Positions 1 to 64,000 of a DNA stretch of 64,000 bases are shown in pieces (the first letter of the stretch is position 1; each line of letters starts with the position of its first letter). The notes under the pieces were generated by a model. It was given only the letters and a program-made list of their open reading frames with translations. It was not told where the DNA came from and ran no database searches. Source of the stretch: an uncultured Kiritimatiellota bacterium (GTDB lineage Bacteria; Verrucomicrobiota; Kiritimatiellia; RFP12; DVOR01); assembly GCA_944389945.1 (NCBI GenBank), contig CALXOF010000002.1:1-64000 (forward strand), read 5' to 3'. Made by a program: the position numbers and the translations under genes.

Positions 1-55
1 CCACCTCTCACATCTTCCAATGTTACCTCATCTCAAAAATTTTCGTCTTCCACAA

Positions 56-95
56 AAAATATAGTTGACTTAAGGGTTCGCAAAAGACCCTTTGG
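56..95. repeat. Palindromic-array locus A (degenerate)
   Basis: Short, decayed member of the array family seen at five other places in the window. An ATATAGT-like half core (about 58-65) is followed by ACTTAAGGGT (68-77) and a closing ACCCTTTGG (87-95). The element lies between the 3' end of ppaC and the window edge. The rest of 1-136 shows nothing else convincing. Confidence 0.55.
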
Positions 96-136
96 ACGTC
101 CGTTCAAGACGCCCGAAGGATGTCATAAAAGGAGTC

Positions 137-1813
137 TTACTGATGCCCGAGGAGGGCAGAGAGTTGCTCGAGCAAGAGCGGAAGAAGCTGCTTCTTGCGG
201 GACATGATGCCCTTGCAGAGGAAGACGTTGGCATCGCCGTCTGCGCGAGGGAAGGGAATCTTGGCGATGAAGCGCGGGTCACCGGCCACAAGGAGTGTGG
301 AGTTGAGGGCGGTGAGGTCGGTGACCATGAGCGCGGCAAAGAAGTGGCCGCGGGCGTGGCACTTGGCGTCAAGGGCGCCAAGAAGACCATGCAGACGAGG
401 CTTGAGCTCGTCGGTGGTGCCGGTCTCAATCTGGGCGACGGTGAAGGTGACGCCGCACTCGTTGTACTCCTTGGAGTCCATCCCCAGGATACGGTCGGTG
501 TCGAGATCCGTGAGACGCGAGGCGTGAGAGAAGATGTCGTGGGCAAGGTCGTCAACTTCGAGATTGAGCAAGCCGGCAAGGTATTCCGCCATGTCGCGGT
601 CGACATCTGTTGTGGTGGGAGAACGCAGGCCGAGGGTGTCCGTGATGATGGCGGAGAGAAGCAGACCGGCGACGGCGGGGGTGAGGGTGGCCTTGCGTTC
701 TTGATAAAGGCACGCGACGACGGTGGCGGTGGAACCGACGGTGCGGTTGATAAAGTCGATAGGGTCGTGGGTCGGGAAATTGCCGAGCTTGTGATGGTCG
801 ATGATTTCGATGATGGGGAACTGGTCGAGACCCTCGACGGCGAGGGACAGTTCGTTGTGGTCGACCATGATGACGTCAACATTCGGCTGACGGTAGAGAT
901 CGCGTTCGTTGATGACGCCGACAACGTGACCGGCATCGTTGACGACGGGAAGGGAGCGCGCTTGGGAGGCTTGGACGGCGGGGAGGACGTCGCGGACGGG
1001 GTCATCCGGGCGAACGGGCTTAACGTCTGCGGCAGTGAGGGTGCCGACAGGCATGGAATAAAGGGTAAGGAAGACCGTGGAGGCGATGTCGTAAGGGGAG
1101 ATAAGGACGGAGATACCGGCCTCGCGGGCACGTCCGAAGAACTCCTTGGAGAGGGGCAAACCAGAGGTCAAGACGATGGCGCGAACCTTGTGGTTGATAC
1201 AAAGCTCAAGGATAGAGGCGCGATTCTCGACCAATGCGATGGCGTTGGTGGGGAGCTCGGTCTTGAGGACTTGCTCGAAGGCTGCGGCGGTGGAGCCGGC
1301 CACGAGAATGCGGGACTTGACCACGGCATCTGCATCGAAGGTCAAGAGCGGCTGCGCGCGGAGGGTGCGAGCCAGGAGGGAGATGGAGGTGGGGATGATG
1401 GCCTTGCGGTGGGGGTCGGTCTTGTGGACAATGTTCTCGGTGAAGGTGTTGTGGGTGAGGAAGGCACGGTAACACCCGTCGCGGCCGACCACGGGAATGG
1501 CGGGAAGGCGGTGTTTGTCCATGAGCTCGAGGGCATCCCAGAGCGCGGTATCTGCGGAGACGGTGATGGGGGCGCCTTCCTGCATGCAGTGGGTGACCTT
1601 GGGGAGCAGGTCGGGGATGAACTCCGGCGGCTCAACACCAAAGCGGCGCAGGATGTACTCCGTCTGCGGGGTCAGGCGGCCGGCACGCGCAGGTTCAACG
1701 CGCGTCCATCCTTGTTGACGCTTGAGCTCGGCGTAGGCGATGGCCGAGACGATGGAATCGGTGTCCGGATTGCGGTGGCCGATGACGAGGGTCTTGCGGG
1801 GATGTTCGCTCAT
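137..1813 (-). CDS. ppaC: Manganese-dependent inorganic pyrophosphatase with CBS and DRTGG regulatory domains
   Basis: Family II cytosolic pyrophosphatase, 558 aa, which hydrolyses PPi to two phosphates and so pulls biosynthetic reactions forward. The DHH catalytic half has GHRNPDTDS at 12-20, DHNE at 318-321 and DHH at 339-341; a DHHA2 domain forms the C-terminus. Between the first motif and DHNE is an insert with CBS (about 76-130), DRTGG (about 155-250) and a second CBS (about 255-308). This is the layout of the nucleotide-regulated family II enzymes, where AMP/ADP inhibit and ATP or diadenosine polyphosphates activate. The start at 1813 is chosen because the DHH domain begins there and the fmt stop lies only 5 bp upstream. 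It is the last gene of the DUF2723-fmt-ppaC operon. Confidence 0.95.
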   Translation of the reverse strand: MSEHPRKTLVIGHRNPDTDSIVSAIAYAELKRQQGWTRVEPARAGRLTPQTEYILRRFGVEPPEFIPDLLPKVTHCMQEGAPITVSADTALWDALELMDKHRLPAIPVVGRDGCYRAFLTHNTFTENIVHKTDPHRKAIIPTSISLLARTLRAQPLLTFDADAVVKSRILVAGSTAAAFEQVLKTELPTNAIALVENRASILELCINHKVRAIVLTSGLPLSKEFFGRAREAGISVLISPYDIASTVFLTLYSMPVGTLTAADVKPVRPDDPVRDVLPAVQASQARSLPVVNDAGHVVGVINERDLYRQPNVDVIMVDHNELSLAVEGLDQFPIIEIIDHHKLGNFPTHDPIDFINRTVGSTATVVACLYQERKATLTPAVAGLLLSAIITDTLGLRSPTTTDVDRDMAEYLAGLLNLEVDDLAHDIFSHASRLTDLDTDRILGMDSKEYNECGVTFTVAQIETGTTDELKPRLHGLLGALDAKCHARGHFFAALMVTDLTALNSTLLVAGDPRFIAKIPFPRADGDANVFLCKGIMSRKKQLLPLLLEQLSALLGHQ

Positions 1814-1818
1814 GGTGT

Positions 1819-2829
1819 TCAATCTCTGCTGAAGGCGACAATGGGCTTGGCGGCGGGGGCGGGCGGCGTGTGGAAGCAGTCCCCGGGAAGCAGGGCGCGG
1901 CCGCACAGCCACGCGGCGACGTCCATGGGCTTGCCGCCCTCGGGTTGGACTCGGAGCAGGCGGATGGCACCATCTCCGGAGCGGACGACGATGCCGGTCT
2001 TGTCGGCGGAAAGAACGGTGCCGGGGGCAAGGCGCTCCTGCTCGACGGTGATGGGTTGCGCGGTGGCGGCGAGGACTTTGAGCATGCGTCCGGCCTCGCG
2101 GGTGCCCTCGGGCATATAAGTGAAGCAGGAGGGCCAAGGGGTGTAGGCGCGGAGCTTGCGGAGAGAGCGTTCGGTGGGGTCTTCCCAGTGGAGAAGGCCG
2201 TCGGACTTGCGGATTTTGTAGGCCATGGTGACCTGGTCGGGGTCCTGCGGCTTGGCACGAAGCTTGAAGTAGGCCCAAAGGGGCAGGACACGGACGAGGA
2301 GCTCGGCGCCGAGGTCGGCCAAGCGATCGTGCAGGGTCTCGAGGGTGTCGTCGTCGCGGATGGGGGTGGTGACCTGATCGAGGATGGGGCCGGAGTCCAT
2401 GCCCTCGTCCATGAGCATGGCCGTGGCGCCGGTGACGGCATCGCCGTTTAGGAGGGCGGCGTGGATGGGCGAGGCGCCGCGATAACGGGGAAGGAGGGAA
2501 AGGTGAATGTTGATGCACCCGAGCGTGGGAATATCGAGGAGACGGCGGGAAAGGAACTGACCGTAGGCGACGACGACGATGACATCGGGCAACCAGGCCG
2601 CAATCTGCGCGAGACTTTCTGGCGTATTGACGCGCTCAGGCGTCAGGCACGGGATACCAACTGCCGTAACAAAGGCCTTGCAGGCGCAAGGGGTGAGGCG
2701 CTTACTGCGCCCAGCCGGCTTGTCGGGCTGCGTGACGCACCCGACGACTTGCACGCCCGGCTCACGCGAGAGGCGCTCAAGCATCGTGGCCGACAAATCG
2801 GCCGATCCCATGAAGACAACGCGGATCAT
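1819..2829 (-). CDS. fmt: Methionyl-tRNA formyltransferase
   Basis: Formylates the amino group of initiator Met-tRNA using 10-formyltetrahydrofolate, 336 aa. The N-terminal Rossmann domain starts VVFMGSADLSA and has the family's SLLPRYRGASP motif at 111-121. The catalytic triad is visible as N107, H109 and D145. The C-terminal OB-like domain contains the WEDPTERS and TPWPSCF stretches. The start codon overlaps the stop of the upstream DUF2723 gene (ATGA, 2826-2829), so the two are probably translationally coupled. No deformylase gene is adjacent, although fmt is often next to def. Confidence 0.96.
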   Translation of the reverse strand: MIRVVFMGSADLSATMLERLSREPGVQVVGCVTQPDKPAGRSKRLTPCACKAFVTAVGIPCLTPERVNTPESLAQIAAWLPDVIVVVAYGQFLSRRLLDIPTLGCINIHLSLLPRYRGASPIHAALLNGDAVTGATAMLMDEGMDSGPILDQVTTPIRDDDTLETLHDRLADLGAELLVRVLPLWAYFKLRAKPQDPDQVTMAYKIRKSDGLLHWEDPTERSLRKLRAYTPWPSCFTYMPEGTREAGRMLKVLAATAQPITVEQERLAPGTVLSADKTGIVVRSGDGAIRLLRVQPEGGKPMDVAAWLCGRALLPGDCFHTPPAPAAKPIVAFSRD

Positions 2830-5800
2830 TGTTGCGTTCCTTTCCGCGGCCCTTCATACCGCTCGGCCAACCATTGAAAAACCTTCCCTACCTCCGGGGT
2901 GGCGGTCAACAGTGCGTCGCCGCCGAACCGTCGCACGTTGGACAGGCAATCATACGCCCGCTTATACTCGCCACGGTTATAATAACACAATCCGGCGCTC
3001 AACCACAGCTGGGGGGACTGTGGGAAGCGTTCGAGCGCCGCACGGTAGAGGCGCATGGCTTGCGCGTCATCGCCGTGTTGCTGCGCCATCAAGCCGCCGA
3101 AGAGCGACTCCTCCTCTGAAAGCGCGGCAAGGGTTGTATCTGGCACGCGCCGCAGGAAATCCAAAGCCATGGCGTCACGTCGAAGTGCAAGCGCTTCCCT
3201 AAATCCTTCGAGCGCTCCTGCCGCAGAGAGATTCGGCGCATTGACAAGCACACGCAATCGCTCGTCACGTGCGATAAGATCGGTAATTTGTCGTTCTACC
3301 TTTTCTGCACCACGGAGGTTGGGGTCTATGGCGCGATAGGCGCGAATGAGTCGCAAGGCCTCAGAGAAACGCCCCTGCGGCACAAGCGACCCGCTAGCGA
3401 TGCCGGAGACAACCTGCGAGTACTCGGGATAAAGCGCGAAGGCATCTTGATAGGCTTTGTCCGCACGATCGAACGCTCCATGCCGTGCATAAAGTCCCGC
3501 AATGGCCGCACGAAGGCCGGAGAAAGACTTTTTCGCGGCGAAGTCCCTCCGATAGGCTTCACGCGTAACTAATCGGCGCGTCATCCAGTCCCAGAAATCG
3601 GCATCACGGTCGGCCAACGCGCCTAGCCTCCCCCCTTCACGACGCAGATGCATGGCAAGCCCGGCAGGTTCAAGCAGGTTCTCCATCCACGGAATACGCA
3701 TGCTCTCCTCGACATAGATGGGACTATCGGGATTCCGTTCAACGATGAACCTCGCCAAGGCACCATTGATCTGCCAGATGGTCGCAGCATCGTTGATCTG
3801 CACGCTTGCGCCAAGGGCATCGTTGAGGCGGCCGGACTGCACCAAACACTCCGCGACAATGGCATTCTGCTCTTCTTCCGTAGGCAGACGCAGACGCTTG
3901 CCATACAAATCATGCGTGGCGGCCATATACGTGGGGTCGGCCAGGGCTCCTTGGGTGAGAACGTGGATATCCGGTCGATACCCAACGGCGTGCACCATAT
4001 AAGTGGGTACGAATCGTCCCGGGTCCGTGCCGCCAAAGAGGATGGCGCCTTGCTCCATCGGCGGAGGCCAGAAGGGATCCGGAAGTGGCTCCTCGTCGAC
4101 TTCGAGCTCGGCGCGGATGGCCTGCGCGCCCTCAAGCATATAGGCGCCAAACTGCCAACCGAAGTCATGCCCCGTCTGCTCCGCCGCACCAAAGCGTCGT
4201 ATCAAGTCCTCATTCGTGAAGTTCGCGATGAGGGGCGCCGCGACGGTCAGGCACGCCAGGGCCACGCCCCCACCCCACGCGCCCCTCCAACGCCGCAGGA
4301 AGACCATCACCACCGCCAGTCCATAGCCCACCCACAGCGCAAAGATGCCGTAAGAAGAGATGAACTTCACCTTCTGGACAAAGTCATCCTGCAAGTCCCC
4401 GGTCGGGTTCGCCAACGCCACCAAGAGCGCCGACATCATCAAGAAGAAAAGGGCCGTGCACCCCAGCCAGAGTAGTCCTCGGCGTTTCTTCCACCAAATC
4501 CCTGCAATTGCCGCCGTTCCAACCACACCAAGAAGCACCACCGGCACGGAAAACTGTAGGCACAGGTCACATAGATATCGCCACAGTTGCCGCAGATAAT
4601 CCACCGAGAGCCAATCGCTCGGCGCAAGGGCCTCATACTGCCCACGCATGACCACACGGCTAAACTCTGCCCACTGTAGTGGGTATCCCCAATTCATTGC
4701 CGGACCAAAGCGGGACGCAATCGGCATATAGAGGTAAACCGCCAGACCTAGTTGCACGGCCAGTAACGTCAACGCCACACACCGTCCCCGCAACACCCAG
4801 AACCAGGCCAAAGCCAACACCGCAACGTCCCACACGAGCGGCCACCAGAACCGCCACGAGGCCAACTCCGGCTCCCACGTCAACGCCACGGAGTCCCATG
4901 CAAAAATTCCCCAGAACTGCCCCAAAAGCAACATCGGATTCCACGACAATGCTGCGACATCCCACACGAATGTCCACCACAACGGCAACGGTATCGACGA
5001 CAAATCCCATGCCAACACCCGCCCCGTGATGGCCACCAAACCAAGCGTCTGGATTACCGTCATCACCGCGGCAAAGCGTCGCATCCGCCGGAACCGCCAA
5101 CACACCGCCCACAACGCCGCAATCCCCACCGCATGGGCCGCAAGGGCCCCACCAACGCTCATCTTCCCCGCGTCCAACGCCAACAGGCAAAGCGTCAACC
5201 CCAACGGCACCCCCACCGCGACAAAAGAGAGGCCGAGCCGCCACCGCCGCACAAAGATTGCCAACCCAATTGGCAACGCCGCTAGCAAAAGCACTTGATA
5301 GTTCGTTAGCCCCAACCCAAAGACCAACCCCAACCACACCAATGTCGACGTACGCGGCTGACGGATCCACTGATAGGTCAAAAGCATCGTCAGCGCCAGG
5401 AAAAACGCGCCCAGCGCATAGACCTCCACAATTACCGCCTGCGACCACATCACCGGGGAGAAGGCAAAAGCCAAGGCCGCCGCCACGCCTCCCACCCAAG
5501 CAGATGCGGTCACCCACCATTCCCCCGCGTGTTTCGCCGCACCGGTCAAAAGGTCTCGTCCTGAACGTACAATGAGCAATGCCGTCACGCCCACGGCCAA
5601 TGCACCCATTGTAGCCGATCCTAACGCCACCGCCCAGGCCGGGGTCGGCCAGCCCTGCCACGTCACCCACCCAAAAAGCTTGCAGAAACACCACGACAAC
5701 AGCGTCCACAACGGATAGCCCGGCGGATGCGGCACACCTAGCCCTACCGCCGCCGTCACCAACTCCCCGGAATCCTCCAACCCCACCGAAGGCCCCAGCG

Positions 5801-5891
5801 ACAACACATAGACGGCAAACGCCACGACTGTGGCCACCCAAAAGGCAACCCAGTCCATTCGGTCAAAGAAAGGCTTTCCGTGCGCTCGCAT
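2826..5891 (-). CDS. DUF2723 (TMEM260-like) multi-pass membrane protein with C-terminal TPR region
   Basis: 1021 aa. The N-terminal part (about 1-560) is mostly transmembrane segments. It carries the DUF2723 signature: SLGPSVGLEDSGELVTAA followed by GVPHPPGYPLW, which resembles the acidic first loop of GT-C glycosyltransferases. The soluble C-terminal half includes TPR-like pairs near residues 780-830 and 930-1010 (for example ARHGAFDRADKAYQDAF). Family members are viewed as protein O-mannosyltransferase-like enzymes; activity on periplasmic proteins is inference. It heads the operon with fmt and ppaC. A TGC-TATGAT extended -10 ends 8 bp before the ATG, so the mRNA may be leaderless. Confidence 0.85.
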   Translation of the reverse strand: MRAHGKPFFDRMDWVAFWVATVVAFAVYVLSLGPSVGLEDSGELVTAAVGLGVPHPPGYPLWTLLSWCFCKLFGWVTWQGWPTPAWAVALGSATMGALAVGVTALLIVRSGRDLLTGAAKHAGEWWVTASAWVGGVAAALAFAFSPVMWSQAVIVEVYALGAFFLALTMLLTYQWIRQPRTSTLVWLGLVFGLGLTNYQVLLLAALPIGLAIFVRRWRLGLSFVAVGVPLGLTLCLLALDAGKMSVGGALAAHAVGIAALWAVCWRFRRMRRFAAVMTVIQTLGLVAITGRVLAWDLSSIPLPLWWTFVWDVAALSWNPMLLLGQFWGIFAWDSVALTWEPELASWRFWWPLVWDVAVLALAWFWVLRGRCVALTLLAVQLGLAVYLYMPIASRFGPAMNWGYPLQWAEFSRVVMRGQYEALAPSDWLSVDYLRQLWRYLCDLCLQFSVPVVLLGVVGTAAIAGIWWKKRRGLLWLGCTALFFLMMSALLVALANPTGDLQDDFVQKVKFISSYGIFALWVGYGLAVVMVFLRRWRGAWGGGVALACLTVAAPLIANFTNEDLIRRFGAAEQTGHDFGWQFGAYMLEGAQAIRAELEVDEEPLPDPFWPPPMEQGAILFGGTDPGRFVPTYMVHAVGYRPDIHVLTQGALADPTYMAATHDLYGKRLRLPTEEEQNAIVAECLVQSGRLNDALGASVQINDAATIWQINGALARFIVERNPDSPIYVEESMRIPWMENLLEPAGLAMHLRREGGRLGALADRDADFWDWMTRRLVTREAYRRDFAAKKSFSGLRAAIAGLYARHGAFDRADKAYQDAFALYPEYSQVVSGIASGSLVPQGRFSEALRLIRAYRAIDPNLRGAEKVERQITDLIARDERLRVLVNAPNLSAAGALEGFREALALRRDAMALDFLRRVPDTTLAALSEEESLFGGLMAQQHGDDAQAMRLYRAALERFPQSPQLWLSAGLCYYNRGEYKRAYDCLSNVRRFGGDALLTATPEVGKVFQWLAERYEGPRKGTQQ

Positions 5892-5899
5892 GGGTGCTA

Positions 5900-5908
5900 A
5901 TCATAGCA
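5900..5908 (-). promoter_or_regulatory. Extended -10 promoter of DUF2723-fmt-ppaC
   Basis: On the minus strand the sequence reads TGC-TATGAT, a good extended -10. It ends 8 bp before the start codon at 5891, which puts transcription start at or next to the A of ATG. No Shine-Dalgarno sequence fits in between. Confidence 0.6.
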
Positions 5909-5921
5909 TAATCTCCCTTTA

Positions 5922-5936
5922 ACCACAAAACGTGGT
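5922..5936. promoter_or_regulatory. Inverted repeat overlapping the serC -10
   Basis: ACCAC-AAAAC-GTGGT is a perfect 5-bp inverted repeat. Its right arm merges with the TGG of the serC extended -10, and it lies between the two divergent -10 elements. It could be an operator for serC or for both promoters, but no regulator is adjacent. Confidence 0.35.
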
Positions 5937-5941
5937 ACAAT
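5933..5941 (+). promoter_or_regulatory. Extended -10 promoter of serC
   Basis: TGG-TACAAT with TACAAT at 5936-5941, 8 bp before the serC ATG. The predicted transcript begins at or just before the start codon. Confidence 0.6.
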
Positions 5942-5949
5942 AGGTACCC

Positions 5950-6993
5950 ATGAAACCCCGCGTTTACAATTTTTGTGCCGGTCCCGCGATGGTGCCACCC
6001 GAAGTACTCGAAGCGCTTCGGGAAGACCTTTGCGACTGGCAGGGGCTGGGTCGCTCTGTCCTTGAGGTGTCGCACCGCACTGAAGCCTACCGCGCGCTCC
6101 AAGCCAAGGCCATTGCCAATCTCCACACCCTCTTGGGTCTTGGCGATGACTACGAAATTCTCTTGTTGCAAGGTGGCGCGAGCGGCCAGTTCGCCATGCT
6201 CCCCTACAACTTCTTGCGCGCGGGTGCCGCGGCGGACTATGTGGTGCGTGGCTACTGGGGCGAGAAGGCCGCACGCCAGGCTGCACGCGTTGGCACCGTG
6301 CATACCCTGCGCGACCCCGCGGACTGGACACCCGGCGCGGTTTACGCCCACGTCACCACCAACGAGACCATCGCCGGCACCCGTCTACCCGAGACATTTC
6401 CCTTGCCAGATGCGCCCCTCTGCGCAGACATGAGCAGCGATATCCTTGCCGCTCCGCGCGACTATCGCCGCTACGCCCTCTTCTACGCCGGCGCCCAAAA
6501 GAACCTAGGTGTCGCCGGGCTTGCCATTGTCGCCGCGCAGCACGACTTCCTCTCCCAAGCTCGGCGCAATCTCCCTGCGGCCTTCTGCTACCTGGAGCAC
6601 GCCCACGCCGATGGGCTCTATCACACGCCCAACGCCTTCGCCGTCGACGCACTCTGTCACGTCACCGACTGGCTTCTGCGCGAAGGTCCGCAAAACATCT
6701 GGGAACGCAACGCCCGCAAAGCCGACCGCCTTTACGCAGAGCTCGACTCCTCTTCCTTCTGGCGTCCCCTCGCACCAAAGGCTGAGCGTTCGCTCACTAA
6801 CGTTACCTTCCGCCTACCCACCGCCGCCCTCGAGGAAACTTTCTTGGCACAGGCAGAAGAACGCGGACTCGTCGCGCTCCGCGGGCACCGTGCCCTCGGT
6901 GGTATCCGCGCCTCCCTCTACAACGCCCTCCCCGAAGCCGCCGTCGAGGCCCTCATCGCCTTCATGCGTGACTTCGCGCAACTCAACGCTTAA
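5950..6993 (+). CDS. serC: Phosphoserine aminotransferase
   Basis: PLP enzyme of serine biosynthesis, 347 aa, slightly short of the usual 360. It interconverts 3-phosphohydroxypyruvate and phosphoserine using glutamate, and also acts in pyridoxal phosphate synthesis in some bacteria. It opens with the family signature NFCAGPAMVP and has LLLQGGASGQF (72-81), a phosphate/PLP contact loop. The PLP lysine is K184 in YAGAQKNLGVAG. HRALGGIRASLYNA near the C-terminus is also typical. No serA lies nearby. A small DUF3467-like gene follows 30 bp downstream. It is divergent from the DUF2723 operon across a 58-bp region. Confidence 0.96.
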   Translation: MKPRVYNFCAGPAMVPPEVLEALREDLCDWQGLGRSVLEVSHRTEAYRALQAKAIANLHTLLGLGDDYEILLLQGGASGQFAMLPYNFLRAGAAADYVVRGYWGEKAARQAARVGTVHTLRDPADWTPGAVYAHVTTNETIAGTRLPETFPLPDAPLCADMSSDILAAPRDYRRYALFYAGAQKNLGVAGLAIVAAQHDFLSQARRNLPAAFCYLEHAHADGLYHTPNAFAVDALCHVTDWLLREGPQNIWERNARKADRLYAELDSSSFWRPLAPKAERSLTNVTFRLPTAALEETFLAQAEERGLVALRGHRALGGIRASLYNALPEAAVEALIAFMRDFAQLNA

Positions 6994-7023
6994 TTTCCAT
7001 CCATACATCGAAAGGACCCAAAC

Positions 7024-7287
7024 ATGGCCATCGAAAACGAAGTCTACGCCGACGGCGTCTACCAAATCCACATGCTGGAGCAGACCATCCGCCTGGACTT
7101 CATGCGCCTGCAGCCCAGCCCCGAGAACCAGACCCCTGTGCCTAAACCCTTCGAGCGCGTCATCCTCTCGCCCCAAGGGTTCCTCCGCACCTACGAGGCC
7201 ATGGGGCAAATCGTCCACAAGCTTGAGGAGCTCGGCCTCATCCGCCGCAACCCCAATCCTCCCACCAATCCCCCTGCCGCCCAGTAA
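7024..7287 (+). CDS. Small conserved-looking protein, possibly DUF3467-like
   Basis: 87 aa, preceded by a good GAAAGGA ribosome site at suitable spacing. The stretches YQIHMLEQTIRLDFMRLQP and FERVILSPQGFLRTYEAMGQ resemble the DUF3467 pattern, in which an 'LDFgr..p' strand is followed by a 'riv.sp.hak.ll' helix. The match is by eye and weak. The C-terminus is a Pro/Asn-rich tail. It probably shares a transcript with serC. Function unknown. Confidence 0.6.
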   Translation: MAIENEVYADGVYQIHMLEQTIRLDFMRLQPSPENQTPVPKPFERVILSPQGFLRTYEAMGQIVHKLEELGLIRRNPNPPTNPPAAQ

Positions 7288-7299
7288 GGCCCTTTCCAG

Positions 7300-7428
7300 A
7301 CCCTATAAGGGTTCGACCCGAGACCCTATAAGGGTTGACCTCCGACCCTTATAGAGGTCGACCGTGAACCCTTAAGGGTTTCTCCAAGCCCCTTCGAGGG
7401 GTCTCCTCTTGCGACCCTGTTCTCAAGA
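7300..7428. repeat. Palindromic-array locus B (five clear cores)
   Basis: Cores: ACCCTATAAGGGT at 7300-7312 and 7323-7335, ACCCTTATAGAGGT at 7345-7358, ACCCTTAAGGGT at 7368-7379, CCCCTTCGAGGGG at 7389-7401, and a decayed ACCCTGTTCTCAAG from 7413. Core starts are 21-24 bp apart, about two helical turns. It fills most of the 172-bp gap before the flippase gene. The linkers between cores (tcgaccc, tgacctc, cgaccgtg) are also related to each other. Confidence 0.85.
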
Positions 7429-7459
7429 GGATTCTTCTTTGTTTCAACACCTGCGTGTC

Positions 7460-9010
7460 ATGACGGAAAACCGCCGCATCTTCCTTAACATCATCGCCAC
7501 CTATGGGCGCTCGCTTTTTGCGCTCGCTTGCGGCCTTTTCACCGGCCGCTGGCTCCTCATGTCCCTCGGCGAGGTAGACTATGGACTTTTTGGTGTAGTC
7601 GGGGGTCTTTCTGGCTTTATCGGGTTTATCAGTAGTTTGATTGCTGCTGCAGTAGGCCGATTCTATACTTTCGCCATTGGGCAAGCCCGCGTCTCGGGAG
7701 CTGAAGGCTTGGAAGAATGCCGCAAATGGTTCAATACAGCGGTGTTGCTTCACACCGTCATTCCGGTCGCACTAATGGTTTGCGGTTATCCCATCGGGGA
7801 ATACGCCATTCGTAATGGATGGATTTTCATCCCTGCGGACCGAATGGAAGCTTGCCTTTGGGTCTTTCGATTCTCTTGCCTTTCTTGCTTTTTGGGGTTG
7901 GTGACGGTACCCTTCAACGCCATGTACGGCGCCAAACAATACATCGCCGAGCTCACAGTTTACTCCTTCATCACCACCACGCTCAACGTCTGCTTCCTCT
8001 ATTATATGGTGACGCACCCGGGTGATTGGCTCGCTCGCTACGCATTTTGGGGTGCCCTTCTCGGTATCGCGCCTAACCTCATCATTGCCTATCGTGCCTA
8101 CCAACTCTTCCCAGAGTGTCGCTTCCGCCGCGCCTACCTCTGGGACTGGGGCCGTACAAAAGCGCTTTTTAGTTACGCCGGTGCCCAATTTTTCGGTTGT
8201 TTCAGTGCAATGTTGCGTCAACAAGGCATCGCAATCCTCGTAAACCGCTACTTTAAGGCGACCCGTAATGCCGATATCAATGTCGCCAATTCCGTTGCCG
8301 GACACTGCTTCACTCTCGCCGGATGCATGACAGGCGCCTTCGCCCCTGCCCTCACCACTGCCCGTGGGGCCGGCGATTGGACTCGTATGCACGGATTGGC
8401 GTTCAGGACCTGCAAAATAGGTGTCCTACTCGTCTTCCTTTTCGCTCTCCCCATGATGTTGGAGGTGGATTTGGTGTTGAAGCTCTGGCTGAAAGACCCT
8501 CCACAATATGCGGCCATGCTTTGTCTCTTCTTTCTTATTGGCACAATCTGTGAACGCGTAGCGTGGGGCCACTCTCTCGCACTTAATGCCAATGGGAAAA
8601 TCTGGGGCTATCAACTTGCGGTCGGTATCGTTAACTTTGCCATCTTTCCCATAACGTGGCTATTACTTGCGCTCACACGAGACATTGCCACAATCGGTGT
8701 CACATTTGTTCTTGTGATGATAGGAAATGCTGTGGTACTCGTCATCTTTGCAAGAGTCTTGGTCGCCATGGGAATCCGTCGCTGGGTTTTCACGGTGGTG
8801 TTACCCCTTTGCCTGCTTGCGGCCGTCTGCCTTGCAGTCGGGGCTTTACCTCGTTTCTTACTTGCACCAACTTTCTGGCGTCTTTGCATCACCACCGCCA
8901 CCATTGAAATCGTTTTGGTCCCCACGGCCTGGTTTCTCGTCCTCTCCAAAGACGAACGCGTCTACGTTCGCGAAAAGCTAATGCTACTTATAGACCGATT
9001 CCGCAAATAG
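7460..9010 (+). CDS. Polysaccharide flippase-like membrane protein (Wzx/MOP superfamily)
   Basis: 516 aa with about 12-14 hydrophobic segments and almost no soluble domain. It probably moves lipid-linked oligosaccharide across the inner membrane. The N-terminus (NIIATYGRSLFALACGLFTG) and GEVDYGLFGVVGGLSGFI resemble the first helices of Wzx/PST transporters. The ATG at 7460 is preferred to one 51 bp upstream, which falls inside the repeat-array flank and would add a non-hydrophobic leader. It is followed by a GT2 glycosyltransferase. Both genes use more A/T-ending codons than their neighbours, hinting at acquisition by transfer, as is common for surface glycan genes. Confidence 0.85.
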   Translation: MTENRRIFLNIIATYGRSLFALACGLFTGRWLLMSLGEVDYGLFGVVGGLSGFIGFISSLIAAAVGRFYTFAIGQARVSGAEGLEECRKWFNTAVLLHTVIPVALMVCGYPIGEYAIRNGWIFIPADRMEACLWVFRFSCLSCFLGLVTVPFNAMYGAKQYIAELTVYSFITTTLNVCFLYYMVTHPGDWLARYAFWGALLGIAPNLIIAYRAYQLFPECRFRRAYLWDWGRTKALFSYAGAQFFGCFSAMLRQQGIAILVNRYFKATRNADINVANSVAGHCFTLAGCMTGAFAPALTTARGAGDWTRMHGLAFRTCKIGVLLVFLFALPMMLEVDLVLKLWLKDPPQYAAMLCLFFLIGTICERVAWGHSLALNANGKIWGYQLAVGIVNFAIFPITWLLLALTRDIATIGVTFVLVMIGNAVVLVIFARVLVAMGIRRWVFTVVLPLCLLAAVCLAVGALPRFLLAPTFWRLCITTATIEIVLVPTAWFLVLSKDERVYVREKLMLLIDRFRK

Positions 9011-9028
9011 CAGTGCGTAAATGGAGTA

Positions 9029-9037
9029 TGCTATAAT
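9029..9037 (+). promoter_or_regulatory. Extended -10 promoter before the GT2 gene
   Basis: TGC-TATAAT, a consensus extended -10 with TATAAT at 9032-9037. The start codon is at 9092, giving a leader of roughly 47 nt. A second TATGCT sits right at the ATG. Confidence 0.6.
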
Positions 9038-9091
9038 GAGCATTAATTGCAATTCTATTCGTCTTACTTTCCTCTCTCGGATTAATATGCT

Positions 9092-10159
9092 ATGAAACAC
9101 CACTTCCATCCTCCTCGCACATTGGAAGGTTGCTTGGATGCTTTAGGGGTATTGGTGAACCGAAAGAATGTTCCGTATACTCCAGAAACACTAGCCTATA
9201 ACGAACGTTCGAATGCCGCCAAACTTTGCAAAAATCCCTTGGTGTCTGTCTTTATCATCACCTACAACTCTGGGAGGTTTATCGATGATGGTATCCGGGG
9301 GGTGATGGAGCAAGAGACAGATTTCCCCTTTGAGCTCATCATCAGCGATGATGGATCAACGGATGATACAATTGCTCGTTGTGAGGTGTGGCAGGAAAAG
9401 TTTCCTGAGCGCATCCGTATCCTCGTGGCAAATCGCAATGCCGGCATTCTTGGGAATCGTTTGCGTGCACAGATTGCGTGCCGTGCTCCATGGGTTGCAC
9501 TCATGGACGGAGACGATTTTTGGGCCAATCCTAAAAAATTGCAACATCAAATTGCACGTCTGCAGGAAACCTGCGCAGTTGCGTGCGTGGCCTTCTCAGA
9601 GATACGTAACGAGCGAACTGGCCAGTCCAGACGGTTAGGTTGTGGACTTGACCAAACGGATTGGGTGACTCCTGCCCTTTTCCTACAATGTTACCTTCAT
9701 ACCTCTACCTATGTTTATTCTCGTAAGGCATTGGACACAGCCTTGCAAAAACATCCGCACCTTCATGGCTTGGATGACATAGACCTCATCTTCTGCCTCG
9801 CTTCGCAAGGTCGAATTGCTTTGTTACGCGAAGTCGTCTCAGTCTACCGTATCAGTGGTGTAAACGAATGTTCTACGCGTTCGAGAGATAGCTTTGCACT
9901 TTGGGTGCGCTGGCAAATCCTTCGCTTGGTTCTCTTCGGCCCTAGACAATTCCGACGACTTGCTCTCTGGTATTTGCTCCATGACATCCGCACAATGTGG
10001 GAATTCGGTCATGGGTTGACACCTGAAGTGCGCCCCTTGCTATGGACCATTGCTAAAAAGTCTTGGTATCTGGAACTTTTCTCTTGGTCTATTCTTCGCG
10101 AATGGTTTAAATTGCTCTACTCTAAGGCTACCAACCGCCGGGCCCATGCCCATAATTAA
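9092..10159 (+). CDS. Family 2 glycosyltransferase
   Basis: 355 aa with a GT-A fold transferase domain at about 50-280. It begins VSVFIITYNSGRFID (about 52-66) and has DDGSTDDT for nucleotide binding and LMDGDDFW as the DxD metal site. Downstream, LHGLDDIDLIFCLA and VVSVYRISGVNE fit the acceptor side of the family. No transmembrane helix is evident. It likely adds a sugar to the glycan exported by the flippase encoded just upstream. Base composition is lower in GC than surrounding genes. Its end lies 46 bp before the histidine kinase start. Confidence 0.88.
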   Translation: MKHHFHPPRTLEGCLDALGVLVNRKNVPYTPETLAYNERSNAAKLCKNPLVSVFIITYNSGRFIDDGIRGVMEQETDFPFELIISDDGSTDDTIARCEVWQEKFPERIRILVANRNAGILGNRLRAQIACRAPWVALMDGDDFWANPKKLQHQIARLQETCAVACVAFSEIRNERTGQSRRLGCGLDQTDWVTPALFLQCYLHTSTYVYSRKALDTALQKHPHLHGLDDIDLIFCLASQGRIALLREVVSVYRISGVNECSTRSRDSFALWVRWQILRLVLFGPRQFRRLALWYLLHDIRTMWEFGHGLTPEVRPLLWTIAKKSWYLELFSWSILREWFKLLYSKATNRRAHAHN

Positions 10160-10193
10160 GCGTTTGATTTCGTCGAGACGCGAGGATTTGCGG

Positions 10194-10199
10194 TATAAT
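10194..10199 (+). promoter_or_regulatory. -10 element of the histidine kinase operon
   Basis: Perfect TATAAT (preceded by CGG) only 6 bp before the ATG at 10206. Transcription would start at or inside the start codon, so a leaderless mRNA is expected. Confidence 0.6.
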
Positions 10200-10205
10200 G
10201 GGAGC

Positions 10206-11384
10206 ATGAGACAGGGATTTTTTGACAAGTTTGTTTCGCGGTTGGATCGGATTGAAGCGCCGGTGGCGGAGGCGCATATCGCGGAATTGGCAAGAGAGCG
10301 AGGCTTTTTAGAGACGCTCTTCCAATCCATCGATGAAGGATTGGTGGTGGTGGGTGATGGGATGCGTCTACTCTACGCGAACCGGGCGGCAGAGCGGATG
10401 ATTGGCTTTGACGCGGAGGAGCGGCGGGGTAAGTCTCTGGGGCGTTATCTACGGGATTGGGGCGTGGAGGGGCTGTTGCGTCAGCAGGTGAAGGATTGGG
10501 CGCGGATTGAGACGCGTGAGGTGGAGTTGGCGTATCCGGAACGTCGCGTGGTGGCCTTTTATGCACGCCCAGTGGCCTATGAGGGACGCACGGAGTTGCT
10601 CCTTATCCTGCGGGATGTGACGCGAGAGCGGTTGGCTGAAGAGAATGCTTTAGCCGATGAACGCTTGGCGGCGGTAAAGACGTTGGCCGCGGGGGTGGCT
10701 CATGAGATCGGTAACCCGCTCAACGCTTTGACCATCCACCTACAGTTGCTGAACCGTGAACTGCGTAGCGTGAAGGACGAGGCCTTACGTGCTTCACTCG
10801 GGGGGTTAACCACAGTGGCGGAGCGGGAGGTCACACGGTTGGATGGCATCCTGCGGCGTTTCCTTGCGGCCATTCGGCCCACCAAACCTAATCTGACACG
10901 TGGGAATGTCTGCGATGTGCTAAACGCAACACTCCGCCTCTTGGCGCCGGATTTAGAGCAACGGCACATCGCCCTGGAAAGCGCCGTGCCGGCCGCGGTA
11001 CCGGAGATCTTCCTTGACGCGCAACAATTGGAGCAAGTCTTCTTTAACCTTGTGAAGAACGCGATGGACGCGGTGCAGGACGGTGGTCGGATCGGCGTGA
11101 CCGTAACGGTGGACGATGCATGGGTAAACGTCTCAGTGCTCGACAATGGCACAGGCATCCCAGAAGAATTGCTCGGGCGCATCTTCGATCCTTACGTTAC
11201 CACCAAGGCCAAGGGTAACGGTCTGGGCCTGATGATTGTCCGGCGCATCGTCCAAGCGCACGGCGGTGCCATCACCTGCGCCAGCCATGCCGGCGAGGGC
11301 ACGTGCTTTACCGTGCGTTTACCTCGCGCCGAACGCCGCGTACGCGCCCTTAGCGAGGCCCCCACGCAACAGGAGACGCCATGA
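10206..11384 (+). CDS. PAS-domain sensor histidine kinase (NtrB-like, soluble)
   Basis: 392 aa. A PAS domain (about 33-140) is followed by HisKA and HATPase domains. The phospho-acceptor is H166 in AAGVAHEIGNPLNAL. The N box is NLVKNAMDA (281-289), G1 is DNGTGI (313-318) and G2 is GNGLGL (337-342). There is no transmembrane helix, so it senses a cytoplasmic cue or a partner protein, as NtrB does. The ATG at 10206 is chosen because a TATAAT sits 6 bp before it and upstream codons overlap the glycosyltransferase gene. Its stop overlaps the response regulator start by ATGA, so the two form a cognate pair. Confidence 0.93.
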   Translation: MRQGFFDKFVSRLDRIEAPVAEAHIAELARERGFLETLFQSIDEGLVVVGDGMRLLYANRAAERMIGFDAEERRGKSLGRYLRDWGVEGLLRQQVKDWARIETREVELAYPERRVVAFYARPVAYEGRTELLLILRDVTRERLAEENALADERLAAVKTLAAGVAHEIGNPLNALTIHLQLLNRELRSVKDEALRASLGGLTTVAEREVTRLDGILRRFLAAIRPTKPNLTRGNVCDVLNATLRLLAPDLEQRHIALESAVPAAVPEIFLDAQQLEQVFFNLVKNAMDAVQDGGRIGVTVTVDDAWVNVSVLDNGTGIPEELLGRIFDPYVTTKAKGNGLGLMIVRRIVQAHGGAITCASHAGEGTCFTVRLPRAERRVRALSEAPTQQETP

Positions 11385-12730
11385 GCAGAATCCTTATCGT
11401 AGACGACGACAAAGCCACGCGCGACGGTCTGGCCCTTGCCCTTGGTCACGACTACGCCGTGCTGACCGCGGCCGACGCGGAGGCGGCCCTGCGCGCCCTC
11501 ACGGAGCACGAGGTAGACCTGGTGCTCACCGACCTACGGATGCCAGGCCGCGATGGACTCTCGTTGTTGCGCGATATCATTGCCTCGCACCCCGGTTTGC
11601 CGGTCATCCTCCTTTCGGCCTACGGCTCCGTGGAAAGCGCGGTGGAAGCCATGCGCGACGGCGCCGTGGATTTCCTCACCAAGCCCGTAAACCTGGACCA
11701 TTTGGAGCTCGTTGTCCGGCGCGCCCTGCGTCAAAAGAACCTCGAGCGTCAAAACGCCCGTCTCCGTGCGCAGTTGGCCGGACGCTCCGCCCTCGACCGA
11801 CTCATCGGCTCCTCCGAGGCCATGCTCGCGGTGCGTGAACGTATCGAACAGGTCGCCCCTACCCCGGCCTCGGTGCTCATCCAAGGCCCCAGCGGCACGG
11901 GCAAGGAACTCGTCGCCCGCGCCCTCCACGCTCTCAGTCCCCGCGCCGACAAACCCTTCGTGGCCGTGCACTGCGCCGCGCTCGCGCCTTCGCTCCTAGA
12001 AAGCGAACTCTTCGGTCACGTCAAAGGGGCCTTCACCGGCGCCACCGAGGACCGCAAAGGGCGTTTCGAAATCGCGGACGGCGGTACGCTCTTCCTCGAT
12101 GAAATCTCCGAAATCGATCTTGCCACGCAAGTCAAGCTTCTGCGTGTGCTCGAGACGCGCACCGTTGAGCCCGTGGGCTCGGCCACGCCCATCCCCGTGG
12201 ACATCCGCCTGGTCGCCGCCACCAACCGCGATCTTCGCGCCTGGGTCGACGCCGGCAAGTTCCGCGAAGACCTCTACTTCCGCCTAAACGTGGTGGACAT
12301 CAATCTGCCGCCTCTGCGCGAACGCCAGGGCGACCTCCCGCTCCTCTGCGATGCCTTCGTGCGCGAGTTCAATCCTCAGCTTGGCCGTGGCATCATCGGC
12401 ATTACTCCTGAGGCCATGGTCGCCCTTGCTGACTATTCGTGGCCCGGCAACGTCCGCGAGCTTCGCAACACCATCGAACGCATGATGGTGCTTGCCCACG
12501 GTGACCACCTCACGCTAGAGGACGTCCCCAAGAATATCCGAGAGGGACGTGTCCCCATAAACACTGGCGCGTCCCCCACCCCCGCCGTCGAACCAGAAGA
12601 GGCCACCCTCATCCGTCGGGCGCTCTTTGAAACGAAAGGCAACCGTACCGCCGCCGCCAAACGGCTCGGCATTCCCCTGCGTACGCTCTATCGCCGCATT
12701 AAATCCTATGGCTTGGAGGACGTGAAATGA
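11381..12730 (+). CDS. Sigma-54-dependent response regulator (NtrC/AtoC family)
   Basis: 449 aa with receiver, AAA+ and Fis-type HTH domains. The phosphorylation site is D51 (VLTDLRMPG) with K101 downstream. The AAA+ part has Walker A GPSGTGKE (169-176), the sigma-54-contacting GAFTGA loop (216-221) intact, Walker [11 protein letters not shown], and [10 protein letters not shown]. The C-terminal HTH is [22 protein letters not shown]. It is the partner of the histidine kinase, whose gene it overlaps by 4 bp, and it overlaps the next gene by 4 bp. The sigma-54 promoter of clpB 3.4 kb downstream is a candidate target (inference). Confidence 0.95.
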
Positions 12731-13437
12731 GGGTTCTCGCGTTCTGCTTGCTTCTGCCTGCGCTTGCCGTAGCCCAGAGCGACCTTCCTGCGGGTTTCTT
12801 CCCGCCGCCCGCCGATGCGCCAAAGGTGGCGGAAGGCCCGTGCCCCCGTTGCGAAGGCACCGGCAAAGTAGACGCCAAATACCAAGGCCTCAAAACCGGA
12901 GACGAACGGCTCCGGTTCCGTCCAGATTGCCCCCAATGTAAAGGGCGCGGTCGTTGCGTCCGCAACCGCCCCGTGGAAGAACGTATCGCCGAGCAACGGG
13001 CAATCCTCAACGCCTACGAGCGTGAGCAACGCACGGCACACCGCACGCCCGTCGGTGCCGGATTCATGGAGACCGACAAGGCCGAGGCGATGGCACCGAC
13101 CGAGCGCGCCGCGTTGGCTGCCCGTTTCCCCAAGCGTTGCAAGGTTTGTCTGGGCCTCGGTATCGATGCCTGCGGCAAGTGCGATGGCACAGGGGTGACC
13201 GAGCGCCGCGAGCGCATCGAAGACGAAGACGGCGAAATGGTTTACGAGACCATCAAAGAACCCTGCGAAAAGTGTGGCGGCTCGGGTGCCCTGCCTTGCC
13301 GCCGGTGCGATGGTTCCGGTCTGGCCAAAATCTGCTCACGGTGCGATGGTCTCGGCACAATGGAAGTCAAGGCCAAACGCGACATCCCCGCGCATACCGC
13401 GCTTTGCCGCGCCTGCAAGGGCGATGGCCGCCGCTAA
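12727..13437 (+). CDS. Secreted protein with eight CxxCxGxG (DnaJ zinc-finger-like) motifs
   Basis: 236 aa. A signal peptide (residues 1 to about 16, ending AVAQ) is followed by eight motifs: CPRCEGTG, CPQCKGRG, CKVCLGLG, CGKCDGTG, CEKCGGSG, CRRCDGSG, CSRCDGLG and CRACKGDG. DnaJ has four of these in its cysteine-rich domain, but no J domain or substrate-binding domain is present here. The motifs should bind about four zinc ions or act as thiol pairs outside the cytoplasm. The gene overlaps the sigma-54 regulator by 4 bp, so it belongs to the two-component operon. It may be a periplasmic sensor or redox/folding partner of that system; this is inference. Confidence 0.85.
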   Translation: MRVLAFCLLLPALAVAQSDLPAGFFPPPADAPKVAEGPCPRCEGTGKVDAKYQGLKTGDERLRFRPDCPQCKGRGRCVRNRPVEERIAEQRAILNAYEREQRTAHRTPVGAGFMETDKAEAMAPTERAALAARFPKRCKVCLGLGIDACGKCDGTGVTERRERIEDEDGEMVYETIKEPCEKCGGSGALPCRRCDGSGLAKICSRCDGLGTMEVKAKRDIPAHTALCRACKGDGRR

Positions 13438-13444
13438 GCCTCCC

Positions 13445-13939
13445 TTACGAGAAACACGCCACCCAGATATTCATGACCACGATGGCAACAACACTGCCCG
13501 TGGCCATGCCGCCATAGACCTCCACGCGCGTGTGCCCCAACATTTCCTTCAAGGGGCGGGCCGGGAATTTGCGCTCATGGAAAAGCTGACTCGTAATCTC
13601 GTTTAAGAGACGGGCCTGCAATCCCGCGGCGCGGCGCACGGTCGCGGCATCAAACATCGTAATGGCGGCAACCACGCTGGCCACAATCGTTGCGGGCGCG
13701 GCCCATCCCTCACCCAAGCCCAGGCTGACAAAGACGCCCATGACCAATGCCGAATGGGCGCTAGGCATCCCACCCGTGCTGGTGAGATAGGTAAAGTCCA
13801 GGCTTTTAGTTCGGATAGCCCCGCGCGTCATCTTGATGAGTTGCGCGGTGCACCATCCCATGAACCCGCTCCAAAAGTAGGGGTTACAGAAATACGTCCA
13901 GAAGTCCACTGCCAATCTGGCGCCCTCTGTCTCTCCCAT
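13445..13939 (-). CDS. Divergent PAP2 (DUF212) family membrane protein
   Basis: 164 aa. The DUF212 hallmark STGGMPSAHSALVMG follows an N-terminal YFWSGFMGWCTAQLIK segment, and the C-terminal region has LKEMLGHTRVEVYGG. PAP2-like acid-phosphatase motifs (PSAHS, GHTRVEV) suggest phosphatase activity on a lipid phosphate, but bacterial members are uncharacterised. The start shares one base with the lepA stop (TGATG), so it is coupled to lepA. It converges on the CxxCxGxG gene with a 7-bp gap and no obvious terminator. Confidence 0.88.
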   Translation of the reverse strand: MGETEGARLAVDFWTYFCNPYFWSGFMGWCTAQLIKMTRGAIRTKSLDFTYLTSTGGMPSAHSALVMGVFVSLGLGEGWAAPATIVASVVAAITMFDAATVRRAAGLQARLLNEITSQLFHERKFPARPLKEMLGHTRVEVYGGMATGSVVAIVVMNIWVACFS

Positions 13940-15768
13940 CACTTTTCCTCCGAAGAACCCTTGAGCACGGCGATGAAGGCCGACTGCGGCACATTGACGG
14001 TGCCAAACTCCTTCATGCGCTTCTTGCCCTCGGCCTGTTTCTTGAGCAACTTCTGCTTGCGCGTGACGTCGCCGCCATAGAGCTTGGCCGTAACGTCCTT
14101 GCGGAAGGGGCGGATATCCTCGCGCGCGATGATGGTGCGCCCGATACACGCCTGCACCGGGATCTTGAACATATGCGGCGGAATGGTCTCGCTCAGCGCC
14201 TTGCACATCTGCTTGCCGCGAGCCACCGCCCGATCCCGGTGCACCATGCACGAGAAGGCATCGACCGGTTCGCCGTTCAGTAAGATGTCCAGACGCACGA
14301 TGTCGCTGGCCTGATAGCCGTGCGGTTCATAGTCCATCGAGGCATAACCGCGCGAGATGGACTTCAGCGTGTCATGAAAATCGATAAGGATTTCGTTCAG
14401 CGGCAGGATGCAGGTGAGGATGACGCGCTGCGCGTCCAACGACTCCGTGCTATCCACAATACCGCGACGCTCCATCACCAAGCGCATGATGTCGCCAATG
14501 CACGCGCTCATCGTGATAATGCGAGCCTTAATCATTGGCTCCTCAATCGTCTCGATGCGTGTCGGATCCGGCAACAACACAGGGTTGTCAATCTCCTGCA
14601 CCGTTCCATCCTTCAGCGTCACGCGATAGACGACGGCCGGGTGCGTGTTGATGATGTCCAACTGGAACTCACGCCGCAGACGTTCCTGCACCACCTCCAT
14701 GTGGAGCAGGCCCAGGAAACCGCAACGGAAACCGAAGCCTAGCGCCGCCGAGCTCTCCGCGTGGAAGGTGAAGGCACTGTCATTCAGATGCAACTTCTCC
14801 AAGCCCGCGCGCACCTTGTTGTATTCGTCCGTGCTCACGGGATAGATACCGCAGAAAACCGTCGGGTGGATTTCCTTGAAGCCATGGAGCGGCGTCTGCG
14901 CGCCATCGCGCTGGCTGGTCAGCGTGTCGCCCACCTTGATGTCCGCCGGGTCCTTGATGGCGCCGACGATATAACCCACCTGCCCGGGTTCCAACACCTC
15001 CACCGGCTTCTGCGAGGGCGAGAAGATGCCGACCTCCTTCACCGGCGTTGTCATCCCCGTCGACATAAAGCGGAGCACGTCCCCCGCCCGAATCGCGCCA
15101 TCCACCACGCGCACATAGGTAATCACCCCGCGGTAGACGTCAAAGACCGAATCGAAGACCAATGCACGGAGCGGCCCTTCCAGATGCTCCGACTTCGGCG
15201 GCGGCACGCGGCGCACAATCTCTTCCAATACCTCCGGCACGCCCACCCCGGTCTTCGCCGAGATCAACAGCTGCGGGTCCACCGGGATGCCCAAGACATC
15301 CTCGATTTGGTGAATCACCCCCGGCACATCCGCGCTCGGCAAGTCCACCTTGTTCAACACCGGGATGATTTCCAGGTTCGCGTCGATGGCCAGATAGGCA
15401 TTCGCCACCGTCTGCGCCTCCACACCCTGCGCCGCATCCACCACCAGGATGGCCCCCTCGCACGCACCCATCGCGCGGCTCACCTCATAGGCAAAGTCCA
15501 CGTGTCCGGGCGTGTCAATCAGGTTGAAGCGATACCGCTTGCCGTCCTTGGCCGTGTATGCCATCGTCACGGGGTGGCTCTTGATGGTGATGCCACGCTC
15601 ACGCTCCAAGTCCATCGCGTCCAGCGTCTGCTCTTTCAGCTGGCGCGGGTCGATGGCCTTGGTCAGCTCCAAAATCCGATCCGACAACGTCGTCTTACCG
15701 TGGTCGATGTGCGCGATGATGCAAAAGTTGCGCGTGAATTCCAAATCTTTCCCGTAATCGATATCCAT
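13939..15768 (-). CDS. lepA: Elongation factor 4 (LepA), ribosome back-translocase GTPase
   Basis: 609 aa, full length for the family. The G domain carries AHIDHGKTT (P-loop), RERGITIKS (switch I), DTPGH (G3) and NKVD (G4). The LepA-specific C-terminal domain ends with LYGGDVTRKQKLLKKQAEGKKRMK, characteristic of EF4. It acts on stalled or mis-translocated ribosomes. A TTG 18 bp upstream is in frame but lies inside the -10 element, so ATG at 15768 is taken as the start. The mRNA should be almost leaderless. It is co-transcribed with the DUF212 gene and divergent from clpB. Confidence 0.97.
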   Translation of the reverse strand: MDIDYGKDLEFTRNFCIIAHIDHGKTTLSDRILELTKAIDPRQLKEQTLDAMDLERERGITIKSHPVTMAYTAKDGKRYRFNLIDTPGHVDFAYEVSRAMGACEGAILVVDAAQGVEAQTVANAYLAIDANLEIIPVLNKVDLPSADVPGVIHQIEDVLGIPVDPQLLISAKTGVGVPEVLEEIVRRVPPPKSEHLEGPLRALVFDSVFDVYRGVITYVRVVDGAIRAGDVLRFMSTGMTTPVKEVGIFSPSQKPVEVLEPGQVGYIVGAIKDPADIKVGDTLTSQRDGAQTPLHGFKEIHPTVFCGIYPVSTDEYNKVRAGLEKLHLNDSAFTFHAESSAALGFGFRCGFLGLLHMEVVQERLRREFQLDIINTHPAVVYRVTLKDGTVQEIDNPVLLPDPTRIETIEEPMIKARIITMSACIGDIMRLVMERRGIVDSTESLDAQRVILTCILPLNEILIDFHDTLKSISRGYASMDYEPHGYQASDIVRLDILLNGEPVDAFSCMVHRDRAVARGKQMCKALSETIPPHMFKIPVQACIGRTIIAREDIRPFRKDVTAKLYGGDVTRKQKLLKKQAEGKKRMKEFGTVNVPQSAFIAVLKGSSEEK

Positions 15769-15776
15769 AGTGCAGT

Positions 15777-15785
15777 ATTTTACCA
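15777..15785 (-). promoter_or_regulatory. Extended -10 promoter of lepA
   Basis: TGG-TAAAAT on the minus strand, ending 8 bp before the ATG at 15768. No Shine-Dalgarno sequence lies between. Confidence 0.6.
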
Positions 15786-15858
15786 AATAACCCCCACGCC
15801 TGTGCAGAACTCACCGCATCCTTCCGCGCCCGCCTCCAGAAGGTGCAGATTTCCACCT

Positions 15859-15976
15859 CCAAAGGTCTCTCCGCGGACCCTTAAGGGTTTCGGGTCGAAC
15901 CACTATAGGGTCTCGCCCCCGACCACTATAGTGGTTGACCTCGGACCACTATAGGGTCTCAGAAAGACCCTTCTGG
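15859..15976. repeat. Palindromic-array locus C (four cores with inverted flanks)
   Basis: Cores: ACCCTTAAGGGT at 15877-15888, ACCACTATAGGGT at 15899-15911, the perfect palindrome ACCACTATAGTGGT at 15922-15935, and ACCACTATAGGGT at 15945-15957. Core starts are 22-23 bp apart. The left flank CCAAAGGTC (15859-15867) is roughly the inverse complement of the right closing element GACCCTTCTGG (15966-15976). The array lies between divergent lepA and clpB, upstream of the sigma-54 control region. Confidence 0.88.
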
Positions 15977-16019
15977 CTTGACCGTCACCCCCTTCTGAGA
16001 TTGACTGTGACAGGTGGCG

Positions 16020-16079
16020 TGGCACGGAAGATGTGGCACAAAATCACGACAAGTGGCACAGTGTGCCAACGAATGGCAC
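16020..16079. promoter_or_regulatory. TGGCAC cluster, putative enhancer (UAS) for clpB
   Basis: TGGCAC occurs at 16020-16025, 16034-16039, 16054-16059 and 16074-16079, and inverted as GTGCCA at 16063-16068. The pair at 16054-16068 forms the near-perfect dyad TGGCACAGTGTGCCA. The cluster lies 45-105 bp upstream of the -24 element, where dimeric sigma-54 activators commonly bind. Confidence 0.55.
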
Positions 16080-16123
16080 CCCAGAGGAGTGAGAATGGCC
16101 AATTGGACGGAATCATCTTGAAT

Positions 16124-16139
16124 TGGCACGCGAATTGCA
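16124..16139 (+). promoter_or_regulatory. Sigma-54 (-24/-12) promoter of clpB
   Basis: TTGGCACG-CGAA-TTGCAA matches the RpoN consensus, with GG at 16125-16126 and GC at 16137-16138 separated by the required 10 bp. Transcription should start near 16150, leaving a leader of about 30 nt. No sigma-70 -10 or CIRCE element was found in this gap. Confidence 0.85.
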
Positions 16140-16180
16140 AACAAAAGTGCCGACCACGTTCGGCAAGGAGGATTGCTTTT

Positions 16181-18709
16181 ATGGATATGAATCAAATGAC
16201 GGAACGGTTGCGCGAGGCGTTGACCCTGGCGCAACAGGAAGGTATCCGCCGGCAGCAGCAAACGGTGGAGCCTGAACATGTGTTGTGGGCCCTACTGACG
16301 CAGGAGCGTGGGTTGGCAGGGAGCCTGCTGACGAAGTGCGGCATCTCGTTGGAATTGGCCCGGGCCCGTGTGGCCGAGGCAATGGACCGTTTGCCGCGGG
16401 TGACGGGCTCGATGGAGGCCAACAAGGTCTACGTCTCGTCCAACCTACAGGAAATTCTGGTGGATGCCTTTGACCGCGCGAAGAAGATGGGCGATGCGTA
16501 CGTCTCCATCGAGCACGTGCTTCTGGCGATGGCCAAGCGCATGCAACTGTTGCGTGACCTAGGCCTGAGCGAGAACGCGCTTCTCTCGGCGTTGAAGGAG
16601 GTGCGCGGCAACCAGCGCATCACCAGCGACAACCCCGAAGAGAGCTATGAAGCGCTGAAGAAGTATGGCACAGACCTGGTGGAACTGGCCCGCGCGGGGA
16701 AACTTGACCCCGTAATCGGCCGCGACACGGAAATCCGCGACGTGATCCGCATCCTTTCCCGCAAGACGAAGAACAACCCCGTCCTCATCGGCGAACCCGG
16801 CGTTGGCAAGACGGCCATCGTCGAAGGCTTGGCCCAGCGTATCGTGCGCGGTGATGTGCCGGAAGGTCTGAAGAACCGCACCATCTTTGCCCTCGACATG
16901 ACAGCGTTGATGGCCGGCGCGAAATACCGCGGCGACTTCGAGGAGCGTCTGAAAGCCGTCCTGAAGGAAATCAAGGCCAGCGAAGGGCGTATCATCCTCT
17001 TCATCGATGAGATTCACACCATCGTTGGCGCGGGTAAGACCGAAGGCTCCAGCGATGCCGGCAATATGCTCAAACCCATGTTGGCGCGCGGTGAACTGCA
17101 CTGCATCGGCGCGACGACCCTGGCCGAGCACCGTCTCTATATGGAGAAGGATAAGGCCCTGGAGCGCCGCTTCCAGCCCGTGATGGTCGCCCCGCCCACC
17201 GTGGAGGACACCATCAGTATCCTGCGCGGCCTGAAGGAACGCTTCGAAGCCCACCACAACGTCCGCATCCAGGACTCCGCCCTCGTCAACGCCGCCGTGC
17301 TGAGCGACCGCTACATCCAGGACCGCTTCCTGCCCGACAAGGCCATCGACCTGCTCGATGAGGCCTGCGCAGCCATCCGCACTGAGATGGACTCCATGCC
17401 CGCCGAGCTCGACGAGCTGAGCCGTAAGGTCATGCGTTTGGAGATTGAGGAAGCCGCCCTAGCCAAGGAGAAAGACGACGCCTCCAAGAAACGTTTGGAG
17501 GAACTCCGTCAAGAGCTCGCCGACGAGAAGTCCAAGGCCGATGCCCTCAAGGCCAAGTGGCAGGAGGAGAAGAAAGCCCACGAGGCCAGCAAAGGTCTGC
17601 GTGAGCAACTCGACGCCGCCCGCCACGAACTCGAGTTGGCCCAACGGAAGTTCGACTACGCCAAGGCCGGTGAATTGCAGTACAAGACGATTCCCGAACT
17701 GGAGAAGAAACTTGCGGCCGCAGCCAAGGACACCAAGGAATCGATGCTCAGCGAGGTTGTTGGCCCCGAGGAGATTGCCGAGGCTGTCAGCCGTTGGTCT
17801 GGTGTTCCCGTGAGCAAACTGCTCGAAGGCGAACGCGAGAAACTGTTGCGTTTGGACGATGCCATCAAGGCCAAGGTCATCGGACAGGATGAGGCCGTTG
17901 AGGCTGTCTCCGACGCCGTGCTCCGTGCCCGCGCCGGTATCCGCAACCGCAACAAACCCATCGGCGCCTTCCTCTTCCTAGGCCCCACGGGCGTGGGCAA
18001 GACCGAACTCGCCCGCGTCCTGGCCGAGCAGCTCTTTGACAGCCGCGACGCGATGACGCGCATCGATATGTCCGAGTACATGGAGCGCCACAGCGTCAGC
18101 CGCTTGGTCGGCGCGCCTCCTGGATACGTCGGTTACGAAGAAGGCGGCCAACTCACCGAGGCCGTCCGCCGCAAACCCTACAGCGTCGTGTTGCTGGACG
18201 AGATCGAGAAGGCCCACCCCGATGTCTTCAAGCTCTTCCTGCAGGTCTTCGACGACGGCCGCCTGACCGACAACAAGGGTACCACCGTCAGCTTCAAGAA
18301 CACCATCATCATCATGACCTCCAACCTCGGCTCTGACCTCATCGCCAATGCCGAGAAGGAAGGCGACAAGGCTCGGCTTGAAGAGCTGGTGTCCAACCTG
18401 CTGAAGGGCAAGTTCCCTCCCGAGTTCCTCAACCGCATTGACGAGACCCTCATCTTCCGTCCGCTCTCCAAGGAAAGCCTCACGAAGATTGTCGACCTAC
18501 AGCTTAAGGATCTCGCCAATCGCTTGGCCGAGCAGGAACTCACCCTCAAGGTCTCCGCCAAGACCAAGGCCGCCATCATCGAGGAAGGCTACGACCCCGA
18601 CTTCGGTGCCCGCCCACTCAAGCGCGCCATCCAGCGTATCCTGGAGACGCCCATCGCCCACGATATCATCGCCGGCAAGTACCCGCCCGGCTCCACCGTT
18701 GCGGTTTAA
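16181..18709 (+). CDS. clpB: ATP-dependent disaggregase ClpB (Hsp100)
   Basis: 842 aa. It works with DnaK/DnaJ to pull apart aggregated protein. It has a Clp N domain (about 1-145), AAA-1 with GEPGVGKT (about 204-211) and ILFIDEIHT, the M-domain coiled coil (about 395-530), and AAA-2 with GPTGVGKTE (about 601-609), ending in the D2-small domain. The start at 16181 is set by AAGGAGG at 16165-16171, 9 nt before the ATG; in-frame codons further upstream run through the promoter. Expression appears to depend on sigma-54, which is unusual for clpB. A hairpin terminator follows 31 bp after the stop. Confidence 0.97.
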
Positions 18710-18740
18710 ACACCACTCTTGTCTCCATCAAGACACCTGG

Positions 18741-18771
18741 CCCCGCGAGGACATTGTCCCGCGGGGTTTTT
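18741..18771 (+). terminator. Rho-independent terminator after clpB
   Basis: Stem CCCCGCG (18741-18747) pairs with CGCGGGG (18760-18766), followed by TTTTT at 18767-18771. The T-run is only on the plus-strand side. Confidence 0.85.
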
Positions 18772-20125
18772 ATTCCAGTCGCTCCGTGTCTCGCATGGGA
18801 GTCCGGCGGGATGGGAAAGGCCTCCGTTGGCGTTCAGTGTTCTCCTGTCTGTCGGGACGGCGGCGTTGGTCGGCCCTGGAAAGCGCACGGCGCGCAACGG
18901 CACGGTCATGCGCCGCCCGGTCTCGGGCCGCTTGGGCCTGTTCCTCCGCAAGAGCGGCGGCTTCCTGCGCCTCATCGGCCAACACGGCACTGCGTTCGGC
19001 TCTGGCGGAGGCCCCATACCACACCCAGAGCGCGACAACGGCCGCGGCCACACAAAGCATCGCAACGACGAGCGACAACGCCACAGCGGGTCTGCGCCGC
19101 ATCCAGAGCCGGAGCGCGTGAAGCGGCGCACGACGCGCGGAGACGGGTTCATGGGAAAGGAAACGGCGGAGGTCTTCCGCCAGCGCGGCTAAATCAGGAT
19201 AACGGTCTTCCGGGCGGAAGGCCGTGGCCTTGTCGATGACGGCGGCGAGATCCGGGTCGGCGCAACGCACGGGCGGCAAGGGGGCCTCGCAAATACGCTT
19301 GGCGAAAGCCTCGGGGTCGCGCTCCGGCAACGGCGGTACACCCTCAATCAATTCACGCAGGGTGATGCCAAGGGCATATTGGTCAGTGGCGAAGTCGCTG
19401 ATGCCGCGGGCGAGCCGCTCGGGAGCCATGTAGCGCAGGGTGCCGAGCTGCGTCTCGGTCGGGTCGGAGAGCGAAGGTCCAATGCGCAGGGCGGCGGCGA
19501 TGCCGAAGTCACCAATGTGCACGTTGCCTTCGGCGTCGAGCAGGAGGTTGGCGGGTTTGACGTCGCGGTGCAGAATGCCGTTGGCGTGGGCATAGGCCAA
19601 GGCGTGGGCGGTTTGCAGACCGATTTTGGCGATGACACGCAAATCTTTCGGCGGGTGATGGGTCAGGTCTTCGCCGTCGATGAGCGCCATGGCGTAATAG
19701 AGGCAGGAGGGGGTGGAACCGGCACCGTAGACCTCGATGATGTTGGGGTGTCGCAATCGGGCGATGAGGCGGGCCTCGTTCTCGAACCGCTGCCGAGCCT
19801 CCGGGTCTTGCAAATAGGTGGGAGCGAGCACCTTCACGGCGACTCGTCTTCCCAGAGAGCGTTGCTCGGCCTCGAAGATTTCACCCATGCCTCCGCGGGC
19901 GATGCGCCGGATAAGGCGGAAGTCCGTACCGGAGAGATCGGGCAAAGGTGCTGACGTGGAGGGACGTGTCAGACCTTCCATTTCGGTCGCAAGCATCAGG
20001 AGACGCGGCAATTCCGCAAATTCCGGATGTTCGGCCGCAAAGGTTTGGGGGCCTTGCGCCTTCCCTTCCCGGCGCAAGGCCAAATAGTGCTCCACCAAAT
20101 CGGCCAATGCGGCTTCGTCGCTCAT
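18770..20125 (-). CDS. Membrane-anchored Ser/Thr protein kinase (PknB-like)
   Basis: 451 aa. The kinase domain (about 70-325) has the glycine loop IARGGMGEIF, catalytic lysine K98 (VAVKVL), HRDVKPAN with D188, DFG at 206-208 and APE at 234-236. An N-terminal region of about 65 aa (EHYLALRREGK, FAAEHPEF) is typical of planctomycetal/verrucomicrobial kinases. One transmembrane helix lies at about 346-370, followed by an Ala/Arg-rich extracytoplasmic tail. The start overlaps the ECF sigma gene by 4 bp, so kinase and sigma factor are made together and probably form one signalling pathway. Confidence 0.92.
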   Translation of the reverse strand: MSDEAALADLVEHYLALRREGKAQGPQTFAAEHPEFAELPRLLMLATEMEGLTRPSTSAPLPDLSGTDFRLIRRIARGGMGEIFEAEQRSLGRRVAVKVLAPTYLQDPEARQRFENEARLIARLRHPNIIEVYGAGSTPSCLYYAMALIDGEDLTHHPPKDLRVIAKIGLQTAHALAYAHANGILHRDVKPANLLLDAEGNVHIGDFGIAAALRIGPSLSDPTETQLGTLRYMAPERLARGISDFATDQYALGITLRELIEGVPPLPERDPEAFAKRICEAPLPPVRCADPDLAAVIDKATAFRPEDRYPDLAALAEDLRRFLSHEPVSARRAPLHALRLWMRRRPAVALSLVVAMLCVAAAVVALWVWYGASARAERSAVLADEAQEAAALAEEQAQAARDRAAHDRAVARRALSRADQRRRPDRQENTERQRRPFPSRRTPMRDTERLE

Positions 20126-20691
20126 GGGCGGAACTCCGTCAATTCAAGCAAGCGACGCTGAAGCCGTTGCAAGGCACGCACATAACGGAGGCTGGCGGCC
20201 TTTTGGGTGAGGCCAAGGGCCTCAGCGCAGTCGGTGTTGGAGAGTCCGTCGAAGTGGCGAAGCTCCAAGATTTGACGGTCGGCCTCCGGTAACGCGGCAA
20301 GGGTCCTGCGAAGCAAGGCATGCCGATCCTCCCGTGCGGCGTGGGTCATGGGGCCGGTGACGGTGGCGGCAAAGCGTTCCCAGGCAGACTGGGCCTCGGT
20401 GTTTGGGCAATCTTCTGGCGCAACCTCTTTGTAGGCGTCGCGTTTAGCGCTTTGCAGATGGCGGCGTTCCAGGTCTGCGAGAGTTTGGAAAAGAATGGTC
20501 CGGAGTTTGAGGTAGAGAGGGATGTCGGGACGATCGGTGAAGAACGCGGGGCGCGCGCAAGCCGAGGCAAAGGTCTCCTGCACCACGTCCTCAGGCGAAA
20601 CGCGACGCAAGAGCACCGGATTGAGATTGCGCACCGCCAACGCCAAAAGACGTTCCCGATGCGCCTCGAATGCCTCAGGGATTGAGGACAT
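20122..20691 (-). CDS. ECF-type RNA polymerase sigma factor
   Basis: 189 aa. Region 2 includes LLRRVSPEDVVQETFASAC and region 4 ends with LPEADRQILELRHFDGLSNTDCAEALGLTQKAASLRYVRAL as the helix-turn-helix. No anti-sigma gene is visible. Instead the gene overlaps a Ser/Thr kinase gene, as in ECF groups thought to be controlled by phosphorylation. The ATG at 20691 is chosen; AAAGGAGG lies about 14 nt upstream. Longer in-frame extensions would run far into the metallo-hydrolase gene. Its first 17 bp overlap the 3' end of that gene. Confidence 0.9.
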   Translation of the reverse strand: MSSIPEAFEAHRERLLALAVRNLNPVLLRRVSPEDVVQETFASACARPAFFTDRPDIPLYLKLRTILFQTLADLERRHLQSAKRDAYKEVAPEDCPNTEAQSAWERFAATVTGPMTHAAREDRHALLRRTLAALPEADRQILELRHFDGLSNTDCAEALGLTQKAASLRYVRALQRLQRRLLELTEFRP

Positions 20692-21505
20692 AGCGGAAAC
20701 CGGAGGCCTCCTTTGAGATTTTGCCAAGGCCGGGATATGGCAGGTGCATCCCGACGATGGGCTTGCCGGAGTCGGCGGCACGTCCATACAGACGCAGACG
20801 CGTCTCAGCGGCTTTGACGGGGTCGACGTCGTAGGTCGAGCTGACCTCCGGACGTGGGATTTGGACGGCCGCGGCATGGAGAAGATCGCCGACAATCAAG
20901 ACCGCGTTCGTCTCATAGGCGGTGTGGCCGGGCGTGTGGCCGGAGGCATCAAGGGCGATGACCCCGGGAAGCGGAGCCTCGCCGAAGGCAAAGGTCTTGA
21001 CGCGTCCCGTATAGGCGGCGAGAACTTTGCGGGCAAGGGTGCCGTTGCGTCCGGGCTGTTCCAACCAATAGGCACGCTCTGGTTCAGAAACGTGGAGCGT
21101 GGCCTTGGGGAAGACGGCGGCGCCGGAGACATCGATCAGACCGCCGATATGGTCGCCGTGCATATGGGTGAGCAGGATGTCTTCGATGGCGTCCGGTTGA
21201 ATAGCGGCCGCCTTGAGCGTGGCGAGCAAGGATCCGCGCGTACCGCCATTGCCGGCGTCCACCAGAATGTCGCGCCCCTCATGCCGCAAGAGAAAGGCAT
21301 TGATTGAGGAGCGGGCGGTGGGGCCTCCGGCCAGGGTGGCGAAGTCTGTCTCGGAGAGCGTTGGGAAGAGACGCTTGGCCATGGACGAGGGGGCGTCTTG
21401 GATGGCGATGAGCGTGTCCTCGCCGAAGGCGAAGGTGCGCGGGGGCTCGGCACCAACGACGCAAGCGGCACAAAACATTGCCGCAATCATAACGTGTCTC
21501 CGCAT
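20675..21505 (-). CDS. Secreted metallo-beta-lactamase-fold hydrolase
   Basis: 276 aa with a signal peptide (about 1-19, AACVVGA). The zinc motif HMHGDH is at 114-119, with GHTPGHTAYE supplying a later histidine. The layout resembles lactonase-like members of the superfamily, but substrate is not readable from sequence. The second ATG (21505) is preferred: AAAGGAG at 21512-21518 sits 6 nt before it, while it abuts the first ATG at 21511. A TGC-TAAACT promoter lies just upstream. The 3' end overlaps the ECF sigma gene, so all three may be co-transcribed. Confidence 0.85.
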   Translation of the reverse strand: MRRHVMIAAMFCAACVVGAEPPRTFAFGEDTLIAIQDAPSSMAKRLFPTLSETDFATLAGGPTARSSINAFLLRHEGRDILVDAGNGGTRGSLLATLKAAAIQPDAIEDILLTHMHGDHIGGLIDVSGAAVFPKATLHVSEPERAYWLEQPGRNGTLARKVLAAYTGRVKTFAFGEAPLPGVIALDASGHTPGHTAYETNAVLIVGDLLHAAAVQIPRPEVSSTYDVDPVKAAETRLRLYGRAADSGKPIVGMHLPYPGLGKISKEASGFRYVLNP

Positions 21506-21526
21506 AAGCATCTCCTTTCTTGCGAC

Positions 21527-21535
21527 AGTTTAGCA
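21527..21535 (-). promoter_or_regulatory. Extended -10 promoter of the metallo-hydrolase gene
   Basis: TGC-TAAACT on the minus strand, followed at a short distance by AAAGGAG (21512-21518) and the ATG at 21505. Confidence 0.5.
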
Positions 21536-21539
21536 AAGC

Positions 21540-21572
21540 CCCCGCGGCAAAGGCAAGGTGCCCGCCGCGGGG
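21540..21572 (-). terminator. GC hairpin after the FGE-fold gene
   Basis: CCCCGCGG (21540-21547) pairs with CCGCGGGG (21565-21572), 15 bp after the stop of the FGE-fold gene. Downstream bases on the minus strand (GCTTTGC) give only a weak T-run, so termination may be partial. Confidence 0.5.
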
Positions 21573-21586
21573 ATTGGTTGGGAGAA

Positions 21587-22627
21587 TCAGCGCATACCCT
21601 TACCGCGGCGTTCCCCGCCCTTGGCTCGGCCTTCCCCACGTCCCTTGGGACGATTGGGCTTGTCATCGGAAGCGACCTTGACGACACGGAAGCCGACATC
21701 ATCCGCGCCTGCGGCGGCCTCGCGTCCAAAGGAGACCTCCTCCGTGCGGCAGTCTGTGCGGCGAGACTTCCAGGAACCGCCCTTCACAATCTTCTGCCCC
21801 TCCGCACCGGGCAGATTCGTGGAGGTCCACTCCCAACAATTTCCCCACATGTCCGCGGCACCGCAAGCAGCCAACGTAGAGGCGTAGGCGTCCACGGGCG
21901 CCGTGCCTTCACGCACACCGCAGTTGAAGTCGGCGTCCTTGGGCATATGGCCGGCGGCGAAAGACCATTCTTCCTCGGTCGGCAAACGATAAAGCGCCTT
22001 GCCGTCTGCCTTACCGGTGAGCCATGCGCAATACGCGACCGCATCCGCATAGGAGACATTCACGACCGGGTGTCGTGCCTTGTCCGCCGCTTCACACCCC
22101 TCCGGCAAGGGAAGCCCCGTGGCCTTGGCAAAGGCCGCATAATCCGCGTTTGTCACGGGAAAACGGGCGATGGAGACATCGAGCCCCGCACCTATCACGG
22201 GCAGATAATCGGCCTTGGTGTCCCGAGAGCCGGGCATAAGACGCGGGTCTTTGAAACGGCGCAGGGATTGCTCGATGCGTTTCTCGCGGGTGGCGACCAT
22301 CTCATCCACAATCGCCTGCATCTCCTCAACCTTGGAGGCATGCTTGGCCGTGAGTTTGAGTTCTTCAAGCTTGGCCTTTTTGCGGGCCAGGACGGCGTCG
22401 TAATTCTTGGCCACTTGCTCGCGCAACGCGGCGAGATTTGCCTCAGAAGGGTCACGGCGGTAGTCCGCGATGAGCGTGCGCGTGGCTTCGTTAAGCTCGG
22501 GCCGTTCCTTTTCGATGACGGTGCTGTATTTGTGCAGCTTGGCCTCGGCGTTGGGCGTTGGTGCGGCCACGGCGGTGGCGGCGAGCAGGGTGGCGCAGAG
22601 CGCCACAGAAAGGTGTTTCGCGTTCAT
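21587..22627 (-). CDS. Secreted FGE/sulfatase-modifying-factor fold protein
   Basis: 346 aa. It has a signal peptide (about 1-22, AAPTPNA), a helical, Lys/Glu-rich segment (about 25-125) and an FGE-sulfatase domain (about 140-325). Domain marks are RFPVTNADYAAF, HPVVNVSYADAVAYCAWL, YRLPTEEEWSFAA, WGNCWEWTS and IVKGGSWKS. Catalytic FGE enzymes carry a specific cysteine pair near the C-terminus; the cysteines here do not clearly match, so it may be a non-catalytic member. The tail is rich in Gly/Arg/Lys (GRGEGRAKGGERRGKG). No sulfatase gene is nearby. AAGGAG precedes the ATG. Confidence 0.85.
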   Translation of the reverse strand: MNAKHLSVALCATLLAATAVAAPTPNAEAKLHKYSTVIEKERPELNEATRTLIADYRRDPSEANLAALREQVAKNYDAVLARKKAKLEELKLTAKHASKVEEMQAIVDEMVATREKRIEQSLRRFKDPRLMPGSRDTKADYLPVIGAGLDVSIARFPVTNADYAAFAKATGLPLPEGCEAADKARHPVVNVSYADAVAYCAWLTGKADGKALYRLPTEEEWSFAAGHMPKDADFNCGVREGTAPVDAYASTLAACGAADMWGNCWEWTSTNLPGAEGQKIVKGGSWKSRRTDCRTEEVSFGREAAAGADDVGFRVVKVASDDKPNRPKGRGEGRAKGGERRGKGMR

Positions 22628-22711
22628 GATTCGCTCCTTGTTGGATTCGGGCCCTCACGGCCCTACCTTCAAGAACGCAAAACAAAACGAAAATCCACAA
22701 CCTTTTTTCGC

Positions 22712-24049
22712 TCAGTCGGCGTAGAGGGTCTGCGGGGCGGCGCGGGTAATGGTGAGGGAAAGGGTGTCACCGGGACGAAGCCCTTCGGGCGGAGTGAAGA
22801 CGACAATCTTGTTGCCGGAGGTGCGGCCGGACCAGCGGGTCTTGTTACGGAGGCTGGGGCCTTCGGCCAGAACGGTCTGGACGGTGCCGACAAGGGCCTG
22901 GTTGATTTGCGTCCCGCGGGCGTCCTGGTCTTCCAACAGGATTTGATTGCGGCGCGCCTTCTCCTCATCGGAGACATCGTCCTCCCATGTAGCGGAGACG
23001 GTGCCGGGGCGGGGGGAATACTTGAAGATGAAAGCGTTGTCGAAGTGGGCCTCCTCCATCAGCGTACGCGTGGCCTGGAAGTCCTCCTCCGTCTCGCCGG
23101 GGAAACCGACAATGACGTCGGTGGTGAGGGCGAGGTCGGGCACGGCCTCGCGGAGGCGGGCCACGGCGCTGAGGTAGCCCTCGCGCGTGTAGCCGCGGCG
23201 CATCCGGGAAAGGACGGCGTCGGAACCGCTCTGGACGGGCAGATGGAGGTGGCGGCAGAGTTTGAGCTCCTCGCGGAAGAGACGGATGAGTTCGTCGTTC
23301 ACTCCGGCGGGATGGCCGCTGGTGAAGCGGATGCGCTCAATACCGGGGATGGCGGCGACGGCCTCGAGCAGACGCGGGAAGGGGATGGTATAGCCGCCGG
23401 GTGAGGGCGGGTCGGAGTCGTCGAAGGCGGGTGTACGCAGACCATAGTTCATGATGGACTGCCCCAGGAGCGTCACTTCGCGCACACCCTGCTCCGCGAG
23501 GGCTCGGACTTCGGCAAGGACCTCGCGGGCGGGACGGCTCCACTCGTCCCCGCGCACGTCTGGCACAATGCAGTAGGTGCACCGGCGATTGCATCCCAAC
23601 AGGATAGTGACAAAGGCCGAGAAGCCCTCCACCACATGGCCGCTCGGCGCATCGGGTTGTTCGTGCGGTCCGCGCAGAGCCAACGTAGAACGCCCCTGCA
23701 ACGCGGCCTCCACCGCCGGGGCCACGCGTTCGGCACACCGCGTGCCGATGGCGAAGTCCAGTCGCGGCAAACGCTTGAAAAGTTCTTCGCCCAACCGCTG
23801 GGCCATGCACCCCATCACGCCGACCACGCGCCCCGGACGCTCCCGCTTGGAAGCACAGAGAAGCCCCAGCTTGCCAAGCGCCTTGTCCTCGGCCTTGCCG
23901 CGCACCGAGCAGGTGTTCACGATGACGATGTCCGCCTCTTCCTCGGAGGGGGCCTGCGTATGGCCGGCGTCGAGCAACGCGCGTGCGGCGGCCTCGCTCT
24001 CGCGGACATTCATCTGGCAACCATAGGTGTGGAAGGCAAAAGTCGGCAT
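22712..24049 (-). CDS. miaB: tRNA-2-methylthio-N6-dimethylallyladenosine synthase
   Basis: 445 aa radical-SAM methylthiotransferase that modifies i6A37 in tRNAs reading UNN codons. The N-terminal [4Fe-4S] cluster cysteines are C11 (YGCQMN), C47 (NTCSVR) and C81 (GCMAQ). The radical-SAM CxxxCxxC is C153, C157, C160 (GCNRRCTYC). A TRAM domain forms the C-terminus. The start at 24049 is preceded by GAGGAG and, further back, TGG-TATACT. The gene is divergent from the antiporter. miaA is not in the window. Confidence 0.95.
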   Translation of the reverse strand: MPTFAFHTYGCQMNVRESEAAARALLDAGHTQAPSEEEADIVIVNTCSVRGKAEDKALGKLGLLCASKRERPGRVVGVMGCMAQRLGEELFKRLPRLDFAIGTRCAERVAPAVEAALQGRSTLALRGPHEQPDAPSGHVVEGFSAFVTILLGCNRRCTYCIVPDVRGDEWSRPAREVLAEVRALAEQGVREVTLLGQSIMNYGLRTPAFDDSDPPSPGGYTIPFPRLLEAVAAIPGIERIRFTSGHPAGVNDELIRLFREELKLCRHLHLPVQSGSDAVLSRMRRGYTREGYLSAVARLREAVPDLALTTDVIVGFPGETEEDFQATRTLMEEAHFDNAFIFKYSPRPGTVSATWEDDVSDEEKARRNQILLEDQDARGTQINQALVGTVQTVLAEGPSLRNKTRWSGRTSGNKIVVFTPPEGLRPGDTLSLTITRAAPQTLYAD

Positions 24050-24074
24050 AGTCGCTCCTCTAAAAACGCGCGAC

Positions 24075-24083
24075 AGTATACCA
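24075..24083 (-). promoter_or_regulatory. Extended -10 promoter of miaB
   Basis: TGG-TATACT on the minus strand. About 25 nt separate it from the ATG at 24049, including a GAGGAG ribosome site. Confidence 0.6.
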
Positions 24084-24089
24084 CATCCT

Positions 24090-24120
24090 TGACTGACGAA
24101 ACGAACGCAAGTGACTGACG
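24090..24120. promoter_or_regulatory. Direct repeat between miaB and antiporter promoters
   Basis: TGACTGACG occurs at 24090-24098 and again at 24112-24120, exactly 22 bp apart (two helical turns). It lies between the two divergent -10 elements, a plausible site for a shared regulator. Confidence 0.35.
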
Positions 24121-24130
24121 CGCGAAAGTG

Positions 24131-24139
24131 TGGTACAAT
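24131..24139 (+). promoter_or_regulatory. Extended -10 promoter of the antiporter gene
   Basis: TGG-TACAAT with TACAAT at 24134-24139, 7 bp before the ATG at 24147. A leaderless transcript is predicted. Confidence 0.6.
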
Positions 24140-24146
24140 CCCAGGC

Positions 24147-26306
24147 ATGAAGAAGGGATTGTTGCTATTCGCGGGCGTATTGTGCGCCTCAACGTTGCTT
24201 GCCGCAGGCTCGGCCGATGGCGAGTCCGGTAGTTTGACAGAGCGCATGATGACGCTTGCCATCCAGCTGGGCGTCATCCTCTTCGCGGCGCGAATGGGAA
24301 ACATCCTCTTTACGTGGCTGAAGTTGCCAAGCGTGCTCGGCGAGCTATGCGCGGGCATCGCCATCGGTCCTTATGCGTTAGGAGCGTTGTGGCCAGGGTG
24401 GATTTTCCAAGTTTTTGAGATGGCTCCTGGCGTGGCTTCGCCGGTGGGTGTCTCGCCGGAACTCTACGGCTTGTGTACGGTGGCCTCCATTGTCCTGCTC
24501 TTCTTGGTAGGCGCGGAGACCGACCTCAAGATGTTCATGCGCTATTCTGCCGTGGGGTCGCTGGTCGGCGTGGGCGGTGTCATCTTCTCTTACATTGCCG
24601 GTGCAATGATTGCGCACTTTATGCTAGGCATGGCATGGACCGACCCCACCACGATTCTCTTGGGCGTGATGTGTACGGCGACATCGGTCTCCATCACCGC
24701 GCGCATTCTCTCCGACAAACATAAGCTAGACTCACAGGAAGGCGTCACCATCCTGGCCGGCGCGGTGATTGACGACGTGCTCGGCATCATCCTGCTAGCC
24801 ATCGGCATGGGCCTCATCTCAGCACAAGAGAGCGGCGCGGCCTTTTCGTGGGGAAGCATCCTGGGTATCACGGCCAAGTGCTTCGGCATCTGGCTGGGGG
24901 CGACCATCGTGGGTATCCTAGTCTCGCGCCGGGTCGCGTGGCTCCTGCGCTTTTGCGGCTCCCACGGCGAGGTGGCCATCCTCACGTTGGGCGTAGCACT
25001 CCTGGTGGGCGGCTTCTTCGAGAAGGCCCACTTGGCGATGATTATCGGTGCCTACGTCACGGGCCTTTCCTTCTCGCGCACGGATATGGGCGTGATGATT
25101 CAAGAGAAGCTCCACGGCGTCTACCAGTTCCTCGTCCCGGTCTTCTTCGTGGTCATGGGCATGATGGTGAATATCGGCGAGTTTGCCCAAGAGGGGGTTC
25201 TCATCGCCGGTTTGGTCTACACCGCCGTGGCCGTGCTGGCCAAAATCATCGGTTGCGGTCTGCCGACCCTCTTCTTCGGCTTCACGCCGGTGGGAGCCCT
25301 GCGCGTAGGCCTGGGCATGGTGCCGCGCGGCGAGGTGGCCCTCATCATCGCCGGCATCGCAGCCGCCCACGGCCATGTCGAAATTCTTGGCGTCGCCGTC
25401 TTGATGACCATGCTTACCACCTTGATTTCCCCCACCCTGCTCCTTGGTGCCTTTCACCTCAAGGCCCCCGGTCACCGCAAATCCGCCGAAGGCGATGGGA
25501 TGCCGACGGTCACCTACTCCTTCCCCAACCACGCCATCACCAACGCCGTCATGGGCAACATTCTGAAGAACCTTTCCAAAGAAGGCTTCTTCACCCATCA
25601 GATCGACCCCGCACAAGGACTCTACCAGGCCCGCCGCGACGACACCACCATCAACATCGTCTGCGGCGACGTCACCATCGTCTTCTCCGTCTCGTCCGAG
25701 GCGTTGCCCTTCGTCCACATCGTCATGGCCGAATCCCTCGCGGAGTTCGAGAGCGTGCTCGATTCCCTGCGCAAGCCCATCGCCGAGAGTCCGCACATCG
25801 GTATCGCCGCCACTGAGTTGCCCAAAACGCCCCCCAAGCCGGCGGGCCGCCTCAGCATCCTTGCACGCCACGTCTCCGAAAACGCCATCGTCCATCGTCT
25901 GCAATCCACAGACCGCGACGGCATCATCCACGAGCTGATCATGCACCTCGCCAACCTTGGCGTGCTCAATGACGTCAATGCCGCCGAGGAGGAGGTCCTC
26001 AAACGCGAACGCGTCATGTCCACGGGCGTCGGCTTCGGCGTCGCTTGCCCCCACGCCCGCACCAACGCCGTCTCCGCCCTGGTCTGCGCCATCGGCATCA
26101 CCGAGCGGCCGGTCGACTTCTCCGAGGACGAGGAAGGCCGCGGTTGTCGCATCGTCATCCTCACCCTCACGCCCGACACCGTCAACAGCCCCTACATGAC
26201 CTTCATCACCGCCGTCCTCACCGCCCTGCGGGCCCCCGCCAAACGCGAGGCCATCCTGCAGGCCCCGGACGCCGCCGCCATCCGCAAGACCCTGCTCACC
26301 CCATGA
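24147..26306 (+). CDS. CPA2-type cation/proton antiporter fused to a PTS EIIA-like domain
   Basis: 719 aa. A signal-like first helix is followed by about 12 transmembrane segments (about 30-430) of the Na+/H+ exchanger fold, with LPSVLGELCAGIAIGP and GAVIDDVLGIILLA (the DD ion-binding pair). The C-terminal domain (about 590-719) matches EIIA of the fructose/mannitol type, including VGFGVACPHART with a histidine near 636 at the phosphorylation position. No other PTS gene is in the window. Phosphorylation or metabolite control of ion exchange is inference. The stop overlaps the next gene by ATGA. Confidence 0.9.
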   Translation: MKKGLLLFAGVLCASTLLAAGSADGESGSLTERMMTLAIQLGVILFAARMGNILFTWLKLPSVLGELCAGIAIGPYALGALWPGWIFQVFEMAPGVASPVGVSPELYGLCTVASIVLLFLVGAETDLKMFMRYSAVGSLVGVGGVIFSYIAGAMIAHFMLGMAWTDPTTILLGVMCTATSVSITARILSDKHKLDSQEGVTILAGAVIDDVLGIILLAIGMGLISAQESGAAFSWGSILGITAKCFGIWLGATIVGILVSRRVAWLLRFCGSHGEVAILTLGVALLVGGFFEKAHLAMIIGAYVTGLSFSRTDMGVMIQEKLHGVYQFLVPVFFVVMGMMVNIGEFAQEGVLIAGLVYTAVAVLAKIIGCGLPTLFFGFTPVGALRVGLGMVPRGEVALIIAGIAAAHGHVEILGVAVLMTMLTTLISPTLLLGAFHLKAPGHRKSAEGDGMPTVTYSFPNHAITNAVMGNILKNLSKEGFFTHQIDPAQGLYQARRDDTTINIVCGDVTIVFSVSSEALPFVHIVMAESLAEFESVLDSLRKPIAESPHIGIAATELPKTPPKPAGRLSILARHVSENAIVHRLQSTDRDGIIHELIMHLANLGVLNDVNAAEEEVLKRERVMSTGVGFGVACPHARTNAVSALVCAIGITERPVDFSEDEEGRGCRIVILTLTPDTVNSPYMTFITAVLTALRAPAKREAILQAPDAAAIRKTLLTP

Positions 26307-27274
26307 GCCGCAGATTCGCCATATTGTCTCTTGCCCTTCTCCCTGCCCTTGCCTTGGCAATGGCGCCCAAGGATCGTGCGACCTACGACTTCATCATCAA
26401 GGCTGAGCCCTTCGGTCCCATGGCCGCCGAGGTGCTCGGTGCGCAGCCGGATCCCGAGACACCCGTCGTCACCCAGGAAATGGTGGAAGAGGAGTCCAAC
26501 AAGATTCAACTCTGCGCCATGACCACCACCCCGGATGGACGTACCGCAGTTGGCCTCATCGACAACGGCATCCAGCCACCCGCCTACATTGTCTTGTTTG
26601 ACGGCGAACAAAGCAATGGTCTCGAGCTTCTCATCTCAGACCTCGACCGCGAGTTCGCCACCTTCCGCCGCGACGGCATCACCTTCACCCTTGGTCTGGG
26701 CCTCGGGCTCATGGAGACCATCACCCCAGAACTCCTCGCCCAACGCCAGGCCCAAGCCGAGGAAGAAGAAGCCGCCGAAGCCGAGCGTAAGCGCAAGTCC
26801 GCCAACTCACTCGCCGAGCAACTCATCGCCATGCAGCTCAGTCTGCCACCGGATGTCGAGGCGCCCCCGCTCCCCATTCCAATCGGGGATGCCGAGGCCT
26901 TTACCCGCGAGTTCGACCCCAACAAGGAACGTGCCGAGCCGGAGACCGAGACAGAGGCCCTCATCCAGGCGGGTGTCGATGAACTCAAAGAGGCCGTCGC
27001 CACCGGCGAAAGCCCACAGGACTATCTAAAACGCCTCGTTGAGTCCCGTCAAAAGGAAGTTGAGCGCCAAAAGGCCGAGAAGCAAGCCGCCCAGGCCGCT
27101 CTCGATCAAGAGCTCGCCACCGGCGGACTCTCCGACTCCGACGCCGAATACCTTCGCCGCCGCACCAACATCGAACTGATGAAGAAGGGCGTTGTCCCGC
27201 TCTCTCCCGTCACGGATCTGACCGATGCCGAGCGTGCCGAGATTGACGCGGCCCTCTCCGCCCCCATCGAATAA
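26303..27274 (+). CDS. Secreted protein of unknown function with charged coiled-coil region
   Basis: 323 aa. A signal peptide (about 1-20, PALALAMA) is followed by a small beta-rich part (about 25-135, IVLFDGEQSNGLELLISDLDRE) and a long Glu/Ala/Lys-rich region (about 140-290) expected to form coiled coil. I recognise no family. It overlaps the antiporter stop by 4 bp and is almost certainly translated with it, which suggests a periplasmic role linked to transport. It converges on the VTT-domain gene with a 12-bp gap. Confidence 0.75.
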   Translation: MSRRFAILSLALLPALALAMAPKDRATYDFIIKAEPFGPMAAEVLGAQPDPETPVVTQEMVEEESNKIQLCAMTTTPDGRTAVGLIDNGIQPPAYIVLFDGEQSNGLELLISDLDREFATFRRDGITFTLGLGLGLMETITPELLAQRQAQAEEEEAAEAERKRKSANSLAEQLIAMQLSLPPDVEAPPLPIPIGDAEAFTREFDPNKERAEPETETEALIQAGVDELKEAVATGESPQDYLKRLVESRQKEVERQKAEKQAAQAALDQELATGGLSDSDAEYLRRRTNIELMKKGVVPLSPVTDLTDAERAEIDAALSAPIE

Positions 27275-27286
27275 GGACGGGTTCCC

Positions 27287-27949
27287 CTACTCCCTCCGTG
27301 GCCTCAGCCACCGCGCGCCAAGCAAAAGTAACGCAGAGAGTACGAGTGACCCCAAGAAGGCCGGAATCATCGCGTCTGTGGACTGCCCCAGCGACCCCAC
27401 CCAAGCATAAATCAGCGAGACCGCTGCATTGCCCAACACCAACGGCGGCACGGCCCGCCGCAACGGCATCCTCCCGATTCCCGCGAACAACGTCGAAGCC
27501 TCCGCCAGCACTGGAACCGTCCGCAACGCGATGAGAATCGGCGTACCATAACGGCTTAGGAAGTCCCGCAAGAGCGCATTCTCATGCTCGCCGATGGCCC
27601 GCCGCGCCCACCCCGAGCATAACCGGCCCAGCACGTAACCCAACGCCGCACTCACCGTCATCGCGCCAAACGACAGCCAAAAGCCGCCCCATAAACCAAA
27701 CAACACGCCGCACAGCGTGCTCGCCAAGCTGCTCGGCACCGGCAACACCACGTCAAAGGCCAACAACCCAAAGAGCACCCACCCCATCACCTGCCGAGCT
27801 GTCCCCGCCGCAGGGTCCGCCATCTGGAGGAACCACGCCTCGATCGGCCCTCCGAAAAAGAGAAACGGCACAAGAATCAACGCCCCGACGCCCAGCAACA
27901 ACCAAATCGTCTTCGGCACCCGCCGCAATATTGCGCAAATCTGTTTCAT
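27287..27949 (-). CDS. VTT-domain (DedA/TVP38-like) membrane protein
   Basis: 220 aa with about five hydrophobic segments. The VTT core shows as VLPVPSSLASTLCGVLFGLWGGF, ALGYVLGRLCSGWARR and LIALRTVPVLAEASTLFAG, with the family's Pro and Arg positions. VTT proteins include DedA and TMEM41B-type phospholipid scramblases that help recycle carrier lipids. The ATG at 27949 is preferred to one 9 bp further upstream. It is monocistronic and divergent from the 692-aa gene. Confidence 0.85.
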   Translation of the reverse strand: MKQICAILRRVPKTIWLLLGVGALILVPFLFFGGPIEAWFLQMADPAAGTARQVMGWVLFGLLAFDVVLPVPSSLASTLCGVLFGLWGGFWLSFGAMTVSAALGYVLGRLCSGWARRAIGEHENALLRDFLSRYGTPILIALRTVPVLAEASTLFAGIGRMPLRRAVPPLVLGNAAVSLIYAWVGSLGQSTDAMIPAFLGSLVLSALLLLGARWLRPRRE

Positions 27950-28023
27950 GGTGAGCAAAAGCTAACATATCGCCCCCCTTTTGTCCAGACCTCTTCCCCA
28001 GAATCTCAAAAATTGAATACTGC

Positions 28024-28052
28024 TTGAAGCCCCCGTCTACCTTTGCTAGACT
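28024..28052 (+). promoter_or_regulatory. Sigma-70-type promoter of the 692-aa gene
   Basis: TTGAAG (28024-28029), a 17-bp spacer, then TAGACT (28047-28052). The start codon at 28075 has AAGGAGG at good spacing. This is one of few promoters here with a clear -35. Confidence 0.65.
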
Positions 28053-28074
28053 AAAGTCAACAAGGAGGTTCGTT

Positions 28075-30153
28075 ATGCCGTGTATGTTGGACGCATTTGG
28101 GTTGAAGGAACTAGGGGAAGACTCCGAACGTTTTATCGGATTTCTGCGGCTCTGCGTTACCAGAGGTTATTCCGTTGAGGGTTATCGAGGGGTCTATTGC
28201 GGCTTCGACTATGGCGACATGAGCTTCATCGTCCGAATCAAACGTGGAAAAGACAAGGACACCGCGCTCGAAATCAGCGGCGTAGATACGCACCTCATCG
28301 GCGATGCATTCTGGCACGTGCGGGTCGTTGCCCAAGAAGAGAACGACCCGGAGGACTTTGAGTGTCAGTGCCTGGTCGAATCGGCGGAGGAAGGCAAGGG
28401 AGGCATCGCCATCGTCCATGTCCTCTGCGCAGACATCCTCCCGACCTGCGCGCCGGACACGCTCCTTACTTTGCAGATGTGCGCACTCCCCTTGGACATC
28501 CGCTACTACGACTCCGAGGAGGACTACGTGGCCGACCCCACCTCACACCTCGCCCTGCCTCAAGCCATCATCGAGGCGGACGCGCGAGAAGGCAAGGACA
28601 AGCCCCATTTCGCCATCTTGGGCGAGGGCACCGTCTGTCCACTCGGTCTCTTTGCCAACCAAGACGGGCACAAGGCCGACCTCGGACGTGACGTCGTCTA
28701 CCTCCGTAGCACGGTCAAAAAGGTCCGCAAAGGAGACCTCATCGATACCAAAGATGCCTTCTACATCGTCACCGTCGATACGCAGTTCGGCCCTCTCGAT
28801 ATCGTGCACACCGACGAAGGCATGACCGAGGAAGCCCGCAACCGCATCCACGAAGGCGCCACTGTCGCGACCGTCTGCATCCTCTCTGGCGATGCCATGG
28901 TGAAGCGCCACGAATCCGGCCTCAGCCGCGATGAAGACAGCCATCTACTCCTGCTCACCGGTATCTTCGCCAAGGAAGACCCCGAGCGTCTCCGCGCTGT
29001 TGCCGCGCCCGACCTCCGTTACACCTCTTCCTACCATAAGCGCACTTGGGAGGGTCTCGATGCCATTCTGGAGCGCCTCCGCTACGTCCATGAAACCTGC
29101 CAGTGGCGTTACCACGGACGCCTCGGCACCGTCGTCAGCGTGCGCCAACCGCCTCACCAACCTCGCCTCCCCTACGGCATCGGCAAACGATGCGTCCGCC
29201 TCTATGACGAAACCGAGGAGGGCGAGGAAGACCTTGGCACCCTCTTCGTCACGCTAGGCGAGAACGGCCGACTCGTGACCTTCGACGTGACCGACTCCGA
29301 ACCCTACGAGGTCGTCTTCGACCCACCCGTGGACGACACCGCCACGCCGCCTCATGTCTGGCCCGCGCCGCCCCTGCCGATGAGCCAAGTCATCCCGACA
29401 GAGTTGTTCGCCTTCGCCCGCGACCACATCACCGCCTGCGCCAAAGCCGCCGAGGCCGCCGGCCGTGCGCCCCGAGGCGGACTGGTCTGGCTGAAAGACG
29501 AATGGGAGCACCCGGCGGATTACCTTCCGCTGGTCTTCGCCTTTAATGGCACGACCTACGCCGTTTGTGTCTGCCTCTTCGAATTCAACCATTCCCCAAA
29601 CTTCATGCCCGGCATCAGCGGCGTTGCGGCCGAAGACTTCATCGCGCAAAACGACCTCACCTGCCGTTTCTTCATTGCCCATCCGGGGCAAGACGAAAAG
29701 CCCAAATTTGTGGCCGGTACCACAACAGACAACCCATGGGCCCTCTACGGATACAACCAGGAAGATTCCGTCCCTCCGGATGCCGTGCCGGAGCCCCCGC
29801 CGAAACCGCTCTCTCCCTGGGAACGCGACCGCCTCGCCATTCTGGAGGCCAAGCGTTTCCTGAAAGAGAGCGGATTGGAGTGCCTCTCCGTGTGCGGCCA
29901 TCCCGATGTCGGCCCGCAAATCTGGTTCCGCGACGCCAAGGGCCGTCCCTGCTGGCTCCGCACCGTCTTCGCCAACACCCCGGAGGAGACCGACGCCAAG
30001 CAATACCGCGGCCTGGAGAAGGAAATCCCGCGCTTCCGTGCAAACGATGGCTATTGCTTCATCGTCCACCTGCCCGACTTCGGCACGCCCCTCCGCGGCC
30101 CCCTCCCCACCCTTGTCAGGGAGCCGCTGCAGCGTCTCTACGTCACCCCTTGA
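28075..30153 (+). CDS. Large cytoplasmic protein of unknown function
   Basis: 692 aa, acidic, with no signal peptide or membrane segment. I recognise no family. Several blocks look like small alpha/beta modules: YRGVYCGFDYGDMSFIVRIK near the N-terminus, VVYLRSTVKKVRKGDLID in the middle, LPLVFAFNGTTYAVCVCLFE near 500, and GPQIWFRDAKGRPCWLRTV near the C-terminus. The first and last could be diverged copies of one fold. A Pro-rich linker (PPDAVPEPPPKPLSP) precedes the last module. It has its own sigma-70 promoter and a strong ribosome site, so it is likely well expressed. It is convergent with the acyltransferase gene (9-bp gap). Confidence 0.8.
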   Translation: MPCMLDAFGLKELGEDSERFIGFLRLCVTRGYSVEGYRGVYCGFDYGDMSFIVRIKRGKDKDTALEISGVDTHLIGDAFWHVRVVAQEENDPEDFECQCLVESAEEGKGGIAIVHVLCADILPTCAPDTLLTLQMCALPLDIRYYDSEEDYVADPTSHLALPQAIIEADAREGKDKPHFAILGEGTVCPLGLFANQDGHKADLGRDVVYLRSTVKKVRKGDLIDTKDAFYIVTVDTQFGPLDIVHTDEGMTEEARNRIHEGATVATVCILSGDAMVKRHESGLSRDEDSHLLLLTGIFAKEDPERLRAVAAPDLRYTSSYHKRTWEGLDAILERLRYVHETCQWRYHGRLGTVVSVRQPPHQPRLPYGIGKRCVRLYDETEEGEEDLGTLFVTLGENGRLVTFDVTDSEPYEVVFDPPVDDTATPPHVWPAPPLPMSQVIPTELFAFARDHITACAKAAEAAGRAPRGGLVWLKDEWEHPADYLPLVFAFNGTTYAVCVCLFEFNHSPNFMPGISGVAAEDFIAQNDLTCRFFIAHPGQDEKPKFVAGTTTDNPWALYGYNQEDSVPPDAVPEPPPKPLSPWERDRLAILEAKRFLKESGLECLSVCGHPDVGPQIWFRDAKGRPCWLRTVFANTPEETDAKQYRGLEKEIPRFRANDGYCFIVHLPDFGTPLRGPLPTLVREPLQRLYVTP

Positions 30154-30162
30154 TCGCCGCGC

Positions 30163-31392
30163 TCAGCCGAGCAAACGGCGGGCAAGCGGGTGAATCCGCT
30201 CAAGCAGGGAAACCAACGTCCACGCAACGGCCAGGCCAATCACGGCCGAACATGCCACCAACAGCGGGATGGGCAAGAGACCGTTGAGCAGGTAGTACGT
30301 GCCCGTCACAAAGACATAGTGCGCGCAGAAGACGCCCAGCCCGCACCGCGTCAGGTCCTTCAACAAGAAGAGGACCGGCCGCGGAGCCCAGTTGAGTTGC
30401 TTCACCAACAGGAAGACGCCCGCCGACATCATCGCCACCGGGATGGAGCAGTACCACCAGAAGTACTCAAACATCTTCGCCGTGCACCCAGGCCGCGCCC
30501 ACATCCAATGCGTGCTAAGCGCGACAATCGCGTAGCCCACGACCACCAACGGCACCCCGATGGCCAACGTCCGCCCAAACGACAGCCGCACCTCCCGCAG
30601 GACGTGCCCCAGCACCAAATAACCCACAAAGCCGGCGAACATATAGAGCCCGCCGAAGGTGTTCCAGTCGCACTGTCCCAACAGCGGGAAGGCATCCCAA
30701 GAGGCAGTCGCCGCAAGGTCGACGGTCGGGCCGCCCAAGAAACGCGTCGCGTAGTCAGCGAAGAAGGTGGCCCCCCACGACGTTCCTAACAACGCCTCCA
30801 ACAACAGCGGCCAATAGTGCAACGCCAGCGTCGCGCCCCAGAGCCCCAAGAAGGCGACCTTCGCGCGGAGCGTCGCCGTCCTCAGCCAGGGCGAGAGGAT
30901 GGGCATAAAGAGATAGAGGCCAACCAGCAGATAGATGTACCACAACTGCACGGCGTATTGGTTGAACTGGAAGAGCGAGAGGAAGAAGGTTCGTGCAATG
31001 CTCGACGCATCCGTGTGCAACGGCGCCGCGAAGGGGAAGAAGACCCGCTGAATCATGTCCACCGCCACTCCGCACGTCGCCAACAACCACGGCAACGCCG
31101 CATAAACCGCCGTCCACAGCAGGAACGGCCACACCAACCGCGACACCCGCCGCCGGCACATCCCACCAAAGCCCTCATTCACCGGCAGCAACAGTGCCCC
31201 CGTCAGCATCACAAAGAGCGGTACGCACGGCCGCGCCGCCGACCCGATCCACGCAATCCAGGTCTTCTCCGCCGGCGTCCCGAACGCCGAGAGCGGGTCG
31301 CACGCATGGCACACGCAAACCAGCAGTAACGCAAACAGGCGCAGCCACCCCATCCAAACGACAAACGGCTTCTTCTCTGCGACAACGGCCAT
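30163..31392 (-). CDS. Membrane acyltransferase (acyltransferase-3 family)
   Basis: 409 aa with about ten transmembrane helices. The N-terminal block has the conserved histidine in LLLVCVCHACDPLS, then RPCVPLFVMLTGALLLP, and YLLVGLYLFMPILSPWL follows. Family members O-acylate sugars of surface polysaccharides, peptidoglycan or lipids. The start at 31392 is set by AAAGGAGG at 31398-31405; an extended -10 lies just upstream. It stands alone, divergent from purL across array D. Confidence 0.88.
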   Translation of the reverse strand: MAVVAEKKPFVVWMGWLRLFALLLVCVCHACDPLSAFGTPAEKTWIAWIGSAARPCVPLFVMLTGALLLPVNEGFGGMCRRRVSRLVWPFLLWTAVYAALPWLLATCGVAVDMIQRVFFPFAAPLHTDASSIARTFFLSLFQFNQYAVQLWYIYLLVGLYLFMPILSPWLRTATLRAKVAFLGLWGATLALHYWPLLLEALLGTSWGATFFADYATRFLGGPTVDLAATASWDAFPLLGQCDWNTFGGLYMFAGFVGYLVLGHVLREVRLSFGRTLAIGVPLVVVGYAIVALSTHWMWARPGCTAKMFEYFWWYCSIPVAMMSAGVFLLVKQLNWAPRPVLFLLKDLTRCGLGVFCAHYVFVTGTYYLLNGLLPIPLLVACSAVIGLAVAWTLVSLLERIHPLARRLLG

Positions 31393-31419
31393 CGGGACCT
31401 CCTTTGACGAATGCCCCGT

Positions 31420-31428
31420 AACATACCA
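31420..31428 (-). promoter_or_regulatory. Extended -10 promoter of the acyltransferase gene
   Basis: TGG-TATGTT on the minus strand, about 27 bp before the ATG, with AAAGGAGG between. Confidence 0.5.
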
Positions 31429-31514
31429 TATTGCCTCCTTCTTGTCTTCCCCAAACACCAAAATCTCCCACGATGTGCCCGATTGTACACAGAAACCCTC
31501 CCCCTCGAAAAGCC

Positions 31515-31590
31515 CCCTTCAAGGGCTCTTCACGGACCCCTTAAGGGTCGAGGGTGAGACCCTATAGTGGTCCGGAGAAGGCCCTTCTGG
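31515..31590. repeat. Palindromic-array locus D
   Basis: CCCTTCAAGGG at 31515-31525, ACCCCTTAAGGGT at 31536-31548, ACCCTATAGTGGT at 31559-31571, then the closing GCCCTTCTGG at 31581-31590. Core starts are 21-23 bp apart. It sits in the 389-bp gap between the divergent acyltransferase and purL. The rest of that gap (31591-31733) shows nothing recognised. Confidence 0.85.
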
Positions 31591-31733
31591 AAGCCCGAGT
31601 GAAGCCGTAGGTAATCCCTCTTCGTATCGTTTGCCTCTTTCGGCGCGAAACCCTATTATCTCTTATCTTTTAGCTCAGATATGTGAGAATCGCAAGCGAG
31701 GACATGGGCACGTGGCGGCGGGATATAGAAATA

Positions 31734-31742
31734 TGGTAGAAT
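31734..31742 (+). promoter_or_regulatory. Extended -10 promoter of purL
   Basis: TGG-TAGAAT with TAGAAT at 31737-31742, about 40 bp before the ATG at 31782. A GAGG ribosome site lies about 10 bp before the ATG. No purine riboswitch was recognised. Confidence 0.55.
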
Positions 31743-31781
31743 ACAAGGCGATTTTGGTCCCCACTAATGAGGTTTTGGATT

Positions 31782-34700
31782 ATGGCAACAGAGTTTTTGG
31801 TCGGACAAGTGGCTCTCTCGGCGTTTCGCGTGGCGAACCTGAAAAAGGCGCTCGCGGAAGCGGGGCTCCCTGGGTGCGAGGTGAGCACGCGCTGGGTCTT
31901 CCCGATGCTGACGGAGGGCACGCTCTCGACCGAGGCGCGCGAAAAGGCAAAGACTTTGTTGGATGCCGGCGATGATCCGCTTCCGCGTGAGGGGGTCTTC
32001 GTGGCGCCGCGCCTGGGCACCATCTCGCCCTGGAGCTCCAAGGCCACGGACATCTTCCACACCTGCTCGGTGGCCGGCGTACTCCGCGTGGAGCGTGCGA
32101 TGTACCTGGCCTTGACCCGCGACGGCAAGGTGCTCGCCAAGGTCGACTTGGGCGCCGCCGCGAACGCCATCCATGACCGCATGATCGAGGGTGTTTTCAC
32201 CGCCGAAGAACTGGAAGGCCTCTTCATCGACGCGCAACCCGCGCGCGGCAAGGTCTTTGACGTGCTGGGTGAGGGCCGCGTGGCCCTGGAGCGCGCCAAC
32301 AAGGAAATCGGCCTGGCGCTGAGCGACCCCGAGATTGATTACCTCTTCAACGCCTACACCGCGGCCAAGCGCAACCCCACCGACACCGAGCTGACCATGT
32401 TCGGCCAGGTCAACAGTGAGCACTGCCGCCACAAAATCTTCAATGCCAAGTGGATCATCGACGGCCAGGAGCGCGACCTCTCCCTCTTTGGCATGATCCG
32501 CAACACCCACAAGTTGCACCCCGAAGGCACGCAGGTGGCGTACAAGGACAACTCCGGTGTCATCGACGGCTTCCGCATCCAGGCCTTCCAGTCCGACCCG
32601 CGCGACAACGTCTACCGTTTCGCCGAGGACCAGGTGGAGATGCTGATGAAGGTGGAAACGCACAACCACCCCACCGCCATCTCCCCCTACCCCGGCGCGG
32701 CCACGGGCGTCGGCGGCGAAATCCGCGACGAGAGCGCCACCGGCATCGGCAGCCGTACCAAGGCCGGCATCTGCGGCTTCTGCGTGAGCAACCTGGAGAT
32801 TCCGGACTTCCGCCAGCCCTGGGAAAAGGATTACGGCGAACGCCCCGAGCGCCTCTCCCCCGCGCTGAGCATTATGATGGAAGGCCCCATCGGCGGGGCC
32901 GCTTTCGGTAACGAGTTCGGCCGCCCGCAGCTCTGCGGCTTCTTCCGCACGCTTGAGGAAGAGGCCGGTGGCAAGTACTGGGGCTATCACAAGCCCATCA
33001 TGTTGGCCGGCGGCATGGGCAACATCCGCCACGACCAGGTGCTGAAGAAAGAGGTCCCGCCGCACGTCCTCGTGGCGCAGATCGGTGGTCCGGCCATGCG
33101 CATCGGTCTGGGCGGTGGTGCCGCCAGCTCCATGGCCTCCGGCGCAAACGAAGCCAAGCTGGACTTCGACTCCGTTCAGCGCGGCAATGCCGAGATGCAG
33201 CGCCGTTGCCAAGGCGTCATCGACGCCTGCGTGGCCCTCGGCGCAAATAACCCCATCCTTTCCATTCACGACATCGGCGCCGGCGGCCTCTCTAACGGCT
33301 GCCCCGAGCTCGTCGAGGCCACGGGCGCGACCTTTGAGCTCCGCAAGGTGCACAACGACGAGCCCTCCATGAGCCCCATGGAAATCTGGTGTTGCGAGGC
33401 GCAGGAGCGCTATGTCCTGGCCATTCGCGCCGAGGATCGCCTCCTTTTCGAGGGCTTCTGCGAGCGCGAGCGTTGCCCTGTCGCCTTCATCGGTGAAACC
33501 CGCGATGACGGCCACATGGTCCTCCACGACGAACACTTCGGCGACAATCCCATCGACATGGACATCTCCACTCTGCTAGGCAAGCCTCCCCGCATGGTGC
33601 GCGACGTCCGCCACGTGGCGTTGCCGCACAAGCCGCTCGATTTGGCCGGCGTGAAGCCCGCCGAGGCCCTGCGCCGCGTGCTCCGTCTGCCCGCCGTCGC
33701 CAACAAGACCTTCCTCGTCACCATCACCGACCGCACCATCACCGGCATGGTCCACCGTGACCAAATGGTCGGCAAGTATCAGCTCCCCGTGGCCGACCAC
33801 GCCGTCACCGTCACCGGCTACCAGTGCTTCACGGGCGAGGCTATGGCCACCGGCGAGCGCACGCCCATCGCCATCGTCGACGCGCCCGCCTCCGCCCGCA
33901 TGGCCGTGGGCGAGGCCATCCTCCAAATGGCTTCCGCGCCCATCGGTACCATCGGCACCATCAAACTCTCGGCCAACTGGATGGCCGCCTGCGGCGAGGA
34001 TGGCGAGGACGCTCGTCTCTTCGATGCCGTTGAGGCCGTCGGCATGGATCTCTGCCCGCGCCTGGGCATCTGCATCCCCGTGGGCAAGGACTCCCTCTCC
34101 ATGCGCACCGTGTGGACGGACTCCAAGGGTCAGGAGCACAAGCAGGTGGGCCCGCTCTCGCTCATCGTCTCGGCCTTTGCCACCGTCACCGACGCCCGCA
34201 AGGACGTTACCCCTGACCTCAAGCCCGGCGCCTCGCGCCTCCTGCTCGTGGACCTCGGCAACGGCAAGAACCGTCTCGGCGCCTCCGCCCTCGCCCAGGT
34301 CTACAACCAAATCGGCGACACTGTCCCGGACGTCGAGAGCCCCGAGGCCCTCCGCGCCTTCTACGAGGCCATGCAGGAGCTCATCGAGAAGGGCCTCGTG
34401 CTGGCCTATCACGACCGCTCCGATGGCGGCGTGGCCGTCACCCTTGCCGAGATGGCGATGGCCGGCGGCATCGGCGTGGCCGCCAACCTGGTCGGCCCCG
34501 ATCCCCTCGCAGCCCTCTTCAACGAAGAGTTGGGCGCCGTCCTTCAGGTCGCCGAGGACAAGGCCGCCGAAGCCGAGGCCATCCTCGCCAAGTACGGTGT
34601 CAAGGCTGACCCCATCGGTATCACCCAGGCCGATCCCGTCCTGCAAATCACCGTCGATGACGAACCTGCCCTCGATGAGGCTCTCGCCGAGGTCCGTTCC

Positions 34701-35630
34701 GTCTGGAGTGAGACCACCTACCGGATGCAAGCCCTGCGCGACAATCCCGCCTGCGCCAAGCAGGAGTTTGAGGTGGCCGGTCTGACCGACGACCCGGGCA
34801 TGAACTTCCACGTCACCTATCCGCTCAACGCCCCCGCACCCGCCCGTACGGCCAAGCCCAAAATCGCCATCCTCCGCGAAGAGGGCGTCAACGGCCACAT
34901 CGAGATGGCCGCCGCCTTCGCCCTTGCCGGCTTCGAGTCCATCGACGTGCACATGACCGACCTGCTGACCGGGCGCGTCTCGCTGGACGATGGCTTCAAG
35001 GGCCTCGTCGCTTGCGGCGGCTTCTCCTACGGCGACGTGCTCGGCGCCGGCTCCGGCTGGGCCCGCGGCATCCTCTTCAACCCCGCCCTCAAGGCGATGT
35101 TCAAGCGTTACTTCGAGCGCCCCGACACCTTCACCCTCGGCGTCTGCAACGGTTGCCAGATGGTCTCCCAGCTCAAGGACATCATCCCCGGCGCCGCCCA
35201 CTGGCCCCGCTTCGTGCGCAACGCCTCCGACCAGTTCGAAGGCCGCTACTGCACCCTCGAAGTCCTCGACACGCCCAGCGTGCTCCTCAAGGGCATGGCC
35301 GGCAGCCGTCTGCCCATCGCCGTCGCCCACGGTGAGGGTCGTGTGGCCTTCGAGCGCCCCGAGGACGCCGCCGCCGCGCGTGCCGCGCTCCGCTTCATCG
35401 ATGGCCGCGGCCGTCCCACCGAGGTCTACCCCTGGAACCCCAACGGTTCCGCCGGCGGCCTCTGCGGCTTCACCTCCGATGATGGCCGCGCCACCATCCT
35501 CATGCCGCACCCCGAGCGCTCCTTCCGCGCCATCCAGCTCTCGTACGACGACGGTACCTTCGCCGGCGGCGATGAGGGCCCCTGGGCCAAGCTCTTCCGC
35601 AACGCCTACGAGTTCGCCACCCGGGCATGA
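31782..35630 (+). CDS. purL: Phosphoribosylformylglycinamidine synthase (large, single-chain)
   Basis: 1282 aa, the single-chain form that fuses PurL and PurQ. It converts FGAR, ATP and glutamine to FGAM in purine synthesis. The FGAM synthase part has [34 protein letters not shown] and GGGAASS. The C-terminal class I amidotransferase (about 1025-1282) has [13 protein letters not shown], the nucleophile in GVCNGCQM (Cys near 1122) and PHPERSFR (His near 1243). The next gene overlaps it by 4 bp. Confidence 0.97.
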
Positions 35631-36550
35631 GACGCCTCCTCACCCTCCTCGCCGCGCTGTGCGCCCTCACCCTCGGGGCGCAGGACCTTGAAACGTCCCA
35701 CCGCGCCGCGATGGAGGCCCTCTACGGGGAGTCCAGCCCTTGGGGTATCGACGATCCGGTTCTCTTCCGGGAATACATCGCCCCTTTAACCTCGCTCGGA
35801 GAGACACCCGTCGATTGGCTTCCCGTCCTTCGGCCCATCGCGCAAGAACTCACTGCCGGCGCCAAGACGCCCCTCGATGCCGCCATGCGCCTCAACCGCA
35901 ACATCTGGAAGCGTGTTGGTGTCATCTACTCCACCAAACGCGACAAGCCCAACCAAGACCCGCTCCACTCCATGCGTATCGGCATGGCCTCCTGCTCCGG
36001 CCTCTCCATCCTCTTGGTGGATGCTTGCCGGAGCATCGGTATCCCTGCGCGCGTCGTTGGTTGCCGCTGGCGCAACAAGCCCGGCAACCACACCTGGGTC
36101 GAGGTCTGGAGCGACGGCGAGTGGTATCCGCTGGGCGCCTTTGAGGACTGCCCGCCGGACAAACTCTGGTTCCTTGCCGACGCCGCCGAAGCCACCGACG
36201 ACGACCCGCGCTATGCCATCTACGCCGCGCGCGCCACCCCCGATGCCGCCGGCACCGTCTTCTATGGCTGGGGCGTCCCCGCCGAACGCGTCACCACCCG
36301 CTACGCCCGCAAGGCGACTCCCGCCGCCGAAGGCGTCCGTGTCCACATCGCCGCGGAACGTGACGGCGCCCGCGTTGCCGTTCCCTTTGTCGTCGATGGG
36401 AAGCGCTATGTCACCCCGGGCCCTCTGCAAGACCTGAACGACTACACCACTCTCACCCTCCCGCCTGGCGCCACCTTCACCATTCACATGGAAGGCCGCA
36501 CCTTCACCCATCGCGCCGAGGCCAACGCCATATTCGTTGAGCAACTATGA
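35627..36550 (+). CDS. Secreted transglutaminase-like protein
   Basis: 307 aa with a signal peptide (about 1-18). The transglutaminase-like core has C123 in [23 protein letters not shown]155 in [16 protein letters not shown] and an acidic residue at about D174 (AFED), the spacing of a Cys-His-Asp triad. Bacterial members are mostly cysteine proteases or amidases acting on peptides outside the cytoplasm. The rest is a beta-rich C-terminal domain. It overlaps purL and the following MATE-like gene by 4 bp each, so it is in a purL-led operon. Confidence 0.85.
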
Positions 36551-37911
36551 CCGCCCAGCCCGTAGACAAGTTCACCTTTACCCCCTGGAACGCCACCCGT
36601 TTCTTTGTCCCGCTCTTCCTCCAGGCCGCCAGCCAATCCCTCACCTACCCCCTCGTCGGCGTCGTCGTGGCCCACGGTCTCCACGGTGCACGCGAGTTCT
36701 CTGCCTTCTCCCAGGGCTTCATGCTCATGTTCTTAATCGGGACGCTCGGGTTCGGCCTCGTCACCACCGGCATGGTCTACGCCAAGGACCGCCTCGGCTA
36801 CCTCCGCTTCCGCCGCGTCAACGCCCTGGTGATGGTCATCATCTCGCTCCTGCAATGCGCCCTCGCCCTCCCCGTCATCGCACCCTTCGTCTTTGGCAAA
36901 CTCCTCGGCCTGGAGGGCGTCCAGCTCGAGATTGCCCGCTGGTCCATGCTCTTTGGACTTCCCGCCCAGCTCGCCTTCCTGTTGCGTAACGTCCCGCAGG
37001 TTCTCCTCTACAACGACCACGCCACCGGCCTGGCCAACATGGCCACCATCCTGCGCATCATCCTCACCGCCATCCTCGCCCCCATCTTCCACCTCCTCGG
37101 CCTCGTCGGATGGGTCTGGGGTTGCGTCTGCCTCACCATCCCCGTCTTCCTCGAATCCTTCCTCATGGATTGGTTCGCCCGCCCCTACCTCAAGCGCCTC
37201 CCCATGATTCTGCGCGACGGCGAGAAGGCCTCCGTCACCCGCATCTTCCTCTTCAATATCCCCCTCTCCCTCGGCGGCACCCTCCTCTCCCTCTCCGTCT
37301 TCATGCTCAACGCCATCATCAACCGCACCGAAAACGGCGCCTCCATGCTCGCCGTCCACCTCGTTGCCATCGGCCTCATCAACCCTGTCTCCTTCGGTGC
37401 CCTCCGCAACCAAGCCGTCGCCATTGGCTTCCCCCAGCGTGACCTACACGACCAACGTACCTTCCTCTTCGCCATCGCCACCGGCATCGTCCTCGCCGTA
37501 CTCCTCCTTCCTCTCACCATCCCTGCCGTCGGTGACTGGTACTTCTGCTCCATCCAAAACCTCTCGCCCCACGAAGGTGACCTCGCCCGTCAAGTTATTT
37601 GGTGGGCCATTCCCTTCCTCCTCTTCCAAGCCGTCCGCGGCCACGCCGAAGGCCTCGCCGCCTACCGCCACCGCCCCAACGCCGTCCTCGCCGGCCAGGC
37701 CGTCTTCTTCGGCGTCCTCGTTTCCGTCCTCGTCACCCTCTTCCACTTCGACGTCTCCGGCCACGTTATGGGTATTATTTCCCTCCTCTGTGCCTCCGTC
37801 GCCACCTTCCTCACCATCCGCCTCGGCCTCGCCCTCGCCTGGATCGAAGACGACCCCGACTTCCCCAAAGGCCCCAACTCCTCCCACCCCTCCACCTGGC
37901 CTCACCGTTAA
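36547..37911 (+). CDS. MATE/MOP-superfamily membrane transporter
   Basis: 454 aa with about twelve hydrophobic segments and little else. Features such as QAASQSLTYPLVGVVVAHG in helix 1 and a two-fold helix pattern suggest a MATE or flippase-like exporter. It differs in sequence from the Wzx-like protein at 7460. It may export a small molecule or a lipid-linked product; substrate is unreadable. The 4-bp overlap with the transglutaminase-like gene points to a joint role. It is the last gene of the purL operon, followed by array E. Confidence 0.75.
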   Translation: MTAQPVDKFTFTPWNATRFFVPLFLQAASQSLTYPLVGVVVAHGLHGAREFSAFSQGFMLMFLIGTLGFGLVTTGMVYAKDRLGYLRFRRVNALVMVIISLLQCALALPVIAPFVFGKLLGLEGVQLEIARWSMLFGLPAQLAFLLRNVPQVLLYNDHATGLANMATILRIILTAILAPIFHLLGLVGWVWGCVCLTIPVFLESFLMDWFARPYLKRLPMILRDGEKASVTRIFLFNIPLSLGGTLLSLSVFMLNAIINRTENGASMLAVHLVAIGLINPVSFGALRNQAVAIGFPQRDLHDQRTFLFAIATGIVLAVLLLPLTIPAVGDWYFCSIQNLSPHEGDLARQVIWWAIPFLLFQAVRGHAEGLAAYRHRPNAVLAGQAVFFGVLVSVLVTLFHFDVSGHVMGIISLLCASVATFLTIRLGLALAWIEDDPDFPKGPNSSHPSTWPHR

Positions 37912-37966
37912 AGGTCCCTTCCCAACCTTTGGTCAGCACTTAAGGGTTTCACCCCGACCCCTTATT
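37911..37966. repeat. Palindromic-array locus E (short)
   Basis: AAAGGTCCC (37911-37919), AACCTTTGGT (37924-37933), a half core ACTTAAGGGT (37938-37947) and a trailing ACCCCTTATTC. It has the same parts as the longer arrays but only one recognisable core. The remaining 37967-38098 shows nothing recognised. Confidence 0.55.
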
Positions 37967-38098
37967 CTCTACAACCTCCGGAAGAAGCCCACGCTTCCTC
38001 CCACGGTTCGCTTCCCTACTTCACCATTGCAGGAGTTTACACAGCAACCGTAGACCCGAATAATCGTTTCGCCCCTGTTTGGCAGCGTGCGTGGGTTT

Positions 38099-38107
38099 TG
38101 GTATCAT
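38099..38107 (+). promoter_or_regulatory. Extended -10 promoter of psd-pssA
   Basis: TGG-TATCAT with TATCAT at 38102-38107. The ATG at 38153 follows a leader of about 40 nt with an AGAAGGA ribosome site. Confidence 0.55.
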
Positions 38108-38152
38108 ATTGGGAGTTGGGCAGAGGTGCCCTGAGAGAGAAGGATTGTTCGC

Positions 38153-38872
38153 ATGTACGAGAACGAGAGACGTGAGAGCGAGGTCATCATCCGCAATGGG
38201 TGGCCGCTGATTCTGGTGCCACTGGTGTTGGGCATCGGCGGTGGATGCGTGTTGTGCCCGGTCTTTGGGTTGCCGTGGGTGGCGACGGCGTGGTTGGCGC
38301 TGTGCGTGCTCTTTGCGGCGTTTATGATGTGGTTTTTCCGTAATCCGCGGCGCGTGCCGCCGGCGGGCGAGGAGAACATCGTCTCGGGCGCGGAGGGAAC
38401 GGTGCGCTCGGTGCAGTATGTGACGGAGGATGATGGTTCGCCGGCGAGCGCGGTGGCCAAGGAATTCTTCCCAGGGGAGCGCGCGGTGCGCATCTCCACC
38501 TTCCTGTCGCCCCTGCATGTGCACGTGAACCGTCTCTCCATCGGCGGCACGGTGAAGCAGTGCGAGTATCGCCACGGCAAGCATCTGTTGACGATGGATG
38601 AGCGCTCGAGCCTCTACAACCAGCACTCCATCGTGTTGGTGGAGGACAAGGATGGCCTGCGGTGCCTGCACAAGCAGATTACGGGGCCCATCGTGCGGCG
38701 CGTGATTTATTGGCTCGAGGAGGGCCAGCCGGTGAAGCGCGGCGGCATCCTGGGCATGATGAAGTTTGGTAGCCGCATGGACATCTGGCTACCGGCCGAC
38801 CGTGTGGAGGTCTGCGTGAAGCCGGGTGACCCGGTGCGTGCGGGCGAGACGGTCATCGCCAAGCGGAGGTAA
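38153..38872 (+). CDS. psd: Phosphatidylserine decarboxylase (short form, pro-enzyme)
   Basis: 239 aa. It converts phosphatidylserine to phosphatidylethanolamine. Two N-terminal membrane helices (about 16-62) are followed by WFFRNPRRVPP and FLSPLHVHVNRLSIGG. Self-cleavage at G206-S207 (MKFGSRMDIW) would create the pyruvoyl group, as in the short Gram-negative/archaeal type. pssA follows 3 bp downstream and makes its substrate, so the pair forms a complete PE pathway. Confidence 0.95.
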   Translation: MYENERRESEVIIRNGWPLILVPLVLGIGGGCVLCPVFGLPWVATAWLALCVLFAAFMMWFFRNPRRVPPAGEENIVSGAEGTVRSVQYVTEDDGSPASAVAKEFFPGERAVRISTFLSPLHVHVNRLSIGGTVKQCEYRHGKHLLTMDERSSLYNQHSIVLVEDKDGLRCLHKQITGPIVRRVIYWLEEGQPVKRGGILGMMKFGSRMDIWLPADRVEVCVKPGDPVRAGETVIAKRR

Positions 38873-38875
38873 GCC

Positions 38876-39691
38876 ATGCGCAAGATTATGAAGCTGAAGC
38901 GTCCCTCCGCGCACGCCAACCGCGTGGGCTTCGTCAATTCCATCACCTCGGGTGCATTGGTCTGCGGGCTGATGAGCATCCTCTTCTCCGCCACGGGGAA
39001 TTTCTACTGGGGCGCGCTCCTGATTTTGGGCGCGATGATTCTGGACGGTATCGACGGTACGATGGCGCGCATGCTCAAGGCCTCGACGGCCTTCGGCGCG
39101 GAGTTCGACACCTTCGTGGACATCACGGCCTTCGGTATCGCCCCGGCGATGTTGATCTATTTCTACCTCTTCCACGACTTCGCGGCGGCAACGCCCGCCA
39201 TCCATCCGGTGGGAGCGCTCTTGGCCATCGCCATCGTGCTTTCGGGCGCCATCCGCTTGGCGCGCTTCAAAGTGGTGGACGAAGACCATGGCATGAGCGG
39301 TTACACGGGGATGCCCATCACGGTGAACGCACTCTGCCTGGCGGGCATCGTCCTGTTCATCGAGGCCTGGAAGCTGGGCTATGGCAAAATCGCTGGCTAT
39401 GAACTGCCGGCGTGGTTGAACCTGCAGAGCGGCGGGTGGCTCTCTTGGGTGATGTACGCGAACTGTGTCATCTGCCTGCTCCTGCAGGTCTCGCCCTTCA
39501 AGTATCCGAAACCGACGAACACGCCCATCGGGCAGTTCATCGGCGTGTTGGCCTTTTTGGGTCTCTTCATCGGGCCGAAGACGGCGGTGGTCTGCTGCTG
39601 CTACCTGGTGCCTATGACCCTCTTCTTTGTTTACGTGGCGCCCTTCTGGTTCGCCATCAAGCGTCGTTGGCTGGCCAAGAAGGCGGCCTAA
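38876..39691 (+). CDS. pssA: CDP-diacylglycerol-serine O-phosphatidyltransferase
   Basis: 271 aa membrane enzyme joining CDP-diacylglycerol and serine to make phosphatidylserine. The CDP-alcohol phosphotransferase motif is complete: D57-G-x-D60-G61-x2-A64-R65-x8-G74-x3-D78-x3-D82. About eight hydrophobic segments follow or surround it. It belongs to the membrane-integral PssA type rather than the E. coli type. It is immediately downstream of psd. Confidence 0.95.
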   Translation: MRKIMKLKRPSAHANRVGFVNSITSGALVCGLMSILFSATGNFYWGALLILGAMILDGIDGTMARMLKASTAFGAEFDTFVDITAFGIAPAMLIYFYLFHDFAAATPAIHPVGALLAIAIVLSGAIRLARFKVVDEDHGMSGYTGMPITVNALCLAGIVLFIEAWKLGYGKIAGYELPAWLNLQSGGWLSWVMYANCVICLLLQVSPFKYPKPTNTPIGQFIGVLAFLGLFIGPKTAVVCCCYLVPMTLFFVYVAPFWFAIKRRWLAKKAA

Positions 39692-39709
39692 TCCGAGAAA
39701 ACTCCGAGC

Positions 39710-41641
39710 ATGAACGTCACTGAGAAAATCCTCCGCGCGCATTTGGTCTCCGGCGAGCCCGTCGTTGGGCAGGAGGTCGGCATCCGCATCGACCAGACCC
39801 TGACCCAGGACGCCACCGGCACGATGGCCTATCTGCAATTCGAGAGCATGGGCATCGACCGCGCCAAGACCGAACTCTCCGTCAGCTACGTGGACCACAA
39901 CACGGTGCAAATCGGCTTCGAGAACGCCGACGACCACGACTATCTGCAGAGCGTTGCGAAGAAGTATGGCATCGTCTATTCCAAGCCCGGCAACGGCATC
40001 TGCCACCAGCTCCACCTGGAGCGCTTCGGCAAGCCCGGCAAGACGCTCATCGGCTCGGATTCGCACACGCCTACGGGCGGCGGCATCGGCATGGTGGCCA
40101 TCGGCGCGGGCGGCATCGATGTGGCCGTGGCGATGGGCGGCGGCCCCTACTACATCGCCTGGCCAAAGGTCGTCGGCATCCGCCTGACGGGCAAGCTTCA
40201 GCCCGGCGTCTCCGCCAAGGACGTCATCCTCGCCGTGTTGCGCCGTTTCGGCTCGAAGGGGAACGTCGGGAAGGTCTTCGAATACTTTGGCCCCGGCCTG
40301 GCGACGCTTGATGTGCCCAGTCGCGCGACCATCGCGAACATGGGCGCCGAGCTCGGCGTCACCACCTCGGTCTTCCCCTCGGATGACGTCACCCGCGCCT
40401 TCCTCAAGGCCCAGGGCCGTGAGCAGGATTGGTCGCCGCTGACGGCGGACGATGAGACCTATGACGAGACGTGGGAGCTGGACCTCTCTTCGCTGGAGCC
40501 CCTCGCCGCCGCGCCGCACAACCCCGGCAACATCGAGACCATCGCCGAGCACGTGGGTCAGCGCGTCAATCAGATTATGATTGGCTCCTGCACAAACTCC
40601 TCTTACCGCGACATCAAGACGGTGGCGTTGCTCCTCAAGGGTAAGCAGGTCCACCCCGACGTAGAGGTCGGCATCGCGTGCGGTTCCAAGCAGGTGGTGC
40701 GAATGCTCGCGGACGAAGGTCTGCTGGGCGCCCTCATCGGCGCCGGGTGCCGTATCCTGGAGAATGCCTGCGGCTTCTGCATCGGCGCGCATATGAGCCC
40801 GAGCACGGACGCCATCTGCCTGCGCACGAGCAATCGCAACTTCGAGGGCCGCTCCGGCACGCAGTCGGCCAAGGTCTACCTCGTCTCGCCCGAGACGGCG
40901 GCGGCCTCGGCCCTCGCCGGCGCCTTCGCCGACCCGCGCACGCTCGAGGTGCCGGCCGTGGCCATGCCCGAGCACTTCACCATTGACGATGGCATGTTCC
41001 TCTATCGTGAGACCGCCGGCCAAGGCGTCCCCGAGACGGCCATCGTCCGCGGCCCGAACATCGGCGAGGTGCCCCCCGGCAAGCCGCTCCCTGAGCGTCT
41101 GGAAGGCGTGGCGACCATCAAGGTCGGCGACAAGATCACCACCGACCACATCATGCCCGCCGGTGCCCGCCTGAAGTACCGCTCGAACATCCCGGAGTAC
41201 GCGAAGTACGTCTTCGAGCACACCGACCCCGACTTCTACAAGAACGCCTCGGCCAACCGCGATGCCGGCAAGGCCAACGTCATCGTCGCGGGCGAAAGTT
41301 ACGGTCAGGGCTCCTCGCGCGAGCACGCCGCCCTCTGCCCCATGTACCTGGGCGTGCGCGCCGTGGTCGCGAAGTCCATCGAGCGCATCCACCGCGCCAA
41401 CCTCATCAACTTCGGCATTGTCCCCTTCGTCTTCGCCGACCCGGCGGATTACGACCGCGTGTCGCAGGGTGACGCCCTTGTCATCGAGGGGTTGCGCCAA
41501 GCCGTCGAGACCGGCCGCGCCACCGTCAAAGACCTTACCAACAACAACACGTTCGACGTGACGACCGAGCTGTCCGACCGTCAGAAACGCCTCATCCTCG
41601 CCGGTGGCCTTCTGGCCGCCGTGGCGCAGGGGCAGGCCTAA
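39710..41641 (+). CDS. acn: Aconitate hydratase (short, monomeric type)
   Basis: 643 aa, interconverting citrate and isocitrate through a [4Fe-4S] cluster. It resembles the shorter aconitases that share the 3-isopropylmalate dehydratase layout (MNVTEKILRAHL), rather than the ~890-aa AcnA. Cluster cysteines are in GSCTNSS (near 293) and ACGFCIG (near 354 and 357). The swivel domain holds GESYGQGSSREHAAL with the catalytic serine. A homoaconitase or LeuCD-like specificity is possible but the single long chain favours aconitase. It lies 18 bp after pssA. Confidence 0.92.
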   Translation: MNVTEKILRAHLVSGEPVVGQEVGIRIDQTLTQDATGTMAYLQFESMGIDRAKTELSVSYVDHNTVQIGFENADDHDYLQSVAKKYGIVYSKPGNGICHQLHLERFGKPGKTLIGSDSHTPTGGGIGMVAIGAGGIDVAVAMGGGPYYIAWPKVVGIRLTGKLQPGVSAKDVILAVLRRFGSKGNVGKVFEYFGPGLATLDVPSRATIANMGAELGVTTSVFPSDDVTRAFLKAQGREQDWSPLTADDETYDETWELDLSSLEPLAAAPHNPGNIETIAEHVGQRVNQIMIGSCTNSSYRDIKTVALLLKGKQVHPDVEVGIACGSKQVVRMLADEGLLGALIGAGCRILENACGFCIGAHMSPSTDAICLRTSNRNFEGRSGTQSAKVYLVSPETAAASALAGAFADPRTLEVPAVAMPEHFTIDDGMFLYRETAGQGVPETAIVRGPNIGEVPPGKPLPERLEGVATIKVGDKITTDHIMPAGARLKYRSNIPEYAKYVFEHTDPDFYKNASANRDAGKANVIVAGESYGQGSSREHAALCPMYLGVRAVVAKSIERIHRANLINFGIVPFVFADPADYDRVSQGDALVIEGLRQAVETGRATVKDLTNNNTFDVTTELSDRQKRLILAGGLLAAVAQGQA

Positions 41642-41655
41642 AGGAGCGACGCACA

Positions 41656-43428
41656 ATGAGCGACGCAGAGAAGCCCGAGTCCATTGGTTTTGACTTCGCC
41701 CCCGCTTGGGCGCGGGAGTCCGCCGATGATTATGTCAGCCGCTACCAAGGCAAGAACTACGACGAGCGCACGGGGCGCGAGGAGCGTCCCCGCCGTGAGC
41801 GTCCCCCGCGCCGTGACCGCGATGGTGAGCCCCACGGCGAACGCCGCCCGCCGCGCCGCGATGGCGAACCGCGTGGGGAACGCCCCGAACGCGGCGAACG
41901 TCGTCCGCGCCGCGAGGGCCCGGAGGGGGAGCGTCCGCGCGGTCCTCGTCGCGAAGGCGGCCGTCCCTTTGAGCGCCGCGAGCCTGTGAAGCCGCTTGAC
42001 GCGGAGATTCGCATCCTCCCGAACCAGAAGAATCTCGGTGTCATCATCAAGACGCTGCAGGGCACCCACATCGCCTTCCCCATGAAGAAGTTCGTCAACC
42101 TCTTCCTGGAGAATCCACAGGCGTGCCTGGTGCGTTTCGAGGCGAAGCCCGAGACGGACGTGCGTTTCTGGACGTGCAAGTCCTGCGGTTTGGTCGCCCT
42201 TTCCGAGGCCGAGATCGCCCAGCACCTCCTCGCCAACCATCTCAACGACTGGTTCGATGTGGCAGAGGAGCCCTGCGACCCGCCCGCGGGCAACTTCCCG
42301 CGCGTGGCCAAGTGTACCCTCACCGGCGAGTGGGTCGGCGCGCCCAACCACCACAGCTACCGCCATCGTGTGGCCGAGCTCGCCGCCCGCGCCAAGATGT
42401 CCGAGCACGACTATCTGCGCACCTTGGAGATGCACACCGACCCCGAGTCCATCGAGGCCTGGAAGCAATCCGTCACCACGCAGACGGTCTACCGTCTCAA
42501 GGTGAAGAAGGCCGAGGTGCCCACCGAAGCCGAGAAGCCCGTCGAGCCTACGGAAGGCGAAGCACCCGCCGCCGAAGAGAAACCCGCCGAGGAGCAGCCT
42601 GCGGAGACCCGCGAGGCCTACAACCGCGACCAGGCCGAGGCCCTCTTCCGCCGCGAGATCCTGCCCACGCTCATCTCGTCCGCCAAGCATGTCTGCCTCC
42701 CTGTCTCCCTGGCGCAGACCTCGCCTTCCCTGCCGCTCCGCCTGTTGCTGAAGTACACGCTCCGCGATGAGCAGCGCTATCCGCGTTCGCTCTTCTTCGC
42801 GTTGCGTGGTGCCTTCCGCCACCGCAAGTTCACGCTCTTCCGCGGCAACGATGCGCGTGGCCCCGAGTTCGTGGCTAACATCACCCTCGCGCCCTTCACC
42901 GCCGAGCACGCCGTTCGTGAAATCAAGGCCGCGCTCGACTATGTGGCCGCCCACCCGCTCTGCACCCGTGCCGACCTGCTCGCCGCCCTCAAGGCCGAAC
43001 TCCCGGACGTGGACGTCTCCATCCTGGCCCGCCAGATTGCCTTCCTCTTCCAGAAGGGCCACATTGTGGAATACTACAACGGGGTCTTGGCTCTGCCTGA
43101 GACCAACCCCAAGTTCCGCAAGCTCCCCGAGGAGATGAAGCGCGAGCCCAAGGAAGGCGAAGAGAAGTCCGCCGAAGCACCCGCCGCCGAAGGCGATGCT
43201 CCCAAGGCTGACGCGCAACCTGCCGCCGCTGAGGACGCCCCCGCAACGGAAGCTCCTGTCGAAGAGCCCACGTCGGCCCCCGCCGAAGAAGCGACGCAGC
43301 CGACCGCCGACGCTGAAGCAACCGAGGCCCCCACCCCGGCCGCAGAGACCGCCGTGCCGGAACAGCCTGCTGTTCCGGCCGCGGAAGCGCCGGCCCAACC
43401 CGAGGAGGCTCCCCATGAAGCTGAGTAA
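41656..43428 (+). CDS. Arg-rich protein with a C2H2-like zinc finger and acidic low-complexity tail
   Basis: 590 aa, family not recognised. Residues 38-110 are Arg/Glu/Gly/Pro repeats (RRERPPRRDRDGEPHGERR style). A central domain holds C174-x2-C177-x12-H190-x4-H195, a likely zinc finger (CKSCGLVALSEAE...). A second folded part follows at about 325-480 (LFRREILPTLISSAKHVCLP). The last 110 residues are Glu/Ala/Pro repeats. Basic, disordered N-terminus plus zinc finger suggests RNA or ribosome binding, which is inference. It overlaps lpxD by 14 bp, so it is in the same transcript. Confidence 0.75.
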   Translation: MSDAEKPESIGFDFAPAWARESADDYVSRYQGKNYDERTGREERPRRERPPRRDRDGEPHGERRPPRRDGEPRGERPERGERRPRREGPEGERPRGPRREGGRPFERREPVKPLDAEIRILPNQKNLGVIIKTLQGTHIAFPMKKFVNLFLENPQACLVRFEAKPETDVRFWTCKSCGLVALSEAEIAQHLLANHLNDWFDVAEEPCDPPAGNFPRVAKCTLTGEWVGAPNHHSYRHRVAELAARAKMSEHDYLRTLEMHTDPESIEAWKQSVTTQTVYRLKVKKAEVPTEAEKPVEPTEGEAPAAEEKPAEEQPAETREAYNRDQAEALFRREILPTLISSAKHVCLPVSLAQTSPSLPLRLLLKYTLRDEQRYPRSLFFALRGAFRHRKFTLFRGNDARGPEFVANITLAPFTAEHAVREIKAALDYVAAHPLCTRADLLAALKAELPDVDVSILARQIAFLFQKGHIVEYYNGVLALPETNPKFRKLPEEMKREPKEGEEKSAEAPAAEGDAPKADAQPAAAEDAPATEAPVEEPTSAPAEEATQPTADAEATEAPTPAAETAVPEQPAVPAAEAPAQPEEAPHEAE

Positions 43429-44449
43429 GGTCGCGAAGGCCGTCAACGGCACCTTTGTCGGCAATGGAGAGGCCGAAATCCACGCCATGGCCAGCCTCTT
43501 GGAGGCGCGCGAGGGCGATGTCTCCTTCTTGGCCAACCAGAAGTACGCCGCACAGATGAAGGACACCAAGGCCACTGCCGTCCTCGTCCATGCCGACTAT
43601 GAAGGCGAATGCCCCGCCACCCTCATCCGCGTGGAGGACCCCAACAAGGCTTTTGCCTCGCTCGCGCCCATCTTCGGGCCCAAGCCCGTTGTCCGCGAAC
43701 CCGGCATCCACGCCACTGCCGTCATCGGCGAGGGCGTCACCCTCGGCAAGGATGTCTACATCGGCCCCTACACCGTCATCGAGGACGGTGCCTCCATCGG
43801 CGACGGCACCATCATCGACGGACTCGTCTTCATCGCCCAGCACGTGACCATCGGCCGCGATTGCCACCTCTATCCGCAGGTGAACATCCGCGAGTCCTGC
43901 GTCCTCGGCGACCGCGTCATCCTCCACGCCGGCGTCAAAATCGGCACCGATGGCTACGGCTACACCGTCGAGATTGGCGCCAAGGGCCCCGTCATCACCA
44001 AGGTGCCGCAGGTCGGCATTGTCGAAATTGGCAACGATGTCGAGATTGGGTCCAACACCTGCATCGACCGTGCCCGCTTCGGCCGCACCCGCGTGGGCGA
44101 CTGCGTGAAGATCGACAACTTGGTCCAGGTCGGCCACAACGTCCAGATTGCACCCTTCGTCGGTATCATCGCGCAGGCCGGTATCGCCGGCAGTGCCAAG
44201 ATTGAGTCCGGCGCGCTCATCTGGTCGCAGGCCGGAGTCTCCGGCCACCTCACCGTCCACGAACGCGCGCAGGTCGCCCCCCAGGCCGGCGTCAAGGAAG
44301 ACGTCCCCGAGGGCGAGTATGTCGCCGGTACCCCGGCCATCCCCAAGCGCAAGTTCGCCGAAGGCCTTCTCCTCCCGCATCTCGTCGACAAGCTCAAAAG
44401 GAAGGTCGCAGACCTGGAGGCCAAGGTCAAGGCCCTGGAAACCAAGTAA
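43415..44449 (+). CDS. lpxD: UDP-3-O-acylglucosamine N-acyltransferase
   Basis: 344 aa, third step of lipid A synthesis, adding a hydroxyacyl chain from acyl-ACP. The N-terminal uridine-binding domain (about 1-95) precedes left-handed beta-helix hexapeptide repeats (about 98-310). The catalytic histidine is H241 in VQVGHNVQI. A C-terminal helix (about 325-344) supports the trimer. The start at 43415 has GAGGAGG upstream. Its 5' end overlaps the zinc-finger gene by 14 bp. No other lpx gene is in the window. Confidence 0.95.
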   Translation: MKLSKVAKAVNGTFVGNGEAEIHAMASLLEAREGDVSFLANQKYAAQMKDTKATAVLVHADYEGECPATLIRVEDPNKAFASLAPIFGPKPVVREPGIHATAVIGEGVTLGKDVYIGPYTVIEDGASIGDGTIIDGLVFIAQHVTIGRDCHLYPQVNIRESCVLGDRVILHAGVKIGTDGYGYTVEIGAKGPVITKVPQVGIVEIGNDVEIGSNTCIDRARFGRTRVGDCVKIDNLVQVGHNVQIAPFVGIIAQAGIAGSAKIESGALIWSQAGVSGHLTVHERAQVAPQAGVKEDVPEGEYVAGTPAIPKRKFAEGLLLPHLVDKLKRKVADLEAKVKALETK

Positions 44450-44581
44450 GTGCTTCGCCGCGCCTACACCCACCTCATCAAAATCTACGACCCGGAACGA
44501 GTCTCCTTCGTCCGGGTCCTTGTCACGCTTGCCGTGGCGACCGCGTGGGTGTGGGCGCTGATTGACCACCTTGCCGACTAA
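44450..44581 (+). CDS. Possible 43-aa single-helix membrane protein
   Basis: A GTG directly after the lpxD stop opens a 43-codon frame ending in TAA at 44579-44581. The product has an amphipathic N-terminus (RRAYTHLIKIYDPERVSF) and one hydrophobic helix (VLVTLAVATAWVWALI). Its stop overlaps the TAAGGAG ribosome site of aroC. The ribosome site for the GTG itself is weak. It fills the lpxD-aroC gap exactly, which supports a real gene, but it could be a leftover spacer. Confidence 0.4.
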   Translation: MLRRAYTHLIKIYDPERVSFVRVLVTLAVATAWVWALIDHLAD

Positions 44582-44591
44582 GGAGCCCGCC

Positions 44592-45749
44592 ATGGCATTC
44601 CATTATCTCTCCGCCGGTGAATCTCACGGTCCCGCCCTCACCGTCATCGTCGAAGGCGTCCCCGCCGGGCTCCCCCTCGATGAAGACCTCCTCGCCGCCG
44701 ACCTCGCCAAGCGTCAACTCAAAGCTGGCGCGGGCGGCCGCATGGAGATTGAGACCGACCGTGCGACCATCCTCGCCGGTGTCATGGCAGGCCGCACCAC
44801 CGGCGCCCCCATCGCGCTCTCCATCCCCAACCGCGACCACGCCGCGTGGAAGGGTAAATCCGTCTCCGCCTACACCGTGGCCCGACCCGGCCACGCCGAC
44901 CTCGCCGCTTGCGTGAAGTACGGCTTTGACGACATCCGCCCGGCCCTCGAGCGTTCCAGCGCCCGCGAGACCGCCTGCCGCGTCGCCGTCGGTGCCATTG
45001 CCCGCGCCTTCCTGTCCAAGTTCGGCATCACGGCCTCCTCTTACGTCGCCGCGCTTGGCAACGTCCCTGAAGCGCAGACTCCGATTCGCGAGGCGCTCGA
45101 CTTTGCCGTGCGCTCCCCCTCCCGCGCCCCCTCCCAGGCGCAAGAAGACGCCTACACCAACGCCATCCACCTCGCCCGCTCCAAAGGCGAAACGCTCGGC
45201 GGACTCATCGTCACCGTCGTCGACGGACTTCCCATCGGCCTCGGTTCCTACGTCACCCCGGACCGCCGTCTGGACGCCCGCCTCGGCGCCGCCGTGCTCT
45301 CCGTCAACGCCATCAAGGGCGTCTCCTTTGCCGATGCCTTCGCCAACGCCGCCCTCCCCGGCAGCGCCTGTCACGACCCCATCCTCCTGCAAGACGGCCA
45401 GATTACCCGTCCCACCGACCGTGACGGCGGCCTCGAAGGCGGCATCACCACCGGGCAACCCCTCATCGTCCGCGCCGCGATGAAGCCCATTCCCACCACC
45501 CTCGCCCCCCAGCAGAGCGTCGACCTCGCTACCCACGTCCCCGCGCAGACCAACTACGAACGCTCCGACACCTGCCCCGTCCCCCGTGCCTGCGTCGTCC
45601 TTGAAAGTGTACTCCTCATCGAGCTTGCCGCCGCTCTCACCGAGAAACTCGGCGGTGACACCCTCCAAGAGATGCTCGCCCGCTATCAAACCCTCCCCAC
45701 CGCCGACGCTATCCGTCTCGACCCCGCGCCCAAAGTCTTCTGGCCCTGA
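44592..45749 (+). CDS. aroC: Chorismate synthase
   Basis: 385 aa. It converts EPSP to chorismate with reduced FMN, the last step of the shikimate pathway. Signatures: SAGESHGPALTVIVEGVPAGL near the start, GRMEIE, RPGHADLAACVKYGFDDIRPALERSSARETA, and GGITTGQPLIVRAAMKPIPTT. The ATG at 44592 follows GGAG; the earlier in-frame ATG overlaps the small upstream frame. The tatD gene follows after 5 bp. Confidence 0.96.
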   Translation: MAFHYLSAGESHGPALTVIVEGVPAGLPLDEDLLAADLAKRQLKAGAGGRMEIETDRATILAGVMAGRTTGAPIALSIPNRDHAAWKGKSVSAYTVARPGHADLAACVKYGFDDIRPALERSSARETACRVAVGAIARAFLSKFGITASSYVAALGNVPEAQTPIREALDFAVRSPSRAPSQAQEDAYTNAIHLARSKGETLGGLIVTVVDGLPIGLGSYVTPDRRLDARLGAAVLSVNAIKGVSFADAFANAALPGSACHDPILLQDGQITRPTDRDGGLEGGITTGQPLIVRAAMKPIPTTLAPQQSVDLATHVPAQTNYERSDTCPVPRACVVLESVLLIELAAALTEKLGGDTLQEMLARYQTLPTADAIRLDPAPKVFWP

Positions 45750-45754
45750 TTTCG

Positions 45755-46546
45755 ATGTTTGACTCCCATCTCCACCTCCGCGACCCTCGCATCATCCCCT
45801 ATCACGCACGCTTTGTCAAAGAGGCCATCGACCTCGGCGTCACCGGCTGTATCGACTGTGCCACTCGCCCCGAGGATTGGAACGCCGAAGTCCATTGCGC
45901 CCTCAACGTCACCACTGCCTTCGGCCTCCATCCCTGGTGTGTCGCCACCGCCTGTCCGGACTGGGCCGACTTCCTTGAATGCGCCCTCCGCGCAGACCCT
46001 GGCGCACTCGTTGGCGAAATCGGGCTCGATGGCATCCGCAAGACCCTCGATGGCGGCGCCGCCCAACGCGATGCCCTCCAGACCCAACTCGCCCTCGCCG
46101 CACGCCTTGGCCGCCCCGTCGTCCTCCATGGCGCCCGTGCCTGGGGTGCACTCCTCCGTGTTCTGGAGCCCTGGGCCGACCGTCTACCCGCCATTCTTCT
46201 TCACGGCGTCTCCTTCTCCCCCGATCTCCTCCGCCACCCCGTCCTGAGCCGTTCCAACGTCTGGTTCAGCGTTGGCGGCGCCCTCCTCTCTCCCGCGGCC
46301 CAGACCCTCCCCCGTCTGGCCGCCGTCATCCCTCTCGATCGTCTCCTTGTCGAGACCGACTCCCCCGACATGCTTCCCATCGGCGGCGAGCCCCTCGTCC
46401 TCGGCCAATACCGCGCCCTCCTCAACTCCCCCGCCAACCTTCCCCTCATCCTCCGCGCCCTCTCCCGCATCCGTAGCATTCCCTTCGCCGAGCTCGCCGA
46501 CCTCACCTCCGCCAACGCCCAAGCCCTCCTCGCCACCCGCGGTTAA
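45755..46546 (+). CDS. TatD-family metal-dependent hydrolase
   Basis: 263 aa TIM-barrel hydrolase. Metal ligands are visible: DSHLHL (HxH), GEIGLD (Glu), VVLHGARAW (His), LLHGVSFS (His) and LLVETDSPD (Asp). Bacterial TatD proteins act as 3'-5' exonucleases or D-aminoacyl-tRNA deacylase-like enzymes, so exact function is open. It is 5 bp after aroC and probably co-transcribed. It meets the GT-C-like gene tail to tail with a 10-bp gap. Confidence 0.88.
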   Translation: MFDSHLHLRDPRIIPYHARFVKEAIDLGVTGCIDCATRPEDWNAEVHCALNVTTAFGLHPWCVATACPDWADFLECALRADPGALVGEIGLDGIRKTLDGGAAQRDALQTQLALAARLGRPVVLHGARAWGALLRVLEPWADRLPAILLHGVSFSPDLLRHPVLSRSNVWFSVGGALLSPAAQTLPRLAAVIPLDRLLVETDSPDMLPIGGEPLVLGQYRALLNSPANLPLILRALSRIRSIPFAELADLTSANAQALLATRG

Positions 46547-46556
46547 TCCCCATGGC

Positions 46557-48398
46557 CTAACGCCACAGGGATTCGATTCGCCACCACATCAATTTCGGTA
46601 GCGATACGAGATAAGTCCGCGGCACAAAGAGCACATAGCGCAAATACCGTCCCACTCGCGTCGGTTGTCCAGACGCCTCCCGATACAACGACGGCGGTGG
46701 CTCTGGCCCATCCTTCAGCACGGCGGAGAAGCTCGGCAACGAGAACTTTCGAAGGCCCTCACCCTGCCAACCCATAGGCAACACCTCTGCGTTTTGCAAT
46801 GCCGGCTCCTGCTTGCACAACAAACGCAGGTTGGCGTTCTCCTCTCCACCCGCCAAGACCACAGCTTTAACACCTGGAGAACGCAAAGCTTGGGTCAATT
46901 CCAAACGATAGTCAATCATCACCGCGACATACATCACCGTGAGGCTCAATCCCCACAACGCCAAGCAACCGGCAAACGCCATGCCGATTTTCCATTTCGG
47001 CAAACGCTGAATCGCCCATTGGGCCACAATCCCGGCCGCCATCCCATGCAAAATCGCCACCCATGGGATATACCGAGAATAGCCGAGAAAAGAAGTGGGG
47101 AAACAAAATAATCCTACTGCGCAGAACAATGCAATCAGTCGGATTCCACGACCAAAGAAGAGAATCACCAAAAACGAAGCCAAAAGTAGGATTCGAACAG
47201 ACGTAGAATTGGCCGCGCCAAGCCCTTCTGCATTCTCCTGCTCCCAGACCTGGCAATACGGCATAAAGTCTGGGTTATCCGTCTTCCAGGCATAATAGGC
47301 CCGCGTCAAAGACGAACTCACATACGCATTGAAGAAGTGCCCCACATGGCCCATCGCCCGGGCGTCATCATTGCGAATCTCAAAGTCTCCCGTGATGTCA
47401 TACGCAGGGTAACGCTCAGCATCGACCGTATAAGCGGGATAGAGTGGATGACCATAGTGACTCCACGACGTAAAATATGGTGCCGCGCAAATCCATGCCA
47501 TCCCAATCCCCAATACCACGGCGCATCCGGCCAATTGCGCCAGACGGCGCCCCCAAGTTGCTCGGAAACGCCACAGTAAGACCACGGAGAAGACAACCCA
47601 CAACACAAAGCAGGTCAACAAGGCGCCTTGTTTCGCCGTCACCATCCACAGTGAACATCCCAAAAGTGCCCACCACTCCTTTTCTCCTCTAACAATACGC
47701 GTCATCGCGGCAATCATTCCCGCTCCGCAGAGCCCCACCACCACATCCACCGCACTGTCCATTGCGCCGCACAACCGCGGCACCGCCCCCAACACGCACA
47801 TCATCGCCACAAAACGCGACAAGCGGCTCCACCCCAAATCACGACCCAAGCGCCAAATCGGTACCAATGCCACCGGCACGATGAAGAAGAGAATCGGCAA
47901 TGCCACATTGAACGGCGTACCCAAGAAGAGTCCAAACGAGGCATTGAATACCTCCGCCGCATGCGTGATAAACAAAACATGCCAAACCGGCAATTCATTC
48001 AATGGAGCCAACCCGAGCGCACCCAACGCCTCTGGCGTCGCCGTCTCAATGGGATTCCAACCCAACATCAATAACCGCGTCACCGGGTGACGATAGCGCG
48101 CATTGTCAAACGCATTCTCCGCCAGGCACCCGGCGAGAACCCACACAAGCACGAGGTAAAAAAGAAAGAGCGCCATCCCACGGAAGCGCTCCCGCCACGA
48201 GGCGCGGCGATCAAACGCCGCGATAAAGATGACGATTGCTACCCCCCCCCACGTTTGCCATGAGGCGCACGTCCCGCCAAACCAGAAAGTCGCAGTGGCC
48301 AGCAACACCACCGCCAGCGGAAAGACCAAAAGCTCCCGTTCCAACACGCCAAAAGCAGGACGCCATGCGGACATCCAAGACTTCATTCGCTCAATCAT
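46557..48398 (-). CDS. Multi-pass membrane protein, GT-C-like, of unknown function
   Basis: 613 aa with about 12-14 hydrophobic segments through residue 510 and a soluble C-terminus of about 100 aa. The architecture resembles GT-C glycosyltransferases or polysaccharide-building membrane proteins (HPVTRLLMLGWNPIETATPE as an outer loop), but no firm family match is seen. ATG at 48398 is preferred over one 12 bp upstream, which lies inside the -10. A run of nine G (48242-48250, coding strand) lies at about codons 50-53, so slippage would truncate the protein. Confidence 0.8.
   Translation of the reverse strand: MIERMKSWMSAWRPAFGVLERELLVFPLAVVLLATATFWFGGTCASWQTWGGVAIVIFIAAFDRRASWRERFRGMALFLFYLVLVWVLAGCLAENAFDNARYRHPVTRLLMLGWNPIETATPEALGALGLAPLNELPVWHVLFITHAAEVFNASFGLFLGTPFNVALPILFFIVPVALVPIWRLGRDLGWSRLSRFVAMMCVLGAVPRLCGAMDSAVDVVVGLCGAGMIAAMTRIVRGEKEWWALLGCSLWMVTAKQGALLTCFVLWVVFSVVLLWRFRATWGRRLAQLAGCAVVLGIGMAWICAAPYFTSWSHYGHPLYPAYTVDAERYPAYDITGDFEIRNDDARAMGHVGHFFNAYVSSSLTRAYYAWKTDNPDFMPYCQVWEQENAEGLGAANSTSVRILLLASFLVILFFGRGIRLIALFCAVGLFCFPTSFLGYSRYIPWVAILHGMAAGIVAQWAIQRLPKWKIGMAFAGCLALWGLSLTVMYVAVMIDYRLELTQALRSPGVKAVVLAGGEENANLRLLCKQEPALQNAEVLPMGWQGEGLRKFSLPSFSAVLKDGPEPPPSLYREASGQPTRVGRYLRYVLFVPRTYLVSLPKLMWWRIESLWR
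48242..48250. repeat. G9/C9 homopolymer inside the GT-C-like gene
   Basis: Nine consecutive C on the plus strand (G on the coding strand), spanning TGG-GGG-GGG-G, codons about 50-53 of the 613-codon gene. A gain or loss of one base would put the frame out early. Confidence 0.9.
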
Positions 48399-48408
48399 GA
48401 CAGTTCCC

Positions 48409-48414
48409 ATTATC
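48409..48414 (-). promoter_or_regulatory. -10 element of the GT-C-like gene
   Basis: GATAAT on the minus strand, ending 10 bp before the ATG at 48398. Confidence 0.4.
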
Positions 48415-48478
48415 CGATGTCACTTCCATTCTTGCGACAAACATACTCTGATAAGACAGAATCTCTATCGCGTACCTG

Positions 48479-48484
48479 TATAAT
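48479..48484 (+). promoter_or_regulatory. TATAAT upstream of the candidate RNA
   Basis: Perfect TATAAT preceded by CTG on the plus strand. It points into the structured region from about 48491, where no ORF exists. Confidence 0.45.
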
Positions 48485-48490
48485 AGCAAA

Positions 48491-48645
48491 CTGTGCGTCA
48501 CCGTGCCTCAAATCTATAGCGTTTGGGGAACTTTAGAGGCCTTCTCTTTTCCACAAAACGCTAGTGTGCACGAAATGGTGAGTGACGACCCATGGTCTAC
48601 GGCGAAATCGCGATGGGTGATTGGCTGTCTCCTAAAGGGGGCTTT
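48491..48645 (+). ncRNA. Candidate structured RNA
   Basis: Nested pairing forms a rod: GTCAC (48497-48501) with GTGAC (48582-48586); CGTGC (48502-48506) with GCACG (48568-48572); TAGCGTTT (48517-48524) with AAACGCTA (48556-48563); GGGGAA with TTTTCC, and AGAG with CTCT around the tip. A second hairpin joins ACCCAT (48588-48593) to ATGGGT (48613-48618). A TATAAT lies 7 bp before it and array F follows. The pairing would also form on the minus strand, where it would be the leader of the GT-C-like gene. It does not match tmRNA, RNase P RNA or SRP RNA by eye; a 6S-like role is only a guess. Confidence 0.4.
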
Positions 48646-48650
48646 GTGAG

Positions 48651-48772
48651 ACCCTATAAGGGTCGGAGGGGGACCAATATAAGGGTCGAGGGGGAGACCC
48701 TATAAGGGGCCGGGGGCGACCACTATAGGGGTCCAAGGGGAGACCCTATAGGGGTCGAGAAAAGACCTTTGG
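48651..48772. repeat. Palindromic-array locus F (five cores)
   Basis: ACCCTATAAGGGT at 48651-48663, ACCAATATAAGGGT at 48673-48686, ACCCTATAAGGGG at 48697-48709, ACCACTATAGGGGT at 48719-48732, ACCCTATAGGGGT at 48743-48755, then the closing GACCTTTGG at 48764-48772. Core starts are 22-24 bp apart. The left flank CCTAAAGG (48631-48638) is close to the inverse of the closing element. It lies in the 482-bp gap between the GT-C-like gene and pcnB. Confidence 0.88.
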
Positions 48773-48816
48773 CTTGGCAGTCTGAACGGTAATGGGAAGA
48801 GGGAGAGGCAACGGGG

Positions 48817-48855
48817 GAAAAAGAAAAGGCCCTGCCGCTTAGGAGCGGCGGGGCC
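48817..48855 (-). terminator. Rho-independent terminator after pcnB
   Basis: On the minus strand a GGCCCCGCCGCT / AGCGGCAGGGCC stem (48828-48855) is followed by TTTTCTTTTT. It lies 25 bp after the pcnB stop. Confidence 0.88.
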
Positions 48856-48880
48856 TATCAATGATGGAATGGGGCGTAGG

Positions 48881-50227
48881 TCAAGGTACGGGGGCGGCGG
48901 GGGCTTTGTCCCGGCGAGGGCCTTTGGGTTTGCGGGGACGACGGGCGCGACGAGCGGCGCGGGAATGCGGATTGGGGCCGACCTCGATGGGACCTTGGAG
49001 GGCGGAAAGGCGATCCCACGTGGAGAAGTCAGGCTGCGTAGGAGCATCGTGGGCAAGCAGTTGGGCACCCAGACGAAGGTCTGGATAGAGGGGGTGACGA
49101 ATGAAGCGGACGTCAGACTGGTTGCCGGCGGCAGGACGATTGAAGCGGTCGGCGTGAACGAGGATATCGATGGCGGTCATCCAAACGGCACGGGGAAGAC
49201 GGTACTTGTGGATGATGGGATCGAAGGCCTGCTGGGCGGCGACCTGAAGGGTCTGACGGTGCGCGGTCCGGGCCTGACGGGCGTTGAGGGCGGGTGCGGC
49301 AGGAGCGAGGGCCTGGGCAGTTTGACGAATCATGGGCCAGTATAGAGCGACGAAGCCAACAGCCGGGGAGGGGTCGTGGTCGACTGCAAGACGGTCGAGC
49401 GCGGCGAGGGAATCCCAGAGCGCAGACTGATTCTCCTCGGAGCGGTCCAGCCAAGCATCGAGGGTGGGCAAGAGGGCGCGGAGGACGCCGGTCTCATGGG
49501 CGAGGCGGATGGAGCGGAGGGTGGCGCCACGAACAAGCAAGCGCTGAATTTCCTCGCAAAGGCGAGAGACGGAGGCATTGGCAAGTTCGGGGGCGTAACG
49601 GCGGATGGCCTTGAGGTCGGCGGAGCAGATGTCAAAGTCGAGCTTAGCAGCGAAGCGGATGGCGCGCATCATGCGGACGGGGTCTTCGCGGAAGCGGATG
49701 TTAGGGTCGCCAATGGAGCGGATGCGGCGAGCCTTGAGGTCGCGAAGGCCGCCGACGTAGTCGATGACGGAGAAGTCGTTGATGTCGTAGAAGAGTCCGT
49801 TGACGGTGAAGTCACGGCGAAGGGCATCTTCCTCCGGGGTACCGAAGGTGTTGTCCTCGAATTGATAGAGCCCGTGGGTCTCATCGGGGACGGCGTCCGG
49901 AGGCGGGGCCTTGCGGAAGGTGGCAGTCTCGATGACCTTTTTGCCAAAGACAATATGGGCGAGACGGAAGCGACGGCCAACAAGATAGCAATTGCGGAAC
50001 TGGCGCTTGATTTCGTTGGGGCGTGCGTCAGTACCGACGTCAAAATCTTTTGGGGACCGGCCAAGGAGCAAATCACGGACGGAACCGCCAACGAGGTAGG
50101 CTTTGTGGCCGAGTTGGGAGAGGCGGTAAAGAACCTTAAGGGCATCGGGGTCGATGTCGCGGCGGGAGATGTTGTGCTTGGTTCTGGGGATGACGGTAGG
50201 TTTGGGCTTTCGGTGGAAGAAGAGCAT
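48881..50227 (-). CDS. pcnB: Poly(A) polymerase I
   Basis: 448 aa class II nucleotidyltransferase. It probably adds 3' poly(A) tails that mark RNA for decay. PcnB-type marks are HNISRRDIDPDALKVLYRL before LVGGSVRDLLLG, then DFDVGTDARPNEIK and RRFRLAHIVFG. The C-terminus is very basic (SRAARRARRPRKPKGPRRDK), as in E. coli PAP I, which argues against a CCA-adding enzyme. No Shine-Dalgarno sequence is obvious at this start. It is 27 bp after the secreted 710-aa gene and ends at a clear terminator. Confidence 0.92.
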   Translation of the reverse strand: MLFFHRKPKPTVIPRTKHNISRRDIDPDALKVLYRLSQLGHKAYLVGGSVRDLLLGRSPKDFDVGTDARPNEIKRQFRNCYLVGRRFRLAHIVFGKKVIETATFRKAPPPDAVPDETHGLYQFEDNTFGTPEEDALRRDFTVNGLFYDINDFSVIDYVGGLRDLKARRIRSIGDPNIRFREDPVRMMRAIRFAAKLDFDICSADLKAIRRYAPELANASVSRLCEEIQRLLVRGATLRSIRLAHETGVLRALLPTLDAWLDRSEENQSALWDSLAALDRLAVDHDPSPAVGFVALYWPMIRQTAQALAPAAPALNARQARTAHRQTLQVAAQQAFDPIIHKYRLPRAVWMTAIDILVHADRFNRPAAGNQSDVRFIRHPLYPDLRLGAQLLAHDAPTQPDFSTWDRLSALQGPIEVGPNPHSRAARRARRPRKPKGPRRDKAPAAPVP

Positions 50228-50254
50228 GTCGCGGATACTTTCGGTTAAGGTGCG

Positions 50255-52387
50255 TCACCAGACGTTTTCTTCGGCTTGGCGTCGCTGGCGTTCTTCTTTG
50301 ACGCTGCGGGTACGGTCGCGCTGGGCGTCAAGGCGCACTTTGTCGTATTTGTCGTTGAGGGCCTGAACCTCGGCGAGGAAGGGGGAGTTGCCGAGTTTTT
50401 TCTGGTACTTAAGCTCTTCGGCAACGGCCTTGGAATAGGCGTTTTTATCCTTGAACCAGGCCAGGCGGTCGCCGTTGTAGCGGGGGTCGTTGGCATCGGG
50501 GATGTTGGTGAAGGCTCCGATGAAGATGGCGTTGCGAACAAAGAGAGCCCACTCGTTGGTGATTTTCTTCTGGTTTCGAGGAGAAGCGTTCGTGGAGAAT
50601 TGGTTACGCAGGAGGGCGGTGAGGTCTGCGCCGGCCTGGGTATCGCCAAAGTTCGTGTTGCGGGCGAGCGCTGTGGCACCGGTGGCGCCGTCGGAAACGC
50701 TGACGAAGAAGTTGCCGAAGCCCTCCATGAGGTCGAGAATTCGGGTGGCGTTGCCCTTGCGAGCCTTGGCGAGACGGAAGATGACATCGGTGTTAGCGAT
50801 GCAGGTAACCATGGCCGAACGGAGGAGGGCTTCCTGCTGGTCAGTGGAGGCGTTGAGGGAGGGGTCTTTGTTGGAGGTGTAGAGGTCGAGGATATGCATG
50901 GCCATGCGGGAGTCTTCCCAGTTGGCCAGACCGATGTTCATGGCCTCGCAAAGACCAATGTGCCAGCGGACGTTGTTGCGAAGGTAGTTATCACTGTTGG
51001 CAGGGGTGAGGAGGTCGAAACCGGTGAGCTTGGTGTTGGGGTCGGTAACGGGTCCATAGAGCGGGGGGAGGGTCCAGCCGACGGTGGAAACGGCAATGGT
51101 GTCGACGGAGTGGTTGAGGATGGCTTGGTAACGCCCATTGCGATATTCATAGGTCATGTAGGCGCGGTGACCGGGTTGGCCCATGCCGGCGGCGGGGGTA
51201 CCAATAGAGCGTTGGGCAAACTCCGCCAAGGTGGAGAGTCGGCCGCAGACGCCGCCATCGGCGAGAATGCGGGGCGTGGCGTCGGGCGCCCAGGAGGCAT
51301 CACGATAGTGGATTTCGGGCTTGGTGTAATCGAAGGAATAGGTGGCGTAGCCGGGGACGTTGCCCTTGGTCTTGTAGTAGGTCCACCAGTAGGTCGATTC
51401 ATCCACAGGGTCCTGTTGGGTGATCAGGAGGAGAAGCGGCCAAGGGGCTTTGGAGAGGGGGAAGAGCTTGGAACGCTCGGCGCCTTTCTCCTCGTAGCGC
51501 ATGATGCGCAGGCAGAGGTTTTCGGCGATAGAGCCGGGGGAACGGGGCGGGAAGCGGCCCGCGGCATGGGCGATCTTTTCCCAGGGCAGACTCTTGACCT
51601 CGCGTGAACCGATATCGATGCCGGTCTTGTTGCGGAGCGCGCCGGCATTCATGGTGACGAGCTCGTAAGTCTGCGTCTTAGGATGTTTCTTGAGCCAGTT
51701 GACGAGCTGCTTGGCGGCCTGGTCATTGCCCACATCAAACTGCGCGTGGAGGGTTCTCATCGCGTTGAGGCGCGCCCGCTCATCCTGGTACATACGCCCT
51801 TGCTGGTCATGGGCGAAGGCGGATTCTGCGGGGACGGCGACATCGCTGTTGACGGACCACCCCTGCTTGGCCTTGACCTGCTCCTCCAGCTCAGCTTTAC
51901 GCTTGGGGTCGAAGGCCAAGTTGCGGGTCTCCATGATGCCGTAGCGATTGGCCGTGAGGGAACTGTCGAGGATACGGTCCTTGCGGTAGGCGACGGCAAA
52001 GGCAATGAGGAGCTGCTGATACTTTTCTGCGTAGGCGGGGCCAACGAGCTTGGCCAACTTGACGAAGTTGTGGATGACGTTGGGGTTGGGTGGATATTCC
52101 AAGGAGAAGGCGGCATTAAAAACTGCCGGATGTTGCTCCAACCAGAGCCAGGTGGCTTCGCTAAAGTGAAGCTCGGGCGTCACCAGACGCATACAATGAT
52201 CGTAATAGGCCTGGCGGACCGCATCGTTGAAGATGAAGCCGGAATCGTAAAGCGCGGCATCGAGCCAACGGAGGTCAGCGTTGTCGGTGGGCGGGATGGG
52301 CTGACGCCGCGCGCCATAGTCCACCCATTGCGCGCCAGCAACCGACGCCAACAGGCTAACCAAAAGTGCAAAGAGGGTGCGTCTCAT
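50255..52387 (-). CDS. Large secreted protein with a transglutaminase/papain-like core
   Basis: 710 aa with a signal peptide (about 1-19, ASVAGAQ). A Cys-His pair sits in ADGGVCGRLSTLAEFAQRS (C381) and MGQPGHRAYMTYEY (H407), the spacing of transglutaminase-like cysteine hydrolases. Flanking regions are helical and not recognised. The C-terminus is a charged helix (DRTRSVKEERQRRQAEE). A target in peptidoglycan or protein is likely, but unproven. The TGT-TATCAT -10 ends 6 bp before the ATG, so the mRNA should be leaderless. It heads a likely operon with pcnB. Confidence 0.78.
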   Translation of the reverse strand: MRRTLFALLVSLLASVAGAQWVDYGARRQPIPPTDNADLRWLDAALYDSGFIFNDAVRQAYYDHCMRLVTPELHFSEATWLWLEQHPAVFNAAFSLEYPPNPNVIHNFVKLAKLVGPAYAEKYQQLLIAFAVAYRKDRILDSSLTANRYGIMETRNLAFDPKRKAELEEQVKAKQGWSVNSDVAVPAESAFAHDQQGRMYQDERARLNAMRTLHAQFDVGNDQAAKQLVNWLKKHPKTQTYELVTMNAGALRNKTGIDIGSREVKSLPWEKIAHAAGRFPPRSPGSIAENLCLRIMRYEEKGAERSKLFPLSKAPWPLLLLITQQDPVDESTYWWTYYKTKGNVPGYATYSFDYTKPEIHYRDASWAPDATPRILADGGVCGRLSTLAEFAQRSIGTPAAGMGQPGHRAYMTYEYRNGRYQAILNHSVDTIAVSTVGWTLPPLYGPVTDPNTKLTGFDLLTPANSDNYLRNNVRWHIGLCEAMNIGLANWEDSRMAMHILDLYTSNKDPSLNASTDQQEALLRSAMVTCIANTDVIFRLAKARKGNATRILDLMEGFGNFFVSVSDGATGATALARNTNFGDTQAGADLTALLRNQFSTNASPRNQKKITNEWALFVRNAIFIGAFTNIPDANDPRYNGDRLAWFKDKNAYSKAVAEELKYQKKLGNSPFLAEVQALNDKYDKVRLDAQRDRTRSVKEERQRRQAEENVW

Positions 52388-52393
52388 GGCGTT

Positions 52394-52402
52394 ATGATAA
52401 CA
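52394..52402 (-). promoter_or_regulatory. Extended -10 promoter of the 710-aa secreted gene
   Basis: TGT-TATCAT on the minus strand. TATCAT (52394-52399) ends 6 bp before the ATG at 52387, so no leader is expected. Confidence 0.6.
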
Positions 52403-52433
52403 TAATCACGAGAATTGAGTGAACGATGCCGCA

Positions 52434-53807
52434 TTACTCGTGACGAAGGGCGTCAATGGGGTTCAGACGGGAGGCCCGCCAGGCGGGATAGAAACCGAAG
52501 ACCACGCCGATGGCCGCGGAGACGCCCGCAGAAATCAGAATCGCCCCCAGACTGACGCTGACAGGCCAGCCCAGAACATTGGCGATGATGGTGCTGGCCA
52601 AGCGCCCCACCCCAATGCCAACCAAGCCGCCGAGCAGACAGAGCAGGACAGACTCCGTGAGGAACTGGGTGAGGATGCGGCTGCCCCGGGCACCGACCGC
52701 CATGCGCAGACCAATCTCCCGCGTACGTTCGGTGACGGAGACGAGCATGATGTTCATGATGCCCACGCCACCGACAACCAGGGAGAGCAAGGCGACAATC
52801 AAGAGCAACGAGGTCATCAGGCCGCTGGTGGCGGTCATCGTCTTGAGCATCTCGGACATGTCGCGAATGACAAAATCGTCCTCCTCGCCGGGTTGAATGC
52901 CGTGGCGACGGCGGAGCACCTCGGTGATTTGTTCAATGGCATCCGGGACCTGCTCCGCGGTCTTGGCGGAGGCGGTGATCTGATTGATGTTGTTGAAACG
53001 GACGGGCAGGAGGTAGTTCTCGGCCTGGACGGAATCCTGCTCGGGATAGGTGGAGGCGGAGACGGCAGGATAGACGTCCGAGGTGTCAGACTCCGTGGAA
53101 GACGAGGAGCTGGCGCCGGAGGCTCCGGTGGCGGAGCCGCCGGAACGGGAGAGTCGGTTGCGCATGGTTGTCCACGGCACGATGACGGTGTCGTCTTGGT
53201 CCATACCCATCATGTTGGCGCCCTTGATGGGGAGCACCCCGATGACGCGGAAGAGGACGCTGTTGAGGCGCAGGTCCTTGCCCACAGGGTCTTCGTTCGG
53301 GAAGAGTTCGCGCTTGACGGTCTGTCCAATGACGGCCACGCAGGCCGCCGTGCGCACCTCGCGGGCCGTGAAATAGCGCCCACTGTCGGGCGTACCCCAA
53401 GATTGCACCGTGAAGTAGTCCTCGTTGCCGGAGTAAACGGTGAAGGGCGTCCAGTTGCGGTTGCCGGCGATGGCCTGGATGCCGCGGCGCGAGAGCGAGG
53501 GCGTGACGGCCTCCACGGCCAGGCACTCGGCGCGAATAGCCGCGCAGTCTTCCTCGGTGAGGGTGACGGCACCGCCGGAACCGGAACTGATACCGGCGGT
53601 CTTGGTGGCCCACGGCCAAATCATGAGCACGTTGGTGCCCATGTTCGAGATGGAGGCCTGAATGGACTTGGAGGCACCGGCGCCAATCTCCATCATGGTG
53701 ATGACCACCGCCACGCCGATGACGATGCCCAGCATGGTCAGCAGGGAGCGCAGGACGTTGCGCCGGAGAGAGACGAAAGCGGAACCGATCTGTGCGAGCA
53801 AAAACAT
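52434..53807 (-). CDS. MacB-type ABC transporter permease
   Basis: 457 aa. An N-terminal transmembrane helix (LLTMLGIVIGVAVVITMMEIG) precedes a periplasmic MacB domain (about 45-320) that has a Ser/Gly/Thr-rich loop near 225-250. Three C-terminal helices follow, with MNIMLVSVTERTREIGLRMAVGA in the FtsX fold. Unlike E. coli MacB, the ATPase is a separate gene upstream (10-bp gap). It works with the ATPase and adaptor protein to export proteins, peptides or small molecules. No TolC gene is nearby. Confidence 0.92.
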   Translation of the reverse strand: MFLLAQIGSAFVSLRRNVLRSLLTMLGIVIGVAVVITMMEIGAGASKSIQASISNMGTNVLMIWPWATKTAGISSGSGGAVTLTEEDCAAIRAECLAVEAVTPSLSRRGIQAIAGNRNWTPFTVYSGNEDYFTVQSWGTPDSGRYFTAREVRTAACVAVIGQTVKRELFPNEDPVGKDLRLNSVLFRVIGVLPIKGANMMGMDQDDTVIVPWTTMRNRLSRSGGSATGASGASSSSSTESDTSDVYPAVSASTYPEQDSVQAENYLLPVRFNNINQITASAKTAEQVPDAIEQITEVLRRRHGIQPGEEDDFVIRDMSEMLKTMTATSGLMTSLLLIVALLSLVVGGVGIMNIMLVSVTERTREIGLRMAVGARGSRILTQFLTESVLLCLLGGLVGIGVGRLASTIIANVLGWPVSVSLGAILISAGVSAAIGVVFGFYPAWRASRLNPIDALRHE

Positions 53808-53816
53808 GGTGTCTCC

Positions 53817-54518
53817 TCACTTCTCGGTATACGTGCCGCCGACGATAAGGCCATCTTTAATATGGTAGGCCTCCTTGGCGAAGGCGCCGACCTCGGCGGA
53901 GTGAGTGACGAGGACAATGGTGATGCCCTCCTGCTCGTTGAGCTCCTGGAACATCCGCAACACCTCTTCGGAGGTCTTGGAGTCCAGGTTACCGGTCGGC
54001 TCGTCAGCGAAGAGAATCTTGGGGCGATTCACCAGGGCCCGGGCAATGGCCACGCGCTGCTGCTGACCACCGGACATCTGCGAAGGTTGATAGTCCATGC
54101 GCTCGCCCAACCCCACGCGCTGCAAGAGGCTCTCGGCCCAAGCCCGCTCCTCGCGCGCGCTCTTGCGGTGCTTGGCATATTCCAAGGGCATGAGCACGTT
54201 CTTCAACGCGGAGGTTCGCGCCAAGAGGTTGAAGTTCTGAAAGACGAAGCCGATACGCTCATTGCGCAGGTCGGCGCGGGCGTTCGCGGAGAGGGTCGTC
54301 ACGTCGCGTCCATCGAGCAGGTACTGCCCGCCGGTCGACACGTCCAGGAAGCCCAGGATGTTCATGAGCGTGGACTTGCCGCCGCCCGAGGGCCCCATCA
54401 GCGCCAGGAGCGTTCCCTCGTGGATTTCCATGTCGATACCCTTCAGCACCGGCACGTCCACATCGCCCAGTCGGTAGGCTTTCTCCAATCCGCGCAACTC
54501 AATCAACGGCGTGGCCAT
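53817..54518 (-). CDS. MacB/LolD-type ABC transporter ATPase
   Basis: 233 aa. Walker A is GPSGGGKST, the signature is [15 protein letters not shown] and Walker B is ILFADEPTG, with the H-loop in LVTHSAEVG. It powers the MacB-type permease encoded next. ATG at 54518 is preferred to GTG at 54524, because the GAGGAG at the end of the adaptor gene gives better spacing to it. LolD proteins look alike, but the adaptor and permease define a MacAB-like system. Confidence 0.94.
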
Positions 54519-54527
54519 GGACACTCC

Positions 54528-55796
54528 TCAGCGGCGTTTGCGTTGCGGCGGCTGCGGCAGGAAGGGGTTCTTCCCGGCCGCCGTGGCCTGTTGCACCTCG
54601 ATGGGCGTCATCGTACCCGTGATGACCGCGTCGCCGGGGCCCAGGCCCTCGGCCGTGATGGCCACGCGCACGTCATCGCTCACACCCAGGGTCACCGGCA
54701 CCGCCCGCGGCTGACCGCGCTCATCCTGCACAAAGATGACGTCCTTCCCCTCCAATTCGGGCGGGGGTGTCCATCCTTCCGGTTTCCACCGCGTTGCCGC
54801 CACCGGCGCCAACAGCGCGTTCGGTTCCGACTCCGCCAACACGAAGCTCACATTGGCCGTCAGATAGGGCAGGAGCAACTCGTCCGGGTTGTCCGTCGTC
54901 ACCTCCACCGTATACGTCACCACGTTCGAGGTCATCGAGGCGTTCAGGCGAATCCGCCCCACCGTTCCCTTAAAGCTCTTGTCCGGGAAGGCATCCACCG
55001 TGAAGCGCACCTCCTGCCCCACCTTGATCTCGCCGATGTCGGCCTCGTTCACCGGCACCCAAATCTCAATCTTTTTGAGGTCCTTCGCCACCAGGAAGAG
55101 CGAAGGCGTGCTCATCGAAGCCGTCACCGTCTGGCCGATATTGACGCGCCGGTCAATCACGATGCCATCCACCGTCGACAGAATGTCGCAGTAGGAGAGG
55201 TTCCGCTCTGCCTTCTCCAGTTGCGCCTGCGCCTGCGCGATGGCCGCATTCGCCTGCTCCACCTGCGCCTTCGTCACGTCCAGATTCGCCGCGGCGATTT
55301 CATAAGCGCTCTGGTACGCATCATAATCCTTCTGCGAGAGGGCCGCCCCCACCCCAAGCTTTTGGGCGCGGGCCCAATCCCGCTCCGCCTGGCGCAGACT
55401 TGCCGTGCCCTGCGTCACATCGGCCTTCGCGCTCGCCAGTTGCGCCTTTGCGCTCGCCAACGTCGCCTGTGCGATGGTCACCTCGGCCTTATAGGTCACG
55501 TCATCGATACGCGCGAGCAGTTGCCCTTTCTTTACCACCGAGCAATAATCCACCTCTCGGCCGTCCACGTCCGTGCCGAAGGCCATGATCTGCCCCGTGA
55601 TCTGCGCACCGATGTCAATCAGGTCCTCGGGCTCAATCGTTCCCGTCGCGCGGATGGTCTTTGTGGCCTGCCCCTGCGAGAGTGCGGCGGTTTTGTAAGC
55701 CACCGGCGCCGCCTCGCCCTTCGGGCGCGACAGCCACCACCAAACCCCGCCGCCCACCGCGGCCAGCACGACAATAATCCAAATGACCTTCTTCAT
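54528..55796 (-). CDS. Membrane fusion protein (MacA/HlyD family)
   Basis: 422 aa. An N-terminal membrane helix (IIVVLAAVGGGVWWWL) is followed by a barrel-sandwich domain, a coiled-coil hairpin rich in Ala/Gln (about 105-200) and beta-barrel domains (about 210-360). The C-terminus ends in a Pro/Gln/Arg tail. As in MacA it should link the inner-membrane transporter to an outer-membrane channel. It heads the transporter operon and starts only 20 bp after tRNA-Arg, so the two may share transcription. Confidence 0.92.
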   Translation of the reverse strand: MKKVIWIIVVLAAVGGGVWWWLSRPKGEAAPVAYKTAALSQGQATKTIRATGTIEPEDLIDIGAQITGQIMAFGTDVDGREVDYCSVVKKGQLLARIDDVTYKAEVTIAQATLASAKAQLASAKADVTQGTASLRQAERDWARAQKLGVGAALSQKDYDAYQSAYEIAAANLDVTKAQVEQANAAIAQAQAQLEKAERNLSYCDILSTVDGIVIDRRVNIGQTVTASMSTPSLFLVAKDLKKIEIWVPVNEADIGEIKVGQEVRFTVDAFPDKSFKGTVGRIRLNASMTSNVVTYTVEVTTDNPDELLLPYLTANVSFVLAESEPNALLAPVAATRWKPEGWTPPPELEGKDVIFVQDERGQPRAVPVTLGVSDDVRVAITAEGLGPGDAVITGTMTPIEVQQATAAGKNPFLPQPPQRKRR

Positions 55797-55815
55797 GCCA
55801 AAGTCTCCGATAAAA

Positions 55816-55891
55816 TGGTCGCCCAGACAGGAATCGAACCTGCGACACGCGGTTTAGGAAACCGCTGCTCTATCCACTGAGCTACAGGGCG
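55816..55891 (-). tRNA. tRNA-Arg (CCU anticodon)
   Basis: 76 nt including an encoded CCA. The D arm (TAGCTCAGTGGATAGAGC), anticodon stem GCGGT/ACCGC with loop TTCCTAA (anticodon CCT), and T arm GCAGG-TTCGAAT-CCTGT all fold. The acceptor stem pairs at six of seven positions, with one T-T mismatch at 6-67. It decodes AGG, a rare codon in this GC-rich genome. Promoters are proposed at 55957-55985 and closer in. Confidence 0.93.
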
Positions 55892-55956
55892 CTCAGAAAC
55901 AGTATCCCACACTCTCCCGCAGTCCTCAAGTTAATTTCACACACAAAACGCGCCGC

Positions 55957-55985
55957 ATTATACAAAGCGCACGCCCTCAACGCAA
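55957..55985 (-). promoter_or_regulatory. Sigma-70-type promoter upstream of tRNA-Arg
   Basis: On the minus strand TTGCGT (55980-55985), a 17-bp spacer and TATAAT (55957-55962). It would start a leader of about 60 nt before the tRNA. A second candidate, TTGAGG-17-GATACT, lies nearer the tRNA. The rest of 55892-56084 shows nothing recognised. Confidence 0.55.
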
Positions 55986-56084
55986 GCAAAAAGCGTACCC
56001 ATCCATAACTTTTCCCAGAAACTGACTGCCCCAGAGAGCGCATTCAGTCGCTTTATCCCTTGAATCACAAAGACACCTTTGCAT

Positions 56085-56112
56085 AAAAACGCGGGGCGAT
56101 TACACCCCGCGT
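56085..56112 (-). terminator. Rho-independent terminator after the SPFH gene
   Basis: The ACGCGGGG / CCCCGCGT stem (56089-56096 with 56105-56112) is followed on the minus strand by TTTTTA. It lies about 50 bp after the SPFH stop and closes the long operon. Confidence 0.85.
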
Positions 56113-56162
56113 ATCTGTCGCGATTATGTCCCTTCCTTGAAAAAGAAGGCGACTCGTGCACG

Positions 56163-57014
56163 TTACGGCTTAGGAAGCTGAAGCAACGTGGAAACCTTTT
56201 CGGCATCGCCAAGGAGGGTGGTGGGCAGGCGCCCATCCCACTTCTCGATGGCCTTGAGCAGGAGATATTGATTGCCGCCATTTTCCTTGATGACATCGGC
56301 CTGGAGCTTGATGGACTTGGCCTCCGCCTCTGCCAAAAGCACCTTCGCCTCCGCAGAAGCATTGGCTTTGGCGAGTTGTTGCTCAGCCTCTGTGCGGACG
56401 CGCTCCAGAACGTTTTTGGCCTTAAGCGCCTCCTGCTCGGCAATCATCTTTTCCTCAATGGCGTTATTGAAACGCTGGGAGAAGTTGAGGTCGGCGATTT
56501 GAAGGGAGTCGAGGCAGACATTGTAACGCTCAAGGGCGACTTTGAGGTTGTCGAAGATGACGCCGCGGACCTCTTCACGCTTGGTGATAAGTTCCTCTGC
56601 GTTGAACTTCGAGACGGCGGACTTGACCGATTCGTAGATAGCGGGAATGATGAGACGTTGCTGGAAGTTGTCGTAACCGAAGTTTGTGTAGGTCTCCACC
56701 ACCTTCTCGGGGTCATAGTGGCACTGCGTGGTGACGGATGCCGCAATCTCCTGGAGGTCCTTGGAGGAGGCATTCATGTTCTGGGTCACAACCGTCTCGG
56801 TCCGGACATTGACGACCTTGATGGTTTCCATGAAGGGAATCTTTAGGTAAAGGCCGGGCTGCACCACTCTGACGGGCTTGCCGAAACGAATCACGATGCC
56901 CCGTTCCCCGGCGTTGATTTTACCGCACGAGAAAAAGAGCACAACGCCCACCGCAATGACAATGCCGACGGCGATGAACAAACGGTTTTCTTTGGTCCAA
57001 TCATTCACGTTCAT
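56163..57014 (-). CDS. SPFH-domain (HflC/prohibitin-like) membrane protein
   Basis: 283 aa. One N-terminal membrane helix (about 10-30, LFIAVGIVIAVGVVLFF) is followed by an SPFH domain (about 35-215: AGERGIVIRFGKPVRVVQPGLYLKIPF) and a coiled coil (EKMIAEQEALKAKNVLERVRTEAEQQL). HflC with HflK regulates FtsH in many bacteria, but no hflK gene is here. ATG at 57014 is 29 bp after the mutL stop. It is the last gene of the operon before the terminator. Confidence 0.88.
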   Translation of the reverse strand: MNVNDWTKENRLFIAVGIVIAVGVVLFFSCGKINAGERGIVIRFGKPVRVVQPGLYLKIPFMETIKVVNVRTETVVTQNMNASSKDLQEIAASVTTQCHYDPEKVVETYTNFGYDNFQQRLIIPAIYESVKSAVSKFNAEELITKREEVRGVIFDNLKVALERYNVCLDSLQIADLNFSQRFNNAIEEKMIAEQEALKAKNVLERVRTEAEQQLAKANASAEAKVLLAEAEAKSIKLQADVIKENGGNQYLLLKAIEKWDGRLPTTLLGDAEKVSTLLQLPKP

Positions 57015-57043
57015 AGGCGCTCCAATTAGGAAACTCCGGGCAA

Positions 57044-58912
57044 TCAAGTACGACGAAAACGACGATCAAGCTCGCGGTAGGTGGTGAGAATCATGGTGGG
57101 GCGGCCGCGTGGCGTGGCATAGGGCATGACGCTCCGGGCCAACTCCGCAAGAAGCGGTTCGGCTGCTTGGGTCGAGGTAACACGAAAGGCTCGGGCGGCG
57201 GCTTGCGCGGCGGCTCGGGCGACCACCTCGCGGCGCCAGGCATCGAGTCCCTTGCGCAAACCAGGCTGATCCAGCTCAACTGCGATGTCGGCCAAGATCT
57301 CCTTGGGCGGGAGCTCGGCGAAGGCAACGGGAAGCGCATCAATCAGGAAGGCATCCTGCCCCAACGCGGAGACGCCAAACCCACAGGCCCCGAGCTCCGG
57401 CAGAAAACGGGCGACGCGCTCGGCATCCGCGGCGGGAAGATGAAGGGTCTCCGGGATCAAGAGCGGCTGCGAGGCGAGGGTCGCCCCGGCGGCGGGCGAA
57501 AAGCGATCATAGAAGAGTCGCTCCAATGCCGCCTTGGCATCCACGACAACATAGCCTTGGTCGGTGACGACAAGCCAATAGCCCTGCTCGAGCACATCGG
57601 CCACGCGAAGCCATTTCCAAGGCAGGACCGTGGCAGGCCCAGTCTCCGGCGGCGGTGGCGGCGGAGGTTGAATCGGCGCGACACTGGGCGGCGGGTCACG
57701 CAAAATGGGATAATCGGCGAGTTTCGGCGGCCGCAACGGCGTATCTTTGGGAAGTCCCTCCGTGGTCGGCGGCGGGGGCGTTGGCGCGACTGAAGGATAG
57801 GGGCCGCGCGTGACTCCCTCAAGGGGCAAATTGGCCTGACGCGGTTTGGGAGCTTGCGGCGTAGGGAGTGGGCCGATGGGAGAAAGCGTCGGGGTCGGAG
57901 CGCCAAGCGGCGTGGGCTCGGGCAACGTGGCGCCCAGGGCCTTGGCAAGGGCGACGCGAATAGCGGCGGAGACCAAATCACCGCGACGGAAACGCACCTC
58001 GCGCTTGGCGGGATGGACATTGACGTCGACCTCTTCCGGCGGCAAATCGACGAACAGCACAACGACAGGACGATGGTCGCGGACAGGCCACGCATCGCGG
58101 ACCGCCACCTGGACCTGAACCGCCGTTGCAGGACGGCGATTGACGAAACAGTATTGCTCCGGAGAACCACCGCGAACGAAGTCGGGCTTGGAGATGAACC
58201 CGGAGACGGCGATGTCTCCCTGTTCATGGCCAATGGGCAAAAGCGCGTCCGTGACGGCTTCGCCTAAGATAGACCGGACACGGTCTGCCACCGTGTCGCC
58301 CTCTGGCAGTCGGAAGAGGTCGCGCCCATCCGCGCGCAAGCGAAAGGCCACGGCGGGATTGGCCAGCGCGATGGCGGAAAGGGTCTGGCGGATTCGCGTG
58401 AGCTCTGTGGTAGGCGCTCGCAGGAACTTGCGGCGCGCGGGGACGTTGAAGAAGAGATCGCGCACGGTGACGGTGGTGCCGATGGGCCGCCCGGCCTCGC
58501 CCACCCAGTCGCGCGTGCCGCCGATGACTTGGATGGAGGTGGCGGCATCGGCGCCCTCGATTCGCGTGACGATGGAAAACCGCGAGACACTGGCGATGGA
58601 AGGAATGGCCTCTCCGCGGAAACCAAAGGTCCCGATATGCGTGATATCTTCCGAGGTGGAAATCTTGCTGGTGGCTTGACGCTCCAACGCGGCCAAGGCG
58701 TCCTCTCGGTCCATGCCGCTCCCATTGTCCGCGACCTCGACCAACTTGGCGCCGCCGCCCTCCACCACAACATCCACACGTGTGGCGCCGGCATCAAGCG
58801 CGTTCTCGACCAACTCTTTGACGACCGAGGCGGGGCGTTCAACCACCTCGCCGGCCGCAATCTGGTTGGCAACGGTCTCGGGCAGGACACGAACAGGGCG
58901 ACGATCAGCCAT
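57044..58912 (-). CDS. mutL: DNA mismatch repair protein MutL
   Basis: 622 aa. The GHKL ATPase has ENALDAGAT, ADNGSGM and GTFGFRGEAIPSI. A Pro-rich linker (about 360-460) leads to the C-terminal dimer domain. The endonuclease motif DQHAxxExxxxE seen in MutL of bacteria without MutH is replaced by DAKAALERLFYD, so nicking activity is doubtful. ATG at 58912 overlaps the dxs stop by 8 bp. Confidence 0.96.
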   Translation of the reverse strand: MADRRPVRVLPETVANQIAAGEVVERPASVVKELVENALDAGATRVDVVVEGGGAKLVEVADNGSGMDREDALAALERQATSKISTSEDITHIGTFGFRGEAIPSIASVSRFSIVTRIEGADAATSIQVIGGTRDWVGEAGRPIGTTVTVRDLFFNVPARRKFLRAPTTELTRIRQTLSAIALANPAVAFRLRADGRDLFRLPEGDTVADRVRSILGEAVTDALLPIGHEQGDIAVSGFISKPDFVRGGSPEQYCFVNRRPATAVQVQVAVRDAWPVRDHRPVVVLFVDLPPEEVDVNVHPAKREVRFRRGDLVSAAIRVALAKALGATLPEPTPLGAPTPTLSPIGPLPTPQAPKPRQANLPLEGVTRGPYPSVAPTPPPPTTEGLPKDTPLRPPKLADYPILRDPPPSVAPIQPPPPPPPETGPATVLPWKWLRVADVLEQGYWLVVTDQGYVVVDAKAALERLFYDRFSPAAGATLASQPLLIPETLHLPAADAERVARFLPELGACGFGVSALGQDAFLIDALPVAFAELPPKEILADIAVELDQPGLRKGLDAWRREVVARAAAQAAARAFRVTSTQAAEPLLAELARSVMPYATPRGRPTMILTTYRELDRRFRRT

Positions 58913-60761
58913 GGCTTCCCCCGGGCAGTCCACCCACGAAGGCTGCGATGCGCATTCGCAATCCGGCGGTGTCCAACCCACAGGCGGCGCGGAGCTCGGC
59001 CTCGGTGCCCTGTGGCACAAAACGATCCGGCCATCCCAAAATCAACAGGGGCCCACGATGAATTTCCGCAATGGCAGAGCCGAATCCACCCGACGCCGCG
59101 GCATCTTCCAACGTAATCAGCGGACGAGCGCCAAGCCCACGAATGAAGTCTGGCAAGGGTTTGACGGATTCAACGGGCAAAAGCGCAAGCCCCAAGGATT
59201 TGGCAATTGGCTCCGCCCAAAAGACGGTGTGTCCTAGCGCCAAAATCACCGGTGCCCCAGGCGTGGACCCCTCCAACCTCGGCGCAGGCCCTTCCGGGAC
59301 ATAGCCACGGGGATAACGGATAACGGTCGGCCCACGGCGCGTAAGTGCCTCGACGAGGGCGGCTTCCAAGGCGGCGCGTGTGGCGGGGACGCGAATCTCC
59401 AAGTTGGGAAGCGCGCGAAGCATCGCCAAATCATACAGCCCATGATGCGTGGGACCATCAGCCCCCACGACCCCCGCACGATCCAGACAAAGAACGACTG
59501 GAAGATTGGGGAGGCAGACATCGTGCATGAGATTGTCGACGGCACGCTGGGCAAAGGTGGAGTAAAGCGCGACGACGGGCCGACGACCGGCAGCGGCAAG
59601 GCCTGCGGCAAAGGCAATGGAGTATTCCTCGCAGATACCCACATCATGCGCCTGCGCCGGGAAGCGACGGAAGAAGTCCGTGAGCCCGGTTCCATCGCGC
59701 ATGGCCGCGGTGATGACCTCGATGGAGGAGTCGCGTTCGGCCTGTGCGCACAGCACGGCTCCGAAGGCTTCAGACCAGGTTGTGGCATCGCTCTTTGCGG
59801 TGGGTTTCGCCTCGGCCGCCCAAGGTCCAACGCCATGCCACTTGGAGGGGTTGTGTTCCGCGGGCGGGTAGCCCTTGCCTTTGACAGTGTCGATATGGAG
59901 GACAACAGGGCCCTGGCCAGAGGCCGCGGCACGCAGGGCATCGCACAGGGCTGGAATGTTATGTCCATCGATAGGGCCAATGTAGCGCAGACCGAGATCC
60001 TCAAAGATAACGGACCGATTGCGCAGGAGAATAGACTTGACGATAGACTTGAACCCGCGATAAAAGGCTTTGAGGCGATTCAGACGCAACCGGTGGCCGG
60101 CGGCCGCGGCAGCCGCGCGAATGCGATTGTAACGGAAGCCAGTGAGGCGCCGGGCAAAGAGACGCGCAAAGGCTCCGACGTTGCGCGAAATACTCATCCC
60201 ATTGTCGTTGACAACCAAAATGAGGCGTTCTGTGGTGTGGCAGACCGCATTGAGCGCCTCCAAGGAAACCCCGTTGGTCAGCGAAGCGTCGCCAACAACG
60301 GCGATGACGTTCTCGTTGCCACCACGAGCGTCACGAGCCGCGGCAAACCCAAGCGCGGTGGCAAGCGCAACCCCCGCGTGACCGCCGACCGCCGTGTCAT
60401 AGGGCGATTCCCCGGGGAATGGGAAGCCGCGCACACCACCAAATCGGCGCAACGTCTCCATGCGCGCATTGCGGCCGGTCAGCATCTTCCAGGCGTAGGT
60501 CTGGTGGCCAACGTCCCAAATCAATTTGTCTGAAGGGAAATCAAAGACGCGGCAGAGCGCCAGCGTCAGCTCCACCACACCCAGACTAGGCGCCAGATGA
60601 CCGCCGGTCTTGGATACCACCGCGACCATGCGGGCACGGATTTCTTGCGCCAACTGCGGAAGTGCCTCCTCCGGCAAAGCCTTGACGTCCACCGGCGTGG
60701 CGATGGCATCAAGAAGCGGTGTGGAGAAGTCGGCTTGGACGTTGTTGTCTGAAGCTCTCAT
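58905..60761 (-). CDS. dxs: 1-deoxy-D-xylulose-5-phosphate synthase
   Basis: 618 aa thiamine-diphosphate enzyme starting the MEP isoprenoid pathway (pyruvate plus glyceraldehyde-3-phosphate). Key motifs are KLIWDVGHQTYAWKMLTGR, the ThDP loop VVGDASLTNGVSLEALN, VNDNGMSISRNVG and GADGPTHHGLYDLAMLR. The loop ESPYDTAVGGHAGVALATALG departs from the usual SEYDxFGxGHSSTS, which may be a lineage trait. The start overlaps the prc stop by 4 bp; the 3' end overlaps mutL. Confidence 0.96.
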   Translation of the reverse strand: MRASDNNVQADFSTPLLDAIATPVDVKALPEEALPQLAQEIRARMVAVVSKTGGHLAPSLGVVELTLALCRVFDFPSDKLIWDVGHQTYAWKMLTGRNARMETLRRFGGVRGFPFPGESPYDTAVGGHAGVALATALGFAAARDARGGNENVIAVVGDASLTNGVSLEALNAVCHTTERLILVVNDNGMSISRNVGAFARLFARRLTGFRYNRIRAAAAAAGHRLRLNRLKAFYRGFKSIVKSILLRNRSVIFEDLGLRYIGPIDGHNIPALCDALRAAASGQGPVVLHIDTVKGKGYPPAEHNPSKWHGVGPWAAEAKPTAKSDATTWSEAFGAVLCAQAERDSSIEVITAAMRDGTGLTDFFRRFPAQAHDVGICEEYSIAFAAGLAAAGRRPVVALYSTFAQRAVDNLMHDVCLPNLPVVLCLDRAGVVGADGPTHHGLYDLAMLRALPNLEIRVPATRAALEAALVEALTRRGPTVIRYPRGYVPEGPAPRLEGSTPGAPVILALGHTVFWAEPIAKSLGLALLPVESVKPLPDFIRGLGARPLITLEDAAASGGFGSAIAEIHRGPLLILGWPDRFVPQGTEAELRAACGLDTAGLRMRIAAFVGGLPGGSHG

Positions 60762-62896
60762 TGCGCACCAAAGAAGCGGAAGAGCCGCGGGCCCAGATCT
60801 CCGTCTGTATTGACGGGCACATGAGGACCGCCGCGCAGGTCAATGTAATCCGAAAGAATATGCAACGACTCGCGGAAGACCGGATCGTTTTCGACGGTAG
60901 GCCCCTCTTTGCGGTCCTTGGCAGAACCGCCACGCATGGCCTCTTCTTGGAGCTTTTCCATGGCCCGTTCGGCACGCATCCGCTCCAAGCGCTTGTCCTT
61001 ATTGAGGGTAACAGATTCCTCGGCATTGGCCTTACGCACATGGGCGATGAGCTGTTGCGAGGCCTGATACTGCACGTCCGCGGCAAGGCGCTTGTCCGAG
61101 GCCTCCTTAAGGCGCGGCAGGAAGGGCTTGAGGTCGGCGGTCTGCGCGTAGTAGGCGGGCGGGATTTCCGTGTAAGGCAACGCACCGGGAAGTTGATCCT
61201 CGCCCAAGTCAAGCGCATCATAGATGGACGGCAAAACGATATCAGGGATGACACCGCGGAGTTGCGTGGTGCCGCCATTGATGCGGAAGAAGCACGCGGA
61301 GGTAACGCGGTCCGCGCCGTAAACCGTGTTGTCGCCCAGTCCCATAACGGTCTGCACGGTGCCCTTGCCATGGGTCTTGGAATCCCCAACAACAATGGCC
61401 CGGCCATAATCTTGCAAGACGGAGGCGACAATCTCGGAGGCGGAGGCGGAATTGCGATTGACAAGCACAAGGATGGGCTTGCGGAAGGCGACCCGCCCCT
61501 GCGCGGGCAACGTCTGAATACGGGAGCGATCCCGCACTTGGACGGCAGGGCCGGTGACAAAAAGCCCGGTCATGGAGAGCGCTTCGGCAAGGGAGCCGCC
61601 GCCATTGTTGCGCAGATCGATAACGAGTCCATCGACGTGCTCGGCGTTGAAGTCCTGGATAAAGCGAAGCAAGTCACGCGTCATGGAGCGGGAATCCGCG
61701 CCGTCATCGCCGCCGACCACGCCTGCATAGAAGGTGGGAATGCGGACGTAACCCAGCTTGCGAACCGCGCCGGACGGCAGAGTGAGTGACTCCACGCGGC
61801 CGGAGACGGCCTGCTCCTCAAGCTTAATCTCATCACGCACCAAGTCGACAATCTTCGTACGCGACCCCGACTTGTCCGAAGCGGGAATCACGCGCAGGAC
61901 GACCTTACTTCCCTTGGGTCCACGAATCTTGCGAACGGTCCGAGAAAGCGGCTTGTGGCGGATGTCCTCAATGGGGCCATCGCCTTGGCCAACGCCAATG
62001 ATGCGGTCGCCCTCCTGCAAACGGATGTCACGGGTGTCACGCGCGGCAGGGCCGCCGGACATCAGCTCGGCGACGAGCACTGTGCCATCGTCATAACGCA
62101 ACGTTGCGCCGATACCGCACAGCGTCAGATTCATCTCCATGCTGAAGTCCTCGAAGTTCATCGGGGACATATAGTCAGTGTGCGGGTCGTAGGCAGTGGC
62201 GACAGCCGAAAGATAACGTTGGAGGACGGTCTCGGAATCCATCTCTCCGTAGGCATCGCGAAGGGCCGCATACCGCTTGGAAAGGATGACGGGAACGGGC
62301 TCATTGAGGTCCTCGTCCATGTAGTCTGGCTCTTCTTCCGCTTCGGCATCGTCCATCTCGGCCTCTTCGGCGTCCAGTTGCTTGGCGAGCGTAAGCGCAA
62401 GATATTCGTTCTTGAGTGCAGTCCGCCAAAGCGTGCGTTGCTCGTCTCGGTTGGCCGGGCGCTCCGCCTTGCGACGCTTCCACACGTAAACATCGTCTCC
62501 CGTGAAGTCAAAGGGTTCGGGTTCTTTGAGGATGGTCTCCACAAAGTCACACCGCTCCAAGAGTCGCTCCCGGACGAGCTGCATCAGATCATAGCCAAAG
62601 GACAAATCCCCGCGCGCAATCATATCGTCGATCTGCGTCTTCTTGGATTCAATCTTTGCAAGGTCCTCCTGCGTGAGCAACGTATGGTCGAAGTCAAGGG
62701 AGTCCACCAAATTGGTCCACGCAATGGCGGAAAGCCGGTCGTCAAATCGTTCCCCGGAGAGATGGTACAACCCCAATTGACGCGTCACACGGCGCGCAAT
62801 CTCCGGATAAACGGGCTCCGGCGCGATGGAGGTGACTTCCGCAAAGAGGGCAAGGGGAAGAAGGGCTAAAAGCAGGGAAAGCAAACGCTTCGTCAT
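60758..62896 (-). CDS. prc: Carboxy-terminal (tail-specific) processing protease, S41 family
   Basis: 712 aa with a signal peptide (about 1-19). An N-terminal domain (about 30-250) precedes a PDZ domain (about 255-345, LCGIGATLRYDDG, LQEGDRIIGVG) and an S41 protease domain. The serine is in NRNSASASE (481-488) and the lysine near K511 (THGKGTVQ). A DUF3340-like tail follows (about 590-690). It degrades or trims periplasmic proteins. It shares the operon with NERD and dxs genes. Confidence 0.94.
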   Translation of the reverse strand: MTKRLLSLLLALLPLALFAEVTSIAPEPVYPEIARRVTRQLGLYHLSGERFDDRLSAIAWTNLVDSLDFDHTLLTQEDLAKIESKKTQIDDMIARGDLSFGYDLMQLVRERLLERCDFVETILKEPEPFDFTGDDVYVWKRRKAERPANRDEQRTLWRTALKNEYLALTLAKQLDAEEAEMDDAEAEEEPDYMDEDLNEPVPVILSKRYAALRDAYGEMDSETVLQRYLSAVATAYDPHTDYMSPMNFEDFSMEMNLTLCGIGATLRYDDGTVLVAELMSGGPAARDTRDIRLQEGDRIIGVGQGDGPIEDIRHKPLSRTVRKIRGPKGSKVVLRVIPASDKSGSRTKIVDLVRDEIKLEEQAVSGRVESLTLPSGAVRKLGYVRIPTFYAGVVGGDDGADSRSMTRDLLRFIQDFNAEHVDGLVIDLRNNGGGSLAEALSMTGLFVTGPAVQVRDRSRIQTLPAQGRVAFRKPILVLVNRNSASASEIVASVLQDYGRAIVVGDSKTHGKGTVQTVMGLGDNTVYGADRVTSACFFRINGGTTQLRGVIPDIVLPSIYDALDLGEDQLPGALPYTEIPPAYYAQTADLKPFLPRLKEASDKRLAADVQYQASQQLIAHVRKANAEESVTLNKDKRLERMRAERAMEKLQEEAMRGGSAKDRKEGPTVENDPVFRESLHILSDYIDLRGGPHVPVNTDGDLGPRLFRFFGAQ

Positions 62897-62899
62897 AAA

Positions 62900-63613
62900 T
62901 CACAATCCTTCCGTAATCGTAAGCGACCCCAACCGTGCCACGCAACGGGCAACGGCGGCGGCATCAAGTTCCGCGGGGCCAAGGGAAATGGCCGAAACCA
63001 AGTCAAGATAGGAGCAAACAAAGACCTCATCCGCCTGGGTGGAGGCATCGGCAAACTGCGGCCCAGCAAAACAGAGCACGCCATGCAGAACCTCCGGACG
63101 CACCTCCAACGCACGGGCGATGGCATTTACGGCGCGCCGCACCTGCTCCACCGGCGAATACGCCAACGGACGCCCATTGGCCAAAATCTGCGCACCGGCC
63201 ACGGAGACCTCGCCGCTCCAGTGCTTTGTCTCGATGATAAAGACGCCCTGCGGCCCAACGGCCACATGGTCCACATCCCGCCCATCAGGCAACAAGACGC
63301 CGTTGAGAATCGTCCATGCGGCCGGCAGATGGGCCAGCTCGCCGGCCACCATCTCCTCACCCCGTGCGCCCTTGAAATACCCATACACCAAGGCCGGCTG
63401 ACGGCGACAGTAAAGCAAAAACCCAAAGAGGGCCATCGCCAAAAGGATGACGCCAATCCACCACGGCAAGACCCCCACCCCGCCGATTGCCAACCCGATG
63501 CCAATGCCGAAGACAACGCCAAAACAGGCAATCGGCACCAACACGCGCCGCAATCCCCTTCGGCGCGCGGCGTCTCCAGGGACACCTTTCATCGTTGCTC
63601 GAGAACGTGCCAT
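62900..63613 (-). CDS. NERD-domain membrane protein
   Basis: 237 aa. Two N-terminal membrane helices (about 22-66) are followed by a NERD domain (about 80-190): GARGEEMVAGELAHLP, WTILNGVLLPDGRDVDHVAVGPQGVFIIETKHWSG. The D-x..ExK pattern (DVDHV, IIETKH) resembles the active site of restriction-type nucleases. NERD proteins are linked to DNA processing, but function is unknown. It lies 3 bp before prc. Confidence 0.85.
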   Translation of the reverse strand: MARSRATMKGVPGDAARRRGLRRVLVPIACFGVVFGIGIGLAIGGVGVLPWWIGVILLAMALFGFLLYCRRQPALVYGYFKGARGEEMVAGELAHLPAAWTILNGVLLPDGRDVDHVAVGPQGVFIIETKHWSGEVSVAGAQILANGRPLAYSPVEQVRRAVNAIARALEVRPEVLHGVLCFAGPQFADASTQADEVFVCSYLDLVSAISLGPAELDAAAVARCVARLGSLTITEGL

Positions 63614-63625
63614 GCAATTCTCCCT

Positions 63626-64000
63626 TTAAGGCAACCGCCTGAACAATATCACAGACACCACGGCAAAAACAAGGCAGGGCAACGCCACGGCCAACGCCGG
63701 CTTGATGATGTCGATATTGGAAAGAAACATCGAGAAGAAGGTCACCGCATAGTAGCCGATGAAAAGCCCGATGGCCAGCAGAATGCCGCGAAAGACCGAC
63801 TGACGGCCCGAGGCGATCCCCGCCGGGATGGCGAAGAGGGTCACCAACACGATGGCAAAGGGCGCCGCAAAATGGTTGTACGTCGCGTACGAGTCCTTGT
63901 TCTTATCCTCGGTGGTCATGCCGCTTTGCTCGCGCGTCTTGCGGTTGGCTTTGCGGTCAGCGAAAGAGGCAAGCGTGATGTCAAAGTTCTGCGCCACAAT
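63626..64000 (-). CDS. LptF/LptG-type LPS export permease, C-terminal part
   Basis: About 125 residues of the 3' end; the gene continues beyond the window, so the start is not visible. The end has YNHFAAPFAIVLVTLFAIPAGIASGRQSVFRGILLAIGLFIGYY and two further hydrophobic helices, matching the C-terminus of YjgP/YjgQ permeases. LptF and LptG form the inner-membrane part of the LPS export bridge. Which of the two it is cannot be told. Confidence 0.82.
   Translation of the reverse strand: MVAQNFDITLASFADRKANRKTREQSGMTTEDKNKDSYATYNHFAAPFAIVLVTLFAIPAGIASGRQSVFRGILLAIGLFIGYYAVTFFSMFLSNIDIIKPALAVALPCLVFAVVSVILFRRLP

Follow-up and report, generated by a model that had tools for sequence, protein, structure and literature searches.

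Most well-studied bacterial families of palindromic repeats are tied to a RAYT or to an insertion sequence, and ERIC, an intergenic repeat, is grouped with RU-1-type and other MITE-like elements. Extragenic palindromic repeats of the REP/BIME type are associated with RAYT transposases (PMC2817692, PMC3733652), which are of the Y1/HUH kind and whose genes lie between inverted REPs, and the REP superfamilies carry a GTAG or CGTC tag at the end of the unit (PMC3733652). The BOX element of Streptococcus is a composite repeat with a boxA-boxB(n)-boxC structure (PMC3049150), and RU-1 is a 127-bp intergenic repeat (PMC2759123).

The arrays described here come from an uncultured, gut-type member of the Kiritimatiellota (genome G000; 2.33 Mb in 34 contigs, 92% complete). 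The window, i.e., the whole stretch of DNA under study, consists of the first 64,000 nt of contig C2 of this genome. With REP/BIME, these arrays share an abundance of more than 100 extragenic palindromic units per genome, a regularly spaced composite arrangement, species-specific sequences, and fast turnover. Unlike REPs, however, their unit consensus (GGACCACTATAGGGTCTC-GACCCC) ends without a GTAG or CGTC tag, no RAYT/Y1 was found in the genomes of the genus that were searched, and the units of G000, 15-16 bp long, are set head to tail in a fixed 23-bp phase, whereas REPs usually alternate in orientation. As in BOX, end modules are combined with variable numbers of tandem internal modules, the location is mainly intergenic, a fold is expected upon transcription, and the number of units changes, which in BOX happens between strains; by contrast, every module of G000 is a like palindrome, repeated strictly every 23 bp (every 22 bp in the related genome G008), the two families being compared by their plan alone. 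The ERIC, RU-1, and other MITE-like elements resemble the G000 element in length (~125 bp), intergenic location, imperfect long inverted symmetry, and copy numbers from dozens to hundreds but not in its internal 23-bp tandem structure with exact gain or loss of units, and a target duplication was not found. Classical MITEs are likewise short, non-coding, dispersed elements with inverted symmetry (here, ~125 bp with fold-back z scores of -7 to -9.5). Finally, intergenic minisatellites (VNTRs) have head-to-tail units and change in length by whole units, as do the arrays at three orthologous loci of G000 and its relative G005, but the G000 family is an ordered block dispersed over many sites rather than a one-locus expansion. 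The family appears to work like a BIME or BOX element, without the RAYT, the tag, and the alternating orientation of REP/BIME.

A genome-wide family of intergenic arrays

In the window, GACCCTATAAGGGTC has 12 matches with up to 3 mismatches, compared to 0.8 expected, and none of 100 shuffled sequences had as many. When the whole 2.33-Mb genome was searched with the core pattern (up to 2 mismatches), 183 places were found, as opposed to 3 for the reversed-pattern control. A survey with the family profile, which covered 1.23 Mb (53% of the genome), detected 83 arrays, approximately one per 15 kb, which extrapolates to ~156 arrays in 2.33 Mb. None of these 83 arrays lies inside a predicted gene; since the genes were called with a Markov model trained on long open reading frames, the gene boundaries are approximate. 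The intergenic palindromic-unit arrays of G000 are a real, genome-wide, and undescribed repeat family. With Rfam models at gathering thresholds, a tRNA was the sole match in the window, leaving the arrays without an assigned family, and our literature search found no description of intergenic repeats in Kiritimatiellota, although such absence does not prove that there is none.

An earlier sequence-only reading of the window had joined six intergenic loci, all said to read in the same direction, into one undescribed family. Four of them, placed at 7300, 15859, 31515, and 48651, are arrays of this family (Table 1), and their composition of tandem units of ~23 bp with palindromic cores is borne out jointly by TRF, which detected the 23-bp period at three window arrays, the pattern, and the profile. 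The other two did not hold up: the matches at 37911-37966 and 56-95 do not differ significantly from chance and would at best be remnants (a decayed one in the former case). Family status and the strictly intergenic location were both confirmed, with many more copies than six and with relatives in other genomes. The uniform direction was an error, as the element lies either way, independent of genes and of GC skew: two of the window arrays match best on each strand, 38 of the 83 arrays agree with local GC skew, and in tandem gene contexts 26 arrays are in the same sense as the genes and 19 are antisense, which gives no clear link to genes.

Table 1. Positions of the arrays in the window and of other features mentioned in the text
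Feature	Position	Strand	Family profile	Units or sequence	Surroundings
Array, five units	7280..7404	+	46.5 bits, E 8e-14	7299-7313, 7322-7336, 7344-7359, 7367-7380, 7387-7403; cores CTATA/TTATA/CTTAAG	+ strand genes 7024-7287 and 7460-9010
Canonical A-D-S-D element	15853..15978	+	138 bits, E 4.5e-42	A 15876-15889, D 15898-15912, S 15921-15936, D 15944-15958	Divergent genes (identified by Pfam): lepA-like 13939-15768 (-), clpB/clpC-like 16181-18709 (+)
Short array	31510..31575	-	27.1 bits, E 8e-8	Clear units 31535-31549, 31558-31572; degenerate outer palindromes	Divergent genes
Array, five units	48627..48766	-	48.7 bits, E 2e-14	48650-48664, 48672-48687, 48696-48710, 48718-48733, 48742-48756; TRF periods 23 and 46	Two - strand genes
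Match without a full unit	37911..37966	no strand	E 0.32	CACTTAAGGGTTTC	
Match without a full unit	56..95	no strand	E 0.1	GACTTAAGGGTTC	Near contig start
AAA-ATPase_like/PDDEXK_9 gene, example	L016:16901-18478				
AAA-ATPase_like/PDDEXK_9 gene, example	L019:6761-8329				
AAA-ATPase_like/PDDEXK_9 genes, some tandem copies	C3, 161-175 kb				

A de novo search for chains of perfect palindromes was abandoned in favor of TRF, as it returned nothing even in G000, where the commonest unit has one unpaired base. A pattern of two tandem CTTAAG cores had no matches across the genus. A local duplication that includes an array is seen in L059, where the elements at 2085-2208 and 2391-2491, ~280 bp apart, share their orientation and are followed by matching sequence.

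Unit architecture and turnover between genomes

The module is a palindrome of the form GACC-(n)-CTATAG-(n)-GGTC followed by a linker of 7-8 bp, 23 bp in total. Modules are joined head to tail in numbers of two to eight per locus (1-8 TATA centers per locus), and the TATA core and the GACC/GGTC arms are nearly invariant. Three variants differ in the spacing between GACC and GGTC: the A unit (GACCCTTAAGGGTTTC), which usually comes first, has 6 bp; the D unit (GGACCACTATAGGGTCTC), the commonest one, has an extra base in the left arm and a spacing of 7 bp; and the S unit (GACCACTATAGTGGTT) has an extra base in both arms and a spacing of 8 bp. Within an array, the D units are direct repeats. By far the commonest order is A-D-S-D, which stands by itself at 27 of the 83 loci and occurs with additions at roughly a dozen others. 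In the elements that fit the strict pattern (n = 34), the core block is always exactly 85 bp long, and the conserved stretch is ~125 bp, with conservation fading near positions -19 and +106. The element at 15853 has CTCTCCGCG and AGAAAGACC as its outer flanks. In many copies the outer parts carry CTTTCTG/CAGAAAG, and the outer ends are degenerate and hardly covary. Linker 1 is either G-rich (n = 29) or C-rich (n = 25), the two forms differing mainly as GGGTC versus GACCC, and linkers 2 and 3 are flipped in none of 56 elements each; the simplest reading of the two forms, suggested by these counts, is an inversion between neighboring palindromes.

The element folds back on itself with z scores of -9.55 and -8.60 for the RNAs of the two strands and -7.37 for DNA. 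An unbiased analysis of covariation between column pairs in 56 elements gave no strong compensatory signal for an end-to-end hairpin, so that the hairpin reflects the sequence as such, with no sign that selection maintains it.

Among the genomes of the same genus, core-pattern places number 116 in G005 and 11 in G004, the others being at background level, and no arrays were found in 380 kb of G007. A tree of one gene unites G000, G005, and G008 in a supported clade; G004, which has its own arrays with CTATAG cores, is sister to the non-carrier G001, and G015 falls outside the G000/G005/G008 clade, unplaced. G008 has a parallel, diverged version of the element (fold-back z score, -5.7) with a homologous A-type block, in which there is a leading CATAAGTCCTTATGC module and the A unit, AAACCCTTAAGGGTTT, is followed by CTTAG-core units in a 22-bp period, whereas G015 has pure 22-bp arrays of AAACCCTAAAGGGTTCGCCCCC. 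The presence of arrays across the genus is patchy and their units are species specific.

A comparison with the sister species G005 was possible at 20 loci of G000 where both flanks could be aligned: an array is present between these flanks in 8 of them, 7 times in the same orientation, and absent in 12. A clean empty site was not obtained, because in the array-less G005 sites the intergenic DNA has been replaced wholesale by other repeats. Differences of exactly one 23-bp unit were seen at positions 7280, 129147, and 181175 of contig C2; at the first of these, the G005 array is the shorter one, and the orthologous site of G008 has an array of its own unit type. The changes between the G000 and G005 arrays at position 124431 of contig C4 include swaps at variable bases. 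At two recently shared loci, with flanks ~98.7% identical, the arrays differ at 15 of 269 positions versus 6 of 458 in the flanks (p 0.002). Summed over all G000/G005 loci, array identity is 90% against 83% for the flanks, and older orthologous arrays have, for the most part, changed less than the intergenic DNA beside them; in the element at 15853, for instance, the core is 98% identical and the intergenic flanks are 87% identical. Functional selection would also give such conservation at the older loci. The mixed pattern is better explained by unit variants being exchanged within a limited set than by each site being strictly conserved.

In L219 1380-1480 of G027, from another family of the same order, there is a short array with ACCCTSAGGGT cores spaced by ~22 bp. 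A termite-gut Bacteroidales metagenome-assembled genome contains 23-bp tandem arrays of GACCCTTATACGGGTGTGGTGCC with the same ACCC...GGGT arms (L125 5940-6100 and L129 1780-2000). The L125 arrays were rejected as members of the same family, being found in only a few places in their own genome, and the GACCCTTATACGGGTGTGGTGCC arrays look independent of the Kiritimatiellota family.

Spread of the arrays

The arrays are probably copies of an interspersed repeat that is short, composite, and non-coding and resembles BIME or BOX, a repeat which has been dispersed as a block and remodeled by slippage and unit exchange and which is likely to be selfish or neutral. The A-D-S-D block keeps its order and length across many sites and has therefore spread as a block, and the core and period differ genome-wide between sister species (CTATAG and 23 bp versus CTTAG and 22 bp), a pattern of concerted evolution. 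Copying or transposition of the folded DNA would have spread the block, while slippage and template switching between palindromes would account for local changes. At orthologous sites, arrays gain or lose exact 23-bp units, and in recently shared regions the unit variants are exchanged faster than the flanking DNA changes. The arrays may be tolerated mainly because they lie between genes and at a distance from gene starts. Individual arrays may have local effects on the ends of mRNAs or on nucleoid proteins.

A more specific, and rather doubtful, reading is that of a new class of mobile composite repeats in Kiritimatiellota, RAYT-free and spread by an enzyme that recognizes the unit and coevolves with it, such that sister species have swapped the unit type of the whole genome while keeping the same multi-unit plan, even at an orthologous site (the 7300 array and its counterpart in G008). 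The transposase families covered by our searches were Y1, DDE_Tnp_1, and rve. There was no match to the Y1 transposase domain (PF01797) in G000 and 11 congeners, including the carriers G004, G005, and G008. The distribution of DDE_Tnp_1 and rve does not track the array carriers: in G005, G008, and G015, DDE_Tnp_1 is absent and each genome has only one or two rve genes, and rve is also found in the non-carriers G006 and G007. In a scan of 56 elements for target-site duplications, no length or offset stood out.

As copies of an interspersed repeat, the G000 arrays combine REP-like abundance with the lack of a RAYT or insertion sequence partner among the families searched and with a unit sequence that has turned over between sister species. 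They offer a compact case for studying how repeats are homogenized and spread in bacteria that have no obvious transposase, and they caution against taking such arrays for regulatory sites.

Genes located between inverted pairs of arrays were considered as transposases and rejected, as they turned out to be LRR_5 and hrpB-like genes. A family of 19 gene copies in half of the genome, more than 60% identical and combining the AAA-ATPase_like (PF09820) and PDDEXK_9 (PF08011) domains (examples in Table 1), was rejected as a partner of the arrays: 8 of the 19 copies are within 1.5 kb of an array, compared to ~6 expected, as estimated from array density.

Genomic placement and alternative roles

The sequence-only reading had ascribed to the units a spacing of about two helical turns, which would put every core on the same DNA face for cooperative binding of a dimeric protein. 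We consider it unlikely that the arrays are genome-wide sites at which a dimeric nucleoid or chromosome-organizing protein binds successive palindromes cooperatively. Such a protein could account for the near invariance of the core and arms, for the density of one array per ~15 kb, for the mostly better conservation of the older orthologous arrays, and for the constant 23-bp distance between TATA centers (204 intervals in G000, 84 in G005) despite the unit variants. However, "about two turns" is a loose description of this period: at 10.5 bp per turn, 23 bp corresponds to 2.19 turns, so that successive cores are rotated by ~70 degrees. With this period and half-sites spaced by 6, 7, or 8 bp, a simple same-face array of dimers is unsupported. 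The protein-binding model is further weakened by species turnover, i.e., the other core and period in G008 and G015, array numbers in congeners that range from ~150 to a handful to none, and only 8 of 20 loci being common to G005, and also by the unbiased orientation and skew.

It is quite unlikely that the arrays act at the RNA level as intergenic hairpins, whether bidirectional terminators, stabilizers of 3' ends, or attenuators. The very stable fold on either strand would suit such a role, as would the position of arrays in tandem contexts, where the median distance to 3' ends is ~104-137 bp and that to 5' ends is ~213-320 bp. Occupancy of long gaps, on the other hand, does not depend on context and includes divergent promoter regions: among gaps of at least 300 bp, arrays are found in 19 of 76 (25%) for ++, 21 of 66 (32%) for --, 13 of 34 (38%) for +-, and 15 of 51 (29%) for -+ gene pairs (p 0.55), and two of the four window arrays lie between divergent genes. 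The arrays contain no T-tract, and the array near position 124431 of contig C4 has a terminator hairpin of the usual kind, complete with T-tract, next to it. The earlier reading was right in noting the missing T-tracts, and its view that a simple terminator role is unlikely was supported.

A classical MITE, which would have arisen from a DDE insertion sequence by internal deletion and would still be mobilized in trans by the transposase of that sequence, is very unlikely: the block dispersal, length of ~125 bp, inverted symmetry of the whole element, and outer CTTTCTG/CAGAAAG match the list of MITE features in PMC3049150, but the ends are degenerate and hardly covary, no target-site duplication was found, and the carriers G005, G008, and G015 have no DDE_Tnp_1, their rve genes being shared with non-carriers.

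The long intergenic regions of G000 (C1-C26) and G005, e.g., L030 and L083-L102, are mosaics of other repeat families, such as ...CTCCGTTCTCCGGGGCGGCG..., ...GGCGCGAAACGGAGGGCGGCG..., and CTTTGTGTCCTTTGTG..., which replace each other between the two genomes. Intergenic tandem repeats with periods of 7, 8, and 9 bp account for 93, 97, and 93 TRF rows, respectively, in 1.23 Mb of G000 and for five such rows in 380 kb of G007.
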